A program made the position numbers and the translations under genes. From Stackebrandtia endophytica (lineage in GTDB: Bacteria > Actinomycetota > Actinomycetes > Mycobacteriales > Micromonosporaceae), in contig NZ_VFOW01000001.1 in assembly GCF_006716355.1 (NCBI RefSeq), positions 5,394,001 to 5,458,000 on the forward strand: a stretch of 64,000 nt of DNA, read 5' to 3'. Each line of letters begins with the position of its first letter. Positions within the stretch are counted from its first letter, which is position 1. Shown one piece after another: positions 1 to 64,000 of the stretch. The notes under the pieces were generated by a model, which made no database searches, had not been told where the DNA came from, and saw only the letters and a list, made by a program, of their open reading frames with translations.

Positions 1-156
1 TGACTTACAACACTGTGCGATCGAACCGTTGCGGTATATCGTCAACTGCGGGTGCGTGGCTGCCGAGTTGGAGGCAGCACGGCTCACCCGATCTGTTGAC
101 TCGTCTGGTGGGCGTCGCGTGGTGGCCGCCGGATCCCTTCACTAGTGGAAGTGCCG

Positions 157-1149
157 ATGATCGAGATCTCGCTGGACGACGGAATCGACCCATTGGCTGA
201 ACCCGATTGGCGTGATCTGATCGACCGTGCCGGCACCGTCTTTCATCGTAAAGAGTTCCTTGCCGCCTGGTGGCGTGACCACAGTAGAAAAGACGAGTCG
301 GCGAGCATTTACACGCTCCGGATCATTGATGGCGACGAGCTCGTCGGCGGATGTGTTCTCACCTGTCAGGGAGACTATGTTTCGTTCGCCGGTGGCTCTG
401 ATGTAACCGACTACATGGGACCGATCTCGCTGCCGGACCGGGAGGATGCGGTAGCTGCGGCCGTATACGACACATTGGTGAACCGGTTGGCCTGGCGGCA
501 GGCGACACTGGCCGGTTTGGACTCCACCAACGCGGCCACCGAGTCTTTCGTGAGGGCGGTGACGACCGCCGATGCCACCGCACAGACAGCCGTATACGAC
601 AGTGCCCCACGGATTACTGAAGCACCGGGTGGGTTCATCGCCCACCTCAACGCCAAGCGCCGCGCTGAAGTGCGTCGAAAGCGAGAACGACTGGTGGAGA
701 TGGTCGGCGAACTCAGCTTGGTCGACAGCGATGCGACCACGTTGCCGGAGTTCGTCGATCGACTGCTCACGTGGAAGTCGAAGGCGTCAAGCGAGACCGA
801 AGAGTTCGTCATCAAGTACGGTGACTTCGTTCGGGATATGACCCGGACGTTGGCCGAGACCGCCGCCGCCGGCATTGTGGAGTTGCGCGGCGGTGATGGT
901 CAGAGCCTCGCCTCGGCGATCACTCTGACTCATGGTCACATCCGGTATCTGTACAACATGTCGTTCGATGCACAGCTGGTGGCGTCATTGGAGAAACGGG
1001 TGTCACCGGGTGCGGTCCTAGTCGCCGAGCTGGCAGAAGCCGCCATAGACAGTGGCCGGTCATTCGACTTCCTTCGCGGCGCACAAGATTACAAGCTTCG
1101 GTTGGGTGGCGTCCCCCAGGATCTCAAGATTGTCACCCTTCGCCGTTAG
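157..1149 (+). CDS. GNAT-fold acetyltransferase (CelD/BcsL-like)
   Basis: The 330-residue product looks like the Acetyltransf_6 (CelD/FemAB-like GNAT) group: an N-terminal half, then a basic helix (KRRAEVRRKRERL) and a C-terminal GNAT core with LASAITLTHGHIRYLYNMSFD, where that family places the acyl-CoA fold. Members transfer acyl groups to small molecules or polysaccharide precursors; the substrate here cannot be told. ATG at 157 was chosen because GGAAG lies 6 nt upstream; an in-frame GTG at 145 is possible. It stands alone, with a gene-poor stretch after it. The family call is from sequence character; the role is unknown. Confidence 0.75.
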   Translation: MIEISLDDGIDPLAEPDWRDLIDRAGTVFHRKEFLAAWWRDHSRKDESASIYTLRIIDGDELVGGCVLTCQGDYVSFAGGSDVTDYMGPISLPDREDAVAAAVYDTLVNRLAWRQATLAGLDSTNAATESFVRAVTTADATAQTAVYDSAPRITEAPGGFIAHLNAKRRAEVRRKRERLVEMVGELSLVDSDATTLPEFVDRLLTWKSKASSETEEFVIKYGDFVRDMTRTLAETAAAGIVELRGGDGQSLASAITLTHGHIRYLYNMSFDAQLVASLEKRVSPGAVLVAELAEAAIDSGRSFDFLRGAQDYKLRLGGVPQDLKIVTLRR

Positions 1150-2273
1150 CGGGTTGTCAATCAAGGTGGTGTTGTCCACCGCGTCGTGTGAGACACGGCG
1201 GCATGCGGGTTGCCATCGGACGGTGTCCCGTCATTGAGAGCGGTAATGACGATGGCTCTGGCAATCTGAGTGTCTCGGGGACAATGTGAGTACGGCGAGA
1301 GGCCTTCGTAACGGTCGTGCGAGTCGCGATCGTCGTTGCATGGTGGAAGCGTCTTGCGCCGCGTCCGTCGGCGCCATCAAACCGGCACTACGGAATCGCC
1401 ATCGCCGATTCGTCCGTTGAACGGAGTCATGGACTATGTCCATAGTGGCAATAGCGCGGATGGGGGTTCCACGTCCGGCGCAATGGTGTGACCACCAAGA
1501 TCGTTGTGGCAGTAAGGCAGTGTGAGTCACGGGAGACCTTCACCCTGTTGTGAGATTGCGGGGGAGGGGATGTCGTCAGTGAAAGACCGAGATGAACTTC
1601 CGTACCTGCGCGGTTTGCGGTGGAGGCAGACATGGAAGTGACGGTGGGCTCGGGGTGGTAACCCGTCAAGAGGAGGTGACGACGCTTCATTCGATCGAAG
1701 GCCACGCGGGCGAGGTCGTCCACGGCGACTCGGTTGACGGGAGTTCCCGATGCGCGGACACCATCGAGGATGTCATGCCCGCTGTGCGAGCACTATTGTG
1801 AGAGCGGGCCCTGGTGGTTGCTTCGTTTGGTGCTAAGTCGTTGCTGAATGGCGAGGTGGTCGACTCGGTCAACGTGGGTATCGGCGGAATCATCCGGGTG
1901 ATCCATTACCGCAGCCAGCCTTCTATGCATATGAGGAAGCCGGATTCCCAGGGTGGGGCCTATTCCAGGTTTCGTTTCACGGCACCTGGTGTCGGAAACT
2001 TTCATCGTGTGACATCGATGGAGCGCCGATTATCGCCTACCGGAGCTGTGTGTCGACAAGAAGTCGTCCGTGAATGTCACCTGGTGTCAAATCTCCATAA
2101 TCCTCTATCGTCGAAGTATTGAAATAGATAACATTGGCAACACAATGGGCAACGCTTCTGTTCCCATGCTTTTCCGCTAAGCCGTGTGAGCTCGATTCAC
2201 TCGTCAAGATGATCGGCAGTTCGAAGAGCATGGTTCACGGGTGAATGTTCAGGTGTCGCGCATTCGAGGAGGT

Positions 2274-2315
2274 CTGTGCCTTGATTTCTGTGCCTTGATT
2301 TCACTGCGTTGACTT
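2274..2315. repeat. three 14-bp tandem repeats
   Basis: Two exact copies of CTGTGCCTTGATTT (2274-2287 and 2288-2301) are followed by a diverged third copy, CACTGCGTTGACTT. The array lies in the gene-poor region. Its core closely resembles the 18-bp unit repeated at 16813-16866. Confidence 0.85.
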
Positions 2316-2638
2316 CTCAGCGGGCCGACCCCCGCATGGCCTGCGGTAATCGAACGGCGAACCGGTGGTGCTCGAAGAGCTGATGGCCGTTGTGGTGATC
2401 AGGTTGTCCTGTCCCCGCTATGTACGCCGAGGTCCGGCGCGATGTGACCGCCGTCGGGCGAGTTTCACCGCACATGTATCCGCGGCCGCAGTGCGTCGCT
2501 ACCGGACACAGTGGGCTTGCTGCGACACCGTTCGACGTGCTCGCCGTCGGCTGGCTGAATGAGTCGTCGGCCCGGGTGGGTGCCATGGGCGGCCATGCGG
2601 TTGCTCGCGGCGGTGCAACGCCATGTCAGTTGATGGAG

Positions 2639-2666
2639 CCAGGGCCCAGGGCCCATGGCCCATGGC
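2639..2666. repeat. four 7-bp tandem repeats, CCAGGGC x2 and CCATGGC x2
   Basis: Two copies of CCAGGGC are followed directly by two copies of CCATGGC and then CTGG, so the array is also partly self-complementary. It is not inside a recognised gene. It may be simple slippage. Confidence 0.8.
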
Positions 2667-2799
2667 CTGGTTCGAATGTCTGACCTGTTGCGAGTGAGCA
2701 GCCAGCTCCGGGGGGGGCATCGCGGGCGAACATCGCCACCGGATGAACGGATCGGGGCGTCGGGCATGGAATCCGCCATGGTCGTAGTTGCCGTCGGGT

Positions 2800-3291
2800 T
2801 CATGGCAACTGCCGGAAGGCTTGAACCTGTTGGTGAGCGACCCCGTCGGTACCGCGAAAGGTGCTGGCTGGCGGTGGAGACGTGACTAACTCGTCGACCT
2901 GATGTCGTCCCTGGGACAGCGCGGAATCGTTCAAGGTGACCAGCCGGTGCTCGCCATCGGGTTGTGCCATCCACCAGCGGGTGTTGTTCAGCCCGGGGCC
3001 GGGAAGGATGGCGGGAACGGATAGGTGCCTGCTCAGGTTGAGGGCCACTGCGAGCTGTGAATGCCTGGAGACCCGGTAACCGAATGCGTGATTCACTGAA
3101 TGCAGCCGAACGCTGAAGTCGTTTTCGGTAGCGGGATCCGCACCGTTGTCCGTGATGAGTACCAGGACATCGGTAATGTCGACCTGCCGATTGATGTCGA
3201 CCATGCTGACCGGTATCTGGTAGCAGACATCCAGGGCGGCTGCTACAGACCAACCTTGCGTAGCGGCTGGAAAACGGATGTCATATCGCAA
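2800..3291 (-). pseudogene. possible hypothetical or decayed coding remnant
   Basis: This is the only frame in the 1.15-3.54 kb stretch with protein-like composition (for example VDITDVLVLITDNGADPA and HLSVPAILPGPGLNNTRWW). Up to 163 residues could be made, but I recognise no family. The C-terminal 30 residues look like out-of-frame sequence, which suggests a frameshift. It has no clear ribosome site and no neighbours to support it. It is listed so that it can be searched; it could easily be non-coding. Confidence 0.2.
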
Positions 3292-3505
3292 CGCTTACTT
3301 CCCTTTCTGTCGCCGAATAGCTTCTCAAACATCACTGCCTAACTCAACGGCGGCTGCGGTTTCTCGTTGCGGGTAGTGAACCGGTTGTTTTCGTGACCGA
3401 GCGAGAACTGTCATGAAGATGTCACTCGCCAGCCTGAACGGGCGGGTCGTCGATGGGGTTCTCCTACCCCTGAGGAGTTCTGCGCAGCTGATTCGTATTC
3501 AGGCA

Positions 3506-3535
3506 TTGCGCGGCAAGGGAACCGACAGTTAGGCT
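3506..3535 (+). promoter_or_regulatory. leaderless-type promoter of the DUF574 methyltransferase
   Basis: TTGCGC (3506-3511), an 18-bp spacer and TAGGCT (3530-3535) lie 6 nt before the ATG at 3542. There is no good ribosome site, so the mRNA probably starts at or next to the ATG. Confidence 0.5.
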
Positions 3536-3541
3536 ACTTGC

Positions 3542-4351
3542 ATGAACGGCGAACGACGTGGCTCGACGTGGACGATTGATACGTCGAAGGCGAGCGTTGC
3601 CCGTGTGTACGACGCGGCATTGGGTGGCAAGGACAACTATGAGGTCGACCGGCAGATGCTGGAAAAGCTGCTGGTACACACACCGGACATGTTCGACAGT
3701 CCTCGAATGGTCAAGGAGTTCGGTAAGCGGGTCACCCAGGGGATGACCCGGTTGGGCATTCGTCAGATCCTGGACTTGGGTAGTGGAATTCCCACGACTC
3801 CGCCTAGTGTTCACGACACGGCGCGGGCGATTGCGCCGGACACCCGTGTGATCTATGTGGATAACGATCCGGTGGTCGTGTCGCACAGTCGTGCGTTGCG
3901 TGACGTGGCCCCGGGATTGGTGTCCATATTGGCCGATATCAATGACGTGGATCGGATCTTCGCCCATCCCGACGTCGCGGCGAATCTCGACCTCGGTCAG
4001 CCGGTGGGAATCCTGTTGATCAGCGTTCTGCAGAACACCTTGGACGACCAGGACGCCAAAGCGATCGTACGCAGCTTCGCGGACCGAGTGGTGCCGGGAA
4101 GTTACCTCGGCTTGGCACACGTGTCGACGCGCAGCGCACCCGCTTCCATCGACGGCGTGCGTCGCAACGCGGAGCAGGCCGGGTATCCGGAGGTGCTGTT
4201 CCGGGATGACGACTCGGTGCGGTCCCTGTTCGAGGGCTTCGAACTGCTGGCCCCCGGTGTCGTTGACATCAAGGACTGGCGACCCGATGACCCCGGTGTT
4301 CGTCCGGTGAACATCAAGTTGGTCGGTGGTCTTGGCGTCAAACCAGGCTGA
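3542..4351 (+). CDS. SAM-dependent methyltransferase, DUF574/Methyltransf_19
   Basis: The 269-residue product carries the hallmarks of the actinobacterial DUF574 family: the N-terminal signature ARVYDAALGGKDNYEVDR, SAM-binding motif I ILDLGSGIPT, and the acidic loop after beta-2, VIYVDNDPVVVSHSRAL. These enzymes have a Rossmann methyltransferase fold. Their substrates are mostly unknown, and many occur in expanded paralogous sets in filamentous actinomycetes. It is complete and monocistronic, and converges on the sigma-factor gene with a 74-nt gap. Transcription is probably leaderless (see 3506-3535). Confidence 0.9.
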   Translation: MNGERRGSTWTIDTSKASVARVYDAALGGKDNYEVDRQMLEKLLVHTPDMFDSPRMVKEFGKRVTQGMTRLGIRQILDLGSGIPTTPPSVHDTARAIAPDTRVIYVDNDPVVVSHSRALRDVAPGLVSILADINDVDRIFAHPDVAANLDLGQPVGILLISVLQNTLDDQDAKAIVRSFADRVVPGSYLGLAHVSTRSAPASIDGVRRNAEQAGYPEVLFRDDDSVRSLFEGFELLAPGVVDIKDWRPDDPGVRPVNIKLVGGLGVKPG

Positions 4352-4425
4352 GCGGCCCGGTGGGTACGATTGCCCGTGACGCCCGCTCGCCGATTCTTCG
4401 GTGGTGGGGGCGGGTCGACCGCATC

Positions 4426-5034
4426 TCAACCATGTCGCTCCGCACGGCGGGTCAACAGCGTCTGGGTACGTCGAATCGCCCGGTGTTGGAGTGTCTTGAC
4501 GGCGTCTTCCGAGATGCCGAGTCGTTGAGCCGTTTCGGCAACGCTTTGGCCGCGTTGGAAGCGTAGGTAGAGGCAGTAGCGTTGACGGTCGGTGAGCTTG
4601 GTGAGGATTTCGCCGACCAGGTGCGCTTTGAACTGGTGGTCGAGGTGTTGCACCGCCAGTTCGGCGGGTCCCGGCGTGAGATCGACCCGGTCGATGAGCT
4701 CTTCGGAGCCCGAGGAGGGCACCTCTCGACGGGAAGCCGCCCGGTGATAGTCGAGCACGAGTCGGATGGCGATGGTGGTGAGCCAGGCGCCGAACGAGGT
4801 GCCCTTCCACTGGAATGTGTCGATGCGGGACATCGCGCGGTAGAAGGTCTCGGAGATCATGTCTTCGGCGTCGGAGCGCAGGGTGTTCTGCATCCGCCGG
4901 TAGATCACCCGTTTTATCTGTGGATAGTGCTGACGGTACAACGATTCGAAGGCGGTCAGGTCGCCCGCCAACGCGGCTTTGATGTCGTCGGGGGCATGCA
5001 GTGATTCGGTGCCCGCATTATCGGTGTTGGTCAT
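4426..5034 (-). CDS. RNA polymerase sigma factor, ECF-like (sigma-70 family)
   Basis: The 202-residue protein has sigma region 2 at about residues 25-95 (FESLYRQHYPQIKRVIYRR; DAEDMISETFYRAM) and region 4 at about 140-195 (LTDRQRYCLYLRFQRGQSVAETAQRLGISED cut into its helix-turn-helix parts), with no regions 1.1 or 3. It should direct RNA polymerase to a specific promoter set. No membrane anti-sigma gene is adjacent, so its control is not evident. The start at 5034 has AAGGA 7 nt upstream; an ATG two codons earlier overlaps that ribosome site. Its own promoter should lie in the 570-nt gap upstream. Confidence 0.88.
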   Translation of the reverse strand: MTNTDNAGTESLHAPDDIKAALAGDLTAFESLYRQHYPQIKRVIYRRMQNTLRSDAEDMISETFYRAMSRIDTFQWKGTSFGAWLTTIAIRLVLDYHRAASRREVPSSGSEELIDRVDLTPGPAELAVQHLDHQFKAHLVGEILTKLTDRQRYCLYLRFQRGQSVAETAQRLGISEDAVKTLQHRAIRRTQTLLTRRAERHG

Positions 5035-5610
5035 GTTCATTCCTTTATGGATTGACGAGGAATCCGAACGAACGACCGGGAGATCGGCCGGTTAACCAGG
5101 AAGGTGTCGATGGCTCGACAGCTGAGCTGACCAGCGCTCTGAGCGGCGAGGCCTGCCTTAGCGCGTTGATCTCAGTGCGGTCCACATGATCGCGTGACGG
5201 TTGACCACCGAGCAGGTGTGCCGCTGGTATACCGCTGGTTTCCGTTGGGTTGGTCTTCGCGTGATGAGGAAGGACGCGACCCCGGGGCAACCGGCATGAC
5301 GGCCCATGCCCGCGTCATCGGCGATGTGCCGATGACGACCGCGCGCGGCATGGGTCGGCGATGAGCGGTGCCGTACTCGCGCCCCGTGTTCGGGCACCTT
5401 GAATCGTTGACGGCGGCATGAGCCGACCGCGATCATCGCGGTGGTCAACGGACGGCATCGGTGGCCGTGTTGCAACTGCGTCGGCGCCGTCGGCTTCGGC
5501 CGGCCGGCGTGATGCGTCGGTGTCTCGATATGGCTGCCCATCGGAGTTCCTGGTCGGGACAAGGAAATGCCGCTACGGCACAGGCCGAATTCCTGACCTG
5601 TCTTCTGTGC
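5035..5610. other. intergenic region upstream of the sigma factor
   Basis: This 576-nt stretch has no convincing reading frame. It must hold the sigma-gene promoter and contains the large imperfect hairpin at 5303-5354. Nothing else was recognised. Confidence 0.6.
5303..5354 (-). terminator. two-tier hairpin (terminator or structured leader)
   Basis: An outer 8-bp stem, CCCATGCC (5303-5310) with GGCATGGG (5347-5354), encloses a perfect 10-bp inner stem, CGTCATCGGC (5313-5322) with GCCGATGACG (5328-5337), closing a 5-nt loop. It lies 256 nt past the stop of the PAS-ANTAR-STAS gene and 269 nt before the sigma start. It could end the first transcript or be a 5' leader structure of the second. 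Confidence 0.5.
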
Positions 5611-6639
5611 TCAAGGCGAGTACCCAACGTGAGCCAATGATAAAGATCTACCCGATATGACGGATTTGGTCAAGATGTCAGGCTTGATTGATGATCGGCC
5701 GGTGATCAACGGCTCGAACTCCGGCCACCGAAACGGCGGCGCCTCCGGCGACACGACCGTCACCCGCTGGCCGCGGCGTTGGCGGGTCTTGCGGCAGAAT
5801 CCGGCCAGTTCCCACATGCCCGCCGATGCCAGGTGGCGCACTCGGCTCAAATCGATGATCAGCTCGTGGCGGGGGTGGGTCCGTGATGCGGAGATCAGGG
5901 TCTGGGCCATGCTCGGGATGGCGGCTAGATTGACCACACCGTGCATCACGACGGTGGTGGCCGACGGTTCGGTCCTGATCTCGGTATGGAAGTCGCCGAT
6001 CTCTTCCGGTGGGGTAGACGTCGTCGGCTCCGTGGGGCGGATGACCGCGTCGCTGAGCACCTGGTCTACGGCTGTGCTGTCGGGGCTTGATCGATTCACG
6101 GTCTCGCCGGCGGCCGTGATCACGCGTTCGGCCATCACCCGGACTTTGGTGTTGTGGCGTTGCGACAGCCAACGCAGGAGATGAAACGCCTGCTGCGCGG
6201 TCATGGCATAGGCCAACATGAGGATGCCCTGCGCCTGATCGATGACACGGTGGGAGTCGATGGCGCGGGCGATGTCGGATTGGGTCTGATGAATGGTCTC
6301 GGCCCGCAACTCCGTCGTCACGTCGCTGGTGACGCCGTGCACCTCGGGGGAGTCGTCATCGTCGAGCAAGGTCAGTGTGGTCACGACGGTGCGTCGGTGG
6401 TCCACGGCGTTGATGTGGTGTAGACGGGAGATCGGGACGGACCCGCTCAGCCCGCTGGCGAGCAACTGGTTGAATCGCTCGTTGTCGGCGTCGGTGAGGT
6501 GGTGCGCGATCAGGGCCCGGGAGGGTACGACCTCTCCGGGTTCGAATCCGAACAGTCGGAACATACCCGCCGACCACCGCCAGGAGTCGTCACCGGGTCG
6601 GTACACAAAGACGCCATTGTGGATTGTTGGAGACATCAT
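5611..6639 (-). CDS. PAS-ANTAR-STAS fusion regulator
   Basis: Three regulatory modules lie in one 342-residue chain. A PAS fold comes first (about residues 5-105; VFVYRPGDDSWRWSAGMFRL, then a C-terminal HGVTSDVT strand). An ANTAR RNA-binding helix bundle follows (about 125-185; AIDSHRVIDQAQGILMLAY, then RHNTKVRVMAERVI). A C-terminal STAS domain ends the protein (about 220-320; ELIIDLSRVRHLASAGM). PAS would sense a ligand or redox state, ANTAR binds nascent RNA to block termination, and STAS normally binds an anti-sigma kinase. In the usual DSSG phosphosite the residues are ASAG here, so the second Ser is lost. The start at 6639 has GAGG 6 nt upstream. It lies next to an orphan sigma factor. 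Confidence 0.85.
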   Translation of the reverse strand: MMSPTIHNGVFVYRPGDDSWRWSAGMFRLFGFEPGEVVPSRALIAHHLTDADNERFNQLLASGLSGSVPISRLHHINAVDHRRTVVTTLTLLDDDDSPEVHGVTSDVTTELRAETIHQTQSDIARAIDSHRVIDQAQGILMLAYAMTAQQAFHLLRWLSQRHNTKVRVMAERVITAAGETVNRSSPDSTAVDQVLSDAVIRPTEPTTSTPPEEIGDFHTEIRTEPSATTVVMHGVVNLAAIPSMAQTLISASRTHPRHELIIDLSRVRHLASAGMWELAGFCRKTRQRRGQRVTVVSPEAPPFRWPEFEPLITGRSSIKPDILTKSVISGRSLSLAHVGYSP

Positions 6640-6867
6640 TGCCGACCTCGTGCTCGTAACCGAATGCTTGTCGCGGTGTCGTGTTCGTCCAGTCGGTGAA
6701 GTGGGCACCGCAAGCCGATGATGGCGACGTGAAGTCGGGGATTCCCCTCACGTACAGTGACTTTCGTCGTCGATCATGATCACGATAGCAAGTTGTCGGA
6801 TCTGCTGGTTACCCTCGGTAGGTGGTGTCGGGGGTGAGACTCACCGTCGTCGCTTCGACGGGCGTGG

Positions 6868-8142
6868 CTAACCGTATGTGGTCGCCAACGATCCCCAGAT
6901 CACCGGCGAGTACACCGCGAGACCGGTGGCCTCCCACCGATCCGCCTGTTCTCGCTGCCAATGGTTGAGAACGGCGACAGGGCGATCGGCCTCGTGTGCT
7001 TCATCGACGGCGATGATCGCATCGGACAGTGGGCGAGCGCTCTGGTCGGCGTTGGTGACGAATCGGTGGATGCCATGATCGGTGGGTAGGGTCCACCGGG
7101 TCGCGGTCACGTACTGAGCTCCGGAGTGGATGGCGGCGGCGACCAGGCCCGCCGGCTCGGCGAACCGCGTCTCACCACCGCTTTCGCATGCGATCAGCGC
7201 GACCCGGTTGGGCATCCGCCATGCGGCGAGCTGCTGCGGGTCGTGGCCCAAGGCGATGTCGGCCGCCGTGAGAGGACGATGCGCGCCGACCGGCGCGGCC
7301 CGGCCGGGTGCCGTGGCGGGGCAGCTGAGGTGCAGCCGGGCGTCCAGGCTGTACTCGGAGGTCGTGACATGTCCGACGTAGAGGAAGCGAGAGGCCTCCG
7401 CCAGCATCGAGTGCAGTTCGTCTCGGGTGACGTCGTCTCGACGGAACGCGTCGGCGTCGTGGGATGGCCCCAGCATCGCTCTGTCACCCCAGGAGGCCAC
7501 CATGTCTCGCAGCGGGGAGTCGTCGGCGACCAGCCCCAGTACCGACCCCATCGGTGAGGACGCGTCGAATCCCGGCACTCGGGGGTCGAGTGCGCAGGCG
7601 ATGGTGCCGTCGGGGTCCCACGCGGAGACCCGCCGCTGTGGCGTGTTGCGTATCGTGGCCGGCGTCAACACCGAGACGTCGGTGTTGTGGACGACTCGTT
7701 CGCCCTCGTCCACTCGCAGGCTCTCCCACGGCACCTGCGCGGTCGACGGTGATGGCTGCAGTCGGATGTGGGAGCGAACTCCCTGTTCGAGAAGGCTGTT
7801 CAGCTCCACCGCCAGTGGGTGGGGAAAGAGGGAGGCCGCCAGTTTCGTCGCCAACTCGATCTCCCGATCGAGGTCGGTGAGCGGACCGTGGGTCAGCGAT
7901 CTGGTCAGCGCCTCCTCGACGGATTCACCCTCCAGAGGGGAGGGTAGCGCGTGGAGGAGTTCGTGCAATGCCTCGTGGACCGACTGCCAGGGGATGACGA
8001 ACGCCCGCATGGTCGTCAGTTGATGTTCCCAACGCCAGCTCATAAACAGATCGCCGGCTTCGACGATCTTCAGTTGAACGGTAGGCTGGAAGGTGCCGTC
8101 GAGTCCGTCGAGGACATAAGAGGGATCGGGATTCATCACCAT
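6868..8142 (-). CDS. CHAT-domain (caspase-like) cysteine protease
   Basis: This is the last gene of a four-gene operon; 424 residues. The C-terminal half is a CHAT domain: VPWESL at about 138, the catalytic His in FLYVGHV (His258) and the catalytic Cys in VALIACESGGE (Cys319), ending with the WGSLATTYG tail typical of the fold. CHAT proteins are clan CD proteases related to caspases and separase, and often sit with TPR proteins in bacterial conflict or defence loci. The N-terminal 110 residues match nothing I know. ATG at 8142 has GAGGAG 8 nt upstream and overlaps the TPR stop by 7 nt, so translation is coupled. Substrate and trigger are unknown; the TPR partner is the obvious candidate sensor. 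Confidence 0.85.
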   Translation of the reverse strand: MVMNPDPSYVLDGLDGTFQPTVQLKIVEAGDLFMSWRWEHQLTTMRAFVIPWQSVHEALHELLHALPSPLEGESVEEALTRSLTHGPLTDLDREIELATKLAASLFPHPLAVELNSLLEQGVRSHIRLQPSPSTAQVPWESLRVDEGERVVHNTDVSVLTPATIRNTPQRRVSAWDPDGTIACALDPRVPGFDASSPMGSVLGLVADDSPLRDMVASWGDRAMLGPSHDADAFRRDDVTRDELHSMLAEASRFLYVGHVTTSEYSLDARLHLSCPATAPGRAAPVGAHRPLTAADIALGHDPQQLAAWRMPNRVALIACESGGETRFAEPAGLVAAAIHSGAQYVTATRWTLPTDHGIHRFVTNADQSARPLSDAIIAVDEAHEADRPVAVLNHWQREQADRWEATGLAVYSPVIWGSLATTYG

Positions 8143-9809
8143 GAGTCGATCTCCTCGCGGGTGCGTACCGGGAACCCGTAGCGTTCCTCGGCTCGATCGA
8201 TCCAATCCGACAGCACCGCGGACCGATCGGGGTCGATGCGAAGTCGAGGTGGCAGACCGAAACCCGACACCGGGAAGGACTCCGTTTCATCGATGGCGGT
8301 CAGTGCCGCACCGGCGGCGAACGGCAGTGTCGCTTCCTCGATCGACGGCTCCCACGCTTGCGGGCCGGTCAACGAGTCGAAGGCCTGTGCCAAGCCGATT
8401 TGTAGCGGGTTCAGCTGGGTTTCCGACCGGAGTGAGACCGTCGCACTGACATTTTCGATCAGCTCCCACAGCAGAGCGATGTCGTGAAGCTGAACCGTCA
8501 GCGAGAACACCATCGCCATCACCGGCTCCGAAACGGCGGCGACCCATCGTTCGCGGGCCGGCCCCGGGGCGAACCGGTGCCGGATCGCGTCGGTCGCCAA
8601 TGCCGCCGGCAGCGCCAGATCCAGGGACTCCCGGAGATATCGGAGTTGGTCCTGCTGAGTGGTGGCGTGGACCGCTCGTAGATATCTGGCCACCGCGCGA
8701 CGACCGTCCAGACGCGCCGCCTGGAAGTTGGCGCCCGCCGAGGTGTGCGTCCGGCGCGCGATCAGATACAGTTCCTCGGCACCGTCGTAGTCACCGTCGA
8801 CGGTCAACAAGTCGCCCAACAGGCCTCGGCATTCGGCCACGGTGGTCGAATTACCGGTGGCGGCGAGCCCGGTCAGTGAACCGGTCAGTAGCGCCCGGGC
8901 CTGTTCGAGGTCACCGTCGTTGATGGCCAGAACGCCTCGGCTGTACTGGATCTCGGCCGCCCTGCCCGGCTGCTCGCAGGTGGTGAAGGCCTCTTCGGCC
9001 TGAGCGAACGCATCGGCGGCGGCGGTGAAGTCACCTCGTCGCATGGCCAGCCGACCCAGGTTGGCCACGGCCGCGGCTCTGGCCGATCGGTCGGAATCGA
9101 CGGCGTGGACGTCGGCGGACAGCTGCAGGAACTCCTCGGCGGCGAGATAATCGCCGGTGGCCTCCATGATGATGGCCAGCGTCGTATAGGAGTACCCCGC
9201 CAGCGCCGGGAAATGGCGCATCGCCAACTCGAGTCCGGCTCGGGCCTCGGTCTCGGCCTCGGTCCACCGATCCAGGCTGACCAGGGTGTTGGCCTTGGTG
9301 TTGTGGAGACTGTGAGCCAGCAGATTGTCGTTGTCCCGAGTCCCACCCGAGGCCAGGTCCAAGGCGGCGTCCAGATCCAGCAGGGAATCCTCCAGCCGCC
9401 CGACCCGGTGCAGGGTCTGCGCCCGGTTGATGAGGGTCGACGCCTTGACCGCGCGGGTGCCGTAACGATCGCCGACCTGCTCCAAGGCTCGGTCACACGC
9501 CTCCAACGCCTCGGCGGCGAACGCGAACGCGCCGCTGATGTCACCCTGGGTTTCGCTCAATCCGGCCAGATTTCCCGAGACCCGGGCTCGCGCGTCCCAT
9601 CCGGCGGCGTCGATGTCGTCCACCAGCGTCAGTCGGTAGGCGGCGTCGTACTTCGCTCTGGCCTCCGACAGTCGTCCCTGTTCGGCCAGCTGGCTGCCCG
9701 CGTTGTTGAGGTCCCGAAACGGGTGCCACCTCGGCCCCAGGGTCGTGCTGACTTTAACGCCGAGTCTCTCCGGTTGGTCGGTCGGTTGGTCATCGGGGGA
9801 CGACGTCAC
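8136..9809 (-). CDS. tetratricopeptide-repeat protein of the CHAT operon
   Basis: The 557-residue, almost entirely helical protein has successive TPR-like helix pairs from about residue 30 to 360 (for example LNNAGSQLAEQGRLSEARAK, AVANLGRLAMRRGDFTAAAD, CRGLLGDLLTVDGDYDGAEE). The last 150 residues lack repeats, and the C-terminus ends WIDRAEERYGFPV. TPR stacks bind peptides or partners; in CHAT loci the TPR protein is commonly the scaffold, substrate or sensor of the protease. It overlaps the gene before by 4 nt and the CHAT gene by 7 nt, which implies stoichiometric co-translation. No signal peptide is seen, so it is cytoplasmic. Confidence 0.8.
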   Translation of the reverse strand: MTSSPDDQPTDQPERLGVKVSTTLGPRWHPFRDLNNAGSQLAEQGRLSEARAKYDAAYRLTLVDDIDAAGWDARARVSGNLAGLSETQGDISGAFAFAAEALEACDRALEQVGDRYGTRAVKASTLINRAQTLHRVGRLEDSLLDLDAALDLASGGTRDNDNLLAHSLHNTKANTLVSLDRWTEAETEARAGLELAMRHFPALAGYSYTTLAIIMEATGDYLAAEEFLQLSADVHAVDSDRSARAAAVANLGRLAMRRGDFTAAADAFAQAEEAFTTCEQPGRAAEIQYSRGVLAINDGDLEQARALLTGSLTGLAATGNSTTVAECRGLLGDLLTVDGDYDGAEELYLIARRTHTSAGANFQAARLDGRRAVARYLRAVHATTQQDQLRYLRESLDLALPAALATDAIRHRFAPGPARERWVAAVSEPVMAMVFSLTVQLHDIALLWELIENVSATVSLRSETQLNPLQIGLAQAFDSLTGPQAWEPSIEEATLPFAAGAALTAIDETESFPVSGFGLPPRLRIDPDRSAVLSDWIDRAEERYGFPVRTREEIDSW

Positions 9810-10852
9810 CGTTCGGCCCCCGCGATCCGTTCGGCCAGCAGGCCGTCCGACGCGGCCAGTCGGTGCCGCGCGTGAGCCAGGATGTCCTCGTGCCGATCTG
9901 CCAGATCCGCGGCCGGACCGTTCGGTTCTCCCATGACGGGTGAATAGACGATCGGTTGTCGCCGATCGGTGGGAGTGAGTAGGAACGTCGTGGCCACCGT
10001 GGTCTGTCCGAAGAAGAGCGGTAGGTCGGGTGAACGTTCCAGTTCCACCTCGGTCTCACCCAGTCGTGCGACCAACGGAACGTCCGCCGGGGACCCGGCC
10101 ATCGGGACCGATACCGATACGGTCAGTACCCCTTGGTGCCTGGTCAGTTCCCAGTGTGCCGTCGCGGCGGCGTCGACCATTCCGGCCGGGATCAGGTTCC
10201 AATCGATGACCGCCTCCCCGTCGGCCGCGGTGGTGGTCGCCTGCCGCTGGTGGCCTGCGGCCAGCGCCACGTCGTCCGGGCCCAGTGCCGTCGAGATCCG
10301 GACCGGTTCCACCCCGTAGTCCTCGGCGAGTTCGTCGAGCTGATCGATCAGCTCGACAATCTGCTCGGTGTACCGCGCATGCGTGGAGAGCTCCACCAGC
10401 CGTTCGAAGTTCACCGTCGACAGTGTCCGTTGGACCGCGTCCTCGTCGTCGAGAAGGTGCTCGGCGGCACTCACGTGGCGGGCCGCCTCGGCGTTGAGCA
10501 GATCGATCGACAGCCGAGGAATACCGGTCAGTGCGGACTCCGGCCACCAGCTTCGGGCCCATTCGATGTGCGCCAACCGTTTGGTCGCACGCAGCACGGG
10601 GGAGACCGCGACGGGGTCGATGTCGTCGTCACCGCCCAGGATGCCCCGGATGGACTCCGCACCGTAGATCTCCCACAGCCAGTCGGCGGCGCGATCGAGG
10701 TCGAAGACCTTCGCGGCGGGATAGATCGTGTCCGCCAGTTCGTCCCACATGAGTAGGCCGCCGTCGGCCTCGACCATCGCGGTGCGTTCGGGATGCGGTG
10801 GCACCGTTCCTATGATCAGGTACTCGTCGGTGCGCAGTATCGGAATGGTCAT
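9806..10852 (-). CDS. unrecognised protein, second gene of the CHAT operon
   Basis: 348 residues; I do not recognise the family. The N-terminal two thirds are helical and acidic (ELIDQLDELAEDYGVEPV). Residues about 220-290 look like a beta sandwich (WELTRHQGVLTVSVSVPM, LVARLGETEVELERS). A helical tail follows. It has no signal peptide, membrane segment or nucleotide-binding motif. Four-nt overlaps on both sides (start 10852 with the upstream stop at 10849; stop 9806 with the TPR start at 9809) show that it belongs to the system. It may be an adaptor or target of the protease. Confidence 0.7.
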   Translation of the reverse strand: MTIPILRTDEYLIIGTVPPHPERTAMVEADGGLLMWDELADTIYPAAKVFDLDRAADWLWEIYGAESIRGILGGDDDIDPVAVSPVLRATKRLAHIEWARSWWPESALTGIPRLSIDLLNAEAARHVSAAEHLLDDEDAVQRTLSTVNFERLVELSTHARYTEQIVELIDQLDELAEDYGVEPVRISTALGPDDVALAAGHQRQATTTAADGEAVIDWNLIPAGMVDAAATAHWELTRHQGVLTVSVSVPMAGSPADVPLVARLGETEVELERSPDLPLFFGQTTVATTFLLTPTDRRQPIVYSPVMGEPNGPAADLADRHEDILAHARHRLAASDGLLAERIAGAER

Positions 10853-12129
10853 CGGCCCCGCCCCAATGTGTCCTTGAGTCGATCACGTTGATCCATGATC
10901 ACCGATCGAAGTACACCGTCGAGGAGATCCCAGATCGCATCGGCGGTAACGGATTCACCACGCATTTCGCGGCCGTGCAGCCGCACCCACAGTCGGCGCA
11001 GATAGGCGCGCCGCGGATGTCGGACATCGGTTCGCAAGTCCTCGGGCAGTCCCGGCGCGGCGCGGTCGGGCAGTCGGAGGACCCGGTGCACGTAGGCCTG
11101 TCGTTGCCAACGGGACCGCAGTCTGGCCCGGGCGTCTCCGCGAGCCATGGCCGGGCCGGGGTCGGTGAGGTCTGCGGTGGCGTCGCGTCCCAACACCATG
11201 GCGACCCGACTGGGTTCCTCGGCCAGCTGCCAGGCTCCGGCGGACCGGTGAATCTCCTGGCGTATCAAGGCGGGTATGTCGGCCATGGATTCGCGGTGGA
11301 AGACGGCTGTGAAGGACGCGAACGCCCGTTCCAGAATGGAGCGATCGAATGGGGGCGGCAGACGGGTCTTCGATGCACGATCCCCCAACCGGGGCGGAGC
11401 CACCCGGCGATGCCTGCTCAACCCGTGATCGCGAGCCACCCCGTCACCGGTCAGTTCATTCGCCTCGTGGGTACCGACCCGGTGAGCGGTGAGCCGGTGG
11501 AACATCTCGGAGTCGGGCGCGGTGGCGCACACCGCCAGGAACTCGGAACGGGCGTCGAGATCGGCGCGGCCGTCGATGATCCTGCGGTCGGTGCGCCAGG
11601 CCGCTCCCAACAGTTGATTCAACTCGGGAACATTGCCGGGGTCGGTGATATAGCCGCGCAGCTGTTCCACCGTCTTGTTCCCGCGCGACGATCGCACATC
11701 CTCGACGAGTTCGGCCGCCAGTTCGGCTGCGGCTGTTGCCTGGTCGGGTGTCCCGTGCAGGTGCGCCAACTCGAAACAACGCTGGAAATACAGATCCTGC
11801 GGATTGCCGTCGGTGACCCCGGCCTTGCGCCGGGTTCGCTTCACCAGCTGGTACCACGCGGCGGTGGCGGCCAGTACCGGTCCGGCTTCACGGATTCGAG
11901 TGCGCAGGTCGTCGACGTGTTCGATGTCGACCGCCGACCCTGCGAACCGCGGATTCTGGACCGGTCGCAGTACCAACGGATCGAGAATCAGCTTCACGGT
12001 ACGTGCCAACGGCCGTCCCGACGAGTTGCTCAACGGTGCGACGGCGTCGCTGAGCTGAGACCACGCGTCGGCGATGACCATGCCACGAGGCAACGCCACA
12101 CCACGATGAGGGGATATCGCCTGCTCCAC
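10849..12129 (-). CDS. unrecognised Arg-rich helical protein, first gene of the CHAT operon
   Basis: 426 residues with no family that I recognise. It is predicted to be nearly all helical, with a strongly basic C-terminal third (RARLRSRWQRQAYVHRVLRL; YLRRLWVRLHGREMRG). The middle region holds an Arg/His-rich linker (LSRHRRVAPPRLGDRASKTR). The basic surface could bind nucleic acid or acidic protein, but this is inference. The GTG start at 12129 has no ribosome site but lies 6 nt after TAGACT, so it is probably translated from a leaderless mRNA. As the promoter-proximal gene it may be the regulator or recognition component. Confidence 0.7.
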   Translation of the reverse strand: MEQAISPHRGVALPRGMVIADAWSQLSDAVAPLSNSSGRPLARTVKLILDPLVLRPVQNPRFAGSAVDIEHVDDLRTRIREAGPVLAATAAWYQLVKRTRRKAGVTDGNPQDLYFQRCFELAHLHGTPDQATAAAELAAELVEDVRSSRGNKTVEQLRGYITDPGNVPELNQLLGAAWRTDRRIIDGRADLDARSEFLAVCATAPDSEMFHRLTAHRVGTHEANELTGDGVARDHGLSRHRRVAPPRLGDRASKTRLPPPFDRSILERAFASFTAVFHRESMADIPALIRQEIHRSAGAWQLAEEPSRVAMVLGRDATADLTDPGPAMARGDARARLRSRWQRQAYVHRVLRLPDRAAPGLPEDLRTDVRHPRRAYLRRLWVRLHGREMRGESVTADAIWDLLDGVLRSVIMDQRDRLKDTLGRGR

Positions 12130-12135
12130 ACCGGC

Positions 12136-12164
12136 AGTCTATGGGGTGTGTCTAGCGGTGACAA
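12136..12164 (-). promoter_or_regulatory. promoter of the CHAT operon (leaderless)
   Basis: Read on the minus strand: TTGTCA (12164-12159), 17-bp spacer, TAGACT (12141-12136), then 6 nt to the GTG at 12129. This is close to the housekeeping consensus at both boxes and predicts a transcript beginning at the start codon. Confidence 0.65.
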
Positions 12165-12174
12165 CACGGTCACC
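12157..12174. promoter_or_regulatory. inverted repeat over the -35 box of the CHAT operon
   Basis: GGTGAC (12157-12162), 6-bp spacer, GTCACC (12169-12174). It overlaps the -35 hexamer and so could be an operator for a dimeric repressor. It may also act on the divergent gene at 12256. Confidence 0.45.
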
Positions 12175-12255
12175 CTTCGGGCAATCCGTGATCGGTAGGA
12201 ACGCCGTGCCATCGAACCTGAACCCATCACTCGTTGGCCGGTAAGGAGAACCGAC

Positions 12256-13515
12256 ATGATCTACGGAAACCAACAGGTACCCGATCCGCCGGTGCGGCCA
12301 GGACATCCACATCTGGTGACCTCCCCCTACGACCGGGAACAGGTAACCAACGTCACGCCGGCGCGCCAGCGCGGGCGGTTCGGCTGGGTGCGGGGAGTAC
12401 TACCGCTGATCGGTTTCGCGTTGTTGTTCTTCGGTGGCAGCTATCTGGTCAGTCCCGAACCCGACATCGAGCTCGAACCCGGATTCGTCGTTGGCCAGAT
12501 CGACGGACGCGACGTGGTATTCGTCCCTTATGAACGGTCCGGTTCGCGGGGGATGTTTCAGCTGATGACCCAGGACATGTTCCAGTCCAGGATCGCCGCG
12601 ATCGACATGGTCACCGGCGATACCTTGTGGGACACCAAGATCGTCGGGGAAATGCTCTCGGAGGGCCGGGTGATCGCCGCCGGACGACAGTACGTCTACA
12701 TCGCCACCCAGGAGGGCCTGACCATTCTGGAGTCGGCCGACGGAGCCGTCGCCGCGGTGCCGGACGCGATCACCGGACTGACCGACGGGTATGTGGCCGA
12801 AGCAGGCGCCTACGGTTTCGACGCCGATGCCGAGGCAGTCGTGGCGATCGACCGGGATGGCGTCTTCCACGTCATCGAGTTGGACGGTCTGACCGCGACT
12901 CCGGCCGACGCGGCGATAACCGATCGATGGACTGGCGTGCTGTCCGGCAGCGGCGGACACTGGACCGTCAGCGGCAAGTCCGACACCTACGGTTTCAACG
13001 GTCCCGAGGAACTCGTGCGGTTGAACCCGGCGAGGCCGGGGGCACTGGGCAGCGTGCTGACCCGAACCTCCATCTCCGGCGAGACCACCCAGATCGGCGA
13101 GGCGGTCTTCTACGACGGAAAACTGGTGATCGACCAGACCGACCTGGCCGTCGACGGCCAGTTGGTCCGCGAGGCCCTCAGCGGAGGTTGGGAACGACAC
13201 GAGGACTACCACTCCGAGATCCAGAACGCGGGAAAGGTCGCCGGAGCCGCGGCCGATGTCGTTCTGATCGAACATGTTCGCGGCGTCGGCGACGACGTTC
13301 AGCTGCTCAGCACCGTGTCACTGGAGACCGGTGAGGTCATCGACACCATCGAGACGGGGTCGTCCTCCGGGCGAAGTATCTGCCTGGAATCCGGCGAGGT
13401 GATCCTGCCGGTTTCCCTGCCGGACAACTGGAGCCCGCATGCTCTGGCATTGATCGATCAACAGGGTGCGATCACGGTCGCCGACGTGGGGTCCGTCGGG
13501 TTCTTCGGATTCTGA
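12256..13515 (+). CDS. PA2928-like membrane-anchored beta-propeller protein
   Basis: 419 residues: a Pro-rich cytoplasmic N-terminus, one membrane segment at about 46-66 (VLPLIGFALLFFGGSYLV), then a large exported domain with propeller-type strands (RIAAIDMVTGDTLWDTKI; AVVAIDRDGVFHVIELDG). This resembles the PA2928 family, whose function is unknown; the strand pattern resembles PQQ-type propellers without known cofactor residues. The ATG at 12256 has AAGGAG 8 nt upstream. The next gene also encodes a small anchored protein, so the pair may work together at the membrane. It is divergent from the CHAT operon. Confidence 0.7.
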   Translation: MIYGNQQVPDPPVRPGHPHLVTSPYDREQVTNVTPARQRGRFGWVRGVLPLIGFALLFFGGSYLVSPEPDIELEPGFVVGQIDGRDVVFVPYERSGSRGMFQLMTQDMFQSRIAAIDMVTGDTLWDTKIVGEMLSEGRVIAAGRQYVYIATQEGLTILESADGAVAAVPDAITGLTDGYVAEAGAYGFDADAEAVVAIDRDGVFHVIELDGLTATPADAAITDRWTGVLSGSGGHWTVSGKSDTYGFNGPEELVRLNPARPGALGSVLTRTSISGETTQIGEAVFYDGKLVIDQTDLAVDGQLVREALSGGWERHEDYHSEIQNAGKVAGAAADVVLIEHVRGVGDDVQLLSTVSLETGEVIDTIETGSSSGRSICLESGEVILPVSLPDNWSPHALALIDQQGAITVADVGSVGFFGF

Positions 13516-13602
13516 GAATTCGCAGGTTCAAACCTGTGACCGGTAGGCGGTGGACCGCCGCGACACTCGTCGACAACCACGAAACAAGGAAATGAGGACA
13601 TC

Positions 13603-14391
13603 ATGTTCAAGGCGATCTCCTGGATCACCGTCGCCATCGGTGCGGTGTGCACCGCCATGTGGGCCGTCACCGGATTCACCGGAGAGACCGGCCTCGATTG
13701 GCTCAACGGCTGGATGGTCGGACCGATCCTGCTGGTGTTCGTCGCGCCCAGCCTGTTGGGGGTCAGCCGGATGCTCGGCGGATTCGACATCGACGGCGGC
13801 ATGCCGGAGAAGTTTCAGAACGCCCCGATCGGTATGGGCACCGTGGTGTCGGCCGATCGCACCGGCCTGAGCATCAACGACCAGCCGCAGTTGGACATCC
13901 TGCTGGACATCGACACCCCCGACGGTCAGTCGTTCCGTGGAATGGCCCGTCAGATCATCGATCTGACCGAACTGGCAGCCGTCGTCCCCGGTGCGATGCT
14001 GCCGGTGCGCTACATCCCCGGCAGCAGTGACGGGAAGGTCGCCTTGGCCACCGACGCCTCACAAGCCGAGCTTCAGGCGGCCTTCAACCGGGTGCGGTTG
14101 GCCAAGGGGGAGATGACACCGCGTCAGCTTCAGATCGCGGAGCAGGGAGTGGTCGGACGCGCGGTGGTGCTGGCGATGTCACCCACCGGTGAACTGCGCG
14201 GCGCCAACGCGGTCATCGACATCAAGCTGCGGGTCAGTCGCCCCGACTCGTCCACCTTCGAGATCAGCCAGCACAAACCGATCCCCTCCACCGTCATCCC
14301 GTTGGTCCAACCGGGAATGGTGGTAGAGGTGCGGTATCTACCGGGCGACGAGTCCGAGGTCTCGATAGTGACCCCGGTATCGGCATCGTGA
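13603..14391 (+). CDS. membrane protein with two similar exported or cytosolic beta domains
   Basis: 262 residues. Two membrane segments (about 5-25 and 35-60) are followed by two related beta domains of about 70 residues. Both begin with a GxGxVV-type strand (PIGMGTVVSADRTG and GVVGRAVVLAMSPTG) and end with a near-identical strand (MLPVRYIPGS and VVEVRYLPGD). This implies an internal duplication. The function is unknown. GAGGA precedes the ATG by 6 nt. It follows the PA2928-like gene by 87 nt on the same strand and is probably in the same operon. Confidence 0.65.
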   Translation: MFKAISWITVAIGAVCTAMWAVTGFTGETGLDWLNGWMVGPILLVFVAPSLLGVSRMLGGFDIDGGMPEKFQNAPIGMGTVVSADRTGLSINDQPQLDILLDIDTPDGQSFRGMARQIIDLTELAAVVPGAMLPVRYIPGSSDGKVALATDASQAELQAAFNRVRLAKGEMTPRQLQIAEQGVVGRAVVLAMSPTGELRGANAVIDIKLRVSRPDSSTFEISQHKPIPSTVIPLVQPGMVVEVRYLPGDESEVSIVTPVSAS

Positions 14392-14417
14392 CTCTCGAAT
14401 GCTTGGGAGACAACGAA

Positions 14418-15251
14418 TCACCCGGCACCGTTGCGCCAGTCGTCACTGTCCAATGCGGTGGCACCCTGCGGTCCCATCATCATCATGCCGCCGTCGACGA
14501 CATACGAGGAGCCGGTGACGTAGGACGCGGCGGGCGCCGCCAGGAACGCCACGACCGAGGCGACCTCGCTGGCGTGTCCCGGTCTGGCCAACGGAATACC
14601 GGGTCGCTCCACGTCGTCGAGATCCACGTCGGTGCGAGCGGTGGTCGGTGTGGCTATCTCGCCGGGAGCCACCGCGTTGACGGTGATCCCGTGCGGCGCC
14701 AGTTCCAGGGCCAGTGCCTGGGTCAGTCCGCCCAGACCGTGCTCGGCGGCGCTGTAGGGCGCGTAGCCCACCTTCGGCGCGAACTCGTGGACTCCGGTGA
14801 CGTTGATGATTCGGCCGCCGTGGCCGGCATCGACCATGTGCCGGGCGGCATGCTGCGAACACAGGAACGCACCATCCAAATTGGCTTGAATCACCTGCCG
14901 CCAGGTGTGGTAGTCCATGTCCAGGATCGGTGTGTCGTCGCCGGTGCCGGTGCAGTTGACGAGAATGTCGACACCGCCGAGTTCGTCGGTCAGGTTGTCG
15001 ATCACGCCCGCCGATTCCGGCAGGTCGCCCAGGTCCATCTCACGGAGGGCGGCGGTGGCGCCCAACTCGGTCACCTCGGCGGCGGTCTCCTCGGCGCCAG
15101 CTCGGTCACGGTCGTAGGTCACTCCGACGTTGACGCCGCTGCCGGCGAAGGCGACGGCGACGGCTCGCCCGATCCCGGTGTCCGAACCGGTGACGATGGC
15201 GTTTCTGGGCGCCACGGTCTCCCTGGGCAGTGGCGCGGGAATGGTAGTCAT
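14418..15251 (-). CDS. short-chain dehydrogenase/reductase, catalytic Ser and Lys replaced
   Basis: 277 residues with the classical SDR fold: cofactor motif TGSDTGIG near the N-terminus, VNCTGTG in the place of NNAG, and the Asn of the tetrad in QANLDGAF. The tetrad Ser position in the strand IINVTGVHE is Gly. The YxxxK motif reads YSAAE (GAG codon), so the catalytic Lys is Glu while the Tyr remains. The rest (LALELAPHGITVNAVAPGE) is normal. It may bind NAD(P) without oxidoreductase activity, or use other residues. ATG at 15251 has AGGAGG 7 nt upstream; longer starts lack one. It is divergent from the alcohol dehydrogenase gene. Confidence 0.85.
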   Translation of the reverse strand: MTTIPAPLPRETVAPRNAIVTGSDTGIGRAVAVAFAGSGVNVGVTYDRDRAGAEETAAEVTELGATAALREMDLGDLPESAGVIDNLTDELGGVDILVNCTGTGDDTPILDMDYHTWRQVIQANLDGAFLCSQHAARHMVDAGHGGRIINVTGVHEFAPKVGYAPYSAAEHGLGGLTQALALELAPHGITVNAVAPGEIATPTTARTDVDLDDVERPGIPLARPGHASEVASVVAFLAAPAASYVTGSSYVVDGGMMMMGPQGATALDSDDWRNGAG

Positions 15252-15527
15252 TGTCAGACCTCCTGACGGTGACACTCATCCGTCGAACACCGGACTCGCC
15301 AAGAAGAGTCGTTCGAGCCTCGACGCGTCTGCGGCGATCGCAAACCGGGTGGTCGCCCGGCCCCGGGTGAGCGTCTGTCGAACGCTGTCGGCGTTATCGC
15401 CCCAACTCCGTCAGGCTAACGAGAACGACCGGGTGGATTCCTCGAAACGGGCCAAGTCACCGAATACGTGTGAAAGCGGTCCGGATCGGGTAGATCCGTC
15501 CCACGACGTCTACGACGGGGGCGAATC

Positions 15528-16682
15528 ATGCGTGCCGTGGCTTGGCAGAGCGCTCGGACGGTTCAGGTCGTCGACACCGCCGACCCGGTTATTCGGGAAC
15601 CGACCGACGCGATCATCAAGGTGACCGCCACCGCGATCTGTGGGAGTGACCTACACCTGTACGACCATGGCGCAGCGATGCGGATGAGGTCGGGGGACAT
15701 CGTGGGGCACGAGGCCATGGGCGAGGTGATCGAGGTGGGAAACGCGGTATCGCGCATCGGTGTCAGCGATCGAGTGGTAGTCCCGTTCAACGTCGCCTGC
15801 GGCCAGTGCGCCGACTGTCGGCGTGGCCGCTACAGCCAGTGCCGGACGACGCGGGATGCCGACGCGGGAACCGGGGGAGCGCTGCTGGGGTATACCCGTC
15901 GATACGGCGGAATCCCCGGCGGTCAAGCCGAATACTTGCGGGTTCCCTATGCCCACTTCGGACCGATACCGGTTGGTGTCGATGATCCGCCCGGGGTGCT
16001 GTTGCTGTCCGATGTGCTTCCTGCCGCGTGGGAGGCCGTCGATCGCGCGGAGATCCCCGACAACGGCACCCTGGTGGTGTTCGGTCTCGGAGCGGTCGGG
16101 CAGATGTGCGTCACCGCCGCGTTGTATCGGGGAGCCGAACGGGTGATCGCCGTCGACAGGGTTCCCGAGCGGTTGGCGCACGCCCGGGGCAACGGCGCCG
16201 AGCCGGTCGACTTCTCCGACATCGACGACGTGCCCGAGACGATCCGGGACATGACCTCCGGCGGAGCCGACTCGGTGATCGACGCGGTGGGTATGGACGC
16301 CGACGGCTCGTTCGCTGAGGCGCTACTGCAATCGGTGCGGGTACAAACCGACAGGTTCACCGCGTTCCGGCAGGCGACCGCGTCAGTTCGGCGCGGTGGA
16401 ACGGTGTCGGTCATCGGGGTGTACTCATCGGACATGTTGAACTTCCCGTTGGGGGAGTTGTTCGATCGTCAGCTCACGCTGCGGTGGGGTCTGGCGAATG
16501 TGCGGCGGTGGGATCAGGTCCTGTTGGGGCTGCTGAGGGACGGCGATCAATTGGGCGCCAACGACATCATCACCCACGTGGACTCCCTTGAAGATGCTCC
16601 GGATGCCTACGAGCGGCTCAAACATCATCGAGACGGCGTCATCAAATCGGTCCTCGACCCGGGGATCGACACATCACTGTGA
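15528..16682 (+). CDS. zinc-dependent alcohol dehydrogenase (MDR family)
   Basis: The 384-residue enzyme has all zinc ligands of the medium-chain family: catalytic Cys38 in AICGSDLH, His61-Glu62 in VGHE, and the structural site Cys91/94/97/105 (CGQCADCRRGRYSQC). The NAD-binding motif is VFGLGAVGQMC. It resembles the formaldehyde/glutathione-independent dehydrogenase-like subgroup, with an insertion around YTRRYGGIPGGQAEYLRVP that is typical of that subgroup. It should oxidise an alcohol or aldehyde adduct with NAD; the substrate is not predictable. It is monocistronic, with a 252-nt upstream region shared with the divergent SDR gene. Confidence 0.88.
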   Translation: MRAVAWQSARTVQVVDTADPVIREPTDAIIKVTATAICGSDLHLYDHGAAMRMRSGDIVGHEAMGEVIEVGNAVSRIGVSDRVVVPFNVACGQCADCRRGRYSQCRTTRDADAGTGGALLGYTRRYGGIPGGQAEYLRVPYAHFGPIPVGVDDPPGVLLLSDVLPAAWEAVDRAEIPDNGTLVVFGLGAVGQMCVTAALYRGAERVIAVDRVPERLAHARGNGAEPVDFSDIDDVPETIRDMTSGGADSVIDAVGMDADGSFAEALLQSVRVQTDRFTAFRQATASVRRGGTVSVIGVYSSDMLNFPLGELFDRQLTLRWGLANVRRWDQVLLGLLRDGDQLGANDIITHVDSLEDAPDAYERLKHHRDGVIKSVLDPGIDTSL

Positions 16683-16809
16683 ACCGACTCTCACGGCGCT
16701 GACGCCGGTACTTCCGATGGGATACAGTCCCCGATGTGGCGGTGCTCCCGTTGGCCTTCTTGTACCGGCCCGGGGTCGGGGCCGTCACGATCACAAGGAG
16801 TCGCACATC

Positions 16810-17292
16810 TTGTCTGTGCCACTTGATTCATCTGTGCCACTTGATTCAACCGCGCCACGTGATTCAACAGCGGAATCTGAAAACGTCACCTCACCCACGT
16901 TCACGGTGCAGCTCAACCACACCATCGTCGGGTGCCACGATAAGCAGGCCACCGCCGAATTCTGGGCGGACATCCTGGGCTTGCGATTCGGAAAGCCGTT
17001 TTCGGTGTTTCAGCCGTTGGAAGCCGACAACGGGATCGGTCTGGACTTGGCCAACGTCCCGGAGGGCGCTGAGATCGCGCCACAGCACTACGCATTCCTG
17101 GTGTCGGAGGAACAGTTCGACATCGGGTTCGGGAAGATTCAGCAGTACGGATTGACCTACTGGCCGGATCCTCGGCAAAGTCGCGAGAACGAGATCAACC
17201 ACAATGACGGTGGCCGGGGAGTCTACTTTTTGGACCCCAACGGTCACTTCATGGAGATGATCACCGTCCCGTACGGCGGCTGGCCAAGCTGA
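16810..17292 (+). CDS. VOC-family (glyoxalase/dioxygenase-fold) protein with a repeat-encoded N-terminus
   Basis: 160 residues. From about residue 35 it is a single VOC domain (LNHTIVGCHDKQATAEFWAD, then GVYFLDPNGHFMEMITVPYG, with the closing His/Glu metal-site region). VOC enzymes include lyases, extradiol dioxygenases and resistance proteins; the role here is unknown. The start is TTG at 16810 with AAGGAG 9 nt upstream. The first 20 residues come from a three-unit 18-bp DNA repeat giving SVPLDS-SVPLDS-TAPRDS, which is not part of the fold and probably arose by slippage. Confidence 0.8.
   Translation: MSVPLDSSVPLDSTAPRDSTAESENVTSPTFTVQLNHTIVGCHDKQATAEFWADILGLRFGKPFSVFQPLEADNGIGLDLANVPEGAEIAPQHYAFLVSEEQFDIGFGKIQQYGLTYWPDPRQSRENEINHNDGGRGVYFLDPNGHFMEMITVPYGGWPS
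16813..16866 (+). repeat. three 18-bp tandem repeats inside the VOC gene
   Basis: Two exact copies of TCTGTGCCACTTGATTCA (16813-16830 and 16831-16848) and a third diverged copy (16849-16866) encode the N-terminus. The unit shares TCTGTGCC and TTGATT with the 14-bp array at 2274-2315. Confidence 0.9.
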
Positions 17293-17506
17293 GCCCCATC
17301 CCCCGGAGGTCGATATTCGGGCTCCGGGGGCCACTTCCGGTGCGGCCATGGGGTTGCGGTTCCGTCATCGTGGTGACGTCAAGGTCGACGATCGGAATCT
17401 CGAAGCACGTTCCCACGTGGAATACCATCGTCTGACCGGACACCTCGGCTGAGCATCCTCCGTCGTTTCGGTGTCCCCGATCGGAATTGGAGGAAGGGCT
17501 CGGGTC

Positions 17507-17887
17507 ATGGAGGTCATGAGGTCCACACTGGGCATTGTTCTCGGTGGCGCGCTCGGCGTCTCGCTGGGAGCCTGTGGAGTCTCCGGATCCGTCGACTGTG
17601 AAGCCGTCTCGATGGAGATGGCCGGGTTGTCCGACAACCTGGGGCAGGACGGGGCGGCTGGTGAGGAATTCGAACGAGACCTGGCGGCCTTTCGTGAGAC
17701 CGGCAAAGCGGCCGGTGACACCGATCTGGAACATGCGATTGCCGACTACGCCGACGTCGCCGCGGAGTTGCACGTCGAACTGATCGCCGCCGTCGAACGC
17801 TCCGATACCGAGGTGGGCCCGGGTTTCGATCCGACCGAGATCGTCGGTCTTGCCGATAATGTCGAGAAAGCCTGTCGCGAGATCTGA
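17507..17887 (+). CDS. small predicted lipoprotein
   Basis: 126 residues. A short N-terminal hydrophobic segment ends in the lipobox SLGAC (Cys23), so the protein should be lipid-anchored on the outer face of the membrane. The mature part is acidic and helical (EEFERDLAAFRETGKAAGDT), with two further Cys that could pair (CEAVS and KACREI). No family is recognised. The start at 17507 has GGAGGAAGG upstream; ATG at 17516 is too close to its ribosome site. Confidence 0.7.
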   Translation: MEVMRSTLGIVLGGALGVSLGACGVSGSVDCEAVSMEMAGLSDNLGQDGAAGEEFERDLAAFRETGKAAGDTDLEHAIADYADVAAELHVELIAAVERSDTEVGPGFDPTEIVGLADNVEKACREI

Positions 17888-18071
17888 TCCGGCCGCTGAG
17901 CGCACGCTCACTGGATCGATCGTCCGTACCAAGGCATCGTCGAAGAGTGCGCACTCGTCGGGGTCCGGTCCGGGGAGCCGTTCGACGGTTGTACTCGCCG
18001 TCGCGTGTGACGTATCGTCACGTGGGCCCACGCCGAATTCTGTGGCACACACACCTCGATGAAGGAGCACC

Positions 18072-18578
18072 ATGTCAGCCGTCGGAGACAACGTGCCCGA
18101 CACCATCCGACGTGGCGGGCTCATGCTCCAGCTGATCGCAGCGGTCATCGTCGTCGATTTCGTGGCCGGATTGATTGCGGCCGCGATCATCGCCGATCGC
18201 GCCACGCAGATGTTGGGCGCCGAGGGGGCGTCGGTGGCGGACTTCATGGGTGCCTCGATGTTCCTGCAACTCGCGTTCGGGGTCGCGCTCTTCGTCCTGA
18301 GCCGCAAACTGATTCCCGGCAGCAACAACATTCGGATCAGCGGGATCATCCTGGCCGCATTGACGCTGGTGGGTGGCGGTATCGCGCTGCTGTCCATGTT
18401 CGACGCCGCCCAGTCGTACGAGGCGATCACCAGATTCACCGGTATCGACATCATGCCGGGTTGGGTGCTGCCGGTGGCGGTGGTGCTGGCGTTGGCGCAG
18501 ATGGTGGCGGCGGCCTTGGCCATCGTGAATCTCCTCAACCCGAAGTCCACGGCGTTCAGCACCGGCGATACCGCCTGA
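18072..18578 (+). CDS. four-helix integral membrane protein of unknown function
   Basis: 168 residues with four hydrophobic segments at about 18-40, 60-80, 92-115 and 132-152, and short loops. GGAG lies 5 nt before the ATG. It lacks any motif I can assign. It lies between a lipoprotein gene and a small soluble-protein gene, each separated by over 180 nt, so it is probably transcribed alone. Confidence 0.7.
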   Translation: MSAVGDNVPDTIRRGGLMLQLIAAVIVVDFVAGLIAAAIIADRATQMLGAEGASVADFMGASMFLQLAFGVALFVLSRKLIPGSNNIRISGIILAALTLVGGGIALLSMFDAAQSYEAITRFTGIDIMPGWVLPVAVVLALAQMVAAALAIVNLLNPKSTAFSTGDTA

Positions 18579-18933
18579 TCCGGTTGACGGCTGGCTCGGT
18601 TCGGCCGGGTGACGATGTCGGATCGGTTCAGGGTGACGGCCCGGACCCGATGCGAATCACATGGCCACCGCGCCGGAGGATTTCGCGAAACGCGGCGTAA
18701 CAAGTGGACAACGGAAGCCGAAGCGGTATCAGATATCAGACACATATCTGTCGTCATGGTTACGGATTGCCGAGACTCGCACCCGTAGCGTTAAGTCGGT
18801 AACCCCCGGTTGGCGGCCGGTGGCCCGCTTCACTTCGCGGCAAAGCGGACCACCGGTCGTCTCAAACAACCCGGTCGGATGGTGTCAATGGCGGATGGGC
18901 CTGGCCGATCACAACGACGATTCAGGTGACGTG
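18579..18933. other. 355-nt intergenic region with two inverted repeats
   Basis: It has no convincing gene. It holds the operator-like repeat at 18730-18750 and an imperfect hairpin at 18817-18856 (CCGGTGG..CCGCTT pairing with AAGCGG..CCACCGG around a 12-nt loop). The hairpin could be a terminator or leader structure. Confidence 0.5.
18730..18750. promoter_or_regulatory. operator-like inverted repeat CAGATAT-N7-ATATCTG
   Basis: Perfect 7-bp arms (18730-18736 and 18744-18750) lie in AT-rich DNA 184 nt before the gene at 18934. An overlapping partial copy (TATCAGATATCAGA) adjoins it. The size suits a dimeric regulator. Confidence 0.4.
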
Positions 18934-19404
18934 ATGGAGTACCGGATCAATTTCGACAGCCAGACCGACATCGCCGATCTGGCCGGTTGTCTGCGAGCCC
19001 GCTTCGAGGTGGAGGAGTCGCTCATCTATGTCGGCGCGCCGGTGGGCCTGGGAGACTACCCGGGGCCGGCACCGATGGTGGTGATCTCGCCGGCGCGTGA
19101 CGGTGAACGATACGGATGCCAGTTGCAGGCGGGGCCGCGATTGGCCGAACAGGTCGACGGTATCGCGGTCTCCGAACTGGCCGGCCTGCTGTGTGTCGAC
19201 GCGGCGACTAGTGCGCTCGTTCCCGGTGGACGCACCGGATGGAGACTGGTCACATCGGACGGGCACGTCACCGAAGTGATCATCGACGAGGAACTGTTGG
19301 ATCAGGAGGGCTTCGTGATCGTCGCCGCGTTGCGAGCGATTCCCCTGATGCCCGAGGTTCCGGTACGGTCCGGCGACTGGCATCGTGAACGGTTCAACGG
19401 TTGA
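18934..19404 (+). CDS. hypothetical small acidic protein
   Basis: 156 residues, soluble and acidic (ESLIYVGAPVGLGDYPGPAP; VTEVIIDEELLDQEGFVIVA), with a mixed alpha/beta pattern. No family is recognised; the size and single-domain look resemble immunity-type proteins, but no toxin gene is adjacent. ATG at 18934 has AGGTG 6 nt upstream, and a GTG lies one codon earlier. It converges on moaA with only 3 nt between stops. Confidence 0.6.
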   Translation: MEYRINFDSQTDIADLAGCLRARFEVEESLIYVGAPVGLGDYPGPAPMVVISPARDGERYGCQLQAGPRLAEQVDGIAVSELAGLLCVDAATSALVPGGRTGWRLVTSDGHVTEVIIDEELLDQEGFVIVAALRAIPLMPEVPVRSGDWHRERFNG

Positions 19405-19407
19405 CCG

Positions 19408-20445
19408 TCACCCGCCGCGGGTGTGCATCTCCAGATGCGGGTCGCGGCGCAGACTGTCCACACTGACGAATATCTCCCGATGGCGACTGCCCAACCGTTC
19501 GACGGCACCTTGATCGTTGCGGTCCGCCCATTGTCGTCTCACCAACGTGGTCAACCGTTCGTGTCCGACACCTGCCCGCAACGGCCCGCGCAGGTCGGTA
19601 CCGGTGCGGGCGTACAGGCACCGCAGCAGCATGCCGTCGGCGGTCAATCGGCTGCGGTCACAGCTTCCGCAGAACGGTGTCGTGGTGGAGGAGATGATGC
19701 CGAACACCGTCCCATCGGAGAGCCGAAACCGGTCGGCCGGGGCCGCGTCGGTTTTGGCCATCTGGTGGATGTCGCCGTAGTGCGCGGATAGGTCGGCCAG
19801 GATCTGGTCGCGGGAGTAGACCTGAGCGGCGGACCAGCCGGTGGCGCCACCGACGTCCATGTACTCGATGAATCGGACCTCGGCGTTTCTGGATCGACCG
19901 AACTCGATCAGGGGGACCAGTTCGTCATGGTTGAAGCCTCGCATCACGACGGTGTCGATTTTGAGGCGACCGAACTCGTCCACTGCCGCGTCGATGCCGC
20001 GCAGGGAGTCGGCGTGGGAGCCGCGCCGCGACAGTCGACGAAACCGTTCGGAGTCGAGTGTGTCCAAACTGACCGTGATCCGGTTCAGGCCGGCCCGCTG
20101 TAGGGCACCGGCGTGCCGGGGCAGCAGCACGCCGTTGGTGGTCAGCGCGATGTCGGGGATCCTGAGTTCGGATGTCAGACGAGCCACCAGATCGGACAGC
20201 CCCGGACGTAGCAACGGTTCCCCACCCGTCAACCGGATCCGATCGACGCCGAGGCCGGTGAAGACCCGCGCCAACGCGACCAGTTCGTCGAACGACAGGA
20301 TGTCTGATTTGGATAGCCAGGCGTATTCGTCCTCCGGCATGCAGTACTGACACCGCAGGTTGCAGCGGTCGGTCACCGAGATTCGCAGTGAACCGAGCGG
20401 GCGCCCCAGCCGGTCGGTGACCGGGGATGTTGCTGACTGGTTCAA
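19408..20445 (-). CDS. moaA: GTP 3',8-cyclase MoaA
   Basis: This radical-SAM enzyme catalyses the first step of molybdenum-cofactor synthesis, converting GTP to 3',8-cyclo-GTP. The 345-residue chain has the radical-SAM cluster CNLRCQYC (Cys28, 32, 35), LTGGEPLLR, the C-terminal 4Fe-4S motif CGSCDRSRLT with a third Cys in LLRCLY, and the C-terminal Gly-Gly needed for activity. The TTG start at 20445 has AGGAG 5 nt upstream; the frame stays open much further but without a start signal or homology. No other moa genes are near, so the pathway is dispersed. Confidence 0.95.
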   Translation of the reverse strand: MNQSATSPVTDRLGRPLGSLRISVTDRCNLRCQYCMPEDEYAWLSKSDILSFDELVALARVFTGLGVDRIRLTGGEPLLRPGLSDLVARLTSELRIPDIALTTNGVLLPRHAGALQRAGLNRITVSLDTLDSERFRRLSRRGSHADSLRGIDAAVDEFGRLKIDTVVMRGFNHDELVPLIEFGRSRNAEVRFIEYMDVGGATGWSAAQVYSRDQILADLSAHYGDIHQMAKTDAAPADRFRLSDGTVFGIISSTTTPFCGSCDRSRLTADGMLLRCLYARTGTDLRGPLRAGVGHERLTTLVRRQWADRNDQGAVERLGSRHREIFVSVDSLRRDPHLEMHTRGG

Positions 20446-20507
20446 GACGACTCCTGGTCGTGTCGTGGCGCCGGTTGCCGTCTGTCCGTTCAGACGTTGT
20501 CCCGAGG

Positions 20508-21044
20508 CTACCTCGGTTCCCAGGTCAGTCGGATGTTGTGATCGCGCATCAGCCAGCCGGAAAGGTCGTAGCCGTGCCGGGCGAGGCCGTCGGTGGCGTG
20601 AAAGACGTCGTGCAGAGCTTGTTCGGCGGTGCCCTGATCGAGATATCCGGCACGGATCGCGGCCACGTACTCGTCCTGATCGACCACTGTGGCGCGTTCG
20701 CCGGTCCAGACGCGTATGTCGAGGTAGTGATCGGTCATGTGAAACCTGCTGCCGTCGGTGGTGATCGACGCGATGTCGATGTAGTAGTCCTCGATGTCGG
20801 TCACGCCGGGGCGCGGGATCCACGAGATGACCCGAAGCCCCAGCTTCGGCAGCAGCCATACCTGCTGGCCGATGGCGCGGGATGCCGCCCGATGAAACAT
20901 GCGCCTGCCGTAGAGGCCGAAGTGGGTGACCTCGCAGGCGTCGAGGCGGCGGACGGTGCCTTCGCGGTTGCGCATGGTGCCGGTGTCGCCATCCCAGGTT
21001 TCATGGTGCGGTGGGTGAATCGACGACGGGCCGGGTTCCTGCAT
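20508..21044 (-). CDS. DUF402 protein (putative nucleoside di/triphosphate phosphatase)
   Basis: 178 residues with the DUF402/FomD-like barrel: DYYIDIASITTDGSRFHMTD and YLDIRVWTGERATVVDQDEY supply the acidic metal-binding residues of that family, some members of which hydrolyse nucleotide phosphates. The end has the helical tail LARHGYDLSGWLMRDHNIRL. AAAGG precedes the ATG by 8 nt. It lies just upstream of moaA on the same strand and is divergent from the TetR gene. The physiological substrate is unknown. Confidence 0.8.
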   Translation of the reverse strand: MQEPGPSSIHPPHHETWDGDTGTMRNREGTVRRLDACEVTHFGLYGRRMFHRAASRAIGQQVWLLPKLGLRVISWIPRPGVTDIEDYYIDIASITTDGSRFHMTDHYLDIRVWTGERATVVDQDEYVAAIRAGYLDQGTAEQALHDVFHATDGLARHGYDLSGWLMRDHNIRLTWEPR

Positions 21045-21232
21045 TGACGGTGCCTTTCGAACGGGTGGCGGGAATTCGCGGTCGGCCCGATGCGCACGTC
21101 CGGCGCGTATATCGAGCGCGTGCTCGCGGCCGACGACTTGGCGATCATATGTGCCCGAGGTGACGGTCCGATGGATGCCGGGTCACACCGTGATCTGATC
21201 TTTTGGGATTGCCAGCTTGGCCGTGCTAAGTT

Positions 21233-21248
21233 TTGCTCATGCAAGCAA
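21233..21248. promoter_or_regulatory. inverted repeat across the TetR start codon
   Basis: TTGCT (21233-21237), 6-bp spacer, AGCAA (21244-21248), with two more GCAAGCAA-type half sites up to about 21268. Its place over the start suggests autoregulation by the TetR protein. Confidence 0.35.
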
Positions 21249-21868
21249 GCAATAGCTCAGGCAAGCAAACCGTGACTGAGCGTGCGAGGCGAGCTCAGGT
21301 GGTGGCGGCGGCGATCGAGACGATCGCCGAGGAGGGGTACCCGCGTGCCTCGTTCAGTCGCATCGCGCGGCGAGCCGGGCTCAGCAGCACCGGGTTGATC
21401 TCCTATCACTTCGCCGGTAAGGCCGACCTCATGTCGGAGGTGACCCAGGACATCCTGGGTCGCTTCGCCGAGCATGTGCTCGCCCAGTCCGACGACGGTT
21501 CACCGGCGGGCGAGCTACGTACGTTCATCAGGGCCAATCTGGAGTTCATGTCCGCACATCGACTGGACATGCTCGCACTGGCGCGGATCCAGGCCCATCA
21601 GCCGATAGCCGGTCAAGCCGAGGTGGACGGAGAACCTCCGGTGACCGTGGTGGCGCAGGACCAGCGGCGACTCGCCGAGGTGCTGCGTCGAGGCCAGGAC
21701 ACCGGACAATTCCGGCCGTTCGATCCGCAGGTGGTCGCCGGATTCATTCTGGCCCTTCGTAACCACGTCATCGAACAATCCGCCGACCCCGCGGCCGACA
21801 TGACCGCGATCGGCACCGAACTCGAGTCGACCGTGTCAGCGATGATCACGATTACAGGAGAGAGATGA
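21239..21868 (+). CDS. TetR-family transcriptional regulator
   Basis: 209 residues. The N-terminal TetR helix-turn-helix is clear (VVAAAIETIAEEGYPRASFS, IARRAGLSSTGLISYHFAGK). The C-terminal helical ligand domain has no recognisable specificity. It overlaps the carboxylesterase start by 4 nt (ATGA at 21865), so it most likely controls its own operon in response to an ester or related compound. ATG at 21239 was chosen; the ribosome site is poor. GCAA-rich repeats lie over the start. Confidence 0.88.
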   Translation: MQASNSSGKQTVTERARRAQVVAAAIETIAEEGYPRASFSRIARRAGLSSTGLISYHFAGKADLMSEVTQDILGRFAEHVLAQSDDGSPAGELRTFIRANLEFMSAHRLDMLALARIQAHQPIAGQAEVDGEPPVTVVAQDQRRLAEVLRRGQDTGQFRPFDPQVVAGFILALRNHVIEQSADPAADMTAIGTELESTVSAMITITGER

Positions 21869-23460
21869 GCCGAAAACTTGCCATGGCGGCCGTACTGACC
21901 TTGGCGGTCGCGGCTTCGTGTGGGACCGCCTCATCGGAGGAGAACACCATGACGGCCGACGTCGTCACGATAGACACCGGACAGGTCCGTGGCACCGTGG
22001 CCGACGACCATCGCCTGTTCCAGGGTATTCCCTACGCGGCCTCCACTGCGGGCGAGAACCGTTGGCTGCCACCGCAACCGGCCGCGTCCTGGGAGGGGGT
22101 GCGCGACGCGACTCGACCGGGTAGTCCCTGTCCCCAGGTCGGCGGCGAATACGGTGGGGACGACAGCTTCGATGAGGACTGCCTGTTCCTCAACGTGACC
22201 ACACCACCGGAGAGCACCGGCGACAAGCCGGTGGTCATCTGGATCCACGGCAACGGTTCGATCGGTTCGGGTGACGTGTTCAGCGCCGATCGAATGGCCG
22301 CCCAAGGCGATGTCATCGTCGTCACCGTCAACTACCGCATGGGGGTCTTCGGCGCCTTCGCGCACCCCGAACTCGCCGACTCGGGCACCCTCGGCCTCCA
22401 GGACCAACGCGCCGCGATGCAGTGGGTTCAGCGCAATGCGGCCGCCTTCGGCGGCGACCCCGACAACGTGACACTCTTCGGCGTTTCGTTCGGTGCCACC
22501 GCGATCTCGGGACATCTGATCGCCACCGAATCGCAGGGGCTGTTCCAGCGAGCGATCATGCACAGTGGATTTTCGGTCATGGACGCTCCCGACGGTGCGC
22601 TGTACGAGGACCTGGGCGCCATGGACACCTTCGGTTGGACCGTCGACGCCGAACAACGGGCGATGGGCGAGGCCATCGCCGCGGAACTGGGTTGCGTGGG
22701 CGATTCCGACACGGTGTTGGAGTGCCTTCGCGCAAAGACGGCCGAGGAACTGCTGAGCTACCCGGCCATCATGAACATCTTCCAGTCCTATTCCCACGGT
22801 TCGGCCGAGCTTCCGCAACCACCCGCGGACGCACTGGCCGCAGGTGACTTCGCCGAGGTTCCGGTGTTGGCCGGTAGCACTTTGGACGAACATCGGACGT
22901 TTGTGGCGATCCGCATCCTGACCGGGGCGCCGATCGAGGACGACCGGTATGACGCCGTACTGGCTCAGGCGTTCGGTGACGACGCCGCCGTGGTCGCCCA
23001 GCAGTATCCGTTGGCCGACTACGCCAACGCGAACGAAGCCTTCGCCCAGGTCATGACCGACCGAATGTGGGCGCAGGCGATCATGCGGCAGAACGAACTG
23101 TTGGCGGCGAAGAACCCCGTCTACTTCTACGAGTTCGCCGACCGCAATCCGCCCGCGGAGTTCCCGTTCCCGCCGCAGCTGGAACCCGGTGCCTACCACA
23201 ACGCCGACATCAGTTATCTGCTGCGCGCCCCGGAGTTCGAGGCCGAACTGAGCCCCGAGCAGCTGGAACTGTCGGACGCCATGATCGGTTACTGGAGTCG
23301 GTTCGCCTGGACCGGTGACCCCAACGGTGACGGCGCCGTGGAGTGGCCGATGTTCGGCGACTCCGGGTACGTCCAGTCTCTGGCTCCGGGTGAAGGCGGT
23401 ATCGGCCAGGTCGACTTCCGCTCCGAGCACCTGTTGGACTTCTGGGAGTCGCTCGGCTGA
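21865..23460 (+). CDS. exported carboxylesterase type B (alpha/beta hydrolase)
   Basis: 531 residues. A signal peptide with lipobox-like AASC (Cys19) is followed by the carboxylesterase/cholinesterase fold: GVRFQGIPYA-type start (LFQGIPYAAS), EDCLFLNV, nucleophile elbow GVSFGATA, acidic residue in STLDEHRTF and His in GAYHNADISYLL. It should cleave carboxylic esters outside the membrane. Two hallmarks differ from typical members: the elbow is usually GESAG, and the oxyanion HGGG is HGNG. It is coupled to the TetR gene upstream. The alpha/beta hydrolase gene follows after 20 nt. Confidence 0.88.
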   Translation: MSRKLAMAAVLTLAVAASCGTASSEENTMTADVVTIDTGQVRGTVADDHRLFQGIPYAASTAGENRWLPPQPAASWEGVRDATRPGSPCPQVGGEYGGDDSFDEDCLFLNVTTPPESTGDKPVVIWIHGNGSIGSGDVFSADRMAAQGDVIVVTVNYRMGVFGAFAHPELADSGTLGLQDQRAAMQWVQRNAAAFGGDPDNVTLFGVSFGATAISGHLIATESQGLFQRAIMHSGFSVMDAPDGALYEDLGAMDTFGWTVDAEQRAMGEAIAAELGCVGDSDTVLECLRAKTAEELLSYPAIMNIFQSYSHGSAELPQPPADALAAGDFAEVPVLAGSTLDEHRTFVAIRILTGAPIEDDRYDAVLAQAFGDDAAVVAQQYPLADYANANEAFAQVMTDRMWAQAIMRQNELLAAKNPVYFYEFADRNPPAEFPFPPQLEPGAYHNADISYLLRAPEFEAELSPEQLELSDAMIGYWSRFAWTGDPNGDGAVEWPMFGDSGYVQSLAPGEGGIGQVDFRSEHLLDFWESLG

Positions 23461-23480
23461 CCGGGAAGGAGGGGTCGACC

Positions 23481-24350
23481 GTGATCGATTACGGTATGTC
23501 GATGCCGTACCTGACCACGACCGACAATGCTCGACTGTGGACGAGTGTTCACGGTGACCCCTCCGACTCCGCGATCCTGCTCTGTCACGGTGGTCCGGGA
23601 CTGTGGGACTATCTGTCCCCGTTGGCGGATCTGCTGCCACCGGATCGCTACGTCGTCCGGTTCGACCAACGAGGGTGCGGACGGTCCGAAGGTCCCGCGG
23701 ACTACCGCCTCGACCGGGCCCTCGATGACATGGAGGAGATCCGTCGACACCACGGTGTGCGACGGTGGACGGTCCTCGGCCACTCCTATGGGGCGTCGTT
23801 GGCGTTGGCGTACAGCTGGCGACACCCCGATCGGGTCGCATCGCTGATCTACCTCAACGGTGTGGGGGTCGCCGCCGACTGGCGAACCAGGTTCCACGCC
23901 GAGGCCGACCGCCGACGCACTCCCGCACAGGGGGAGCGATTGCGGTATCTGAAAGAGCTGCCCGATCGGTCCGAAGCCGAGGAGGTCGAGTTGAGGACGC
24001 TGATATGGTCTGCCGACTACGCCGACCGGGATCGCGCCTTCGACTGGGCGCGTGAAGACGCCCAGGCGCCCTGGCCGATCAACTACTCGGCCAATCGGGA
24101 ACTGACCCGCGCGACCGATTGGCCCGCCGATGAGGCCTTGGCCCGCACGGCACGGCTGGATCTTCCGGCGTTGTTCCTGCACGGTGCGCAGGATCCACGT
24201 CCCGCCGACAGTGCTCAACGACTGGCCGAGGCATTGCCGGGCGCCCGGTGGAGACTGATCGAGGATGCCGGGCACTCGCCGTGGCGGGAGCGGCCGCATG
24301 AGGTGGCCGATGTGCTCGGTGAGTTCTTGGCGAACCCGATAACCCGGTGA
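23481..24350 (+). CDS. alpha/beta hydrolase (proline iminopeptidase-like)
   Basis: 289 residues with oxyanion motif HGGPG, FDQRGCGRSEG, nucleophile elbow GHSYG, acid in HGAQDPR and a terminal His in DAGHSPW, as in the S33 peptidase/iminopeptidase group. It would act in the cytoplasm on small peptides or esters. The GTG start has AAGGAGG 8 nt upstream and lies 20 nt after the esterase stop, so it is the third gene of the TetR operon. Its last 272 nt are covered antisense by the open frame of the DJ-1-like gene. Confidence 0.87.
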   Translation: MIDYGMSMPYLTTTDNARLWTSVHGDPSDSAILLCHGGPGLWDYLSPLADLLPPDRYVVRFDQRGCGRSEGPADYRLDRALDDMEEIRRHHGVRRWTVLGHSYGASLALAYSWRHPDRVASLIYLNGVGVAADWRTRFHAEADRRRTPAQGERLRYLKELPDRSEAEEVELRTLIWSADYADRDRAFDWAREDAQAPWPINYSANRELTRATDWPADEALARTARLDLPALFLHGAQDPRPADSAQRLAEALPGARWRLIEDAGHSPWRERPHEVADVLGEFLANPITR

Positions 24351-24930
24351 CGCCGTCCGACCCGGATGCGAACTGTTCCACCATGGCCTCACAGAATGCG
24401 GGAAGGTCCTTGGGACTACGGCTGGTGACGAGTCCGCCGTCTACCACGACTTCCCGGTCGACCCATTCGGCTCCGGCGTTTCGCAGATCGGTCTTCAGGC
24501 TCGGATAGGACGTCAAGGTGCGGCCGCGCACCACGTCGGCTTCGATCATGGTCCAGGACGCGTGGCAGATCGCGGCGACCGGTTTCCCCTCGGTGAAGAA
24601 CTCCTCGACGAACCGCACCGCCTGTTGATCGGTGCGCAGATGATCGGGATTGGCGACGCCACCGGGCAGGACGAGGGCGTCGTAATCGGACGCCGTCACC
24701 TGGGACACCTCCCGGTCGACGGGGAAGGTGTCGGCGCGATCGAGGTGCTGAAACGCCTGGATGGTTCCCCCGCTGGTGGAGACCAGTTCCGGTCGGCCGC
24801 CGGCCGCCGTCACCGCCTCCCAAGGTCGGGTCAGTTCTATCTGTTCGGTTCCCTCGGGCGCGGCCAGGAACGCGATCCGCTGTCCTTGCAGTCGATCCGA
24901 CACGATGGTTTCCCCCATACCGATGGTCAC
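24079..24930 (-). CDS. DJ-1/PfpI-family protein with an antisense-overlapping C-terminal extension
   Basis: The first 180 residues are a complete DJ-1/PfpI domain: QRIAFLAAPEGTEQIEL, DALVLPGGVANPD, and the nucleophile Cys in AAICHASW. Relatives act as stress-related hydrolases, chaperones or deglycase-like enzymes. After EAMVEQFA, where the family normally ends, the frame runs on for about 100 Pro/Arg/His-rich residues antisense to the hydrolase gene. That tail looks like non-coding sequence read through after loss of a stop. GTG at 24930 has AAGGG 7 nt upstream; ATG at 24918 is the alternative. Confidence 0.82.
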   Translation of the reverse strand: MTIGMGETIVSDRLQGQRIAFLAAPEGTEQIELTRPWEAVTAAGGRPELVSTSGGTIQAFQHLDRADTFPVDREVSQVTASDYDALVLPGGVANPDHLRTDQQAVRFVEEFFTEGKPVAAICHASWTMIEADVVRGRTLTSYPSLKTDLRNAGAEWVDREVVVDGGLVTSRSPKDLPAFCEAMVEQFASGSDGVTGLSGSPRTHRAHRPPHAAAPATASARHPRSVSTGRPAMPRPVVEHCRRDVDPAHRAGTTPEDPAVPCGPRPHRRANRSRGSVPDWPSS

Positions 24931-24974
24931 TTCTGAACCCTTGATGGCCGTGATCCGTCGGCTGTACCGGAGCA

Positions 24975-25014
24975 CGGTTCACGGAACGGACATTTCGCCC
25001 GTCACCGTGAACCG
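24975..25014 (-). terminator. hairpin after the TPR gene
   Basis: CGGTTCACGG (24975-24984) pairs perfectly with CCGTGAACCG (25005-25014), just past the TPR stop at 25036. Confidence 0.55.
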
Positions 25015-25035
25015 GCATCGTATGTGGCGGTGGGG

Positions 25036-25359
25036 TCAGCCGTCGAGTGACCCGCCGGTCATGGCGGCCGCCAATCGCATATGGGCGGTCGCCTCGTCGG
25101 GACGACTCTGTCGTTGCAGCGTGCGGCCCAGCATCAAGTGCGCGTACGCCTCTGCGGGGTTCTGCTCCAACACGTTCCGCAACTGCGCCTCCGCCTTGCC
25201 GAGCTGGGCGGAGTGGTAGTAGGACCGGGCCAACAGCATCCGAGCCGCCATGTGGTCGGGGGCGTCGGAGACCACCTGCTCCAGCCACTGTGCGGCCGAG
25301 ATGTAATCCTTGGCGTCGAAGAAGTCGACGCCACGTTCATAGCAGGTCGCGGTGTCCAT
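25036..25359 (-). CDS. small tetratricopeptide-repeat protein
   Basis: 107 residues forming about three TPR helix pairs (YERGVDFFDAKDYISAAQWL; RMLLARSYYHSAQLGKAEAQ; YAHLMLGRTLQRQSRPDEAT). It is a cytoplasmic, probably protein-binding adaptor. GAGGAG lies 7 nt before the ATG. It lies downstream of the GT87 gene on the same strand, with 188 nt between; a hairpin follows it. There is no link to the larger TPR protein of the CHAT operon beyond the fold. Confidence 0.82.
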   Translation of the reverse strand: MDTATCYERGVDFFDAKDYISAAQWLEQVVSDAPDHMAARMLLARSYYHSAQLGKAEAQLRNVLEQNPAEAYAHLMLGRTLQRQSRPDEATAHMRLAAAMTGGSLDG

Positions 25360-25547
25360 GCCGGTCTCCTCTCAGCGGTGTCCGGTTTCGGAATCGGTGC
25401 GGTCAAAACCAGAGTCGTATATCAGCGTGTCGAAACGAAGCCGCTCGGACGAATCGGGCACGTTTGACGCGTGGTGGAAGGTCGTGGCGCATAACATCCG
25501 ATGTCGCGGTTTCATTCCCAGTTCGGCCGAGGGCGTCGAACGGGGCT

Positions 25548-26759
25548 CTAGACCATGTCGATCGAGCGGGGTGTCGCGAAGCGGTCGGCCGGGCACCGGT
25601 GCGCGGCGCGAGGCAGGATTGCGATGAGGCAGATGGTGGCGATGAGGTAGCCGTTCTCGGTGATCAGTCGCCAGCCGCCGCTCATCGACCACCAGATGGG
25701 TGCGGTGAGGAACCACAGCCACATGGCCGAGGTGATCACCCAACGGCCCCACGGACGGTCCCACAGCGTCGGCCGACGAAGCGGCAGCGGTGGAGTGAGT
25801 GCCCACCACAGTAGAATTCCCAGTGCCGGGACGGCCCAGACGAACTGGTACCACCAGCTGACCGGGCTGACCACCAGGCCGGTCAACCCGACGATGGTGA
25901 CGGCCGCCAGGCGGTTGCCACGCAGATGGGCGTCGCGTGCGTGAGCCAGTCCCCAGGCGGCGGCGAACAACGCGAACCCGAGCCAGGTGATGGCGGGCGC
26001 GCTGCCGGTCTCGTAGAGGCGCGCCATGACCCCGGACAGGGCTTGATTGCCCAGGTCGCTCAACTGGACCAGGTTGCCCGGACTGAACAATCGGTCGGCG
26101 AGGTAGACGCCGGTGGCCTGGGGGAAGGCGAACAGGCTCAACACCAGTGAGAGCAGTAGGGTGATCGCCGCGATGGTGCTCGCCTGCCAGCGGCGGGTGA
26201 TCACCAGGAAGATGACGAACAGCCCGAACATCGGCTGCATCGCAGTCGCCAGCCCGATACCGATACCGCCCGCCGGGTGCCGACGGGAGATCAGCGTCAG
26301 GTCGATCAGGATGACCGCCAGGATCACGAGGCTGATCTGGCCGAGCCCCAAGGATTGTCGGACGGGTTCGATCGCCAGAACACCCAGGGTGACGACACCC
26401 CACACCGGCCAGCGCGACCACGGCAGTGCCTTCACCGCACCGGCGAAGCAGAGGCGAATGCACAGCAGCACCGCCACCAGGCTCAATCCGGTGATGACCG
26501 CGACGCCGACGGGAATGGGCCAGGACATGACCGGTATCAACAACAGCGCGGCCATGGGGGAGAGGTCGAAGACCTGCCCGGCCGCGGTGGGGTCGTAAAG
26601 AGCCTGCCCGTCGAGCCACCCCGTCAACGCCTCGTGATATCCGCGCAACGCCTCGAAATGGGACCATCGTGTCGCGATCAGGACGATGGCCACCCAGGCC
26701 CCGACCCCGAGTGCGGGAACACCGATCGTGCGGACGCGGGCAGCGACCGAGGACGACAT
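25548..26759 (-). CDS. GT87-type (DUF2029) polyprenyl-phosphate-dependent mannosyltransferase
   Basis: 403 residues with about ten membrane segments. It has the GT-C layout of DUF2029/GT87: an early loop with YHEALTGWLDGQALYDP and SPMAALLLIPVMSW, then long hydrophobic stretches and SPVSWWYQFVWAVPAL, the conserved SP.SW..H/Q-type element of the family. Relatives add mannose from polyprenyl-phosphate-mannose to lipomannan or similar envelope glycolipids. The donor and acceptor cannot be proved here. GGAG precedes the ATG. Confidence 0.8.
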   Translation of the reverse strand: MSSSVAARVRTIGVPALGVGAWVAIVLIATRWSHFEALRGYHEALTGWLDGQALYDPTAAGQVFDLSPMAALLLIPVMSWPIPVGVAVITGLSLVAVLLCIRLCFAGAVKALPWSRWPVWGVVTLGVLAIEPVRQSLGLGQISLVILAVILIDLTLISRRHPAGGIGIGLATAMQPMFGLFVIFLVITRRWQASTIAAITLLLSLVLSLFAFPQATGVYLADRLFSPGNLVQLSDLGNQALSGVMARLYETGSAPAITWLGFALFAAAWGLAHARDAHLRGNRLAAVTIVGLTGLVVSPVSWWYQFVWAVPALGILLWWALTPPLPLRRPTLWDRPWGRWVITSAMWLWFLTAPIWWSMSGGWRLITENGYLIATICLIAILPRAAHRCPADRFATPRSIDMV

Positions 26760-26949
26760 GGAGGCTCCTTTGAGACCGGTGGGGATCGCGAAACAGAGAA
26801 AATCGCTTCGGCCGCAGGGATAGTAGCAAACCGTTGCATATCGACAGTCATCGTCATGTCATCGACGAACGGTATGACCAGCTAGGAAGATCGCGTGGGG
26901 TGAGGTGGGCTATCGGGTGCCGATCCCGGTTTACTGTGGATGATCCGGG

Positions 26950-27405
26950 TCAGATGTCGCGGATCAAGCAGGTGAGGCGTCCGGTGCAGATGCGCCTGTC
27001 GTTGTCGTCGGTGATGACGATCTCGTAACTGGCGGTGCTGCGGCCCAGATGTAGTGGGGTGGCGACGCCGGTGACGATTCCGGATTTCCCGGCGCGGTGG
27101 TGGGTCACATTGAGGTCGACGCCGACGGCCATGCGTCCCGGTCCGGCGTGGAGCATCGCGCCCACCGACCCCAGCGTCTCGGCGAGGACGGCGGAGGCAC
27201 CGCCGTGCAGAAGCCCGTAGGGCTGTGTGTTGCCCTCCACCGGCATCGTCGCCACCACTCGGTCGGGCGCGGCGTGGCTGACCTGGATGCCCATGCGGAT
27301 GCCGAGTTTTCCCGCGGAGAACAGTGCGGTCAGATCCATGCCGACGTCGGCGAACTTCTCGATGATCTCGGGCGGGAACACCACTGGGTCGGTCTGCTGG
27401 CTCAT
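26950..27405 (-). CDS. PaaI-like hotdog thioesterase
   Basis: 151 residues with a single hotdog fold: QPYGLLHGGASAVLAETLGS, where the HGG loop and following acidic residue belong to the PaaI/4HBT-II group, followed by strands VGVDLNVTHHRAGKSG and GRLTCLIRDI. It likely hydrolyses acyl-CoA or aromatic-CoA esters in the cytoplasm. ATG at 27405 has CAGGA upstream. It is divergent from the PadR operon with 168 nt between. Confidence 0.85.
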   Translation of the reverse strand: MSQQTDPVVFPPEIIEKFADVGMDLTALFSAGKLGIRMGIQVSHAAPDRVVATMPVEGNTQPYGLLHGGASAVLAETLGSVGAMLHAGPGRMAVGVDLNVTHHRAGKSGIVTGVATPLHLGRSTASYEIVITDDNDRRICTGRLTCLIRDI

Positions 27406-27546
27406 GCCGATTCCTGCTCTCACGTGTCGGGTCGGGCTCTTTCCTACCAGGCTGTCGCGAGCGATCGGCAAGCTACCGGCGTGTATTCGGTTGACCTGGT
27501 GATTTACCATTGCCATGTCGGTATCCACCACGGGTATACACCCGAG

Positions 27547-27566
27547 CTATACACCGCGTGTATAGT
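27547..27566 (+). promoter_or_regulatory. PadR operator overlapping a leaderless promoter
   Basis: A 19-bp palindrome, CTATACAC-CGC-GTGTATAG (27547-27565), overlaps a -10 box TATAGT (27561-27566) that lies 7 nt before the GTG at 27574. A partial copy (GGGTATACACCC) sits just upstream at about 27532-27543. This fits repression of the operon by its own PadR protein. Confidence 0.65.
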
Positions 27567-27573
27567 CATCTGC

Positions 27574-28098
27574 GTGACGATACGACACACATTTCTGGGG
27601 TTGCTGGAACAGCAACCCCGGCACGGGTACGACCTCAAACGGGAATACGACGAGCGCTTCGGCAGCGACCGTCCACTGCACTACGGGCAGGTCTACTCCA
27701 CGCTGTCTCGACTGTTGAAGAACGGGCTGGTCGAAGTCGACGGCGTCGAACCCGGCGACGGTCCCGAACGAAAGCGCTACACCATCACCCAGGCCGGCAT
27801 CACCGATGTCGCCGAATGGTTGAGCACCCCGGAGAAACCGGAACCCTATCTGCAGAACACCCTCTACTCGAAAGTCGTGCTCGCGCTGTTGACTGGCCGC
27901 TCCGCCGCCGACCTGCTGGACACCCAGCGATCGGAGCACCTACGCCTCATGCGGGATCTGACCAAGCGCAAGGCCGACGGTGATCTTGTCGACCAACTGA
28001 TCTGTGATCACGCGCTGTTTCATCTCGAAGCCGATCTGCGCTGGCTGGAACTGACCGCCGCGCGACTGGACCAACTGACCAAGGTGGTAACCGGATGA
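27574..28098 (+). CDS. PadR-family transcriptional regulator
   Basis: 174 residues: an N-terminal PadR winged helix (HTFLGLLEQQPRHGYDLKRE; LHYGQVYSTLSRLLKNGLVE; RKRYTITQAGI) and a helical C-terminal dimerisation domain as in the PadR-s2/AphA group. It overlaps the ABC ATPase start by 4 nt and so is co-expressed with the exporter. The GTG start has no ribosome site and follows a -10 box by 7 nt. It is most likely the repressor binding at 27547-27565. Confidence 0.9.
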   Translation: MTIRHTFLGLLEQQPRHGYDLKREYDERFGSDRPLHYGQVYSTLSRLLKNGLVEVDGVEPGDGPERKRYTITQAGITDVAEWLSTPEKPEPYLQNTLYSKVVLALLTGRSAADLLDTQRSEHLRLMRDLTKRKADGDLVDQLICDHALFHLEADLRWLELTAARLDQLTKVVTG

Positions 28099-28781
28099 GC
28101 ACACCGTTGTTGACCGCGACCGGACTGAGGAAGAGTTTCGGGGCCACCACCGCACTCGACGGCGCCGACCTCATCATCAACGCCGGTGAAGTGCTGGCGA
28201 TCATGGGGCCCTCCGGCTCCGGCAAGTCCACGCTGCTGCACTGCATCGCCGGGATCGTGCCCGCCGATGCCGGTTCGGTCGTGTATCAGGGAAGAGACCT
28301 GGTCACCATGTCCGATTCGCAACGCAGTGCGCTGCGTCGCAGCGACTTCAGTTTCGTTTTCCAGTTCGGACAGTTGGTTCCCGAGCTGACGTGCCTGGAG
28401 AACGTCGCGCTGCCGTTGCGCATCGACGGCACGAAGCGCAAGGACGCCGAACGGCAGGCCCGGGAGTGGTTGGACCGTTTGGAGGTCATCGACGTCGCCG
28501 ATCATCGGCCCGGCGAGGTGTCGGGTGGTCAGGGACAGCGGGTCGCGGTAGCCCGGTCGTTGATCAGCCGCCCCAGGATCCTGTTCGCCGACGAACCCAC
28601 CGGTGCGTTGGACTCACTCAACGGTGAGGCCGTGATGCGGCTGTTGACCGAGGCGGCCTCCGAATCCGGCTGTGCGGTCGTGCTGGTGACCCACGAGGCG
28701 CGGGTTGCCGCCTACTCCGACCGTGAGGTCACCGTCCGAGATGGGCGTACTAGGCAGCCGGTGGGGGCGCTCAATGACTGA
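28095..28781 (+). CDS. ABC transporter ATP-binding protein (MacB/LolD-type)
   Basis: 228 residues with Walker A GPSGSGKST, Q-loop FQFGQLVPELTCLENV, signature VSGGQGQR, Walker B ILFADEPTGALDS and the H-loop VTHEARV. This is the MacB/LolD/FtsE-like ATPase class that pairs with FtsX-type permeases to export peptides or lipids, or to give resistance to cell-wall agents. The neighbouring permease overlaps its end by 8 nt. Confidence 0.93.
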   Translation: MSTPLLTATGLRKSFGATTALDGADLIINAGEVLAIMGPSGSGKSTLLHCIAGIVPADAGSVVYQGRDLVTMSDSQRSALRRSDFSFVFQFGQLVPELTCLENVALPLRIDGTKRKDAERQAREWLDRLEVIDVADHRPGEVSGGQGQRVAVARSLISRPRILFADEPTGALDSLNGEAVMRLLTEAASESGCAVVLVTHEARVAAYSDREVTVRDGRTRQPVGALND

Positions 28782-31095
28782 ACGTCGAATCGTCACCGGG
28801 TGGCGCCGGTGGGCCATCGACCTGACCACCGGATTCCGGTTCGCGCTGTCCGGCGGGCGATCGGGAGTCGTGCGGACGCTGCTCACCACGATGGGCGTCG
28901 GATTGGCCGTGGCCCTGCTGCTGATGGCGGCCTCGTTGCCGACGGTCTTCGAGAAGCGCGATGAGCGCGCCGCGAACGTGAGCATCATGAACTACGGCAT
29001 GGAACTGTCCGCCGCGGACGACACCATGGTGGTCAACGACGTGTGGACCGACTTCGGGAGCATCGACATCCGAGGGTTCCGTTTGCAGCCCGACGGTTCG
29101 ACACCGCCGGTCCCACCGGGATTGACCGAGGTGCCGGCGCCCGGTGAACTCGCGGTATCCCCGGCACTGGCGAGTCTGCTGGAATCACCCGAGGGGAAGT
29201 TGCTACAACCGCGATTCGATTACTCGATCACACAGATCATCGGTGACGAGGGATTGATCGGACCCAGTTATTACGTCTATTACCTGGGTACCGACGATCT
29301 GGTCGCCGGAGACGACGCCTATCGCATCGACCACATCGGCAATCAGGGGGGCGAGCCGCTTCCGCCCATGCTGTTGTTGCTGGGCTTGACGGCGATCACG
29401 ATCCTGCTGCTATCGGTCGTGTTGTTCGTGGGGGTCGCGTCGCGGTTCGGAAGCGAGAGCCGGGATCGCCGGTTGGCCGCACTGCGGTTGATCGGTGCCG
29501 ACCGCGCCATGGCTCGTCGGGTCGCAGCCGGAGAGGCGTTGTTGGGCGCGGTCTTCGGGTTGATCGCCGGTTTGGTGTTCTTCCTTATCGGACGACAGTT
29601 CGTCGAATTCATCTCGCTGTGGGAGATCAGCGTGTTCGCCACCGACGTGAATCCGATGCCGGCCCTGATTCCGATCATCTTCCTGATGGTGCCGTTCCTG
29701 ACGGTAGGTGTGACCTGGTTGTCGATGCGCAAGCTCATCGTCGAACCGCTCGGGGTGTTCCGACAGGCGCAGGGCCGGAAACGACAGGTGTGGTGGCGAA
29801 TCGCCATACCGGTGGTGGGATTGGCGATCATGGCTCCGGTCGCGCTGGGGGAGGAGTTGTTCACCGGTTCCGACCTCGACATGGTCGTGGTCCCGGCGGG
29901 AGTCGTCCTGCTGTTGGTCGGTGTTGCCGCGCTGCTGCCGTGGGTCGTGGAGGTGTCGACCCGTCGGATGCGCGGTGGCCCGGTGCCGTGGCAGCTGGCG
30001 ATTCGGCGCGTCCAGCTAGGTGGTGACGGAGCCGGGCGGGCGGTCGCCGGCATCGCGGTGGCCGCCGCGGGGGCGATCGCGCTCCAGATGCTGTTCACCG
30101 GTGCCGAGCAGGAGATGACCATGAGGACCGGGATCTCCGACGACTCCCCGGTCGTGTCGGTGAGTTCGTACGGAAGCGAACCCGATGTCGACCGAACCCT
30201 CGCCGAACTCGGTGCGATCGACGGATTCACCGTGGACTACCAGTACAACACCGTGCTGGGTTACACACAGGACGGTGACGAGGAGACCGGGGAATTCTAT
30301 TCCGCCGACTTGGTGATCGGTGATTGCGAGGTGCTTCGGCAGCTCGCCGAGGTGATCGATTGCCGTGACGGTGACGTGTTCGCCGCGCAGTCGCATTACG
30401 GCGGTGACCTTCCACCGACGGGGATGACCTTGGAGTTCGGTGATGAGGCCGTTGCGTGGGTGATCCCGGATGACATCCTCACCGTCAGGGCTCATGATCC
30501 ACAGATCACCAGCTTCTACGGCGGTATCCTGGCCACGCCCTCGGCGGTCGATCAGGCTCTCGTCGACACCGCATCGATCCAGATCCGCGGCCGTACCGAC
30601 GCCTCGATTCCCGGGGCCATCGAACACGTCCGCAACCTTCTGGAGCCGACAGGTCACTGGCAGCAGGTGAACGTTACCGGGTCGATATTGCGGGACAACA
30701 CGTTCGACGGCATCCGACGAGGCATCCTGGTGGGCGTCCTCGCGGTCATGACGCTCATCGGTTTGAGCCTGATCGTCGGCATGTTGGAGCAGTTGCAGGA
30801 ACGACGCCGACTGCTGTCGATCCTGTCGAGCTTTGGAACGCGACGTTCCACCCTGGGTTGGTCCATTCTCTGGCAGATGACCGTTCCTGTGGTCATCGGC
30901 TTGCTGTTGGCGATGGTGGTGGGCTCGGTGGCCGGACTGGCACTGATGAAGATGGCCGGCGTGGAGATGATGCTGGATTGGTCGAACATGGCCCTGATGT
31001 CGGGGATGTCCGCGTTGACGGCTCTGCTGGTCACCCTGTTGAGCCTTCCGGTGCTGTGGCGGTTGATGCGAAGTGACGGTCTTCGGACCGAATGA
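28774..31095 (+). CDS. FtsX-like ABC transporter permease
   Basis: 773 residues with about ten membrane segments: one near residue 35, a cluster between about 195 and 430, and three at the C-terminus (GILVGVLAVMTLIGLSLIVG; QMTVPVVIGLLLAMVVGSVA; LTALLVTLLSLPVLW). Large exported loops lie at about 60-190 and 440-640. This is the duplicated FtsX/MacB-like permease seen in actinobacterial PadR-ABC loci. With the ATPase it should move a hydrophobic compound or antimicrobial peptide, or signal its presence. ATG at 28774 was chosen because it overlaps the ATPase gene and starts the basic N-terminus. Confidence 0.9.
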   Translation: MTERRIVTGWRRWAIDLTTGFRFALSGGRSGVVRTLLTTMGVGLAVALLLMAASLPTVFEKRDERAANVSIMNYGMELSAADDTMVVNDVWTDFGSIDIRGFRLQPDGSTPPVPPGLTEVPAPGELAVSPALASLLESPEGKLLQPRFDYSITQIIGDEGLIGPSYYVYYLGTDDLVAGDDAYRIDHIGNQGGEPLPPMLLLLGLTAITILLLSVVLFVGVASRFGSESRDRRLAALRLIGADRAMARRVAAGEALLGAVFGLIAGLVFFLIGRQFVEFISLWEISVFATDVNPMPALIPIIFLMVPFLTVGVTWLSMRKLIVEPLGVFRQAQGRKRQVWWRIAIPVVGLAIMAPVALGEELFTGSDLDMVVVPAGVVLLLVGVAALLPWVVEVSTRRMRGGPVPWQLAIRRVQLGGDGAGRAVAGIAVAAAGAIALQMLFTGAEQEMTMRTGISDDSPVVSVSSYGSEPDVDRTLAELGAIDGFTVDYQYNTVLGYTQDGDEETGEFYSADLVIGDCEVLRQLAEVIDCRDGDVFAAQSHYGGDLPPTGMTLEFGDEAVAWVIPDDILTVRAHDPQITSFYGGILATPSAVDQALVDTASIQIRGRTDASIPGAIEHVRNLLEPTGHWQQVNVTGSILRDNTFDGIRRGILVGVLAVMTLIGLSLIVGMLEQLQERRRLLSILSSFGTRRSTLGWSILWQMTVPVVIGLLLAMVVGSVAGLALMKMAGVEMMLDWSNMALMSGMSALTALLVTLLSLPVLWRLMRSDGLRTE

Positions 31096-31108
31096 GTCAC
31101 CGAATATC

Positions 31109-31146
31109 GGTGGGGTCGACGCCGGTCGCCTGGCGTCGGCCCCACC
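31109..31146. terminator. bidirectional terminator between permease and capA-like gene
   Basis: A 15-bp stem (GGTGGGG-T-CGACGCC with GGCGTCG-G-CCCCACC, one U-G pair) closes an 8-nt loop between two convergent genes. There is no U tract. Confidence 0.7.
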
Positions 31147-31160
31147 CGCCGTCTCATTCG

Positions 31161-32219
31161 TTACCGAGGCTCGGGCGACAACTTCGCGCAATCGCGTAGC
31201 TTGTCCAGGTCGTCGAGGATTCGGTCGGCATCGGGCCCAGTGACCGGAATCGGCTGACCGGTCGTGCGGTCGATCGAGGCGGGAACGAACCGGGCGTCGG
31301 CGATCTTCTTGTCCTCAATGGTCAATTCGACTACGCCGGTATCGTTACTGGCGGCGTCGTTCCACCACCACAGGTGATTACCCATTCCATAGGCCACATA
31401 GGTATCACCGAGGTATCCGTTGCCCTGCAACAGGTGTGCGTGGGTGCCCACGATCGCGTCGGCACCGGCGTCCGCCAACCTGTTCGCCCACTCGAACTGT
31501 TCGTCGTCCGGGCACGCCTGGCTCTCGGTGCCCCAGTGCGGCAGGACGATCACCACGTCGGCGGCGTCCGCCGCGGCCTCGACCGCCGCCACCACCAGAT
31601 CATCGTGGGCGATGTGAGCGATTCCCGGCCGATCCGGCTGAGCCATCCAGGTGTCCCACAGTTCCCACACCGCCGAGACCGCGACATACGCGATCGTGGT
31701 GTCCTCGATGGTCACCATGTGGGCCGCCAACGCCTGTTCCCGATTCCGACCGGCGCCCACGACCGGAAGTCCGGCGGCCTCGGCGTGGTCGAAGGTGTCG
31801 GACAAACCGACCTGCCCGTAGTCGAGTGCGTGGTTGTTGGCCAGACTCACCAGGTCGATGCCTGCCGACGTCAGAGCGGTCATCGCCTCTGGTGGCGCCT
31901 TGAACAGCCATTGCTTGGGCTCCGCCGTACCGCGATCGGTCACCGGGGTTTCCAGGTTGACCACGGCGTGGTCGGCGGCGGTGTACAACTCCGCGATCGG
32001 ACCGAACGCCGAGTCCGGGTCGTCCAACAGGTCCAGGGTGCGCTCGGCGAAGTGGACGTCACCGCCGATGGCCACCGTGATCCTGGCATCGGCCGCCGAG
32101 GGCGAAGCCGCATCGGTCGGATCATTCGGGGCCGGGGCGGCGGGTGCATCGCCGCCGCAGCCGGTCAACAGGGCCAGGGCCAGGGTGGCGGTGAGCAACG
32201 CGTGTGGTGCGTGTTTCAT
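31161..32219 (-). CDS. CapA-family lipoprotein (metallophosphatase-like fold)
   Basis: 352 residues. The signal peptide ends in lipobox LLTGC (Cys21), then a CapA/PgsA domain: IGGDVHFAERTLDL, VVNLETPVTD, SLANNHALDYGQVG, LPHWGTE and GADAIVGTHAH give the His/Asp/Asn set of the calcineurin-like superfamily. CapA relatives take part in poly-gamma-glutamate or capsule formation; many actinobacterial members are stand-alone with unknown role. ATG at 32219 has GGGGA 6 nt upstream. It is divergent from citrate synthase. Confidence 0.87.
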   Translation of the reverse strand: MKHAPHALLTATLALALLTGCGGDAPAAPAPNDPTDAASPSAADARITVAIGGDVHFAERTLDLLDDPDSAFGPIAELYTAADHAVVNLETPVTDRGTAEPKQWLFKAPPEAMTALTSAGIDLVSLANNHALDYGQVGLSDTFDHAEAAGLPVVGAGRNREQALAAHMVTIEDTTIAYVAVSAVWELWDTWMAQPDRPGIAHIAHDDLVVAAVEAAADAADVVIVLPHWGTESQACPDDEQFEWANRLADAGADAIVGTHAHLLQGNGYLGDTYVAYGMGNHLWWWNDAASNDTGVVELTIEDKKIADARFVPASIDRTTGQPIPVTGPDADRILDDLDKLRDCAKLSPEPR

Positions 32220-32445
32220 GGGACATCCCCACGGGAGACGACGGGCGGGGCGGGCCTCTGCGACGATACGGGACCGGTGGGCACCCGGGGGGTTCACGGG
32301 CGCCGTGTCGTGCCGGTCTTCGGCTCTGTCGCGACGTCTTCTACGGTCTGTGGCGGTTAACACCTTCGCCGGGCGTTGTGAGAACCGCCTGAAATACGCG
32401 ACAGTAACCTAAGAATCTTGACTGCGAAGCGACGAGGAGGTCGCA

Positions 32446-33582
32446 ATGACCACTTTGGTGGATGTACCCCGCGGATTGGCCGGGGTCGTCGTCACCGAGA
32501 CTGAAATCGGTGACGTGCGAGGTGAAGAGGGGTTCTACCACTATCGGCAGTACTCTGCCGTTGACCTCGCCAAGCAGTGCTCTTTCGAGGATGTATGGCA
32601 CCTGATGTTCCATGGGCACCTGCCCACTCCGGCGGAACGACAGGCGTTCATCGACAAGGTCGCCCCGCTGAGGCGACTTAGCCCTCAAGTGGCGAGCCTG
32701 CTTCCGTCGTTGGCCTCGGCCAAGCCGCTGGACGGCCTGCGCACCGCGCTGTCGTTTGCCGCGGCCGACCGTGGCATGCGGCCGCTGCTGGACACCGACG
32801 AGGCCGAACGGGCCGAGGACGTGTTGTTCGCGTGCGCGATCGTTCCCACGATCCTCACGGCGCTGTACCGGCTGCGCGACGGCAACGAGCCGGTGGCTCC
32901 CCGCGACGACCTGTCGTACGCGGCGAACTACCTGTACATGCTGACCGGCAGCGAGCCCAGCCAGCCGCACACCGACGCGATCGAGAAGTACCTGATCTCG
33001 ACGATCGACCACGGATTCAACAACTCGACCTTCACCGCCCGGGTGATCGCCTCGACCGGCGCCGATGTCGGTGCCTGCCTCGTCGGTGCGATCGGTTCCC
33101 TGTCGGGCCCGTTGCACGGTGGCGCGCCCAGCCGTGCGCTGGCGGCGCTGGAGGAGATCGGGACGCCCGACAAGATCGACGCGTGGGTTCGCGGTCGCGT
33201 CGAGGCCGGTGACCGGATCATGGGCTTCGGCCACGCGGTCTACCGGACCGATGACCCGCGGTCGCTGATGTTGCGTGACGTCGCGACCGAGCTCGGCGGT
33301 GACCTGGCGGAGTTCGCCAAGCAGGTCGAGCGGAAGGTCGTCGACATCCTCGCGGAGCTGAAGCCCGGCCGCAAGCTCTACACCAACGTGGAGTTCTACG
33401 CCGGTGTCGTGATGGAACAGTGCGGTGTGCCCCGCGACATGTTCACGCCGACCTTCGCCGCCAGCCGGATGGTGGGCTGGAGTGCGAACGTGCTCGAACA
33501 GGCCCGTGACTCCAAGATCATTCGCCCGCGTGCCCGCTACACCGGCCCCGAAGCCCCTCAGCCGGTGGCACTGCCCGACTAG
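32446..33582 (+). CDS. citrate synthase (or 2-methylcitrate synthase)
   Basis: 378 residues. Active-site elements are IDHGFNNSTFTARV and LSGPLHGGAP (the two catalytic His) and GFGHAVYRTDDPR (substrate Arg). The third catalytic residue, Asp in NVDFY of most family members, is Glu here (NVEFYAGVVME). It should condense acetyl-CoA or propionyl-CoA with oxaloacetate in the cytoplasm. Whether the Glu is normal for this actinobacterial subfamily cannot be checked here. GAGGAGG precedes the ATG and a strong terminator follows. There is no prp or other TCA gene alongside. Confidence 0.9.
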   Translation: MTTLVDVPRGLAGVVVTETEIGDVRGEEGFYHYRQYSAVDLAKQCSFEDVWHLMFHGHLPTPAERQAFIDKVAPLRRLSPQVASLLPSLASAKPLDGLRTALSFAAADRGMRPLLDTDEAERAEDVLFACAIVPTILTALYRLRDGNEPVAPRDDLSYAANYLYMLTGSEPSQPHTDAIEKYLISTIDHGFNNSTFTARVIASTGADVGACLVGAIGSLSGPLHGGAPSRALAALEEIGTPDKIDAWVRGRVEAGDRIMGFGHAVYRTDDPRSLMLRDVATELGGDLAEFAKQVERKVVDILAELKPGRKLYTNVEFYAGVVMEQCGVPRDMFTPTFAASRMVGWSANVLEQARDSKIIRPRARYTGPEAPQPVALPD

Positions 33583-33593
33583 TCGGTTCGTTA

Positions 33594-33623
33594 TCAGCCC
33601 CGGTCCCATCGGACCGGGGCTGA
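33594..33623 (+). terminator. terminator after citrate synthase
   Basis: CAGCCCCGGTCC pairs perfectly with GGACCGGGGCTG around a 4-nt loop, extended by one T-A pair. Confidence 0.85.
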
Positions 33624-33662
33624 AATGTGCCCACCGGAGCTCGATCACACCTGAAGTGCCGC

Positions 33663-33668
33663 TAAGGT
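33663..33668 (+). promoter_or_regulatory. -10 box of hutH (leaderless)
   Basis: TAAGGT lies 7 nt before the ATG at 33676, with no ribosome site between. No clear -35 was found. Confidence 0.4.
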
Positions 33669-33675
33669 CTGGCGC

Positions 33676-35217
33676 ATGCGTGATCTTCACCTGACCGGAG
33701 ACGGCTTCAGCATCGAGGACGTCGCCGACGTGGCCAACCGTCGGGCCAGGGTCGTCGTCGGCGATGAGCTGGCCGAACGGATGGCACCGGCGCGCGGCGT
33801 CGTGACCGAGGCGGTTCGTCGCAAGGACGTCGTCTACGGCGTGACGACCGGTTTCGGTGCCCTCGCCGACACCACCATCGGTGCCGATGATCTGGCGAAG
33901 CTCCAGGTCGGCATTCTGCGCAGCCACGCCGCCGCGGTGGGGGAGCCGCTGCCCGACGAGGTCGTGCGCGCGTTGCTGTTGTTGCGGGCGAGGACGTTGT
34001 CCGCGGGCTACTCGGGAGTCCGGATCGAACTGCCCGCCATGCTGCTGGCGCTGTTGGAACGCGACCTGCTCCCGGTGATCCCCTCGAAGGGGTCGGTGGG
34101 CGCCTCCGGTGACCTGGCCCAGCTGGCACACCTGGCGTTGCCGTTGATCGGCGAGGGACGGCTACGCGCCCCCGGAGACGGCCCCCAGGGCCGCCCCACC
34201 GCCGAGGTTCTGGCCGAACACGGCTTGACCCCGTTGGAGCTTGAGCCCAAGGAGGGCCTGTCCCTCATCAACGGCACCGAACCGATGCAGGCGGTGCTGG
34301 CGTTGGCCATCGTGGCCGCGGAGGACCTGTGCCGGGTGGCCGACGTCGCTTGCGCGATCAGTGTCGAGGCGCTGTTCGGGACCGACCGCGCCTATGACGA
34401 CCGTGTGCAACGCATCCGCCCGCACCCCGGTCAGCTGACCTCGGCGGCCAACCTCCGTCAGCTGCTGTCGGGGAGCCCGCTGCTGGCCAGCCACCGCTAC
34501 TCCGACCACGCCGTCCAGGACTCCTACTCGCTGCGGTGCGCGCCGCAGGTCCACGGTTCGGCCCGCGACTTGATCGCGCACTGCCGACGGGTTCTGACCA
34601 TCGAGCTGAGTTCGATCGTCGACAACCCCGTCGTGGTGCGCGGCGAGGACGGCGATGGCTTCGAGGTCATGAGCACCGGAAACTTCCACGGGCAGCCGAT
34701 CGCCTTCGCCGCCGACGCGTTGGCGATGGCGGTGGCCGAGTTGGCCAGCATCTCCGAGCGTCGGATCTACCGGATGCTCGACCCGGCCACCTCGCGTGGG
34801 CTTCCGCCGTTCCTGGCCCCCGATGCCGGCACCAACTCCGGCTTCATGCTCGCCCAGTACACCGCGGCGAGTCTGGTCAGCGAGAACAAGGTGCTGTGCC
34901 ATCCGGCCAGTGTGGACTCCATTCCGACTTCGGGCAACCAGGAAGACCACGTGTCGATGGGTTGGCATTCGGTGCGTAAGGCCCATGAGGTCATCGAGAA
35001 CGCGGCCACGATTCTGGCGATCGAGTTGCTGTGCGGGGCGCAGGGCCTAGACCTGCGGGAACAGGTCGCGGCGCCCGCGAAGGCCACCGAGGCGGTGCGG
35101 CGCCGGATCCGCTCCGACGTCGAGCCCATGATGATCGACCGCGAGTTGGCCCCCCAGATCGACGCGGTTCGCGCGATGTTGTCCGACGTGATCGTCGCCG
35201 CCGGTGTGGTCGACTGA
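33676..35217 (+). CDS. hutH: histidine ammonia-lyase
   Basis: 513 residues, the usual HAL length. The MIO cofactor triad Ala143-Ser144-Gly145 lies in SVGASGDLAQLAHL; GVTTGFGALA, RYSDHAVQDSYSLRCAPQVHG and GNFHGQPIAFAAD provide the active-site Tyr, Gln and Arg/Phe positions. It deaminates L-histidine to urocanate, the first step of histidine breakdown. hutU, hutI and hutG are not adjacent, as is common in actinomycetes. Transcription is probably leaderless; a 16-bp hairpin terminates it. Confidence 0.96.
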   Translation: MRDLHLTGDGFSIEDVADVANRRARVVVGDELAERMAPARGVVTEAVRRKDVVYGVTTGFGALADTTIGADDLAKLQVGILRSHAAAVGEPLPDEVVRALLLLRARTLSAGYSGVRIELPAMLLALLERDLLPVIPSKGSVGASGDLAQLAHLALPLIGEGRLRAPGDGPQGRPTAEVLAEHGLTPLELEPKEGLSLINGTEPMQAVLALAIVAAEDLCRVADVACAISVEALFGTDRAYDDRVQRIRPHPGQLTSAANLRQLLSGSPLLASHRYSDHAVQDSYSLRCAPQVHGSARDLIAHCRRVLTIELSSIVDNPVVVRGEDGDGFEVMSTGNFHGQPIAFAADALAMAVAELASISERRIYRMLDPATSRGLPPFLAPDAGTNSGFMLAQYTAASLVSENKVLCHPASVDSIPTSGNQEDHVSMGWHSVRKAHEVIENAATILAIELLCGAQGLDLREQVAAPAKATEAVRRRIRSDVEPMMIDRELAPQIDAVRAMLSDVIVAAGVVD

Positions 35218-35226
35218 CGAGTGAGT

Positions 35227-35263
35227 GAGGGGACGTGTGTGGACGACCCACACACGTCCCCTC
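35227..35263 (+). terminator. terminator after hutH
   Basis: A perfect 16-bp stem, GAGGGGACGTGTGTGG with its complement, around a 5-nt loop, 10 nt after the hutH stop. Confidence 0.88.
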
Positions 35264-35278
35264 CCGCAACGGTTCGAA

Positions 35279-35324
35279 CGAGGCCGGCCGTACATTCCGC
35301 GAACGGGGTGGACGGCCGGCCTCG
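35279..35324 (-). terminator. terminator of the SsgA-like gene
   Basis: CGAGGCCGGCCGT (35279-35291) pairs with ACGGCCGGCCTCG (35312-35324) around a 20-nt loop, next to the stop at 35326. Confidence 0.7.
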
Positions 35325-35325
35325 G

Positions 35326-35757
35326 CTAGTGTTCGGCCAGTAGCCTGGCCACCGCCGAGTCGACGTTGAGGCTTTCCGGTTCCTTCCCCTTGGGCACCAG
35401 GGTGTAACTGCGTCTGAGAAACCTGGCGACCAGACTGCGGGAGATCTCGAACAGTGCGTTCCCGTCCGGTGAGGACAGTGCCAGCGCGATGGCGTCCCCT
35501 CGCGGGGTCGACCACGGCCACACCCGGACGTCGCCGATGCCCGAAGGCTCGACGAGTCCGGTGGCCAGTAGTTCGCGGGCGAACGACCAGCTGACCTGCT
35601 CCGCGTCGAGGTTGCTCGGATGGAAAACGACGTGGACCGCATAAGGGTCGCCCTGGTCGTAGCGCATACTGGCGCGCACGTTGATGGTCGTGAAATCGGG
35701 CGCAACGAACCGCATCGTGGTGTCTACTTCCACCGTTGCCGGACGTGTAGTCGCCAT
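35326..35757 (-). CDS. SsgA-family sporulation and cell-division regulator
   Basis: 143 residues with the SsgA/SsgB fold: DPYAVHVVFHPSNLDAEQVS, WSFARELLATGLVEPSGIGD, VRVWPWSTPRGDAIALALSS and a C-terminal helix. These proteins occur only in morphologically complex actinomycetes and guide FtsZ ring placement and septation; the paralogue cannot be told. GGGGGG lies 6 nt before the ATG. The upstream region carries a pair of GGTTTACC repeats 20 bp apart and a 14-bp palindrome, so it may be under developmental control. Confidence 0.9.
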   Translation of the reverse strand: MATTRPATVEVDTTMRFVAPDFTTINVRASMRYDQGDPYAVHVVFHPSNLDAEQVSWSFARELLATGLVEPSGIGDVRVWPWSTPRGDAIALALSSPDGNALFEISRSLVARFLRRSYTLVPKGKEPESLNVDSAVARLLAEH

Positions 35758-35813
35758 GGTGTGCCCCCCTGGCCTTCAGGGCGAGTCGCGCGGACCCGCC
35801 ATCGTCATATTGA

Positions 35814-35841
35814 GGTTTACCACCTCGCAGGCGGGTTTACC
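35814..35841 (-). promoter_or_regulatory. paired GGTTTACC direct repeats upstream of the SsgA-like gene
   Basis: Exact 8-bp copies at 35814-35821 and 35834-35841 are offset by 20 bp, about two helical turns, 57-84 bp before the start codon. This is the spacing and position expected for a tandem-binding regulator. Confidence 0.5.
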
Positions 35842-35873
35842 TGCCGATCCACAACGTTGGTCACTGCGCGTTT

Positions 35874-35887
35874 CGGTGATATCACCG
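35874..35887. promoter_or_regulatory. perfect 14-bp palindrome CGGTGATATCACCG
   Basis: It lies 117 bp upstream of the SsgA-like gene in the gap that separates it from the nucleotidyltransferase gene. Confidence 0.4.
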
Positions 35888-35985
35888 CAGATCATCACAA
35901 ATGGGTACTGTCGACTATCCGTCATGCGCTCTTGGCGAATACGGGTCCGGGGAATGTGGTGTTTGTGGTAGTTCGCCCGATCGGG

Positions 35986-36657
35986 CTACAGCCGAATTCG
36001 ACGTACCTCGATGAGGAATCGTTCGGCGGCGGTGCGGTCGCCTCTCAACGGTAGCCGGGTCGTGGAGTAGGCGCTCTCGACCTTCTGCGCGATCTGGTCG
36101 CGCCAGGCCCGCACGCTACCCCAGTCGGCCTCGCCGCGGTGCACCAGCAGCAACTGGCTTCGGTAGGCCGCGAAATCCATGAGGGGTTCACCGGTCGACA
36201 ATAGGTGGCGCAGGCTCAACAGGACGCGAAGCATGTGCATCGCGCTGTCCCAGTCCCTGGCCGAACGAGGGGTGGAGAGCCGATCGAACTGGGCGTTGGC
36301 GTATCGCAGGAACATCCGGTAGGCGGACCGGGAGATGAACCGCGATCGCAGTCGGATCAGTTCTGCGCCGATAGTGTCGTGGGACTCCACGATGGGAGAC
36401 CACAGGCACTCCAGGACGAGCGGGTCGTTGGCCAGCGCAAGCTGAAGGAACCGTTCCAGTTCCCAGGACAGCCGGCCGGGCTCGGGGCCGTCGACCTGGG
36501 CCGGAGGCTTGTCGAACCCCCACCACGCGCTCGTCGGAGCGGCGTAGACGGTGTGGCGGTCGGAGTCGGTCTCGTAGGTGCCGAGCCCGTAGGCCCGCGG
36601 CCCGATCACCACGGAGAGGACGGCGTGATCGGTGACGAGTTCGGTGGGGGTGAACAC
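35986..36657 (-). CDS. RlaP/YcgL-like nucleotidyltransferase-fold protein
   Basis: 223 residues. The N-terminus has the minimal nucleotidyltransferase signature GPRAYGLGTYETDSDRHTVY, with the DSD pair as likely metal ligands, and a C-terminal helical part (LLVHRGEADWGSVRAWRDQI) as in the RlaP group of the pol-beta superfamily. These may modify RNA or protein ends; the function is not established. The GTG start follows TAATCT by 6 nt, so the mRNA is probably leaderless. Gluconokinase ends 10 nt upstream. Confidence 0.78.
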   Translation of the reverse strand: MFTPTELVTDHAVLSVVIGPRAYGLGTYETDSDRHTVYAAPTSAWWGFDKPPAQVDGPEPGRLSWELERFLQLALANDPLVLECLWSPIVESHDTIGAELIRLRSRFISRSAYRMFLRYANAQFDRLSTPRSARDWDSAMHMLRVLLSLRHLLSTGEPLMDFAAYRSQLLLVHRGEADWGSVRAWRDQIAQKVESAYSTTRLPLRGDRTAAERFLIEVRRIRL

Positions 36658-36663
36658 TCACCG

Positions 36664-36669
36664 AGATTA
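36664..36669 (-). promoter_or_regulatory. -10 box of the RlaP-like gene
   Basis: TAATCT on the minus strand (36669-36664), 6 nt before the GTG, overlapping the end of the gluconokinase gene. Confidence 0.4.
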
Positions 36670-37182
36670 CGCCGATTCAGCCAGTTTCAGTCCGCTCACG
36701 ATTTCGGAGACGATGGCCTCGGGGGTCTGGTCCACATTGACGGTGAGAATGTCCTCATCGGCCTGTGGATCCTCCAGATCGCTGAACTGCCCCTCCAGCA
36801 TGTGCGCCTTCATGAAGTGGCCGTGCCGATGTCTGAGCCGTTCGGCTATCAGGTCCACAGTGCCGTGGAGGTGGACGATGTGCACCTGTGGCCGACCGTC
36901 GTGCAGTTGGTCGCGATACCGACGCTTGAGGCCGGAGCAGCTCAGCACCACCGATTCGTCGGCCGCGTGCCGTGCGTCCAGCCAGTCACCCATCGCAGTC
37001 AGCCAGGGTTGTCGGTCCTCGTCGGTGAGCGGATGCCCGTGCGTCAGCTTGTGAACGTTGTGGGGTGGATGGAAGTCGTCGGCGTCGGCATAGGGCCAAC
37101 CCAGTCGTTCGGCGAGTCCTTTGCCGATCGTGGTCTTCCCGCTGCCGGATACGCCGGTGATGATGACGGCCGTGTCGTTCAC
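36667..37182 (-). CDS. gntK: gluconokinase
   Basis: 171 residues, the usual small P-loop gluconate kinase length. It has Walker A GVSGSGKTT, ADADDFHPPHNVHKLTHGHP (substrate region), SCSGLKRRYRDQL and GHFMKAHMLEGQFSDLEDP. It phosphorylates D-gluconate to 6-phosphogluconate for the pentose phosphate pathway. GTG at 37182 begins the Walker A strand directly; the open frame upstream shows no homology. No gluconate permease is adjacent. It is divergent from the chitinase gene. Confidence 0.92.
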   Translation of the reverse strand: MNDTAVIITGVSGSGKTTIGKGLAERLGWPYADADDFHPPHNVHKLTHGHPLTDEDRQPWLTAMGDWLDARHAADESVVLSCSGLKRRYRDQLHDGRPQVHIVHLHGTVDLIAERLRHRHGHFMKAHMLEGQFSDLEDPQADEDILTVNVDQTPEAIVSEIVSGLKLAESA

Positions 37183-37403
37183 CCGTCCACGGTAGATGAC
37201 GGGGCCGGTCCAGTCGGGGAGGCGATGGCGGGATCGGTGTCGGCGGCACGGCGGAGTCACCGGGGACGCCGATGGCGTGGGAACGCCGTCGACCTCACTG
37301 AATTGAATATCTTGCATCTATCAATGGCATGTGATTGGCTAATTGGTAATGTTCCTAACTTTTGGCTGCTGGTCGGCCGCCTCATTCGAAGGATCGATCC
37401 AAC

Positions 37404-38372
37404 ATGTCCCGAAATCGTCGCTTCTGGACGGCGATGGTCGCGATCATCGCCCTGGTGTCGTTGAGCTGGACGGGAACCGCCAACGCCCGGCCCGCCTCGA
37501 CCGCCGCCGAGATCTCCTACGCCCCCTATATCGACATCACTCGAACATCTCCCACCCTTCCCGAGGTGGCGGCCGCTACCGGGATCAAGCACTTCACCCT
37601 GGCGTTCGTCCTCGGCTCGCACTCCGGCTGCGACCCGCGATGGGGCGGCACCATCGATCTGAACGAACCGCGCATCATCGATCAGATCGCCGAACTGCGT
37701 GCCATGGGCGGGGACGTGGTCATCGCCTCGGGCGGAGCCCTGGGGCCTTATCTGGAGCACGTCTGCTCCTCCGCCGACGCGCTCCACGACGCCTATACCG
37801 CGGTCCTCGACGCCACCGGGGCAACCCATCTGGATGTCGACGTGGAAGCGTCCATTCCACACACGATGGTCAACACCGCGCTGAAGCGCCTGCAGACCGA
37901 GCGGGGAACCGCCGTCGGCTACACCCTGCGAGTGCAGGGACAGGACTACGGTATGGACCCGTACTCGGTCCAGATTCTTCAGGACGCCGCCGCTCAGGGA
38001 ATGGAACCGTTGGTCAATCCGATGCTCATGAATTTCGGCTACTCCGGTGACTGGGGTGCCGCCATGATCGACGCGGCCGAGGCCAGTCGTGCTCAACTGG
38101 CTGCCATCTGGCCCGACAAGTCGACCGCCGAACTGAACGCCATGTTGGGGGTCACTGCGATGATCGGGCATAACGACACCGGCATGGTGACCACTCAGGC
38201 GCATGCAAGAGCGCTGCTGGCCTGGGCACAGGACCAGAACATCGGGTTCATCGGATTCTGGTCGGTGGGGCGCGACAACGGTGACTGTCCCGGGGGAGGG
38301 GTGAGTCCGGCCTGTAGCGGGATCGCACAGTCTCCGTACGAGTTCACCAAACTGTTCGGCGCGTTCGCCTAA
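37404..38372 (+). CDS. secreted GH18 chitinase-like protein
   Basis: 322 residues. The signal peptide ends ANA-RPAS near residue 32. A GH18 barrel follows: ISYAPYIDITRTSPTLPEVA, FTLAFVLGSHSGCDPRWGG, VVIASGGALGP, and the catalytic element HLDVDVEAS, which keeps the D-x-D-x-E core of DxxDxDxE while the first Asp is not present. FWSVGRDNGDCPGG matches the actinomycete chitinase-C-like group. No carbohydrate-binding module is present. AAGGA lies 10 nt before the ATG; the upstream region is AT-rich. Confidence 0.87.
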   Translation: MSRNRRFWTAMVAIIALVSLSWTGTANARPASTAAEISYAPYIDITRTSPTLPEVAAATGIKHFTLAFVLGSHSGCDPRWGGTIDLNEPRIIDQIAELRAMGGDVVIASGGALGPYLEHVCSSADALHDAYTAVLDATGATHLDVDVEASIPHTMVNTALKRLQTERGTAVGYTLRVQGQDYGMDPYSVQILQDAAAQGMEPLVNPMLMNFGYSGDWGAAMIDAAEASRAQLAAIWPDKSTAELNAMLGVTAMIGHNDTGMVTTQAHARALLAWAQDQNIGFIGFWSVGRDNGDCPGGGVSPACSGIAQSPYEFTKLFGAFA

Positions 38373-38407
38373 GCCATAGCCGTCTGAGTCCCGGTATCCA
38401 CAATGTC

Positions 38408-38446
38408 CGCGGGGTGGGCGGTGACATCGTCACCGCCCACCCCGCG
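38408..38446. terminator. bidirectional terminator between chitinase and TAP-like genes
   Basis: A perfect 18-bp stem, CGCGGGGTGGGCGGTGAC with its complement, around the 3-nt loop ATC, between convergent genes. Confidence 0.9.
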
Positions 38447-38461
38447 ATCTACTGCCGTCGG

Positions 38462-39919
38462 CTACCCGGTGGATACCCGGGCATCGGGACAGCTGATGCC
38501 CTCCTCGGGGTTGACACCGTCCATGATGTAGGAGTCGACCGGGCCGTCGATGCACTCGAGACCCTGCCCGTACACGGTGTGGCCGAAGCCTTCGTAGGTG
38601 ATCAGGGTGGCGCCGCTCTGCTCGGCCGCGCTCACCGACCACGGGTACACCGTGGCGATGTCGTAGTGGTTGCCGATCATCACCAGGTCGACGTCGTCAT
38701 CGATCTGCAACGGTTGCTGCGGATTCGTGGTCTCGATGCCCGATCCGATGCAGGACAACGCGTGCTGGTTGTACGGCGTCCACTGCATGTTGGGGTACTC
38801 CAGCGCCAGCCCCAGATTCAGCAACGCCCAGTGCCCGTATCCGTAGATCGGGTAGTTCCAGTCCTGGCACCAGATCGCCTGTCCCGGGTAGTTGATCTCG
38901 ACCTCGTCGCTCAACGCCGCCGACAGAGTCCGGGTGTCGGACTGGTCTCGCAGGTCGCGCAACCCGGCCGCCAGTTCCGACCACTGTGAGGGGTTCGAGC
39001 TGTAGGAGAACGTCAAGCCGGTCAGTTGGTAGAAGTCGACGGCCTCGCCGGTGTTCGGATCGGTCAGGTCACCCGAGCGCGCCCGCTCACGCAGGTCACC
39101 GTAGGTGGCCTTCGTGTCGTCGCCGTTCAATGCGCAGGAGGTGTCGGCGTCGCACCAGTCGGCGAAGGCCACGAAATTCTTCTCCGCGGCGGCGGTCTCG
39201 GTGCTCATGAACTCCCACGCGGTGGTGAGGCTGTGGTCCATATTGCCGTCGAGCACCATGCTGCGAATGTTGTCGCCGAACAGTTCCGCGTACTGCTGGC
39301 CCATCAACGTGCCGTAGGAGTATCCGGCGTAGTTCAACCCGCCGTCGTCCAGCGCGACCCGGATGGCCTCGATGTCATGGGCGGTTTGAATCGTGTCGAC
39401 GTGGTCGAAGAGGGCTCCGGTGCGTTCGGAGCAGTCGGCCGCCAATTCGCCGTTGAGTCGTTGCACCGCCTTGTACTCGCGGAGGGTCTCCGGGTACGGC
39501 ATGGAGGCGAACTCTTCGAACAGCTTCTCATCACACTGGATCGGCTCACTGGTGTTGATGCCGCGTGGATCGAAGCCGATCACGTCGTACTGGGCGGCGA
39601 TCTCATCACTGACCAGGTACGCCCCGTACTTGATCATGTCCACACCCGACCCACCCGGACCGCCGGGGTTGATGACGACCGAGCCCGAACTCTCCCCACC
39701 GGTGGCCCGGTGCCGGGCGAGGCCGATCTCGATGGTCTCGGTGTTGTCGGGGTCGGTCCAGTCGACCGGGACGGTGATCGACGCGCAATCGACCTCGGGC
39801 GCGTCCTCACAGGGCTGCCAGTCGATGGGGTCGGAGGTGGGGGTCGCATGGGCACCGGAGGCGGCGACAAGGGAGACGGTCACGGCGGCGACCACTGTGG
39901 CAATGCCACGAAGACGCAT
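38462..39919 (-). CDS. secreted tripeptidyl-aminopeptidase-like alpha/beta hydrolase
   Basis: 485 residues. The signal peptide ends SGAHA. The S33/TAP-type fold follows: VINPGGPGGSG, DVIGFDPRGI, nucleophile elbow GYSYGTLMGQQYAELF, acidic residue in LVMIGNHYDIATVYPW, His in GFGHTVYGQGLECIDGPVDS cut at the C-terminal TAP-like domain. Streptomyces relatives remove tripeptides from secreted proteins. Paired Cys residues fit an exported enzyme. AGAGGA lies 6 nt before the ATG. Confidence 0.9.
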   Translation of the reverse strand: MRLRGIATVVAAVTVSLVAASGAHATPTSDPIDWQPCEDAPEVDCASITVPVDWTDPDNTETIEIGLARHRATGGESSGSVVINPGGPGGSGVDMIKYGAYLVSDEIAAQYDVIGFDPRGINTSEPIQCDEKLFEEFASMPYPETLREYKAVQRLNGELAADCSERTGALFDHVDTIQTAHDIEAIRVALDDGGLNYAGYSYGTLMGQQYAELFGDNIRSMVLDGNMDHSLTTAWEFMSTETAAAEKNFVAFADWCDADTSCALNGDDTKATYGDLRERARSGDLTDPNTGEAVDFYQLTGLTFSYSSNPSQWSELAAGLRDLRDQSDTRTLSAALSDEVEINYPGQAIWCQDWNYPIYGYGHWALLNLGLALEYPNMQWTPYNQHALSCIGSGIETTNPQQPLQIDDDVDLVMIGNHYDIATVYPWSVSAAEQSGATLITYEGFGHTVYGQGLECIDGPVDSYIMDGVNPEEGISCPDARVSTG

Positions 39920-40239
39920 ACGTTGTCCTCTCTGGAGTTAAGGGATCGTCGATCATGAATGCACCCATGACTATGCGATCCGTTATGCCGCATTGGTTTG
40001 ACATGGTTGATCGACGTCGCTTCCTTGGATATGTCCGTAATGGTCGATCGTTCGTGCGGGGTGATCGACCACTACGACAGTGCCACAGAAAACCGGACAT
40101 GCCCACCGGGGTTTCGCCCTAGGGGGTCGGTGGTGACGGGCGGAATCCCCGACTGCATCGATGTCGATGAATATGGACTCTCGCGTCCCGGCCCGTCGAC
40201 GACGACCGGCCACCGGGATTTCGGAGTGGAAGGTTCAGG
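39920..40239. other. 320-nt region between the TAP-like and ku genes
   Basis: It carries the TAP-like promoter and the end of the ku transcript. A 9-bp inverted repeat, TGGTCGATC (40041-40049) with GATCGACCA (40063-40071), could be the ku terminator or a regulatory site. No gene was seen. Confidence 0.5.
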
Positions 40240-41112
40240 TCAACTCGCCTTACGGTGCGATGATGACGACGACTTCTTCGCACTCTTCTTGGTTGACTTC
40301 TTCGCCGCCTTCTTTCGCGGGGGACGCGATTCATCACCGCGGGACGCCTTGGCCCGTTTCACGCTGGCCTGCAACGCCGACATGAGATCGATGACCTCCG
40401 CCTTCGGCTCGGTCTCCTCCGGAGAGAAGGTCTCGTCTCCGGCGATCTTGGCGTCGATCAGCTTGTTGAGCGCGATGCGATAGTCGTCGTGGAATTCGGA
40501 GTCGTCGAACTCCTCGGTGGTCATCGAGTCGATCAGCGACTTGGCCATCTCCATCTCCTTGTCGGAGATGGACACCTCGTCGTTCAGTGAATCGAAGCTG
40601 GGGGAGCGGATCTCGTCGGGCCACTTCATCGTGTTGAGCACCAGCACATCCTGGTAACGCCGTAGCGTGGCCAGCTGCTCCCGCTGCCGCATCGCCACTT
40701 TCACCACCGCCACCACACCGGAGTCGGTGAGCGCGTCACGCAACAGGATGTACGGCTTGGTCGCCTCCTTCGGCTCCAGGTAGTAGGCCTTGGAGTAACG
40801 CACCGAGTCGATCTGCTCCTCCGGGACGAACTCCAGCACCTCGATGGTGTGGGCCGATGGCAACGGCAGGTTGTCGAAGTCGGACTGTTCCAGAATCACC
40901 GTCTCGCCGCTGCTGAGCGGATAGCCCTTGGCTATGTCGGCGGATTCGACCTCTTCACCATCCAGTTCGCACACCTTCCGGTACCGGACACGACCGCCGT
41001 CGGTCCGGTGAATCTGGTGAAAGCGCACGTCCTTGTCCTCGGTCGCGGAGTAAGCCTTGACCGCGATCGACACCAGGCCGAATGAGACGGCGCCGCTCCA
41101 TATGGCGCGCAT
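40240..41112 (-). CDS. ku: Ku, DNA end-binding protein of NHEJ
   Basis: 290 residues. It has the bacterial Ku core: MRAIWSGAVSFGLVSIAVKA, FHQIHRTDGGRVRYRKVCE, GYPLSSGETVILEQSDFDNL, then the Lys/Ser-rich tail RKKAAKKSTKKSAKKSS that binds DNA in actinobacterial Ku. The homodimer rings broken DNA ends and recruits ligase. The ligase gene is divergent, with 88 nt between starts, so the two probably share a control region. Confidence 0.96.
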   Translation of the reverse strand: MRAIWSGAVSFGLVSIAVKAYSATEDKDVRFHQIHRTDGGRVRYRKVCELDGEEVESADIAKGYPLSSGETVILEQSDFDNLPLPSAHTIEVLEFVPEEQIDSVRYSKAYYLEPKEATKPYILLRDALTDSGVVAVVKVAMRQREQLATLRRYQDVLVLNTMKWPDEIRSPSFDSLNDEVSISDKEMEMAKSLIDSMTTEEFDDSEFHDDYRIALNKLIDAKIAGDETFSPEETEPKAEVIDLMSALQASVKRAKASRGDESRPPRKKAAKKSTKKSAKKSSSSSHRKAS

Positions 41113-41188
41113 GGGTCAAGAATGGCACCAGTCGGGGGCGGGGCGGACCAAATTATCGGATATCGTCCCAGGTCAACCGCGCAAAACC

Positions 41189-41194
41189 TACCAT
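41189..41194 (+). promoter_or_regulatory. -10 box of the NHEJ ligase gene
   Basis: TACCAT lies 6 nt before the GTG at 41201, which has no ribosome site. It supports that start over the earlier ATG at 41057, which would sit inside ku. Confidence 0.4.
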
Positions 41195-41200
41195 CGCGAG

Positions 41201-42136
41201 GTGTCTGTCACTCGCGTTACACCCATGCTCGCGACCACCGGTGATCTACCCGAGGGACGCGAGTGGGCCTTCGAGTTCAAATGGGATGGCATCCGTGCGC
41301 TGGTCGACGTCAGCACGCGGCACGGGGTGCGGGTGACCAGCCGGACCGGTCGGGACATCACCGTCGCGTTTCCCGAGTTGACCCGGCTGGCCGAGCAGGT
41401 GCCGGACGCTCTACTCGACGGCGAACTGGTCGCCTTCGACCAGGACGGGAAGATCTCGTTCGGCAAGATCATCGAGCGCATGCACGCCACCGATCCGGCT
41501 CAGATCGCGCGGTTGTCTCGGCGTACCCCGATCGCATATCTGATCTTCGATCTACTGAGGTTCGACGGATCCGACACCCGACCGCTGCCGTATATCGACC
41601 GGCGCGGTTTGCTGGAGGAGCTGGACCTGGTCGGCGAGGCTTGGCAGACTCCCGTCAACCATGCCGACGGAGCCGTCGCGATGACGGTGGCCCTGGAGAA
41701 CGACCTGGAGGGCGTGGTCGCCAAACGTCGGACCGCCACCTACCAATCACGTCGAAGCCACGATTGGGTGAAGGTGAAACCGGAGTTCCATCTCGAGGTC
41801 GTCGTCGGCGGGTGGCGTCGTCAGGTTCGCGAAGTCGGGTCGATTCTGGTGGGGGAGCCCACCACCGACGACCGACTGAGGTTTCGCGGTCGGGTCGCCG
41901 CCGGTATTTCAGCCACTATGGAGGCCCAACTACTGAAGCTGTTGCGTCCGTTGGCGACCACGACCGCACCGTTCGACTCCGGTATCACGGCCGACGACGC
42001 ACGCGGCACGACCTGGGTACGGCCGGAACTGGTCGTCGAGGTGGACTACGGCAGCATCACACCGGACGGCCGGCTCCGGTTCTCCCGACTGCGACGGATC
42101 CGAACCGACCGCGCGGCCATCGACGCTCGCCGCTGA
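41201..42136 (+). CDS. ATP-dependent DNA ligase, LigD-ligase-domain/LigC type
   Basis: 311 residues comprising only the ligase module: MLATTGDLPEGREWAFEFKW with the nucleotidyl Lys in FKWDGIRA, motif III DGELVAF, motif IV EGVVAKR, motif V WVKVKPE and a C-terminal OB fold. It should seal Ku-bound ends. The polymerase and phosphoesterase domains of full LigD are absent from the window. The GTG at 41201 was chosen because of the -10 box and because longer versions overlap ku. Confidence 0.9.
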   Translation: MSVTRVTPMLATTGDLPEGREWAFEFKWDGIRALVDVSTRHGVRVTSRTGRDITVAFPELTRLAEQVPDALLDGELVAFDQDGKISFGKIIERMHATDPAQIARLSRRTPIAYLIFDLLRFDGSDTRPLPYIDRRGLLEELDLVGEAWQTPVNHADGAVAMTVALENDLEGVVAKRRTATYQSRRSHDWVKVKPEFHLEVVVGGWRRQVREVGSILVGEPTTDDRLRFRGRVAAGISATMEAQLLKLLRPLATTTAPFDSGITADDARGTTWVRPELVVEVDYGSITPDGRLRFSRLRRIRTDRAAIDARR

Positions 42137-42148
42137 CCTACCGTCAGC

Positions 42149-43303
42149 TCAGAGGTACTGTCCGAAGGTCGGCTCGTCGGAGCGGTTGATGTCGGGAGAG
42201 GTGCCGTTCTTGATCGCGTACAGCTCCGCCAACGTCAACGGTGTGCCCACCGGATCCTCCAGCCACCTGGTCGACTCGGAGGCCGACAGCGGACCGACCT
42301 CGATCTGCGCCAGACAGCGTCCCGGACGTACCACCGCGGGGTGCAGCTGATCCAGCTGCTCGTTGGTGGTGATGGCGACGAGGACGTCGCGTCCCTGCCC
42401 CAGGAGACCGTCGGTGAGGTTGAGCAGCCGAGACAGTGCCTGACCACTGGACTGTTTGGCCTGACCGCGGATCAGTTCGTCACAGTCTTCCAACACCAGC
42501 AACCGCCACCGGCGTTTCCCGGTCGAACCGCTGTCGGGGCCGTGGCCCGGAATGTCGTTGCCCATCACGACCTCCATGAGGTAGGCCGGGTTGTTGAAGA
42601 ACGCCTCCGGATCCAGGACGCAGTCCATGTTCGCCCACTGGCGCCATTGCCGGGCCAAACTGCGCAACGCAGTGGTCTTGCCGGTGCCGGGCGGGCCGTG
42701 GAGCAGGACCAGGCGACCGGTGACGTCATTACCGGTCAGTGCCATCAATCGATCCAGCGACGTCGTCGCCGAGGCCGAGTAGTTCGGTTTGATCTCATCC
42801 CACGAGGGAGTGGCGATCGTACGTTCCCGACGGTACGGCCCGTGGCTGCCCTGGTACCAGAATCCGATGTCGACGGCATCGGCGTCCTCGGTCTCGGGTT
42901 GTTCGGCGCCATCGGTCGCCGCAGCCAGAATCCGGTCGGCCAGTTCCTCGTCGGTCGCGGTCACCGCCACGAAACCGGCGCCGTTTCCCCACCGGACCGA
43001 TCGTGACGTCCAATTCGGTCCCGAGGCGAGGACCGCGATGGTTCCGTTGTCGTTGGCCGACCGAAGAATCGTGGCGTTCGGCGGAACCAGGGTCGCGTCC
43101 TTGGCCACCTGGTTGACCCGTTTGGTCGCCGCCCACGGCTGACTGCCGTCGACGAAGGCGGCGAGCGCCAGGATGTCGACGATGTCGGCGGGGGTGTTGG
43201 CGTCGTTCACGCTCGACACCACCGGCAAGCTGAGCAGATTGGCGGCGGGACCGGTCGTGGTCGACGCGGTGGCGTCACGGCGGGTCTGTTCGATCAACGT
43301 CAT
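42149..43303 (-). CDS. AAA ATPase with N-terminal DUF5925-like domain
   Basis: 384 residues. Residues 1-140 resemble the actinobacterial DUF5925 region. A single AAA module follows with Walker A GPPGTGKTT, Walker B RRWRLLVLEDCDEL, sensor-1 VAITTNEQ and Arg residues HPAVVRPGRCLAQIEV, the AAA second region of homology. It probably remodels a protein partner; the role is unknown. It converges on the ligase gene with 12 nt between stops, but no function in end joining is implied. Confidence 0.82.
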   Translation of the reverse strand: MTLIEQTRRDATASTTTGPAANLLSLPVVSSVNDANTPADIVDILALAAFVDGSQPWAATKRVNQVAKDATLVPPNATILRSANDNGTIAVLASGPNWTSRSVRWGNGAGFVAVTATDEELADRILAAATDGAEQPETEDADAVDIGFWYQGSHGPYRRERTIATPSWDEIKPNYSASATTSLDRLMALTGNDVTGRLVLLHGPPGTGKTTALRSLARQWRQWANMDCVLDPEAFFNNPAYLMEVVMGNDIPGHGPDSGSTGKRRWRLLVLEDCDELIRGQAKQSSGQALSRLLNLTDGLLGQGRDVLVAITTNEQLDQLHPAVVRPGRCLAQIEVGPLSASESTRWLEDPVGTPLTLAELYAIKNGTSPDINRSDEPTFGQYL

Positions 43304-43578
43304 CTACTCCAGGATGGCGGTGGGTGGTGGTGTTGTACAGCGTTTAATTCGCTTCGGCGCGGCGGTGGCGTGCCACATCATAATCCGTCCGGTCACCGTC
43401 GACATCGACCGAGCCGTCACCCCCGGTGACGGGCCGGGGCACGGTTGACGGGCGTGTGAGCGCGGTGATCACTCGTTCATCGGACGTGATGTGAAGTACG
43501 ACGAGGGGTGACTTGGGCGGATACCGTTCAATGAGCGCGACCATACACCGAGGTTCGGTTTCGAAAGAGGAGTGAGCC

Positions 43579-44538
43579 GTGAAGGCGATCGTTGTCACCG
43601 AGCATGGCGGCCCCGAGGTCCTGGCAGGGGCCGAGGCCGCGACTCCGACGCCCGGGGCCGGGGAGGTGTTGGTCGACGTCTCCGCCGCTGGGGTCAACTA
43701 CATCGACGTCTACCACCGAACCGGGCTGTATCCGATCGAGCCGCCGTTCACCCCGGGTCTGGAGGGTGCCGGCACCGTGGCCGAACTCGGGGAGGGGGTG
43801 ACCGAGTACGCGGTCGGGGACCAGGTCGCGTGGTCTCAGGTGCCGGGAAGTTATGCGTCCCAGGTGGTCGCGCCGGTGGCGGCACTGTTGCCGGTGCCGT
43901 CCGACGTCCCGCCGACGGTGGCCGCAGCGGTCCTGTTGCAGGGATTGACCGCCGAATACCTGAGTTCCTCGACCCACCCGGTCGCCGCGGGCGACGAGGT
44001 GTTGATTCATGCCGGCGCCGGTGGTGTCGGACTGCTGTTGACGCAGTTGGTGAAACATCGGGGTGGCCGGGTGATCGCCACGGTGTCCTCCGAGGACAAG
44101 GCGGAATTGTCAAAGGAGGCGGGCGCCGATGAGGTCATCGGCTATGAGGGATTCGCCGATCGGGTACGTGAGCTCACCGGTGGGCGCGGGGTGGACGTCG
44201 TTTACGACGGGGTGGGCAAGGCGACATTCGAGGGGGGCCTGGCATCGTTGCGTCCCCGCGGTCTCATGGCGTTGTTCGGCCAGGCCAGCGGGCCGGTGCC
44301 GCCCATGGACCCGCAGACACTGGCTAAGCACGGATCGCTCTATTTGACTCGCCCGATCGGCGCGCACTATTTGGGGCCCAAGGAGTTTCGCAGGCGGGCC
44401 GACGGACTGTTCTCCTTGATATCCAGTGGCGAACTGTCGGTTCGCATCGGCGGTGAGTATGACCTCGACCGGGCACGACTGGCGCACGAGGACTTGGAGG
44501 CCAGGCGCACCACGGGGAAGCTCCTTTTGGTTCCGTGA
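43579..44538 (+). CDS. NADPH:quinone oxidoreductase, zinc-independent MDR
   Basis: 319 residues of the QOR family: GVNYIDVYHRTGLYP, LEGAGTVAELG, nucleotide-binding IHAGAGGVGLLLTQLVK, YDGVGKATFEGGL and RRTTGKLLLVP at the end. It lacks the zinc ligands of the alcohol dehydrogenase at 15.5 kb. It reduces quinones with NADPH, a detoxifying role. The GTG start has AGAGGAG upstream. Confidence 0.92.
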   Translation: MKAIVVTEHGGPEVLAGAEAATPTPGAGEVLVDVSAAGVNYIDVYHRTGLYPIEPPFTPGLEGAGTVAELGEGVTEYAVGDQVAWSQVPGSYASQVVAPVAALLPVPSDVPPTVAAAVLLQGLTAEYLSSSTHPVAAGDEVLIHAGAGGVGLLLTQLVKHRGGRVIATVSSEDKAELSKEAGADEVIGYEGFADRVRELTGGRGVDVVYDGVGKATFEGGLASLRPRGLMALFGQASGPVPPMDPQTLAKHGSLYLTRPIGAHYLGPKEFRRRADGLFSLISSGELSVRIGGEYDLDRARLAHEDLEARRTTGKLLLVP

Positions 44539-44864
44539 CCCGGTTTCACTCGATCCAGGGACCTGGTGCGGCGGTGACGCACATGGTGTACGTCGATCGC
44601 CTGGTGCCACCGGATACGTTGTGGGCGTTCAGTTTCCGTATTCCGCATCCGGAGCCCTTGGCGAAGTCGGCGATCGCCCTGACGGAGCTCGAATCGACGC
44701 AGGCGAGTGTGTCGACTTGAGGTCTACAGCGGACCCACCACCGCGGCGCATCGTGCGACCACCCTCGACTTCGGATGTGGCTGGTGAGAGCTCTGCACGT
44801 ACCGGTCGAAAAGTCCTCGGTTGTCCGAGGGGCGAAGTCAGGTCGGAGCAGTCAGGAGCTACGC
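44539..44864. other. 326-nt gap after the quinone oxidoreductase
   Basis: A 61-codon frame (44535-44720) overlaps the oxidoreductase stop but lacks a ribosome site and any family likeness, so it is not called. Nothing else was recognised; the promoter of the next gene should be here. Confidence 0.5.
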
Positions 44865-45677
44865 ATGTCATATAGCGAAGAACAATGGGCGCTGCGTATG
44901 GACTGGGATCAAACCGGGTGGTGCCGGTTTCTGCCCTGGGAGGGCGCACTCCTGTGGCGGATGTTCTGCGAGGCGACCGAGTGCGAGGTCGATGGTGATT
45001 TGGACGAGCTGGTCGACTGGTACTCCCCATTGGATCCGGTGGCGTTCGGACCCGATTTCTTCGGCGGGTTGGATGCCCGGGTGGAGCACCGGCGTTCGTG
45101 GTCGGATCGGCGTAGGTTGAGCCGGTTGTTCGGCAAGGCGGGCATCGTCTACCCACAGACCGCCCGTCAGATCGCCGAGGTCGGTCGCATGCTGGGGTTG
45201 TATCTGAAGGAGGAGGAACCACAACGGTGGCGGGCGCCCGCTGCACTGCCGCTGCCCACCGAGGTGTTGCCGATGACACCTCGGCAACGTCAGCAGGAGG
45301 ACGAGCAGCGACAGCATCTACTGTGGTCGGGGCCGGCCGCGGTGATCGTCGAGGTACTGCGCGATGTCGGATGTCCTGAACGGGTCCACACCAGCGTTGA
45401 CGAGCTGGCCGACCTGATTTGTGAACCCTCCGAGACCGTGCGCCAGAGCCTGGCGTTTCTCAACGACACCCGATTCGGCGGTCACCTGGGGAGACCCCTG
45501 ATGAAGTTGCAGACCACCGTGGCCGCCGGTGGCAACCGGTCGGCCGATCCGGAGCGGCTGGAGGGACGTGAGGAATTCCAGCTGGTTCCGAACTGGCAGG
45601 GCCTGGCGGCGACGTACGGCGCGGTGTGGGAGGCCACTCATCCCGGCGAGGAGTGGTCTGACACCGATGAACGTTGA
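44865..45677 (+). CDS. hypothetical helical protein with a winged-helix-like part
   Basis: 270 residues of unknown family. The N-terminus is Trp-rich (QWALRMDWDQTGWCRFLPWE), the middle is charged and helical (RRSWSDRRRLSRLFGKAG), and residues about 165-210 could be a winged helix (VHTSVDELADLICEPSETVR; QSLAFLNDTRFGG). It is probably cytoplasmic. AGGAG lies 6 nt before the ATG. It precedes the CsbD gene by 79 nt, but that gene has its own promoter. Confidence 0.65.
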   Translation: MSYSEEQWALRMDWDQTGWCRFLPWEGALLWRMFCEATECEVDGDLDELVDWYSPLDPVAFGPDFFGGLDARVEHRRSWSDRRRLSRLFGKAGIVYPQTARQIAEVGRMLGLYLKEEEPQRWRAPAALPLPTEVLPMTPRQRQQEDEQRQHLLWSGPAAVIVEVLRDVGCPERVHTSVDELADLICEPSETVRQSLAFLNDTRFGGHLGRPLMKLQTTVAAGGNRSADPERLEGREEFQLVPNWQGLAATYGAVWEATHPGEEWSDTDER

Positions 45678-45707
45678 TTCGCCAATCCGTGCCCGCCGCC
45701 ACGGGCG

Positions 45708-45733
45708 GTTTGATGATCGTTCTCGGGGGGTAA
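45708..45733 (+). promoter_or_regulatory. SigB/SigF-type stress promoter of the csbD-like gene
   Basis: GTTTGA (45708-45713), 14-bp spacer, GGGTAA (45728-45733), 23 nt before the ATG. This matches the GTTT-N14-GGGTA pattern of general-stress sigma factors, which control csbD in Bacillus. Confidence 0.6.
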
Positions 45734-45756
45734 CCATCCCCTGGGAGGTGACACGA

Positions 45757-45954
45757 ATGGCAGACAAGACGGAGAAGCTCGTCGGTAAGGCCAAGGAGAT
45801 GGCCGGAAAACTCACCGGCGACGACAAGCTCGAATCCGAGGGGTCCAGTCAGAAGGCCAAGGGGTCGGTCCAGGAGAAGATGGGACAGGCCCGGGAGAAG
45901 GTCGAAGGGGCCGTGAAGGGCCTCAAGGGTGACAAGGACGCCAAGAGCGACTGA
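45757..45954 (+). CDS. CsbD-family stress protein
   Basis: 65 residues, highly charged and probably disordered to helical: ADKTEKLVGKAKEMAGKLTG, then LESEGSSQKAKGSVQEKMGQ, the classic CsbD pattern of Lys/Glu/Gly-rich helices. Members accumulate in general stress; the biochemical role is unknown. GGAGGTG precedes the ATG, and a SigB/F-type promoter lies just upstream. Confidence 0.9.
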   Translation: MADKTEKLVGKAKEMAGKLTGDDKLESEGSSQKAKGSVQEKMGQAREKVEGAVKGLKGDKDAKSD

Positions 45955-46002
45955 CTGAAATTCACCGCCCTCCATGACACGTGCGTGGGCGTACGACCAC
46001 GA

Positions 46003-46030
46003 AGTGGCCCCACCGAACGGTGGGGCCACT
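46003..46030. terminator. bidirectional terminator between csbD-like and multicopper oxidase genes
   Basis: AAGTGGCCCCACC pairs with GGTGGGGCCACT (12 bp, 4-nt loop) between convergent genes. Confidence 0.85.
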
Positions 46031-46043
46031 CTTCACGGTCGGC

Positions 46044-47576
46044 CTAGACCACGTCGAAGTTGGCCATCATCGCCATGTCCTCGTGTTCGAGATTGTGGCA
46101 GTGGATCATGTATCTGCCGCGATGTCCGCTGAACTTGATCGCGACCTCGACCACCTCGTAGGGGCGCAGATCGACGGTGTCTTTCCAGCCGGCGTCCTCG
46201 GGTGCCGGTGGTTTCCCGTTTCTGGTCAGCACCTGGAAATGGGCCATGTGCACGTGAACCGGGTGATGGAAGTCCGAAGTGAACGTCCATCTTTCCACTG
46301 TGTCCAAGCGGGGTGAGGCCAGGGACTGCTCCGGGTCGAACGGTCGACCGTTGATCGTCCACATCTGATGGTCACCTTGATTGGTGAGCGCGAAGGCGAA
46401 GGTGCGGGCCGCGACCACCTCGTCGGGCGTCATCGTCGCCGGTTCGACCAGTCTCCTCGGCACCGCCGCGCCCGACTCGGCCTCGCGGTCCACGTGGAAC
46501 CGCATGACCACATCTGTCCCGTCCGAGCCGAGACGATTACGCAACACCACCCGGGTCCCCACCGGCACCTGTGAGAAGTCGACCAGCACGTCGAACCGTT
46601 CGGCCGGAGCGATGGTGAGGGTCTCCAACTCCTGCGGCTGTGGCAACAGTCCGGAGTCACTGCCGATCTGGGTGAAGCCGACCTCGTCCATCGCCAACTC
46701 GAAACGCCGTGCGTTGGAGGCGTTCAGCAGACGCAATCGATACATCGTGTTCGCGACCGATGCCTCGGGCCATGGTGCTCCGTTGACCAGGATGACGTCC
46801 CCCTCGACCCCCTGGTGATAGTCGCCCTCGACACCCGGCACTCCCAGCAGCGAATCGTCGATCGACGGGTATTTGAACGAGCCGTCGTCTTCGAACGCGC
46901 GGTCACACAGCATCAACGGCAGTTCGTACTCGCCACGCGGCAGGTCCAGACGGTCCTCATCGTCGTCGCGGATGAGGAACATTCCCGCCAGGCCTCGCCA
47001 CACCTGGGGAGCGGTGAAGTCCATGCGGTGATCGTGATACCACAGTGTCGCCGCCGGCTGATCCAACGGATACTCGTACTCGCGGCTGCCGTCGTGCAGA
47101 CGCCACTCCTTGACCTCCATGTGGGAGCCGTGGCCGGGCTCGAAGTCGAGGCCGGTGGGGACGATCAGATCGGTGGGGTAACCGTCGGAGTCGGCAGGTG
47201 TGACGCCGCCGTGCAGGTGCGTCGACGTCGGTGCGGGCAATTCATTGTGGATGGTGACGGTGACGGGCTCACCCCGTCGCACGTCGAACGTCGGTCCGGG
47301 AAACGTGCCGTCGTAGCCCCACACCCGGGTGGTGGTGCCCGGGATGATCTCGACATCGGCGACCCGCTGGGTCACCTCGAAGCGTCCTGGGGAGACGGGT
47401 TCTGCGGTGGCGGGAATCGGAAGCCTCACCCGAAACGGCTCCGGCGGTGTCAGATCGCTGCGCAGCGTCGTGCCCGCCTGCTCCCCGGTCAACGCCGCGC
47501 ATCCGGTGGCCAGTCCGGCGGTGGCCGCCGCGGCGACTCCCAGACGCAACACGGTGCGTCGCCTCACTCCGTTCAT
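46044..47576 (-). CDS. Tat-exported multicopper oxidase
   Basis: 510 residues. The Tat signal RRRTVLRLG runs into a lipobox-like GLATGC (Cys26). All copper motifs are present: HLHGG, WYHDH, HPVHVHMAHF and HCHNLEHEDMAMM with the axial Met. This three-domain CotA/laccase-like enzyme oxidises Cu(I), bilirubin-like or phenolic substrates with O2 at the outer membrane face. The frame is open 160 codons further upstream, but ATG at 47576 overlaps the previous stop by 4 nt and starts the signal peptide. It is operonic with the membrane protein upstream. Confidence 0.93.
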   Translation of the reverse strand: MNGVRRRTVLRLGVAAAATAGLATGCAALTGEQAGTTLRSDLTPPEPFRVRLPIPATAEPVSPGRFEVTQRVADVEIIPGTTTRVWGYDGTFPGPTFDVRRGEPVTVTIHNELPAPTSTHLHGGVTPADSDGYPTDLIVPTGLDFEPGHGSHMEVKEWRLHDGSREYEYPLDQPAATLWYHDHRMDFTAPQVWRGLAGMFLIRDDDEDRLDLPRGEYELPLMLCDRAFEDDGSFKYPSIDDSLLGVPGVEGDYHQGVEGDVILVNGAPWPEASVANTMYRLRLLNASNARRFELAMDEVGFTQIGSDSGLLPQPQELETLTIAPAERFDVLVDFSQVPVGTRVVLRNRLGSDGTDVVMRFHVDREAESGAAVPRRLVEPATMTPDEVVAARTFAFALTNQGDHQMWTINGRPFDPEQSLASPRLDTVERWTFTSDFHHPVHVHMAHFQVLTRNGKPPAPEDAGWKDTVDLRPYEVVEVAIKFSGHRGRYMIHCHNLEHEDMAMMANFDVV

Positions 47577-48007
47577 CGCGCCGCCACCGCCCTCGAATCG
47601 CCGGACCGCCACGATCGCGTCGCCAACCCGATGGAGATTCCGGCGATCGCGAACGCCAACGGGAAGTGGATCTCCAGCACCCGGAACGCGCCCAGCGCGC
47701 TCTGCGCGAGGATCAACGACAACAGCACCACCGGCGCGACGACGGCTCTGCCCGGTCCGTGTCCCGGACGCCAGGACAGGACGGTGGCCACGACCAACAG
47801 CAGACCGAAGAAGACCATCGCGGCGGCGATCATGACGTGGACCAGTAGGAGGCCGACGTTTCCGGTGACGAACAGCCCGGCGATGAACGGTTGAAGCACG
47901 CCGCCCGCCGCCACCAGGGTGATGAGGACACGCTGCGACCAGATGATCCAGCCCGGCATCTGCCCGGCCCGTCTCGGCTCGGTGCGGGTGGTGGTCGGAT
48001 TGCTCAT
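47573..48007 (-). CDS. four-helix membrane protein paired with the multicopper oxidase
   Basis: 144 residues with four membrane segments (ITLVAAGGVLQPFIAGLFVT; LLLVHVMIAAAMVFFGLLLV; VVLLSLILAQSALGAFRVL; FPLAFAIAGISIGLAT). A His in VHVMIA and another in EIHFPL sit at the membrane faces and could bind haem or metal, as in DoxX/cytochrome b561-like proteins. The function is unknown. A 4-nt overlap with the oxidase gene suggests an electron or copper partner. Confidence 0.7.
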   Translation of the reverse strand: MSNPTTTRTEPRRAGQMPGWIIWSQRVLITLVAAGGVLQPFIAGLFVTGNVGLLLVHVMIAAAMVFFGLLLVVATVLSWRPGHGPGRAVVAPVVLLSLILAQSALGAFRVLEIHFPLAFAIAGISIGLATRSWRSGDSRAVAAR

Positions 48008-48250
48008 TGATCCTCCGAAACAGGTCGGGTCGAGACGGCGGGGCGGGGCTCGTCACCGGAACATGACGACGGCCCGTGTCCGGTTGCGCCGCATGACTTC
48101 TGGGACCAATTCATCGTCTCCGCCACAGCCGTCGACGCCATCGGTCGGCGGAAGACACTTCCCGGTACCGCTCGGGGAGCATCTCGGGGTGTGGAACCGG
48201 GTGGGCGTACTTCCGGGGAAGTATTCGGAATCGATCCAGCAGCGGTGGCG

Positions 48251-48256
48251 TACCGT
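48251..48256 (+). promoter_or_regulatory. -10 box of the histidine kinase gene
   Basis: TACCGT lies 7 nt before the ATG at 48264. The same TACCGT-N7-ATG arrangement occurs before the GH20 gene at 50814. Confidence 0.4.
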
Positions 48257-48263
48257 GTCGGCC

Positions 48264-49454
48264 ATGCGACGAGGGCCCGAACCGATCAACTGGCGGTGGG
48301 ATCCGCCCGTGGCCGGTCTGTTGACGGTGGTGGCGGTGGCCGGGGCTGTCGGCGCTCCCAGCGAGGAGGCCGTCATCGACGTGCCCTCACTTCGCACGGC
48401 GGGTTTGGCCCTGCTGGTGGCCGCCAGCCTGTCGTTGGTCGTTCGGCGGCGACACCCCACTGTGGTGGCGGTGTCGGGGGCGCTGTGCGCCGGCACCTAC
48501 TTCCTGATGGTCAACGACAACATCGCGGCGGCGATCCCCGCCGCGGTCGGACTGTATACATTGTCCAGCCAGGGGTATCGCATCCGTGCCGTCGCGATCA
48601 TCACCGGTTGTACGACGGTCGCGTTGATCACGGCGGTCGTGCTGTCCGGCGATCCCGAACCGTCCATTCAGCGCACCCTCGGGCGTACCGGCTGGATGGC
48701 CGCGGTCATGATCGCCGGCGAAGTGGTGCGATATCAGTCGCAACTGCTGTCGCAGGCACGCGCCAGAGCCGTCGAGGCCGAGCTGACCCGGGAGGAGGCG
48801 GCCGGGCGTCGAGCCGCGGAGGAGCGGGTGCGCATCGCCCGTGAGTTGCACGATTCGCTGACCCATTCGATTTCGGTGATCAATGTCCAGTCATCGGTGG
48901 CGTTGCACGTTCTGCCGCAGCGCCCCGCCGAGGCCGAGGAGGCGGTTCGACACATTCGTTCGGCCGGCCAGGACGCCATGAGGGAGCTGCGGTCCACATT
49001 GCAGACACTGCGCATCAGCGACACCGATGCGAACCCGAGCCTGTCGGGGATCGCCGATCTGGTGCGGCGGATGGGCGACGTCGGCATGACGGTGACCCTC
49101 GCGGGGGAGGAGGTGGCGTTGTCCGGCGAGGCCGATGTCGCCGCCTACCGGATCGTGCAGGAGGCGTTGACCAACGCGGTGCGTCACTCGGGCGCGAAGC
49201 GGGTCCGCGTCGACCTGATCCCCGGAGCCTCCTCACTGACCATCGTGGTCGGTGACGACGGAGTCGGCGCCGATGAGGTCACCGAGGGGCACGGGTTGAC
49301 CGGGATGAGGGAGCGGGTGACGGCGTTGGGCGGGTCACTGAAGTTGAACCGGTCGTCGATCGGCGGTTTCGAGGTGCGTGCCGAGTTGCCCATGTCGCCC
49401 GTCGAACCCTCCGGAGGGGAGGCACATCGTGATCAAGATCCTGTTGGCCGATGA
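48264..49454 (+). CDS. two-component sensor histidine kinase (NarL-partner type)
   Basis: 396 residues. About five membrane segments occupy residues 15-160. A short coiled coil follows (ARAVEAELTREEAAGRRAAE), then HisKA_3 dimerisation with the phosphorylated His in ARELHDSLTHSISV, and an HATPase_c domain with N-box EALTNAVRHSG and G-box DDGVGADEVTEGHGLTGM. It autophosphorylates in response to an envelope signal and passes the phosphate to the regulator whose gene overlaps its end by 26 nt. It is divergent from the oxidase operon. Confidence 0.92.
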   Translation: MRRGPEPINWRWDPPVAGLLTVVAVAGAVGAPSEEAVIDVPSLRTAGLALLVAASLSLVVRRRHPTVVAVSGALCAGTYFLMVNDNIAAAIPAAVGLYTLSSQGYRIRAVAIITGCTTVALITAVVLSGDPEPSIQRTLGRTGWMAAVMIAGEVVRYQSQLLSQARARAVEAELTREEAAGRRAAEERVRIARELHDSLTHSISVINVQSSVALHVLPQRPAEAEEAVRHIRSAGQDAMRELRSTLQTLRISDTDANPSLSGIADLVRRMGDVGMTVTLAGEEVALSGEADVAAYRIVQEALTNAVRHSGAKRVRVDLIPGASSLTIVVGDDGVGADEVTEGHGLTGMRERVTALGGSLKLNRSSIGGFEVRAELPMSPVEPSGGEAHRDQDPVGR

Positions 49455-50088
49455 CCAGGCGCTCATCCGGGCCGGTTTTCGGGTGCTGTTGAACTCCGAA
49501 CCCGACCTGGAGATCGTCGCGGAGGCCGCCGACGGGCAGGAGGCGGTCGATCTGGCGCGCATTCACCGCCCGGACATAGCCCTGGTGGATGTGCAGATGC
49601 CCGGTCACGACGGTATCCACGCCACTCGGAACATCTGCGCCGACCCCGAGTTGACGAACGTCAAGGTCATCATCCTCACCAATTACGCGTTGACCGAGTA
49701 CGTGTTCGACGCACTGCACGCCGGTGCCAGCGGATTCATGGTCAAAGACGCCGAACCGGAGGAACTGATCCGCGCGGTCCGAGTCGTCAGTGGCGGTGAG
49801 GCGCTGTTGGCGCCGTCGGTGACCCGGCAGCTGATCGCGGAGTACGTCGCCACGCCTCGCCGGGTGCAGCCGCCGGCGGCCCTGGTCGACTTGACACCCC
49901 GGGAACGGGAGGTGCTGACCCTGGTGGGTCGCGGAATGTCCAATCAGGAGATTGCGGCCGCGCTACACATCAGCCACACCACCGCTAAGACCCATGTCAG
50001 CCGGGTCATGATCAAACTGGCGGCACGTGATCGCGCGCAACTGGTAGTGATCGCCTACGAGTCGCGACTGGTGATCCCCGCCCCGTGA
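49429..50088 (+). CDS. NarL/LuxR-family response regulator
   Basis: 219 residues. The receiver domain has acidic pocket LLADDQ, phospho-acceptor Asp54 in IALVDVQMPGHDG and the conserved Lys in GFMVKDAEPEEL. A LuxR-type HTH lies at about 145-205 (LTPREREVLTLVGRGMSNQE; AALHISHTTAKTHVSRVMIK). GTG at 49429 has GGAGGGGAGG upstream. It is co-expressed with the kinase. Confidence 0.95.
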   Translation: MIKILLADDQALIRAGFRVLLNSEPDLEIVAEAADGQEAVDLARIHRPDIALVDVQMPGHDGIHATRNICADPELTNVKVIILTNYALTEYVFDALHAGASGFMVKDAEPEELIRAVRVVSGGEALLAPSVTRQLIAEYVATPRRVQPPAALVDLTPREREVLTLVGRGMSNQEIAAALHISHTTAKTHVSRVMIKLAARDRAQLVVIAYESRLVIPAP

Positions 50089-50152
50089 TCGACACCTTGA
50101 GTCCCGCAACGGGAGTGCGATCAAGACATGCAGAGATGTCGATGGGTGATTC

Positions 50153-50182
50153 TTGACGGATAGTTAACAGAGGCGCTACGGT
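50153..50182 (+). promoter_or_regulatory. promoter of the His-rich lipoprotein gene (leaderless)
   Basis: TTGACG (50153-50158), 18-bp spacer, TACGGT (50177-50182), then 6 nt to the ATG at 50189. No ribosome site exists. Confidence 0.6.
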
Positions 50183-50188
50183 TCTTCC

Positions 50189-50752
50189 ATGGCCAGTAGA
50201 ATCCTCACCGCCGTCACGGCGATCCTCCTGATGGCGACCCTGTCGGCGTGCGGCGGGACGGACCCGGAACCGACCGCCGACGACGAACACGCCCACCACG
50301 GCTCCGACGGTTCCACAGTGGAGACCGGTGAGTTCGAGGTGGCCGTCGGCGGAGCCGTTTCGCTGTCGGGAGACTACGACGCCATCGCCTACGAGGTCAC
50401 CTACACCGTGACCGCAGTGCGGCAGGTCGACGCCGACGACGAGGGCGCCGAACCTGCCGAACACGACATCTTCGTGGTGGCCGAGGTTCAGGTGCACGGC
50501 TTTCGGGGCGACCACGACCTCGGCGCCGCCAACCCCGACTACACCTTCAGCATTCTCGACGCCGACGGCACCGAATATCCACAGTCGACGCAGGTGATCT
50601 CGCCGGCGTTGTCGGGAACGGTGACCCCCGACCAGACGCTGACCGGCAACATTGTCTTCGACGTACCGGAGGCGGTATTGGAGTCGGGGAAGGTGCGGCT
50701 GATCGCATTGGGGGCCAACGGTAGTGACCTCACCATCGATTGGAGGTACTGA
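50189..50752 (+). CDS. His-rich predicted lipoprotein with Ig-like domain
   Basis: 187 residues. The signal peptide ends in lipobox LSAC (Cys21). An acidic His cluster follows (DDEHAHHGSDGS) and then a beta-sandwich domain (IAYEVTYTVTAVRQVDADDE; DIFVVAEVQVHGFRGDHDLG; LTGNIVFDVPEAVLESGKVR) similar to DUF4352/telokin-like exported domains. The His cluster could bind copper or zinc, which fits the neighbouring oxidase and two-component genes, but this is inference. It is transcribed from its own leaderless promoter. Confidence 0.75.
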   Translation: MASRILTAVTAILLMATLSACGGTDPEPTADDEHAHHGSDGSTVETGEFEVAVGGAVSLSGDYDAIAYEVTYTVTAVRQVDADDEGAEPAEHDIFVVAEVQVHGFRGDHDLGAANPDYTFSILDADGTEYPQSTQVISPALSGTVTPDQTLTGNIVFDVPEAVLESGKVRLIALGANGSDLTIDWRY

Positions 50753-50800
50753 CCATGTGTCGAATTAGTTCTACCCCTGTACAGAACTCATCGCGGTCGG

Positions 50801-50806
50801 TACCGT
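50801..50806 (+). promoter_or_regulatory. -10 box of the GH20 gene
   Basis: TACCGT lies 7 nt before the ATG at 50814; TGTACA about 17 bp upstream could serve as a weak -35. Confidence 0.4.
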
Positions 50807-50813
50807 GCTCGCC

Positions 50814-52574
50814 ATGGCGACGACCGAACTGATTCTGGTACCCCGTCCACAACGAATCGACATCACCGGTCAAGGCCCCACCGTGGACACCCCGGTGCAA
50901 CGGCTGGCCGATCCGGGGCTACCCGACGAGGGCTTCGACATCGAGATCACCGATACGACGGTGACACTGCGATACGCCGATCCCGCGGGCGCCCGCTATG
51001 GTGCCGCCCTACTCGAACAGATCCGACAGCAGTCACCCGCCCACTGGCCCAGACTGACGGTCAGCGACTGGCCCGACTTCCCGATCCGGGGCTACATGCT
51101 CGACATCAGCCGTGGCCGGGTCCCCACCCGTGACACCCTCAGCCGACTGCTCGATCTACTCGACCTCGTTCGTATCAACCAGTTCCAGCTGTACACCGAA
51201 CACACCTTCGCCTACGCCGACCACGAGGAGGTGTGGCGAGACGCCTCGCCCCTGTCACCCGACGACGTGCGCTGGCTCGACGACCGCTGTGCCGACAAGG
51301 GCATCGAACTGGTCGCCAACCAGAACACCTTCGGACACATGGAGCACTGGCTCAAACATCCGACCTATCGTCATCGCGCCGAACTGCCCGACGGATTCGA
51401 ACTCTTCGGTCAACACCGCTCGGCCACCACATTGGAACCCACCCCGGAGAACGCCGAGTTCGCGTTGGAACTCGTCGAGGAACTCATGCCGCATTTCCGC
51501 AGCCGCCGGATCAACATCGGTTGTGATGAGACCTGGGAACTGGGGCGTGGCGCCAGCGCCGAAGCGGTCGCCGACCACGGACGTGGTCCCATATACGCCG
51601 AACACCTCAGCCGACTCCTGGAACCGCTGCTGGACAAGGGATACCTGGTTCAGTTCTGGGGCGACATCATCGCGCACCACCCGGAGCTGGTACCCCAGCT
51701 GCCCACCGGAGCCACCGCCGTCGCCTGGACCTACGAGGCGCCACGGGAACCCGTTGACTGGCCCGAACCGGTACTGGCCAGGTTCCGGGAAGCCGGTCTG
51801 GATCCCGCCACACTGACCGCCGGGTTCGAGCCCACCGTCTCGGCGTTCGCAGCGGCCGGCTACCCGTTCTGGGTCGCGCCCGGCACCTCCACCTGGCGAA
51901 GCTTCATCGGCCGCATCGACAACGCCAAGGCCAACCTCGTCGACGCCGCCGAAGTCGGTCGGCGACACGGGGTCGAGGGTTACCTCATCACCGACTGGGG
52001 CGACTTGGGGCACATGCAACCGCCCTCGGTCAGCTTCCCGGCGTTGACGTTCGGCGGTGCCGTCTCCTGGTCGTTGGATGCCAACCGTGACCTCGACCTC
52101 GACGAGATCGTCAACCGCTACGTCTTCGAGGACGCCACGGGCAGAATGGGCCCGGTGCTGGACCGACTCGCTCGAGTATGGAGCAGAAGCGGCCTGACCA
52201 CCTTCAACGCGAGTCCGTTGTTCGTCTCGGTGACCGGGGCTCGCGCCACCGTCATGGGCGCGCCCGACGTCGCCGGACTGTCCGAGATCATCGCCGACAT
52301 CGACGAGGCACTGGCCGACATAGCCGACGCCGAACCACAATGCGTCGATTCCCGCATCGTGCGGGACGAGCTCATCGCCGCCGCCCGCCTGGCCCGCCAC
52401 GGGGCACTGCGGTTGTTGGCCGATGCCGGTGAAACCGTCGACCGGGCCGAACTGGCCGCCGACCTCGCTGAGACGGTTGAATTGCACCGCGCCGCCTGGG
52501 CGACTCGTAGCCGACCGGGCGGGATAGAGGTGGGGCTGGACCTACTGGACAAACTCGCCGACGAATATCGCTGA
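50814..52574 (+). CDS. GH20 beta-N-acetylhexosaminidase-like glycosidase
   Basis: 586 residues. It has a small N-terminal GH20b-type domain (to about 85), then the barrel: FPIRGYMLDISRGRVPTRDT, RINQFQLYTEHTFAY, NTFGHMEHWL, the catalytic Asp-Glu in INIGCDETWELGRG, and the substrate Trp in LVQFWGDI. No signal peptide is present, so it should act in the cytoplasm on imported N-acetylglucosamine oligomers or conjugates. It may complement the secreted GH18 enzyme, but they are 13 kb apart. Probably leaderless. Confidence 0.87.
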   Translation: MATTELILVPRPQRIDITGQGPTVDTPVQRLADPGLPDEGFDIEITDTTVTLRYADPAGARYGAALLEQIRQQSPAHWPRLTVSDWPDFPIRGYMLDISRGRVPTRDTLSRLLDLLDLVRINQFQLYTEHTFAYADHEEVWRDASPLSPDDVRWLDDRCADKGIELVANQNTFGHMEHWLKHPTYRHRAELPDGFELFGQHRSATTLEPTPENAEFALELVEELMPHFRSRRINIGCDETWELGRGASAEAVADHGRGPIYAEHLSRLLEPLLDKGYLVQFWGDIIAHHPELVPQLPTGATAVAWTYEAPREPVDWPEPVLARFREAGLDPATLTAGFEPTVSAFAAAGYPFWVAPGTSTWRSFIGRIDNAKANLVDAAEVGRRHGVEGYLITDWGDLGHMQPPSVSFPALTFGGAVSWSLDANRDLDLDEIVNRYVFEDATGRMGPVLDRLARVWSRSGLTTFNASPLFVSVTGARATVMGAPDVAGLSEIIADIDEALADIADAEPQCVDSRIVRDELIAAARLARHGALRLLADAGETVDRAELAADLAETVELHRAAWATRSRPGGIEVGLDLLDKLADEYR

Positions 52575-52674
52575 TCACCTCAGCTGGCGGTGTCGATGTC
52601 GGCGCACGAAATCGGGCATTGACACCACCGGGTTGGCCGGACGTGACATCCTGCCTTCCTGGGGGTGGGGTGCC

Positions 52675-53622
52675 ATGGGGGAGTTGACCTATTGGCTCGG
52701 CGGTCCCGAGGGACTGCGCCACCTCGACGCCGACCGGCCACTGCCCCGGTTGGTCGAGCAGATCCCCGCCGGAGGATTCCTGTGGGTGGACGTCGACACC
52801 CCCGACACCGACCAACTGACCGAGGTCGCGTCACTGATGCGTCTGCACCCATTCGCGATCCGAGACGCGACCCAGGCCCACGAACGATCCAAATACGACG
52901 ATTACTCGGCCGTGCACACCATCGTCGTCAAGACACTGTGGCAAGACGCGGGCACGATCGTCGGCGGTGACCTCACCGCGCTGATCGGCGACCCCATCCT
53001 CCTCACCGCCCGCCACCACGGCCCCGACCTGTCCGCGGTACGTCGGTTTCTCAACGAGCATCCGCGCATGATGAGCGACGGCACCTGGGCACCGGTGTAC
53101 GCGATCCTCTACCAGACCCTCGAGCGATATCAGGACCTGAGCGACGAGACCGAGGAGCAGGTGTCCAGGGTCGAGCGACGGGTGTTCTCCGGCGGACGGG
53201 TCGACGCCGTCGGAGACATCTACGCGCTCCAACGACGGGTCGTGGAGATTCGGGAGGCACTGAACCCGCTGCTCCCCATCGCCGAGGACGCGCTGTCGGG
53301 GGATCACCGACCGTCCTTTCGTGACGTCGCGCATCGATTGCGACGCCTGGACAACGCGGTGGCCGCCAGCGAGCTCCAACTCGACCACATTCTCAACGCC
53401 CATCTCGGCCAGATCAGCATGTGGCAGAACGAGGACATGCGGAAGATCTCGGCCTGGGGCGCGATCATCACCGTCCCCACCTTGATCGCCGGCATCTACG
53501 GCATGAACTTCCGCCACATTCCGGAACTGGGCTGGTACATCGGATATCCGCTCGTCCTGGTGCTGATGATCGCGGTGTGTCTGCTGCTGTACCACGGATT
53601 CCGTCGAAACGGCTGGTTGTGA
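52675..53622 (+). CDS. corA: CorA-family divalent metal transporter
   Basis: 315 residues. A cytoplasmic funnel domain (WVDVDTPDTDQLTEVASLMR) is followed by a long stalk helix and two C-terminal membrane segments with the pore signature YGMNF at the end of TM1. The last segment is YPLVLVLMIAVCLLLYHGF. It forms a pentamer and conducts Mg2+ (or Co2+/Ni2+). ATG at 52675 was chosen; the frame is open for 14 codons before it. It converges on the Clp gene with 13 nt between stops. Confidence 0.92.
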   Translation: MGELTYWLGGPEGLRHLDADRPLPRLVEQIPAGGFLWVDVDTPDTDQLTEVASLMRLHPFAIRDATQAHERSKYDDYSAVHTIVVKTLWQDAGTIVGGDLTALIGDPILLTARHHGPDLSAVRRFLNEHPRMMSDGTWAPVYAILYQTLERYQDLSDETEEQVSRVERRVFSGGRVDAVGDIYALQRRVVEIREALNPLLPIAEDALSGDHRPSFRDVAHRLRRLDNAVAASELQLDHILNAHLGQISMWQNEDMRKISAWGAIITVPTLIAGIYGMNFRHIPELGWYIGYPLVLVLMIAVCLLLYHGFRRNGWL

Positions 53623-53635
53623 GACCCTCCACCGA

Positions 53636-56071
53636 TCACTTCGGTCGCCGCACCGCCAGGCTCAGATCACCGTCGGAGACGGACACCTCGATGGTGTCGC
53701 CCGCCGCCACGTCGTCCGACAGCACCAGACTGGACACCCGGTTGTCCAACTCCCGCTGAATCGCCCGGCGCAGTGGCCGGGCCCCGAACTCGGGTTGGTA
53801 CCCGATCTCGGCCAGCCTGTCGAGCGCGTCGTCACCGACCTCCAGGTCGATCTCCTGGGCTGCCAGGCGACGCCGGGTCCGGTCCACGAACAGTGCGGTG
53901 ATCTGCCGCAGTTGGTCCCGGTCCAGTGCGGTGAAGACGATGATCTCGTCGATGCGGTTCAGGAACTCCGGCCGGAACCGTTCGCCCAGGCGTTCCATGA
54001 GTTCGTCGCGTAGACCGGCGACCGACTGTCCGGCGTTCTGTGCGGCCAGGATCCGGTCGGCGCCGACATTGCTGGTCATGATGACGATGGTGTTGCTGAA
54101 GTCGACGGTGCGGCCCTGTGCGTCGGTCACCCGACCGTCGTCCAGGAGTTGCAGCAACGTGTTGAACACATCCGGGTGGGCCTTCTCGACCTCGTCGAAC
54201 AGCAGCACCCGATAGGGGCGGCGGCGGACCGCCTCGGTCAGTTGTCCGGCCTCCTCGTATCCGACATAGCCGGGCGGGGCTCCGACCAGTCGACTGACGG
54301 TGTGCTTCTCCTGGAACTCGCTCATGTCGAACCGCACCATGCTGGCCTCGTCACCGAACAGCGCCTCCGCCAACGCACGGGCCAGTTCGGTCTTGCCGAC
54401 GCCGGTGGGGCCGAGGAACATGAACGAGCCGTCGGGACGTTTCGGGTCGGCCAAACCGGCGCGTGCCCGTCGAACCGCCTCGGCGACGGCGGTGACGGCC
54501 TCGTCCTGCCCGATGACCCGGTCGTGCAGGTGCTGTTCCAACGACAGCAACCGGTCTCGTTCCGCCTGGGTCAACTGGGTGACCGGCACCCCCGTGCGGC
54601 GGCTGATGACCTCGGCGATGTCGTTGACGCCGACGGTGGGGACCGGTCCGGTCTCCGAACGCGCCTCCGCCAGCCTGGTCTCGGCCGCGGCGATGTCCGT
54701 TTTCAACTCCGACGCCCGTCGGTAGTCCTCGGCGTCGACGGCGGCGTCCTTGTCGTTGGTCAGCCGCGTGATCTCCTCCTCGATCTGCCGGGTGTCCGGC
54801 GCCGGGGTCCGCGACCGCAGTCTCACCCGCGCACCGGCCTGGTCGATGAGGTCGATCGCCTTGTCGGGTAGGAACCGGTTGGTGACGTAACGGGCCGACA
54901 GCCCGGCCGCGGCGTCGAGTGCCTCGTCGGTGAATCGAACCTGATGATGGGCCTCGTAGTGGTCGCGCAGCCCGTGCAGGATCTCGACGGTTTCGTCCAC
55001 GGTGGGCTCGGGCACCATGACCGGTTGAAATCGGCGCTCCAAGGCGGAGTCCTTCTCGATGTTCTTCCGGTATTCATCCAATGTGGTCGCACCGACCACG
55101 TGGAGCTCGCCACGCGCCAACGCCGGTTTCAGCATGTTGGACGCGTCCATCGAGCCCTCACCACTACCGGCGCCGACAACGGTGTGGATCTCGTCGAGGA
55201 ACAGGATCAACCCACCTTCGGCGGCCTGCGCCTCGGATATGACCTTCTTGAGTCGCTCCTCGAACTCGCCCCGATACTTGCTGCCGGCGATCATCCCGGC
55301 CAGGTCCAGGGTCACCACCCGTTTCCCACTGAGTACGTCGGGCACGTCGTTGTTGACGATGCGTTGCGCCAGACCCTCCACGATGGCGGTCTTTCCCACT
55401 CCCGGTTCACCGATGAGGACCGGATTGTTCTTGGTGCGCCGGGACAGGATCTCGATGGTGTCCTGGATCTCCTCCTCACGGCCCACCACCGGATCCAGAT
55501 CGCCGGCACGCGCCTCCTCGGTCATATCACGGCCGTACTCGTCGATGGTCGGGGTGGCACCGCCCCCGGGACTGCCGTCGGCCGATCCACCCTCCTCGAC
55601 CAGCGACCGCAGCGCCCGCCCGGCCGCGGTCTCCGGATTGGCGGCGATGCCCAGCAGGATGTGTTCGGGGCCGATATAGGACACCCCGGCGGCCCTCGCC
55701 TGGCCGTGCGCGTCCTGCAACGCCCGTTTAGCCGCGGGAGTCAACGGCGGCACCGTCGTCGAAGGTTCACCCGCCACCACCGACTCGTCCATGCGCCGCG
55801 CCAACGCGTCGGGGTCGGCGCCGGACTCCGAGAGCATCCGGCGAGCCGGGTCGGCCTGGCAAGCCGCCCACAGCAGGTGGGTGACGTCGACGTCGACGCC
55901 CTGCTCCTGGGCATGTCGTACCGCCGAGGTCAACAGCGACCGCGACTGATCCGACAGCAACCGGTTCAGGTCGACCCGCTGCACCGTGCGGTTGGCGAAC
56001 GGATCACCGCCGAAGAACCGGTTGATGAGATCGTCGAAGGCACCGGTCCCGGCGAACGAGTCCATGGACAT
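53636..56071 (-). CDS. Clp/Hsp100 AAA ATPase, ClpC-like but without a ClpP loop
   Basis: 811 residues with two AAA modules. A Gly/Phe-rich head (FAGTGAFDDLINRFFGGDPF) comes before the Clp-N repeats. D1 has GEPGVGKT and LILFLDEIHTVVGAGSGEGS. A short UVR-type linker (TNDKDAAVDAEDYRRASELK) replaces the long ClpB coil. D2 has GPTGVGKT, MSEFQEKHTVSRLVGAPPGY and LLFDEVEKAHPDVFN. Between TSNVGADRIL and FRPEFLNRIDE there is no LGF/IGF tripeptide loop for docking ClpP, so it is probably a disaggregase rather than a protease subunit. A G9 tract precedes the ATG. HdeD is 59 nt upstream on the same strand. Confidence 0.9.
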   Translation of the reverse strand: MSMDSFAGTGAFDDLINRFFGGDPFANRTVQRVDLNRLLSDQSRSLLTSAVRHAQEQGVDVDVTHLLWAACQADPARRMLSESGADPDALARRMDESVVAGEPSTTVPPLTPAAKRALQDAHGQARAAGVSYIGPEHILLGIAANPETAAGRALRSLVEEGGSADGSPGGGATPTIDEYGRDMTEEARAGDLDPVVGREEEIQDTIEILSRRTKNNPVLIGEPGVGKTAIVEGLAQRIVNNDVPDVLSGKRVVTLDLAGMIAGSKYRGEFEERLKKVISEAQAAEGGLILFLDEIHTVVGAGSGEGSMDASNMLKPALARGELHVVGATTLDEYRKNIEKDSALERRFQPVMVPEPTVDETVEILHGLRDHYEAHHQVRFTDEALDAAAGLSARYVTNRFLPDKAIDLIDQAGARVRLRSRTPAPDTRQIEEEITRLTNDKDAAVDAEDYRRASELKTDIAAAETRLAEARSETGPVPTVGVNDIAEVISRRTGVPVTQLTQAERDRLLSLEQHLHDRVIGQDEAVTAVAEAVRRARAGLADPKRPDGSFMFLGPTGVGKTELARALAEALFGDEASMVRFDMSEFQEKHTVSRLVGAPPGYVGYEEAGQLTEAVRRRPYRVLLFDEVEKAHPDVFNTLLQLLDDGRVTDAQGRTVDFSNTIVIMTSNVGADRILAAQNAGQSVAGLRDELMERLGERFRPEFLNRIDEIIVFTALDRDQLRQITALFVDRTRRRLAAQEIDLEVGDDALDRLAEIGYQPEFGARPLRRAIQRELDNRVSSLVLSDDVAAGDTIEVSVSDGDLSLAVRRPK

Positions 56072-56130
56072 GTCAGCTTCCCCCCCCCGTGGTTGTTCAG
56101 GTCGACCGCCGGTGAAGCGGCCCGTACGAC

Positions 56131-56703
56131 TCAGCTGAACTGAGCCACGTCGATACTTCCGCCCTGCTTGGACACGGTGCGCATCCGAATACCCAGACCG
56201 ATGCTGAGCACACCCCACACCACCGCGAAGATTCCGATGGTGAACACCAGGGCGAGCGCCCCGGTCGCCGGCTGCAGCAACAGGACCACGCCGAGCGCCA
56301 GCGACGCGACCCCGGTCAACGCCAACAGCCACTCATTGCTGATCTGCTTGCGCAACCGCCAAGCCGCGGCCAGATAGGTGAGTCCCGAAAGGAACGCCCA
56401 GAACGCGATCAGATAAAGCAGCACCAGCGCCGTCACCCCCGGCCACACGAAGGCGATCACCCCGGCGGCCACGCCCAACAGTCCCATCAGGAACATCAAC
56501 CAGCGTTCACCACCGCGCCCGGCGACCCCCATCGCGATCGCGACGACTCCATCGACCAACGCATAGGCGCCGAACATGATCACCAGCGCGAACAGGGTTA
56601 TCTGTGGCCAGATCATCGCCAACGCGCCGAACAGCACGCCGATGACGCCACGAAACACCACCAGTCCCCAGGTACGTGCCAGCAGCTCACGCAACGCGCC
56701 CAC
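56131..56703 (-). CDS. HdeD-family membrane stress protein
   Basis: 190 residues with six membrane segments arranged as three similar hairpins (VVFRGVIGVLFGALAMIWPQ; VIMFGAYALVDGVVAIAMGV; LLGVAAGVIAFVWPG), the DUF308 repeat of HdeD. Members protect the membrane in acid or general stress by an unknown mechanism. The start is GTG at 56703. The Clp gene follows after 59 nt and may be in the same operon, which would join two stress functions. Confidence 0.85.
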   Translation of the reverse strand: MGALRELLARTWGLVVFRGVIGVLFGALAMIWPQITLFALVIMFGAYALVDGVVAIAMGVAGRGGERWLMFLMGLLGVAAGVIAFVWPGVTALVLLYLIAFWAFLSGLTYLAAAWRLRKQISNEWLLALTGVASLALGVVLLLQPATGALALVFTIGIFAVVWGVLSIGLGIRMRTVSKQGGSIDVAQFS

Positions 56704-56814
56704 CCCCGTCGATCGCCGTTGATCTCGTCATCCTCGCGCGATGACGGTCGTTCGGGGGCCGAATCGCGGTAGAGGGGAGGGGTTTTTACGCGTTCGCCTA
56801 CGTGACGCGCATGA

Positions 56815-56850
56815 CGAAGCCCGCCCCCGTATCGACGGGCGCGGGCTTCG
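56815..56850 (-). terminator. terminator of the Bcr/CflA gene
   Basis: CGAAGCCCGC pairs with GCGGGCTTCG, then after one mismatch CCCGT pairs with ACGGG around a 4-nt loop, 11 nt past the stop. It has no U tract. Confidence 0.88.
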
Positions 56851-56861
56851 GAGGCGTTCTG

Positions 56862-58115
56862 CTAAGCGGCGAATCGAGCTGCCCGGCGATGCGACACCGC
56901 GAAGATCACCGCGGCGATCACCGACACGACGACCATGACCGTCGCCATGCTGTCGAGCGTGACCGTGCCGGTCGCCGTCATGGTGGCCAGCGTGGACAGA
57001 CCCCCGCCCAGCGCGAACTGGAGGGTGCCCATCAACGCCGAGGCCGTTCCCGCGACCGACGGCGGCTGACTGGACAGCGCCATGGTGGTGGCGTTGGGGA
57101 AGACGAAACCGACACTGAACATCAACAGGAAGAACACGATGGTGATGCTGACGACCCCGGCCTGGCCGGTCACGTCGACGACGGCCAGCGCCGCGACCGA
57201 CAGCAACGTACCCACCAGACCGCCGATCAAGCGGCGGGTGGTCTCGACCCGACCGATCAGGAACCCGTTGACCTGAGTACCGATCAGCAGGCCGACCGTG
57301 TTGATGCCGAACATGATCGCGAAACCCTGAGCCGTGGCGTCGAACTCGTTCTGCGACACGAAGGAGAAGTTCGCGATGTAGGTGAACATGACCGCGAACA
57401 CCATCGACAACGTCAAGACCGGCCCCATGAACCGCACATCCCGCACCAGGCTCGACACCGTCGACCACAGCTGTGCCGGACGCAGCGGCTTGCGCTCGTG
57501 GGCCGGCAGCGACTCGGGGAGGAAGAAGTAGACCAGTACCAGGCTCAACACCGCGACCGCAGTCAGCACGGCGAAGCTCAACTGCCACGGGCCGAGCACC
57601 AGCAACTGGGCGCCCAACACCGGGCCGAGCATCGGTGCCAGCATCGTGACCAGCATCAGTCGAGAGAAGAAGCGGGCGACGTCGTCACCCTCGAAGTGGT
57701 CGCGGGCGATGGCCCGTGAGATCACCGCACCGGCGGCGCCGGCCATTCCCTGAATGAACCGCACCACGATGAACGCGGTGGCCGACGGAACGAACATGCA
57801 CAGCAGCGACGCGATCGTGAAGATCACCGTACCGATCAGCAGTGGTTTGCGTCGTCCCCACGCGTCGCTCATCGGCCCGATCACCAACTGGCCCAAGGCC
57901 AGACCGATCATCGCGGCGGTCAAGGTCAGTGAGATCTGGGCCTCAGTGGCGCCCAGGTCGTCGGCGATCGCGGGAAACGCGGGAAGGTACAGGTCGGTCG
58001 CCAGCGGCCCGGTGGCGGCGAGGGTTCCGAGTACGAGGACGAGCACCACGATCGAGCGACGTGGTTGCTGAGTGGTCGGGCTCGCGGTGTCGGCTGCTGC
58101 GACGGGGGTAGACAA
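56862..58115 (-). CDS. Bcr/CflA-family multidrug efflux MFS transporter
   Basis: 417 residues with 12 membrane segments. The Bcr/CflA signatures are clear: ATDLYLPAFPAIADDLGATE in TM1, loop 2-3 motif GPMSDAWGRRKPLL, FIQGMAGAAGAVISRAIARD in TM5 and GFVFPNATTMAL late in the chain. It exports drugs or small metabolites with proton antiport. The TTG start at 58115 has GAGGA 6 nt upstream. A TGAGAA-N4-TTCTCA operator-like site lies about 185 nt upstream. Confidence 0.92.
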   Translation of the reverse strand: MSTPVAAADTASPTTQQPRRSIVVLVLVLGTLAATGPLATDLYLPAFPAIADDLGATEAQISLTLTAAMIGLALGQLVIGPMSDAWGRRKPLLIGTVIFTIASLLCMFVPSATAFIVVRFIQGMAGAAGAVISRAIARDHFEGDDVARFFSRLMLVTMLAPMLGPVLGAQLLVLGPWQLSFAVLTAVAVLSLVLVYFFLPESLPAHERKPLRPAQLWSTVSSLVRDVRFMGPVLTLSMVFAVMFTYIANFSFVSQNEFDATAQGFAIMFGINTVGLLIGTQVNGFLIGRVETTRRLIGGLVGTLLSVAALAVVDVTGQAGVVSITIVFFLLMFSVGFVFPNATTMALSSQPPSVAGTASALMGTLQFALGGGLSTLATMTATGTVTLDSMATVMVVVSVIAAVIFAVSHRRAARFAA

Positions 58116-58298
58116 CGAAAATCCTCAGGCGTAAGTAGGGAAGTCCAGGTGGGCCGGGGTGTCTCTCACCGCGGTGGCGGTTGAGGTGCGCCTTCGCACC
58201 GATGGCGAATCGATCGCGCGTACTCGGTGGGGATTGCCGGTACGTTGCCGTGGGGGACGGTCGCCTTTTCGTGTGTCGGAAGGCTCCGCCGGGGCGGT

Positions 58299-58314
58299 TG
58301 AGAAAACGTTCTCA
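58299..58314. promoter_or_regulatory. operator-like repeat TGAGAA-AACG-TTCTCA
   Basis: Perfect 6-bp arms around a 4-bp AACG centre, 184 bp upstream of the efflux gene. The form resembles LacI-type operators, but no regulator gene is adjacent. Confidence 0.4.
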
Positions 58315-58496
58315 CCAGGTCCGTAGACGACCCTACGCCGTCGTCACGGTAATGCCCAGGGCAATGAGAGTCAGGCAACACCGGAAACTTTACGAACGCG
58401 GGTGATCACCGTGGATCCGCGTCCTGTTTATCCGTTGTGGTCAGTCGGTTTCGGTCATGGCCGTCTCATAGCGACGCAGTGTCGCGACGACGGGGG

Positions 58497-58536
58497 ACGT
58501 CGGTGCCGTATGGGCACGCCCGTACGGCACCGACGT
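58497..58536 (-). terminator. terminator after the Tat-exported endonuclease-like gene
   Basis: A 14-bp perfect stem, ACGTCGGTGCCGTA with its complement, around a 12-nt loop that can form a further GGG/CCC stem, 4 nt after the stop. Confidence 0.88.
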
Positions 58537-58540
58537 GCTA

Positions 58541-59425
58541 TCAGGCCGAACGCCAGCCGTACCGGTACTCGGTGACCACCGGGAGATGGTCGGAGGCCAA
58601 CGGGTCGTCGGTCACCACCTGGGCGGTGGTGACCTCCAGATCCGGTGACGACCAGACGTAATCGATGCGAACACTGGGATCGAGGGTGTCGTAGGTGTAC
58701 CCCGGGCCGTCACCGGCCTGGGCCCACGCGTCGTCGAACAACGAGTCGATCGTGTCGATCTCGGCGGTACCGGCCTCGGCGTTGAAGTCGCCGACCAGGA
58801 TCGTCTTCCGGGAGCGCGGCCCCATCATGTCCACGATCGTCTCGGCCTGCAGCTGCCGCTCCTCGGCGTTGTTGTGCTGGAGGTGGGTGTTGGCGAAGGT
58901 GATCAACCCCAACGGGGTGGCGATGGAGGTCCGCATCAGGCCGCGCTGTTCCCCTTCGGGGAACTTCGGCAACGCGATGTTGCGCTGGTGGACGATCGGC
59001 CATTTCGACAGGATCAAGGTGCCGTACTCGCGGTTGAGCTCGCCGGGCTCCTCGGCCTCGTCATCGGGCGGCAGGATCAGGTTGGCGCCGTATGCCTTCC
59101 ACATCCCCAGCCGACGACTCAACCACTGCGGTTGGTCGACGAAGTCGCTGCGGGGCCAGAACCGGTCGACCTCCTGCAGCCCGATGACGTCGACGTTCAT
59201 GGACTTGATGACGGTGGCGATTCGCTCCAGATCCAGTTGGTCATCGGGGCTGGCGCCGTGGTGGATGTTGAAGGTGGCGAACCGAAGCCGTTGCAACTTG
59301 GCCGAGGCGGTGTCCTCGGCGGCCGCGGCCGCCGGCATGCCGAGCGCGGCGCCGGCGATGCCGGCACCGATCCCGGTCAACAGGGAACGACGGGAAACGG
59401 TTCTAAAACTGCGATGGGCGAACAA
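58541..59425 (-). CDS. Tat-exported endonuclease/exonuclease/phosphatase-fold protein
   Basis: 294 residues. A Tat signal (SRRSLLTGIGAGIAGAALG, cleavage near AAAAA) precedes a complete EEP domain: FATFNIHHGAS, VIGLQEVDRFW (Glu), FANTHLQHNN (His), LVGDFNAE (Asp/Asn), DYVWSS and ASDHLPVV (Asp-His). Exported relatives include nucleases, phospholipases and phosphoesterases; the substrate is unknown. The TTG start at 59425 has GGAGG 6 nt upstream. Confidence 0.9.
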   Translation of the reverse strand: MFAHRSFRTVSRRSLLTGIGAGIAGAALGMPAAAAAEDTASAKLQRLRFATFNIHHGASPDDQLDLERIATVIKSMNVDVIGLQEVDRFWPRSDFVDQPQWLSRRLGMWKAYGANLILPPDDEAEEPGELNREYGTLILSKWPIVHQRNIALPKFPEGEQRGLMRTSIATPLGLITFANTHLQHNNAEERQLQAETIVDMMGPRSRKTILVGDFNAEAGTAEIDTIDSLFDDAWAQAGDGPGYTYDTLDPSVRIDYVWSSPDLEVTTAQVVTDDPLASDHLPVVTEYRYGWRSA

Positions 59426-59597
59426 TGGGGGCCTCCAGGGCGGACCGGAGCCGGGCAGGGCTTGACATTGTTACGGGACGAAGTCATCTTGTCGCATCCG
59501 TGCCGAATTTGCACGCACGTCACGCCCGGTGACGACAATCCGAACGGTCCCACCGCTTGGTGACCGTTACGTGAGCGCGACATGAACCGACCACCGA

Positions 59598-60338
59598 TCA
59601 GTTCGACGATTCGTCGAGTCGACCCGACACCAGCACGTGAATGTCCTGATAGCCCAGTCGCCGGTAGATCCGGTGCGTCGCGTCCTCACCCGCATAGGAA
59701 CCCAACGCCACCATCGGATGCCCATCGGCCAGCAGAGCCCGGGTCACCCACGACGTCAAACCCGAGGCCAACCCGCGTCGACGGGCGTCGGGGTGCACCG
59801 CGATCGCCCCCAACATCGGACCGATGCCCGCGGTGGTGTTGGAGTTCCCGCATGCGATCAGTCGCCCGTCGTCATCGCGAGCTCCGTACCAACCGATCAG
59901 CTCCCGGTCGGTGTTGGGGCGACTCGACGCGGTCGGAAACGCGACATCCAACAGCGCGTCGACCTCCGGATACTCCCGTGGCGTCAACCAGCCGCATCGG
60001 TCCTCCGCCTCGTGAACCGCAGGGGCCGTCCGGGTATAGAACCAGTGCCACCGACCACCGACCCGCGGCTGACGCGGCACGGCGTCGAACACCGGCTGCG
60101 GAATCGTGTACCGGGTCGCATTCGACGACGGAACCACCCGCGCGAACAGTTCGGCCACCCGGTCCGGCGTGCCGACGGCGTGGACGGTGCGATTGTCATG
60201 GAACAGCCGGTGCCAGACCACCGCGTCGCCGTCGATGTAGCCCACCGAGTCCTCGGCGGCGAAACATGCGACGAGCGGATCGTCGCCGGCGGCGTCCAAC
60301 AGGGCTTCTCTACCGTGAATCGCGGGAGGCAACACCAT
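59598..60338 (-). CDS. GNAT N-acetyltransferase
   Basis: 246 residues. The C-terminal half is a GNAT core with the acetyl-CoA loop in GAIAVHPDARRRGLASGLTS and the last strands YAGEDATHRIYRRLGY. The N-terminal half (DSVGYIDGDAVVWHRLFHDN) is a degenerate second GNAT-like region. The substrate is unknown. ATG at 60338 has GAGGT 7 nt upstream. It is divergent from ruvC. Confidence 0.86.
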   Translation of the reverse strand: MVLPPAIHGREALLDAAGDDPLVACFAAEDSVGYIDGDAVVWHRLFHDNRTVHAVGTPDRVAELFARVVPSSNATRYTIPQPVFDAVPRQPRVGGRWHWFYTRTAPAVHEAEDRCGWLTPREYPEVDALLDVAFPTASSRPNTDRELIGWYGARDDDGRLIACGNSNTTAGIGPMLGAIAVHPDARRRGLASGLTSWVTRALLADGHPMVALGSYAGEDATHRIYRRLGYQDIHVLVSGRLDESSN

Positions 60339-60578
60339 CAGACGACCTCGGCGGAATCGAGGCCGCAGGGCCGGGACGAACACCATCGAAGGGAAAAGGG
60401 GGAGGCGATCACGACGAAAATAGTGTCACCGAATCCGCGCCGGTGACAATGTAATGCCGAGCACCTCGATTCAACGAATACCGTCCACCACGGCGGGTGC
60501 GCGGCGATGTCACCGGGGCTCAGTAGGGTTGTCCAAGTAACCGGTTGAGTCGCCCGACGACACGAGTAAGGGGAACGA

Positions 60579-61112
60579 GTGCGAGTGATGGGAGTCGACC
60601 CCGGCCTGACCCGCTGCGGCGTCGGAGTCGTCGAGGGCACCCCCGGCCGCCCCTGTCGCATGGTCACCGTCGGAGTGGTGCGCACCCCTCCCGACGCCGA
60701 TCTCGCCGACCGACTGTTGACAGTGGACGACATGCTGTCTCGATACGTCGAGAAGTACCGTCCCGACGCGGTCGCCGTCGAACGGGTGTTCAGCCAGCAC
60801 AACGTCGCCAGCGTCATCGGAACCGCGCAGGCGTCGGCAGTGGCGATACTGGTCGGTGCGCGCCGTGGCATACCCGTCCACACCTATACGCCCAGCGAGG
60901 CCAAGGCGGCCATCACCGGTTCGGGAACCGCCGACAAGAAACAGATGACCACGATGGTCACTCGACTGTTGCGACTGGACGAACCGCCCAAACCCGCCGA
61001 CGCCGCCGACGCGTTGGCGTTGGCCATCTGCCATGTGTGGCGCGGTGGCACCCGGGCCCGAATCCAACGGGCCGCCCAACTCCAGCAGACCCCGAAGGGA
61101 GCACAGGCGTGA
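60579..61112 (+). CDS. ruvC: Holliday junction resolvase RuvC
   Basis: 177 residues. Catalytic acids are in [11 protein letters not shown] (Asp7), VAVERVF (Glu) and [15 protein letters not shown] (Asp pair), on the RNase H-like fold. The dimer cuts Holliday junctions made by recombination, together with RuvAB. The GTG start has AAGGGG upstream. The stop overlaps ruvA by 4 nt (GTGA), giving the standard actinobacterial ruvCAB operon. Confidence 0.98.
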
Positions 61113-61711
61113 TCGCTAGCCTGACCGGAACCGTTGCCTCAGCCGGAGCCGACAGCGCGGTGATCTCGGTGGCCGGGATCGGATACCTCGTGAAGGCGAC
61201 ACCGAACACCCTCGCCAACCTGCGGGTGGGAACGGAATGCTCGCTGCACACCACCCTGATCGTGAGGGAGGAGTCGCTGACGCTCTACGGGTTCGCCACC
61301 GCCGCCGAACGCGACCTGTTCGAGCTGCTTCAGACCGCCAGCGGTGTGGGGCCTCGACTGGCGCAGGCCGCGTTGGCGGTACACAGTCCGGCCGCGGTGC
61401 GGCGCGCGATCGCCACCGGCGACACCGCGAGCCTCACCCGTATTCCCGGAGTGGGAAAGAAGGGCGCCGACCGGCTGGTGTTGGAGCTGAAGGACAAGAT
61501 CGGAGTGGTTGCCGGTCCGATCGACGAGGTCGCCGACGACACCGGTCGCCCTCCCGGATGGCGTGACCAGGTGTCCCAGGGCCTGCAGGCCCTGGGATGG
61601 TCGGCCAAGGACGCGGCCTCGGCCATCACGAAGATCGACGTCGAGGGCACGGCGCAGACCGATGTGGCGACCCTGCTGAAACAGGCCATCCGGGTATTGG
61701 GGGCCAAATGA
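61109..61711 (+). CDS. ruvA: Holliday junction branch-migration protein RuvA
   Basis: 200 residues: N-terminal OB fold ([20 protein letters not shown]), helix-hairpin-helix pair ([37 protein letters not shown]) and a C-terminal three-helix RuvB-contact domain ([20 protein letters not shown]). The tetramer holds the junction and loads RuvB. GTG start overlaps ruvC; its stop overlaps ruvB by 4 nt. Confidence 0.98.
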
Positions 61712-62784
61712 GCGAGTTCGACGACCTGTACGAACCCGACCTGGTCTCCGCGCAGGCCCTGCCCACCGACGGCGGAGCCGAAGCCGGCGTGCGGCCGGCG
61801 AAACTGGACGAACTCATCGGTCAGAACCGTGTCCGGGAACAGCTCGAACTGCTGTTGTCCGGAGCGAAGGCACGCCAGACGGCTCCGGACCACATCCTGC
61901 TGTCGGGCCCGCCCGGCTTGGGAAAGACGACGCTGGCGATGATCGTGGCCGCCGAACTGGGGGTGGCGCTTCGGCAGACCTCCGGACCGGCGATCGAACG
62001 ATCGGGTGACCTGGCGGCCGTCCTCACCTCCCTGGGCCCCTCGGAGGTCCTGTTCATCGACGAGATCCACCGCATGGCACGCCCGGCGGAGGAACTGCTG
62101 TACACCGCCATGGAGGACTACCGCGTCGACGTCATGGTCGGCAAGGGCCCCGGTGCGACCGCGATTCCGTTGGACCTGGAACCGTTCACGCTGGTCGGCG
62201 CGACCACCAGGTCGGGCCTGTTGACCGGACCGCTGCGCGACCGGTTCGGCTTCGTCGGTCAGCTCGACTTCTACGACCGGGTCGATCTGGAGGCCATCGT
62301 GGGACGCACCGCGACGATCCTGCAGGTCGACATCACCGACGAGGGCGCCGCCGAGATCGCCGGCCGATCCCGTGGCACACCACGTATCGCCAACCGCCTG
62401 CTCCGCCGGGTTCGCGACTTCGCGCAGGTGCGCGCCGACGGTGTCATCACCCGACCGATAGCCCGTGAGGCCCTTGCGCTGTACGACGTCGACGAGATCG
62501 GCCTGGACCGGTTGGACCGCGCGGTGTTGACCGCGCTGGTCGACCTGTTCTCGGGTGGTCCGGTGGGGTTGAACACGCTGGCGGTAGCGGTGGGGGAGCA
62601 ACCCGACACCGTCGAGGAGGTGTGTGAACCGTTCCTGGTCAGAGCCGGAATGTTGGCGCGCACCCCCCGGGGGCGGGTCGCGACGGTCCACGGTTGGCGG
62701 CACCTGGGGCGCACACCCCCCGTTTCGGGTGCCGGGGTGGCGCCGGCTCCGCTGTTCGACGAGGCAGACCACTCTCCACCTTGA
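61708..62784 (+). CDS. ruvB: Holliday junction helicase motor RuvB
   Basis: 358 residues. Walker [11 protein letters not shown], Walker [10 protein letters not shown], sensor-1 [10 protein letters not shown] with Arg finger PLRDRFGF, and a C-terminal winged helix ([20 protein letters not shown]). The hexamer pumps DNA through the RuvA complex. The C-terminal 15 residues are a Pro-rich tail. It is co-translated with ruvA; 95 nt separate it from yajC. Confidence 0.98.
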
Positions 62785-62879
62785 GTCGTTGAACGGTTGT
62801 GGCGGCGTTCACGGAGTCAGCTGGGCAAGCTAGACTCCGCAGACGTTCCAGAATCCGATCTCAAGGAAGGGCCCTGCGC

Positions 62880-63299
62880 GTGGAAGGCGACGGCTCCGGC
62901 GGCTTGGTAATGCCCCTCATCCTCATCGCGATGCTTGCGGCGATGTATTTCCTCGTCATGCGTCCGAACAACAAGCGGCGACGGGAGATGCAGGAGAAGC
63001 AACGCAACGCGTCCTCAGGACAGACGATCGTCACCATCGGTGGGCTGCACGCCACCATCATCGACAGTGACGACACCACCGTGACGCTGGAAGTCAGCCC
63101 GGGTGTCATGTGCGTATACGAACGTGGCGCCATCGCCAGGGTGCTCGAGGACGACGTCGAGGACACCACGGTGCCCGACAACGCCGCTGAACTCACCGAG
63201 GACCAGCCTGAGCTCAAGCACACCGACGAGAAGTCGGACAGCAAGGACGCCGACGAGGCCGCCGGCAACAAGCCGCGGAACGACGGCACCCAGAACTAA
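62880..63299 (+). CDS. yajC: preprotein translocase subunit YajC
   Basis: 139 residues: one membrane segment (MPLILIAMLAAMYFLVMRP), the conserved NNKRRREMQEKQ and GQTIVTIGGLHATIIDSDDT core, then an acidic Lys/Asp/Glu tail longer than in enterobacterial YajC. It associates with SecDF at the membrane. GTG at 62880 has AAGGAAGG 9 nt upstream. SecD follows after 93 nt. Confidence 0.93.
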   Translation: MEGDGSGGLVMPLILIAMLAAMYFLVMRPNNKRRREMQEKQRNASSGQTIVTIGGLHATIIDSDDTTVTLEVSPGVMCVYERGAIARVLEDDVEDTTVPDNAAELTEDQPELKHTDEKSDSKDADEAAGNKPRNDGTQN

Positions 63300-63392
63300 C
63301 TACCTGGCGCGCTGACCCACGCGCCGCCCGAGACGGCTGCCGGACCACCCCCAACCGACCTCCGGCACCCGAAGTGAGGAGATAACACGGCT

Positions 63393-64000
63393 GTGGCTCG
63401 TAGACGAAAAGGGCTGGCTCGCAAACAGTTGCGAGTGATGCCCTACTTCATCGTGCTGGGCGTGGTGACGTGCCTGCTATGGCTGTCGGCCTTCGCCGGG
63501 GTCGATTTCCAGCGTTTCCCAACGCCTAAGCTGGGCCTGGACCTGCAGGGCGGCATGAGCATGACTCTGTCGGCCGAGATGCCCGACGGTGGCACTCCCG
63601 ACGCCGCCAGCATGGAGCAGGCACGTCAGATCATCGAGGATCGGGTCAACGGCACCGGTGTCGCCGAACCGGAGATCTACGTCGAGGGCACCAGCAACAT
63701 CGTCGTCAACGTCGCCGGTCAGGAATCCGACGCCGACGAGTTGCGTGAGGTCGGTGCCCCGGCCGAACTGCGTTTCCGCCAGGTGTTGTCCGGACCGGTT
63801 CCCGACTACACGATGCAGGACCCCGAGGACTTCGCCAACCTGCCCGAGGAGGAGCCCTCGACGGAGCCGTCCGACGACCCCGACGCCGACCCCAGCGAGG
63901 AGATCGACGCGTCTCCGAGCCCGGACGGTGAGGAGCCCGCCGACGACGCCTCCGAAAGCCCCGACCCCGACGCCGGTGAGACCCCGGCCGAGGACGAGGT
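63393..64000 (+). CDS. secD: protein translocase subunit SecD (N-terminal part, cut by window end)
   Basis: About 202 residues are visible. A basic start (ARRRKGLARKQLRV) leads into TM1 (MPYFIVLGVVTCLLWLSAFA) and the signature KLGLDLQGGMSM, then the first P1 subdomain (IIEDRVNGTGVAEPEIYVEG). From about residue 150 it enters a long acidic Pro/Asp/Glu-rich insert (PEEEPSTEPSDDPDADPSEE) typical of actinobacterial SecD. It uses the proton gradient to complete protein export. The GTG start has GAGGAG upstream; the frame is open to the end. Confidence 0.93.
   Translation, partial: MARRRKGLARKQLRVMPYFIVLGVVTCLLWLSAFAGVDFQRFPTPKLGLDLQGGMSMTLSAEMPDGGTPDAASMEQARQIIEDRVNGTGVAEPEIYVEGTSNIVVNVAGQESDADELREVGAPAELRFRQVLSGPVPDYTMQDPEDFANLPEEEPSTEPSDDPDADPSEEIDASPSPDGEEPADDASESPDPDAGETPAEDE

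Follow-up and report, generated by a model that had tools for sequence, protein, structure and literature searches.

Our analysis revealed a CHAT (caspase-like) protease that travels with two partner proteins, P1 and P2. A membrane protein and an exported protein often accompany them, and such company suggests that the protease is switched by signals from the cell envelope. That the actinobacterial locus encoding it is a dedicated envelope-linked proteolytic switch is, in our judgement, an evenly balanced proposition. To our knowledge, it is an open question what triggers CHAT proteases that do not belong to CRISPR systems. Craspase is described as containing a TPR-CHAT protease that is switched on by RNA recognition. 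The CHAT protease described here keeps to a small, fixed partner set in which two proteins have confident models and no detected solved relative. With these partners, the membrane and exported companions and the 423 P1-encoding stretches detected in one species-level genome collection (including named strains from culture collections in Saccharothrix, Glycomyces and Streptomyces), each step between trigger and protease can be tested directly in laboratory strains.

Within the window (the whole 64 000-nucleotide stretch of DNA that was analysed), the minus strand carries four overlapping genes in the order P1, P2, TPR and CHAT, with overlaps of 4, 4 and 7 nt, exactly as an earlier note on this sequence had read them. 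The first operon gene, P1 (10849–12129, GTG start), encodes an all-helical protein of 426 aa, and P2 (9806–10852, ATG start) encodes 348 aa with an N-terminal alpha/beta part and a C-terminal beta-sandwich. These are followed by the TPR protein (8136–9809, GTG start, 557 aa; Pfam TPR_12, 3.9e-16) and the CHAT protease (6868–8142, ATG start, 424 aa; Pfam CHAT, 3.8e-12), so that both of these assignments by the earlier note were upheld. The start of CHAT at ATG 8142 was favoured over an in-frame ATG at 8136, which would shorten the overlap with the TPR gene to 1 nt, or a TTG at 8205, because a GAGGAG motif (8151–8156, minus strand), the likely CHAT ribosome-binding site, lies within the last part of the TPR gene, 8 nt before this ATG. 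The claim of one strong promoter proved overstated, as the site before P1, TTGTCA-17-TAGACT (12136–12164, minus strand), is a weak promoter-like match at 9 of 12 positions and was the one site found in the scanned stretch against 0.7 expected by chance; if used, it would leave the GTG of P1 almost leaderless. An Rfam scan of the window returned 0 matches.

Among 397 genomes of the order, drawn from a larger group, P1 was detected in 66 and the CHAT subfamily in 64, all 64 with P1 within 6.4 kb (start-to-start distance 1.25–6.44 kb), and none of the 331 P1-negative genomes carried the CHAT subfamily (Fisher p about 3e-72, not corrected for relatedness). Gene content was compared across 105 loci, made up of the best 80 of the 423 stretches, 20 picked for spread from the 66 genomes, 4 others and the window, with the same contig, to judge by its length, represented twice from two collections by L008/L071, L044/L064, L045/L099, L058/L072, L059/L108 and L061/L092. 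Co-occurrence of the four genes had been set beforehand in the earlier note as a test of its reading, and all four were detected together at 99 of these loci, presence being a profile match at E≤1e-5 to a gene that may not be intact. At the other six, one or more genes are missing at contig ends (L069, L083 and L093) or truly absent (L081, L088 and L101). The distance matrices of the four proteins, calculated for the 51 loci at which all four were well covered, correlate at 0.86–0.95 compared with a permuted maximum of 0.27, although shared descent alone raises such values.

The gene order of the window was found at 92 loci. This number is 92 rather than 91 because an apparent P1-P3-P2-P4 order at L060 was rejected as the product of a second, distant TPR match. 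A TPR-first layout was seen at seven loci, where a lipoprotein gene, TPR and CHAT run in one direction and are followed by P5, the membrane protein gene, in the opposite direction (5/7) and then by P1 and P2 in the original direction. In Actinosynnema sp. ALI-1.44, P5 lies with P1-P2 on one contig (L081), and the exported protein gene, P6, lies with TPR and CHAT on another (L167), where CHAT is one open frame that keeps the His and Cys and lacks middle stretches. These layouts show two modules, one of membrane protein, P1 and P2 and the other of exported protein, TPR and CHAT.

The window CHAT protein scored 46.7 bits against a Pfam CHAT (PF12770) cut-off of 24. Its catalytic residues, His258 (codon 7369–7371, minus strand) and Cys319 (codon 7186–7188, minus strand), did not vary in any of the 90 CHAT proteins aligned, a set restricted to sequences with at least 80 % coverage and including the window protein. 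The CHAT proteins average about 52 % identity (51 loci), and against such divergence an invariant dyad makes it very improbable indeed that CHAT is a catalytically dead scaffold. TPR and CHAT share a single open frame at 5 of the 105 loci and adjoin in the window with their 7-nt overlap; the shared frames in relatives support the two genes being halves of one split TPR-CHAT protease, and also make it unlikely that the TPR protein serves mainly as a substrate, a role that the earlier note had offered. The region C-terminal of the TPR repeats is also found in relatives. A scan of genome contigs with the CHAT protein alone gave 221 pattern stretches and 0 relatives.

P1 and P2 are large, well-conserved proteins, and the earlier note's failure to recognise either was borne out. 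The window proteins gave no Pfam family over cut-off, and no significant family was found in 64 P1 or 48 P2 sequences, so that the match to unrelated housekeeping families which the earlier note had named as refuting its reading did not appear. AlphaFold returned confident models for both, all-helical for P1 (pLDDT 91.4, pTM 0.82) and alpha/beta plus beta-sandwich for P2 (pLDDT 92.9, pTM 0.88), and neither model had a Foldseek match in the PDB at E≤0.001 (best E 0.74 and 0.02, respectively). Searches of PDB sequences with the P1, P2 and CHAT profiles and with the TPR protein likewise found no relative. A pPIWI_RE_Y match in 2 of the 64 P1 sequences (best 0.012) was attributed to chance, as were PRODH and GatC matches at about 0.04. 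P1 is basic as had been described, if mildly so (K+R 66 vs D+E 55), and at one locus (L120) it is split over two open frames.

The earlier note had suspected a new layout, and this does recur with its two extra partners, but the divergently transcribed membrane and exported partners had been missed. In the window, the exported partner P6 (12256–13515, plus strand, 419 aa) has one N-terminal TM helix followed by a PQQ-like domain that is predicted to lie outside the membrane; its PQQ_2 match is weak (0.0086, below the Pfam cut-off). The P6 family was found at 45 of the 105 loci, always on the strand opposite P1, and 44 of the 45 ORFs have a positive-inside charge pattern. The other exported partner, a Myco_19_kDa lipoprotein, was found at 37 loci (with a lipobox pattern in 25 of the 37 ORFs only) and never together with P6, so that one or the other is present at 82 of 105. 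The membrane protein P5 (13603–14391, plus strand, 262 aa) has two N-terminal hydrophobic helices and two tandem DUF3592-like repeats, which probably lie in the cytoplasm, judging by eye from the charge pattern. The two repeat halves align to each other (hhalign 98.2 %, 3e-14); the window P5 had no Pfam match, DUF3592 included, and DUF3592 was detected in its relatives only below cut-off. P5 was found at 84 of the 105 loci, 83 of them with P5 upstream of P1 on the opposite strand and 81 within 2.5 kb, and gave no profile match at the remaining 21. In the 397-genome search, a P5 match adjoining P1 (E≤1e-10) was present in 38 of the 66 P1-positive genomes and 26 had none, while every one of the 35 genomes in which P5 reached E≤1e-18 was P1-positive. 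P5, P6 and the lipoprotein were all missing at 10 of 105 loci, including those of the window's genus mate (L008/L071). At two Streptomyces loci the P5 position holds a small protein that, by eye, has no membrane part. The TPR-first loci carry a shortened P5, which at one of them lacks a TM helix. With the divergent membrane protein and exported partner in view, a primary sensor that faces the envelope becomes more probable than P1, which had earlier been proposed for that role.

In the envelope-linked switch that we propose, P1 and P2 would be near-obligate cytosolic partners that most likely keep the protease inactive and pass on its trigger. An inhibitory role is suggested because CHAT was never seen without P1 and a few genomes hold P1 or P1-P2 remnants without CHAT (L088, L101/G421 and G252). 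Through its DUF3592-like repeats the two-TM P5 may hold P1-P2 at the membrane, and the exported protein, the PQQ-like P6 here and the Myco_19_kDa lipoprotein in other lineages, may read the outside, both roles being built on predicted topology. An envelope change would then release or reshape P1-P2 and allow the His258/Cys319 dyad to become active, and CHAT would cut a protein of the cell, whose cleavage would bring on a stress response or growth arrest. A more specific form of this proposal, which we consider possible yet somewhat doubtful, is an ‘envelope inflammasome’, in which P6 or the lipoprotein and P5 signal via P1 and P2 to TPR-CHAT and set off a death or stress programme. If true, this would be a caspase-family signalling route leading into the cell from its surface, in contrast to Craspase, which is cytosolic and RNA-guided.

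Among described systems, Craspase, with the type III-E CRISPR TPR-CHAT protein Csx29, is reported to share TPR repeats joined to a CHAT protease that is complexed and trigger-activated. It is an RNA-guided complex, whereas the window locus has a membrane arm and two partners without detected solved relatives, and no RAMP/Cas7-11 family was found by Pfam on the window P1, P2, P5 or P6. Because searches with the profiles of P1, P2 and CHAT found nothing among PDB sequences, none of the three is Csx29 either, provided that the PDB copy searched includes the Csx29 entries, as we presume. The CATRA conflict system is also described as tying a prokaryotic caspase-family protease to TPR repeats (PMC12657218, PMC8195603). 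However, no CATRA family was found on the window P1, P2, TPR or CHAT proteins at E≤1 with a Pfam copy that includes CATRA-C (PF20270), nor in the 64 P1 and 48 P2 sequences at E≤0.1. EACC1-caspase is described as a membrane-associated two-gene system prevalent in actinobacteria, pairing a membrane component with a caspase-family protease for proposed membrane sensing and then proteolysis (Kaur et al. 2020, PMC7159879). The window locus instead has four cytosolic genes with CHAT after the TPR protein, and where EACC1 is described as a single-TM domain protein 5' of the caspase gene, P5 has two TM helices and DUF3592-like repeats. No Pfam match to EACC1 was found on P5 or P6, the EACC1 model presumably being included in the copy used. 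No description of the locus was found in the titles or abstract openings searched, a set that left most subscription papers outside.

P1 is patchily distributed in the order (66/397 genomes, 12/85 genera) and was found in 6 plasmid records. Its tree groups largely by family and is not clean by genus, which indicates that some transfer has happened; Saccharothrix, Actinophytocola, Actinokineospora and Streptomyces each appear in two or more places. Such a pattern favours anti-phage or anti-invader abortive infection, in which cytosolic detection of an invader product by P1 or P2 would be followed by cleavage by CHAT, with P5 and P6 merely reporting phage attachment or membrane damage. Caspase-family proteases are also described as a recurrent element of prokaryotic systems that are proposed to act in conflict (PMC7159879, PMC8195603). 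However, a search of PADLOC-DB 2.0.0 assigned P1, P2 and CHAT to no family at E≤1 and nine window neighbours to none at E≤0.01, and matched the TPR protein only to a generic TPR model (0.00083). The P1 profile picked up 20 pattern stretches in viral contigs, not one of them a relative, and phage records searched with the window P1 yielded no relative either. Nocardiaceae (20/20 rows), Glycomyces (9/9) and Microbacterium (5/5) each form one clade, with flanking genes recurrent within Nocardia and within Glycomyces. The conflict or defence role raised in the earlier note was not backed by any positive evidence of phage defence, and we rate abortive infection as rather unlikely.

The recurrent flanks within genera and the family-level grouping of P1, together with the membrane and exported partners, would suit ordinary regulated proteolysis that serves the biogenesis of the envelope, development or the quality control of membrane proteins and takes no part in conflict. 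This we consider unlikely, as the locus is patchy inside single genera too, being present in 2 of the 5 genomes from the genus of the window, which is unusual for housekeeping. A toxin–antitoxin-like arrangement, with CHAT-TPR as a suicide protease, P1-P2 as its neutraliser and the envelope genes incidental, is favoured by the absence of CHAT from P1-negative genomes and by the CHAT-less remnants. It is nevertheless quite improbable, since P5 remains adjacent in different families and also where the gene order is rearranged, as would not be expected of incidental neighbours, and most antitoxins are unlike large, well-conserved proteins such as P1 and P2.

Two further neighbours were considered as parts of the locus. 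The ECF-like sigma factor that the window encodes downstream, a partner suggested by analogy with Craspase, was dropped because a similar neighbour was found at only one of the 105 loci besides the window, and the gene next to it also had a similar neighbour at only one. A Hsp70-PQQ protein (c4) occurs at 16 loci, always upstream and at 15 of them on the strand opposite P1; it was not taken as a core part because 12 of its 13 named loci are Glycomyces.

The four operon genes of the window, P1 (10849-12129), P2 (9806-10852), a TPR gene (8136-9809) and a CHAT gene (6868-8142), were found on re-reading the sequence to lie on the minus strand, and their overlaps of 4, 4 and 7 nt agree fully with an earlier note. 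The window covers positions 5394001-5458000 of a source genome of 5.66 Mb on one contig. Pfam assigned TPR repeats to the third protein and CHAT to the fourth, while the first two, which the note had not recognised, remained without a significant Pfam match, and NCBIfam and PADLOC gave no specific match for the operon proteins. Evidence for the strong promoter claimed ahead of the operon was weak.

Our comparison revealed that the four genes form a near-obligate set. Within the order, a P1 profile search found P1 in 66 of 397 genomes (12 of 85 genera), and a CHAT profile (E≤1e-20) matched 64 of the same 397 genomes, all 64 P1-positive and none among the 331 P1-negative, with start-to-start distances from P1 to CHAT of 1.25-6.44 kb. 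A second CHAT copy was seen on a different contig of one genome (G056:C10:37522-38688), and in Nocardia albiluteola (loci L116 and L117) the system or its CHAT gene is present twice. The distance matrices of P1, P2, TPR and CHAT correlated at 0.86-0.95 over 51 loci, against a permuted maximum of 0.27. The order P1-P2-TPR-CHAT was kept in 92 of 105 compared loci, including L060, whose deviating order label was an artefact, and seven loci had the order TPR-CHAT-P1-P2. The remaining six were incomplete: three run off contig ends (L069, L083 and L093), two have P1-P2 without TPR-CHAT alongside (L081 and L088), and L101 is a solitary, shortened P1. The genome of L081 has CHAT at another site, and no such CHAT was detected at E≤0.001 in the genomes of L088, L101, G421 and G252, of which L101 and G421 have contigs of equal length and G252 has P1 in fragments only.

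When one genome per species was scanned, 423 stretches encoded P1 relatives, and the best 80 of these were, by record titles, all from Actinomycetota (Glycomyces, Stackebrandtia, Pseudonocardiaceae, Nocardia, Rhodococcus, Antrihabitans, Streptomyces, Microbacterium, Micropruina and Jiangella). Of 396 genomes sampled over the phylum, the P1 profile matched 11, all belonging to that one order. Viral contigs searched with the P1 profile and phage records searched with the window P1 yielded no relative; six plasmid records carried one, five from Streptomyces and one, a 2.66 Mb record, from Nocardia farcinica. In a P1 tree of 64 rows, Nocardiaceae (20/20), Glycomyces (9/9) and Microbacterium (5/5) stayed together; Saccharothrix, Actinophytocola, Actinokineospora and Streptomyces were each split over at least two places, so some transfer has occurred.

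Among 90 aligned CHAT proteins, each with coverage of ≥80 %, Gly257-His258 and Cys319 were invariant, and the position of Ala318 was Gly in one. The protease is strongly constrained and, very probably, active. P1 and P2 had no significant Pfam family across 64 and 48 sequences, respectively, and no predicted transmembrane helix. AlphaFold, using alignments of 64 rows (P1) and 48 rows (P2), predicted P1 as almost entirely helical (pLDDT 91.4, pTM 0.82) and P2 as an N-terminal alpha/beta part with a C-terminal beta-sandwich (pLDDT 92.9, pTM 0.88; residues 189-202 uncertain). Foldseek against the PDB returned no match at E≤0.001 (best 0.74 for P1 and 0.02 for P2), and 'new fold' is used here in this sense of no detectable solved relative.

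Divergent membrane and exported partners, overlooked in the earlier note, were found by neighbour clustering and profile searches. In 83 of 105 loci, the membrane protein P5 (13603-14391, plus strand) lies divergently upstream of P1, within 2.5 kb in 81, with one further match elsewhere in L060; at least one transmembrane helix was predicted in 85 of 87 P5 ORFs. Its two tandem repeats match each other (hhalign 98.2 %, 3e-14), and its relatives match DUF3592 below the cut-off. In L104, a locus with a P5-profile match, a divergent protein matches DUF3592 at 0.068. At E≤1e-10, P5 was found in 46 of 397 order genomes, beside P1 in 38; the other eight comprise six P1-negative genomes and two with a match far from P1 (G103 and G123). 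No P5 was detected at this threshold in 26 of the 66 P1-positive genomes, and all 35 genomes matched at E≤1e-18 were P1-positive. At the usual P5 place, two Streptomyces loci (L127:7438-7869 and L139:7443-7868) divergently encode a small protein that has no obvious transmembrane helix and by eye looks akin to the P5 repeat; Pfam found no family in the L127 protein.

The exported partner takes one of two forms, which never share a locus and of which one is present in 82 of 105. The PQQ-like P6 (12256-13515, plus strand) occurs in 45 loci, always on the strand opposite to P1, with an N-terminal transmembrane helix in predicted positive-inside orientation in 44 of 45 ORFs. In 37 loci the partner is instead a lipoprotein matching Pfam Myco_19_kDa (3.3e-31 and 3.5e-20 for the two members tested), and 25 of the 37 ORFs show a lipobox-like pattern. 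Ten loci (L008, L071, L088, L093, L101, L115, L121, L127, L134 and L139) had neither these nor P5, and some of them have other divergent genes at the same place, encoding by eye P5-repeat-like small or exported-looking proteins. In two Nocardia loci (L121:7359-7862 and L134:7277-7867), the usual lipoprotein place is taken by another exported-looking protein, which has a membrane-like stretch rich in glycine.

Membrane and exported neighbours are recurrent, and TPR-CHAT is one unit in some relatives: TPR and CHAT share one open frame in five of 105 loci, and the TPR region of L060 passes at its end directly into the CHAT region. In Rhodococcus opacus and R. koreensis (L114 and L132), extra genes lie between TPR and CHAT, over about 2.7 kb. 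Among the seven TPR-first loci, TPR-CHAT is preceded on the same strand by the lipoprotein, and P5, found in five, lies divergently ahead of P1-P2. The genome of Actinosynnema sp. ALI-1.44 is split between P5 with P1-P2 (L081) and, on a second contig, P6 with TPR and CHAT (L167); this CHAT (L167:7850-8986) is a single 378-aa open frame that keeps His and Cys and is missing mid-protein stretches of the window CHAT. The TPR-first layouts and the ALI-1.44 split suggest that P5 belongs with P1-P2 and the exported protein with TPR-CHAT, and this module layout is our strongest hint to the wiring. P1-P2 may hold the protease back and pass on a signal coming from P5, and the exported protein would act as a sensor.

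A conflict role, raised by the earlier note, is possible, as proteases of the caspase family appear repeatedly in proposed conflict systems (PMC7159879 and PMC8195603); however, nothing in our analysis points to phage, and nine window neighbours were without a PADLOC family. The TPR-CHAT of Craspase works in a similar way in principle, but the window locus has no RAMP gene. CATRA, named in a passage of PMC8195603 and spelled out in a legend of PMC12657218 as 'Caspase and TPR repeat-associated', was compared with the window locus at the level of domains: the Pfam model CATRA-C, present in the library used, had no match in the operon proteins. As these Craspase and CATRA features are absent and our literature searches brought up no recognised description of this locus, we regard it as a new form of TPR-CHAT protease system.

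Two minus-strand window genes downstream of CHAT resemble by eye an ECF-type sigma factor (4426-5040) and a regulator that combines PAS and STAS-like parts (5611-6708), each with a similar neighbour in one other locus. In L043 (3401-6157) and 15 other loci, most of them from Glycomyces, a fusion of an Hsp70 domain with a PQQ-like domain (Pfam HSP70 5.8e-26, PQQ_2 6.4e-10) is encoded 2.7-6.6 kb upstream of P1.
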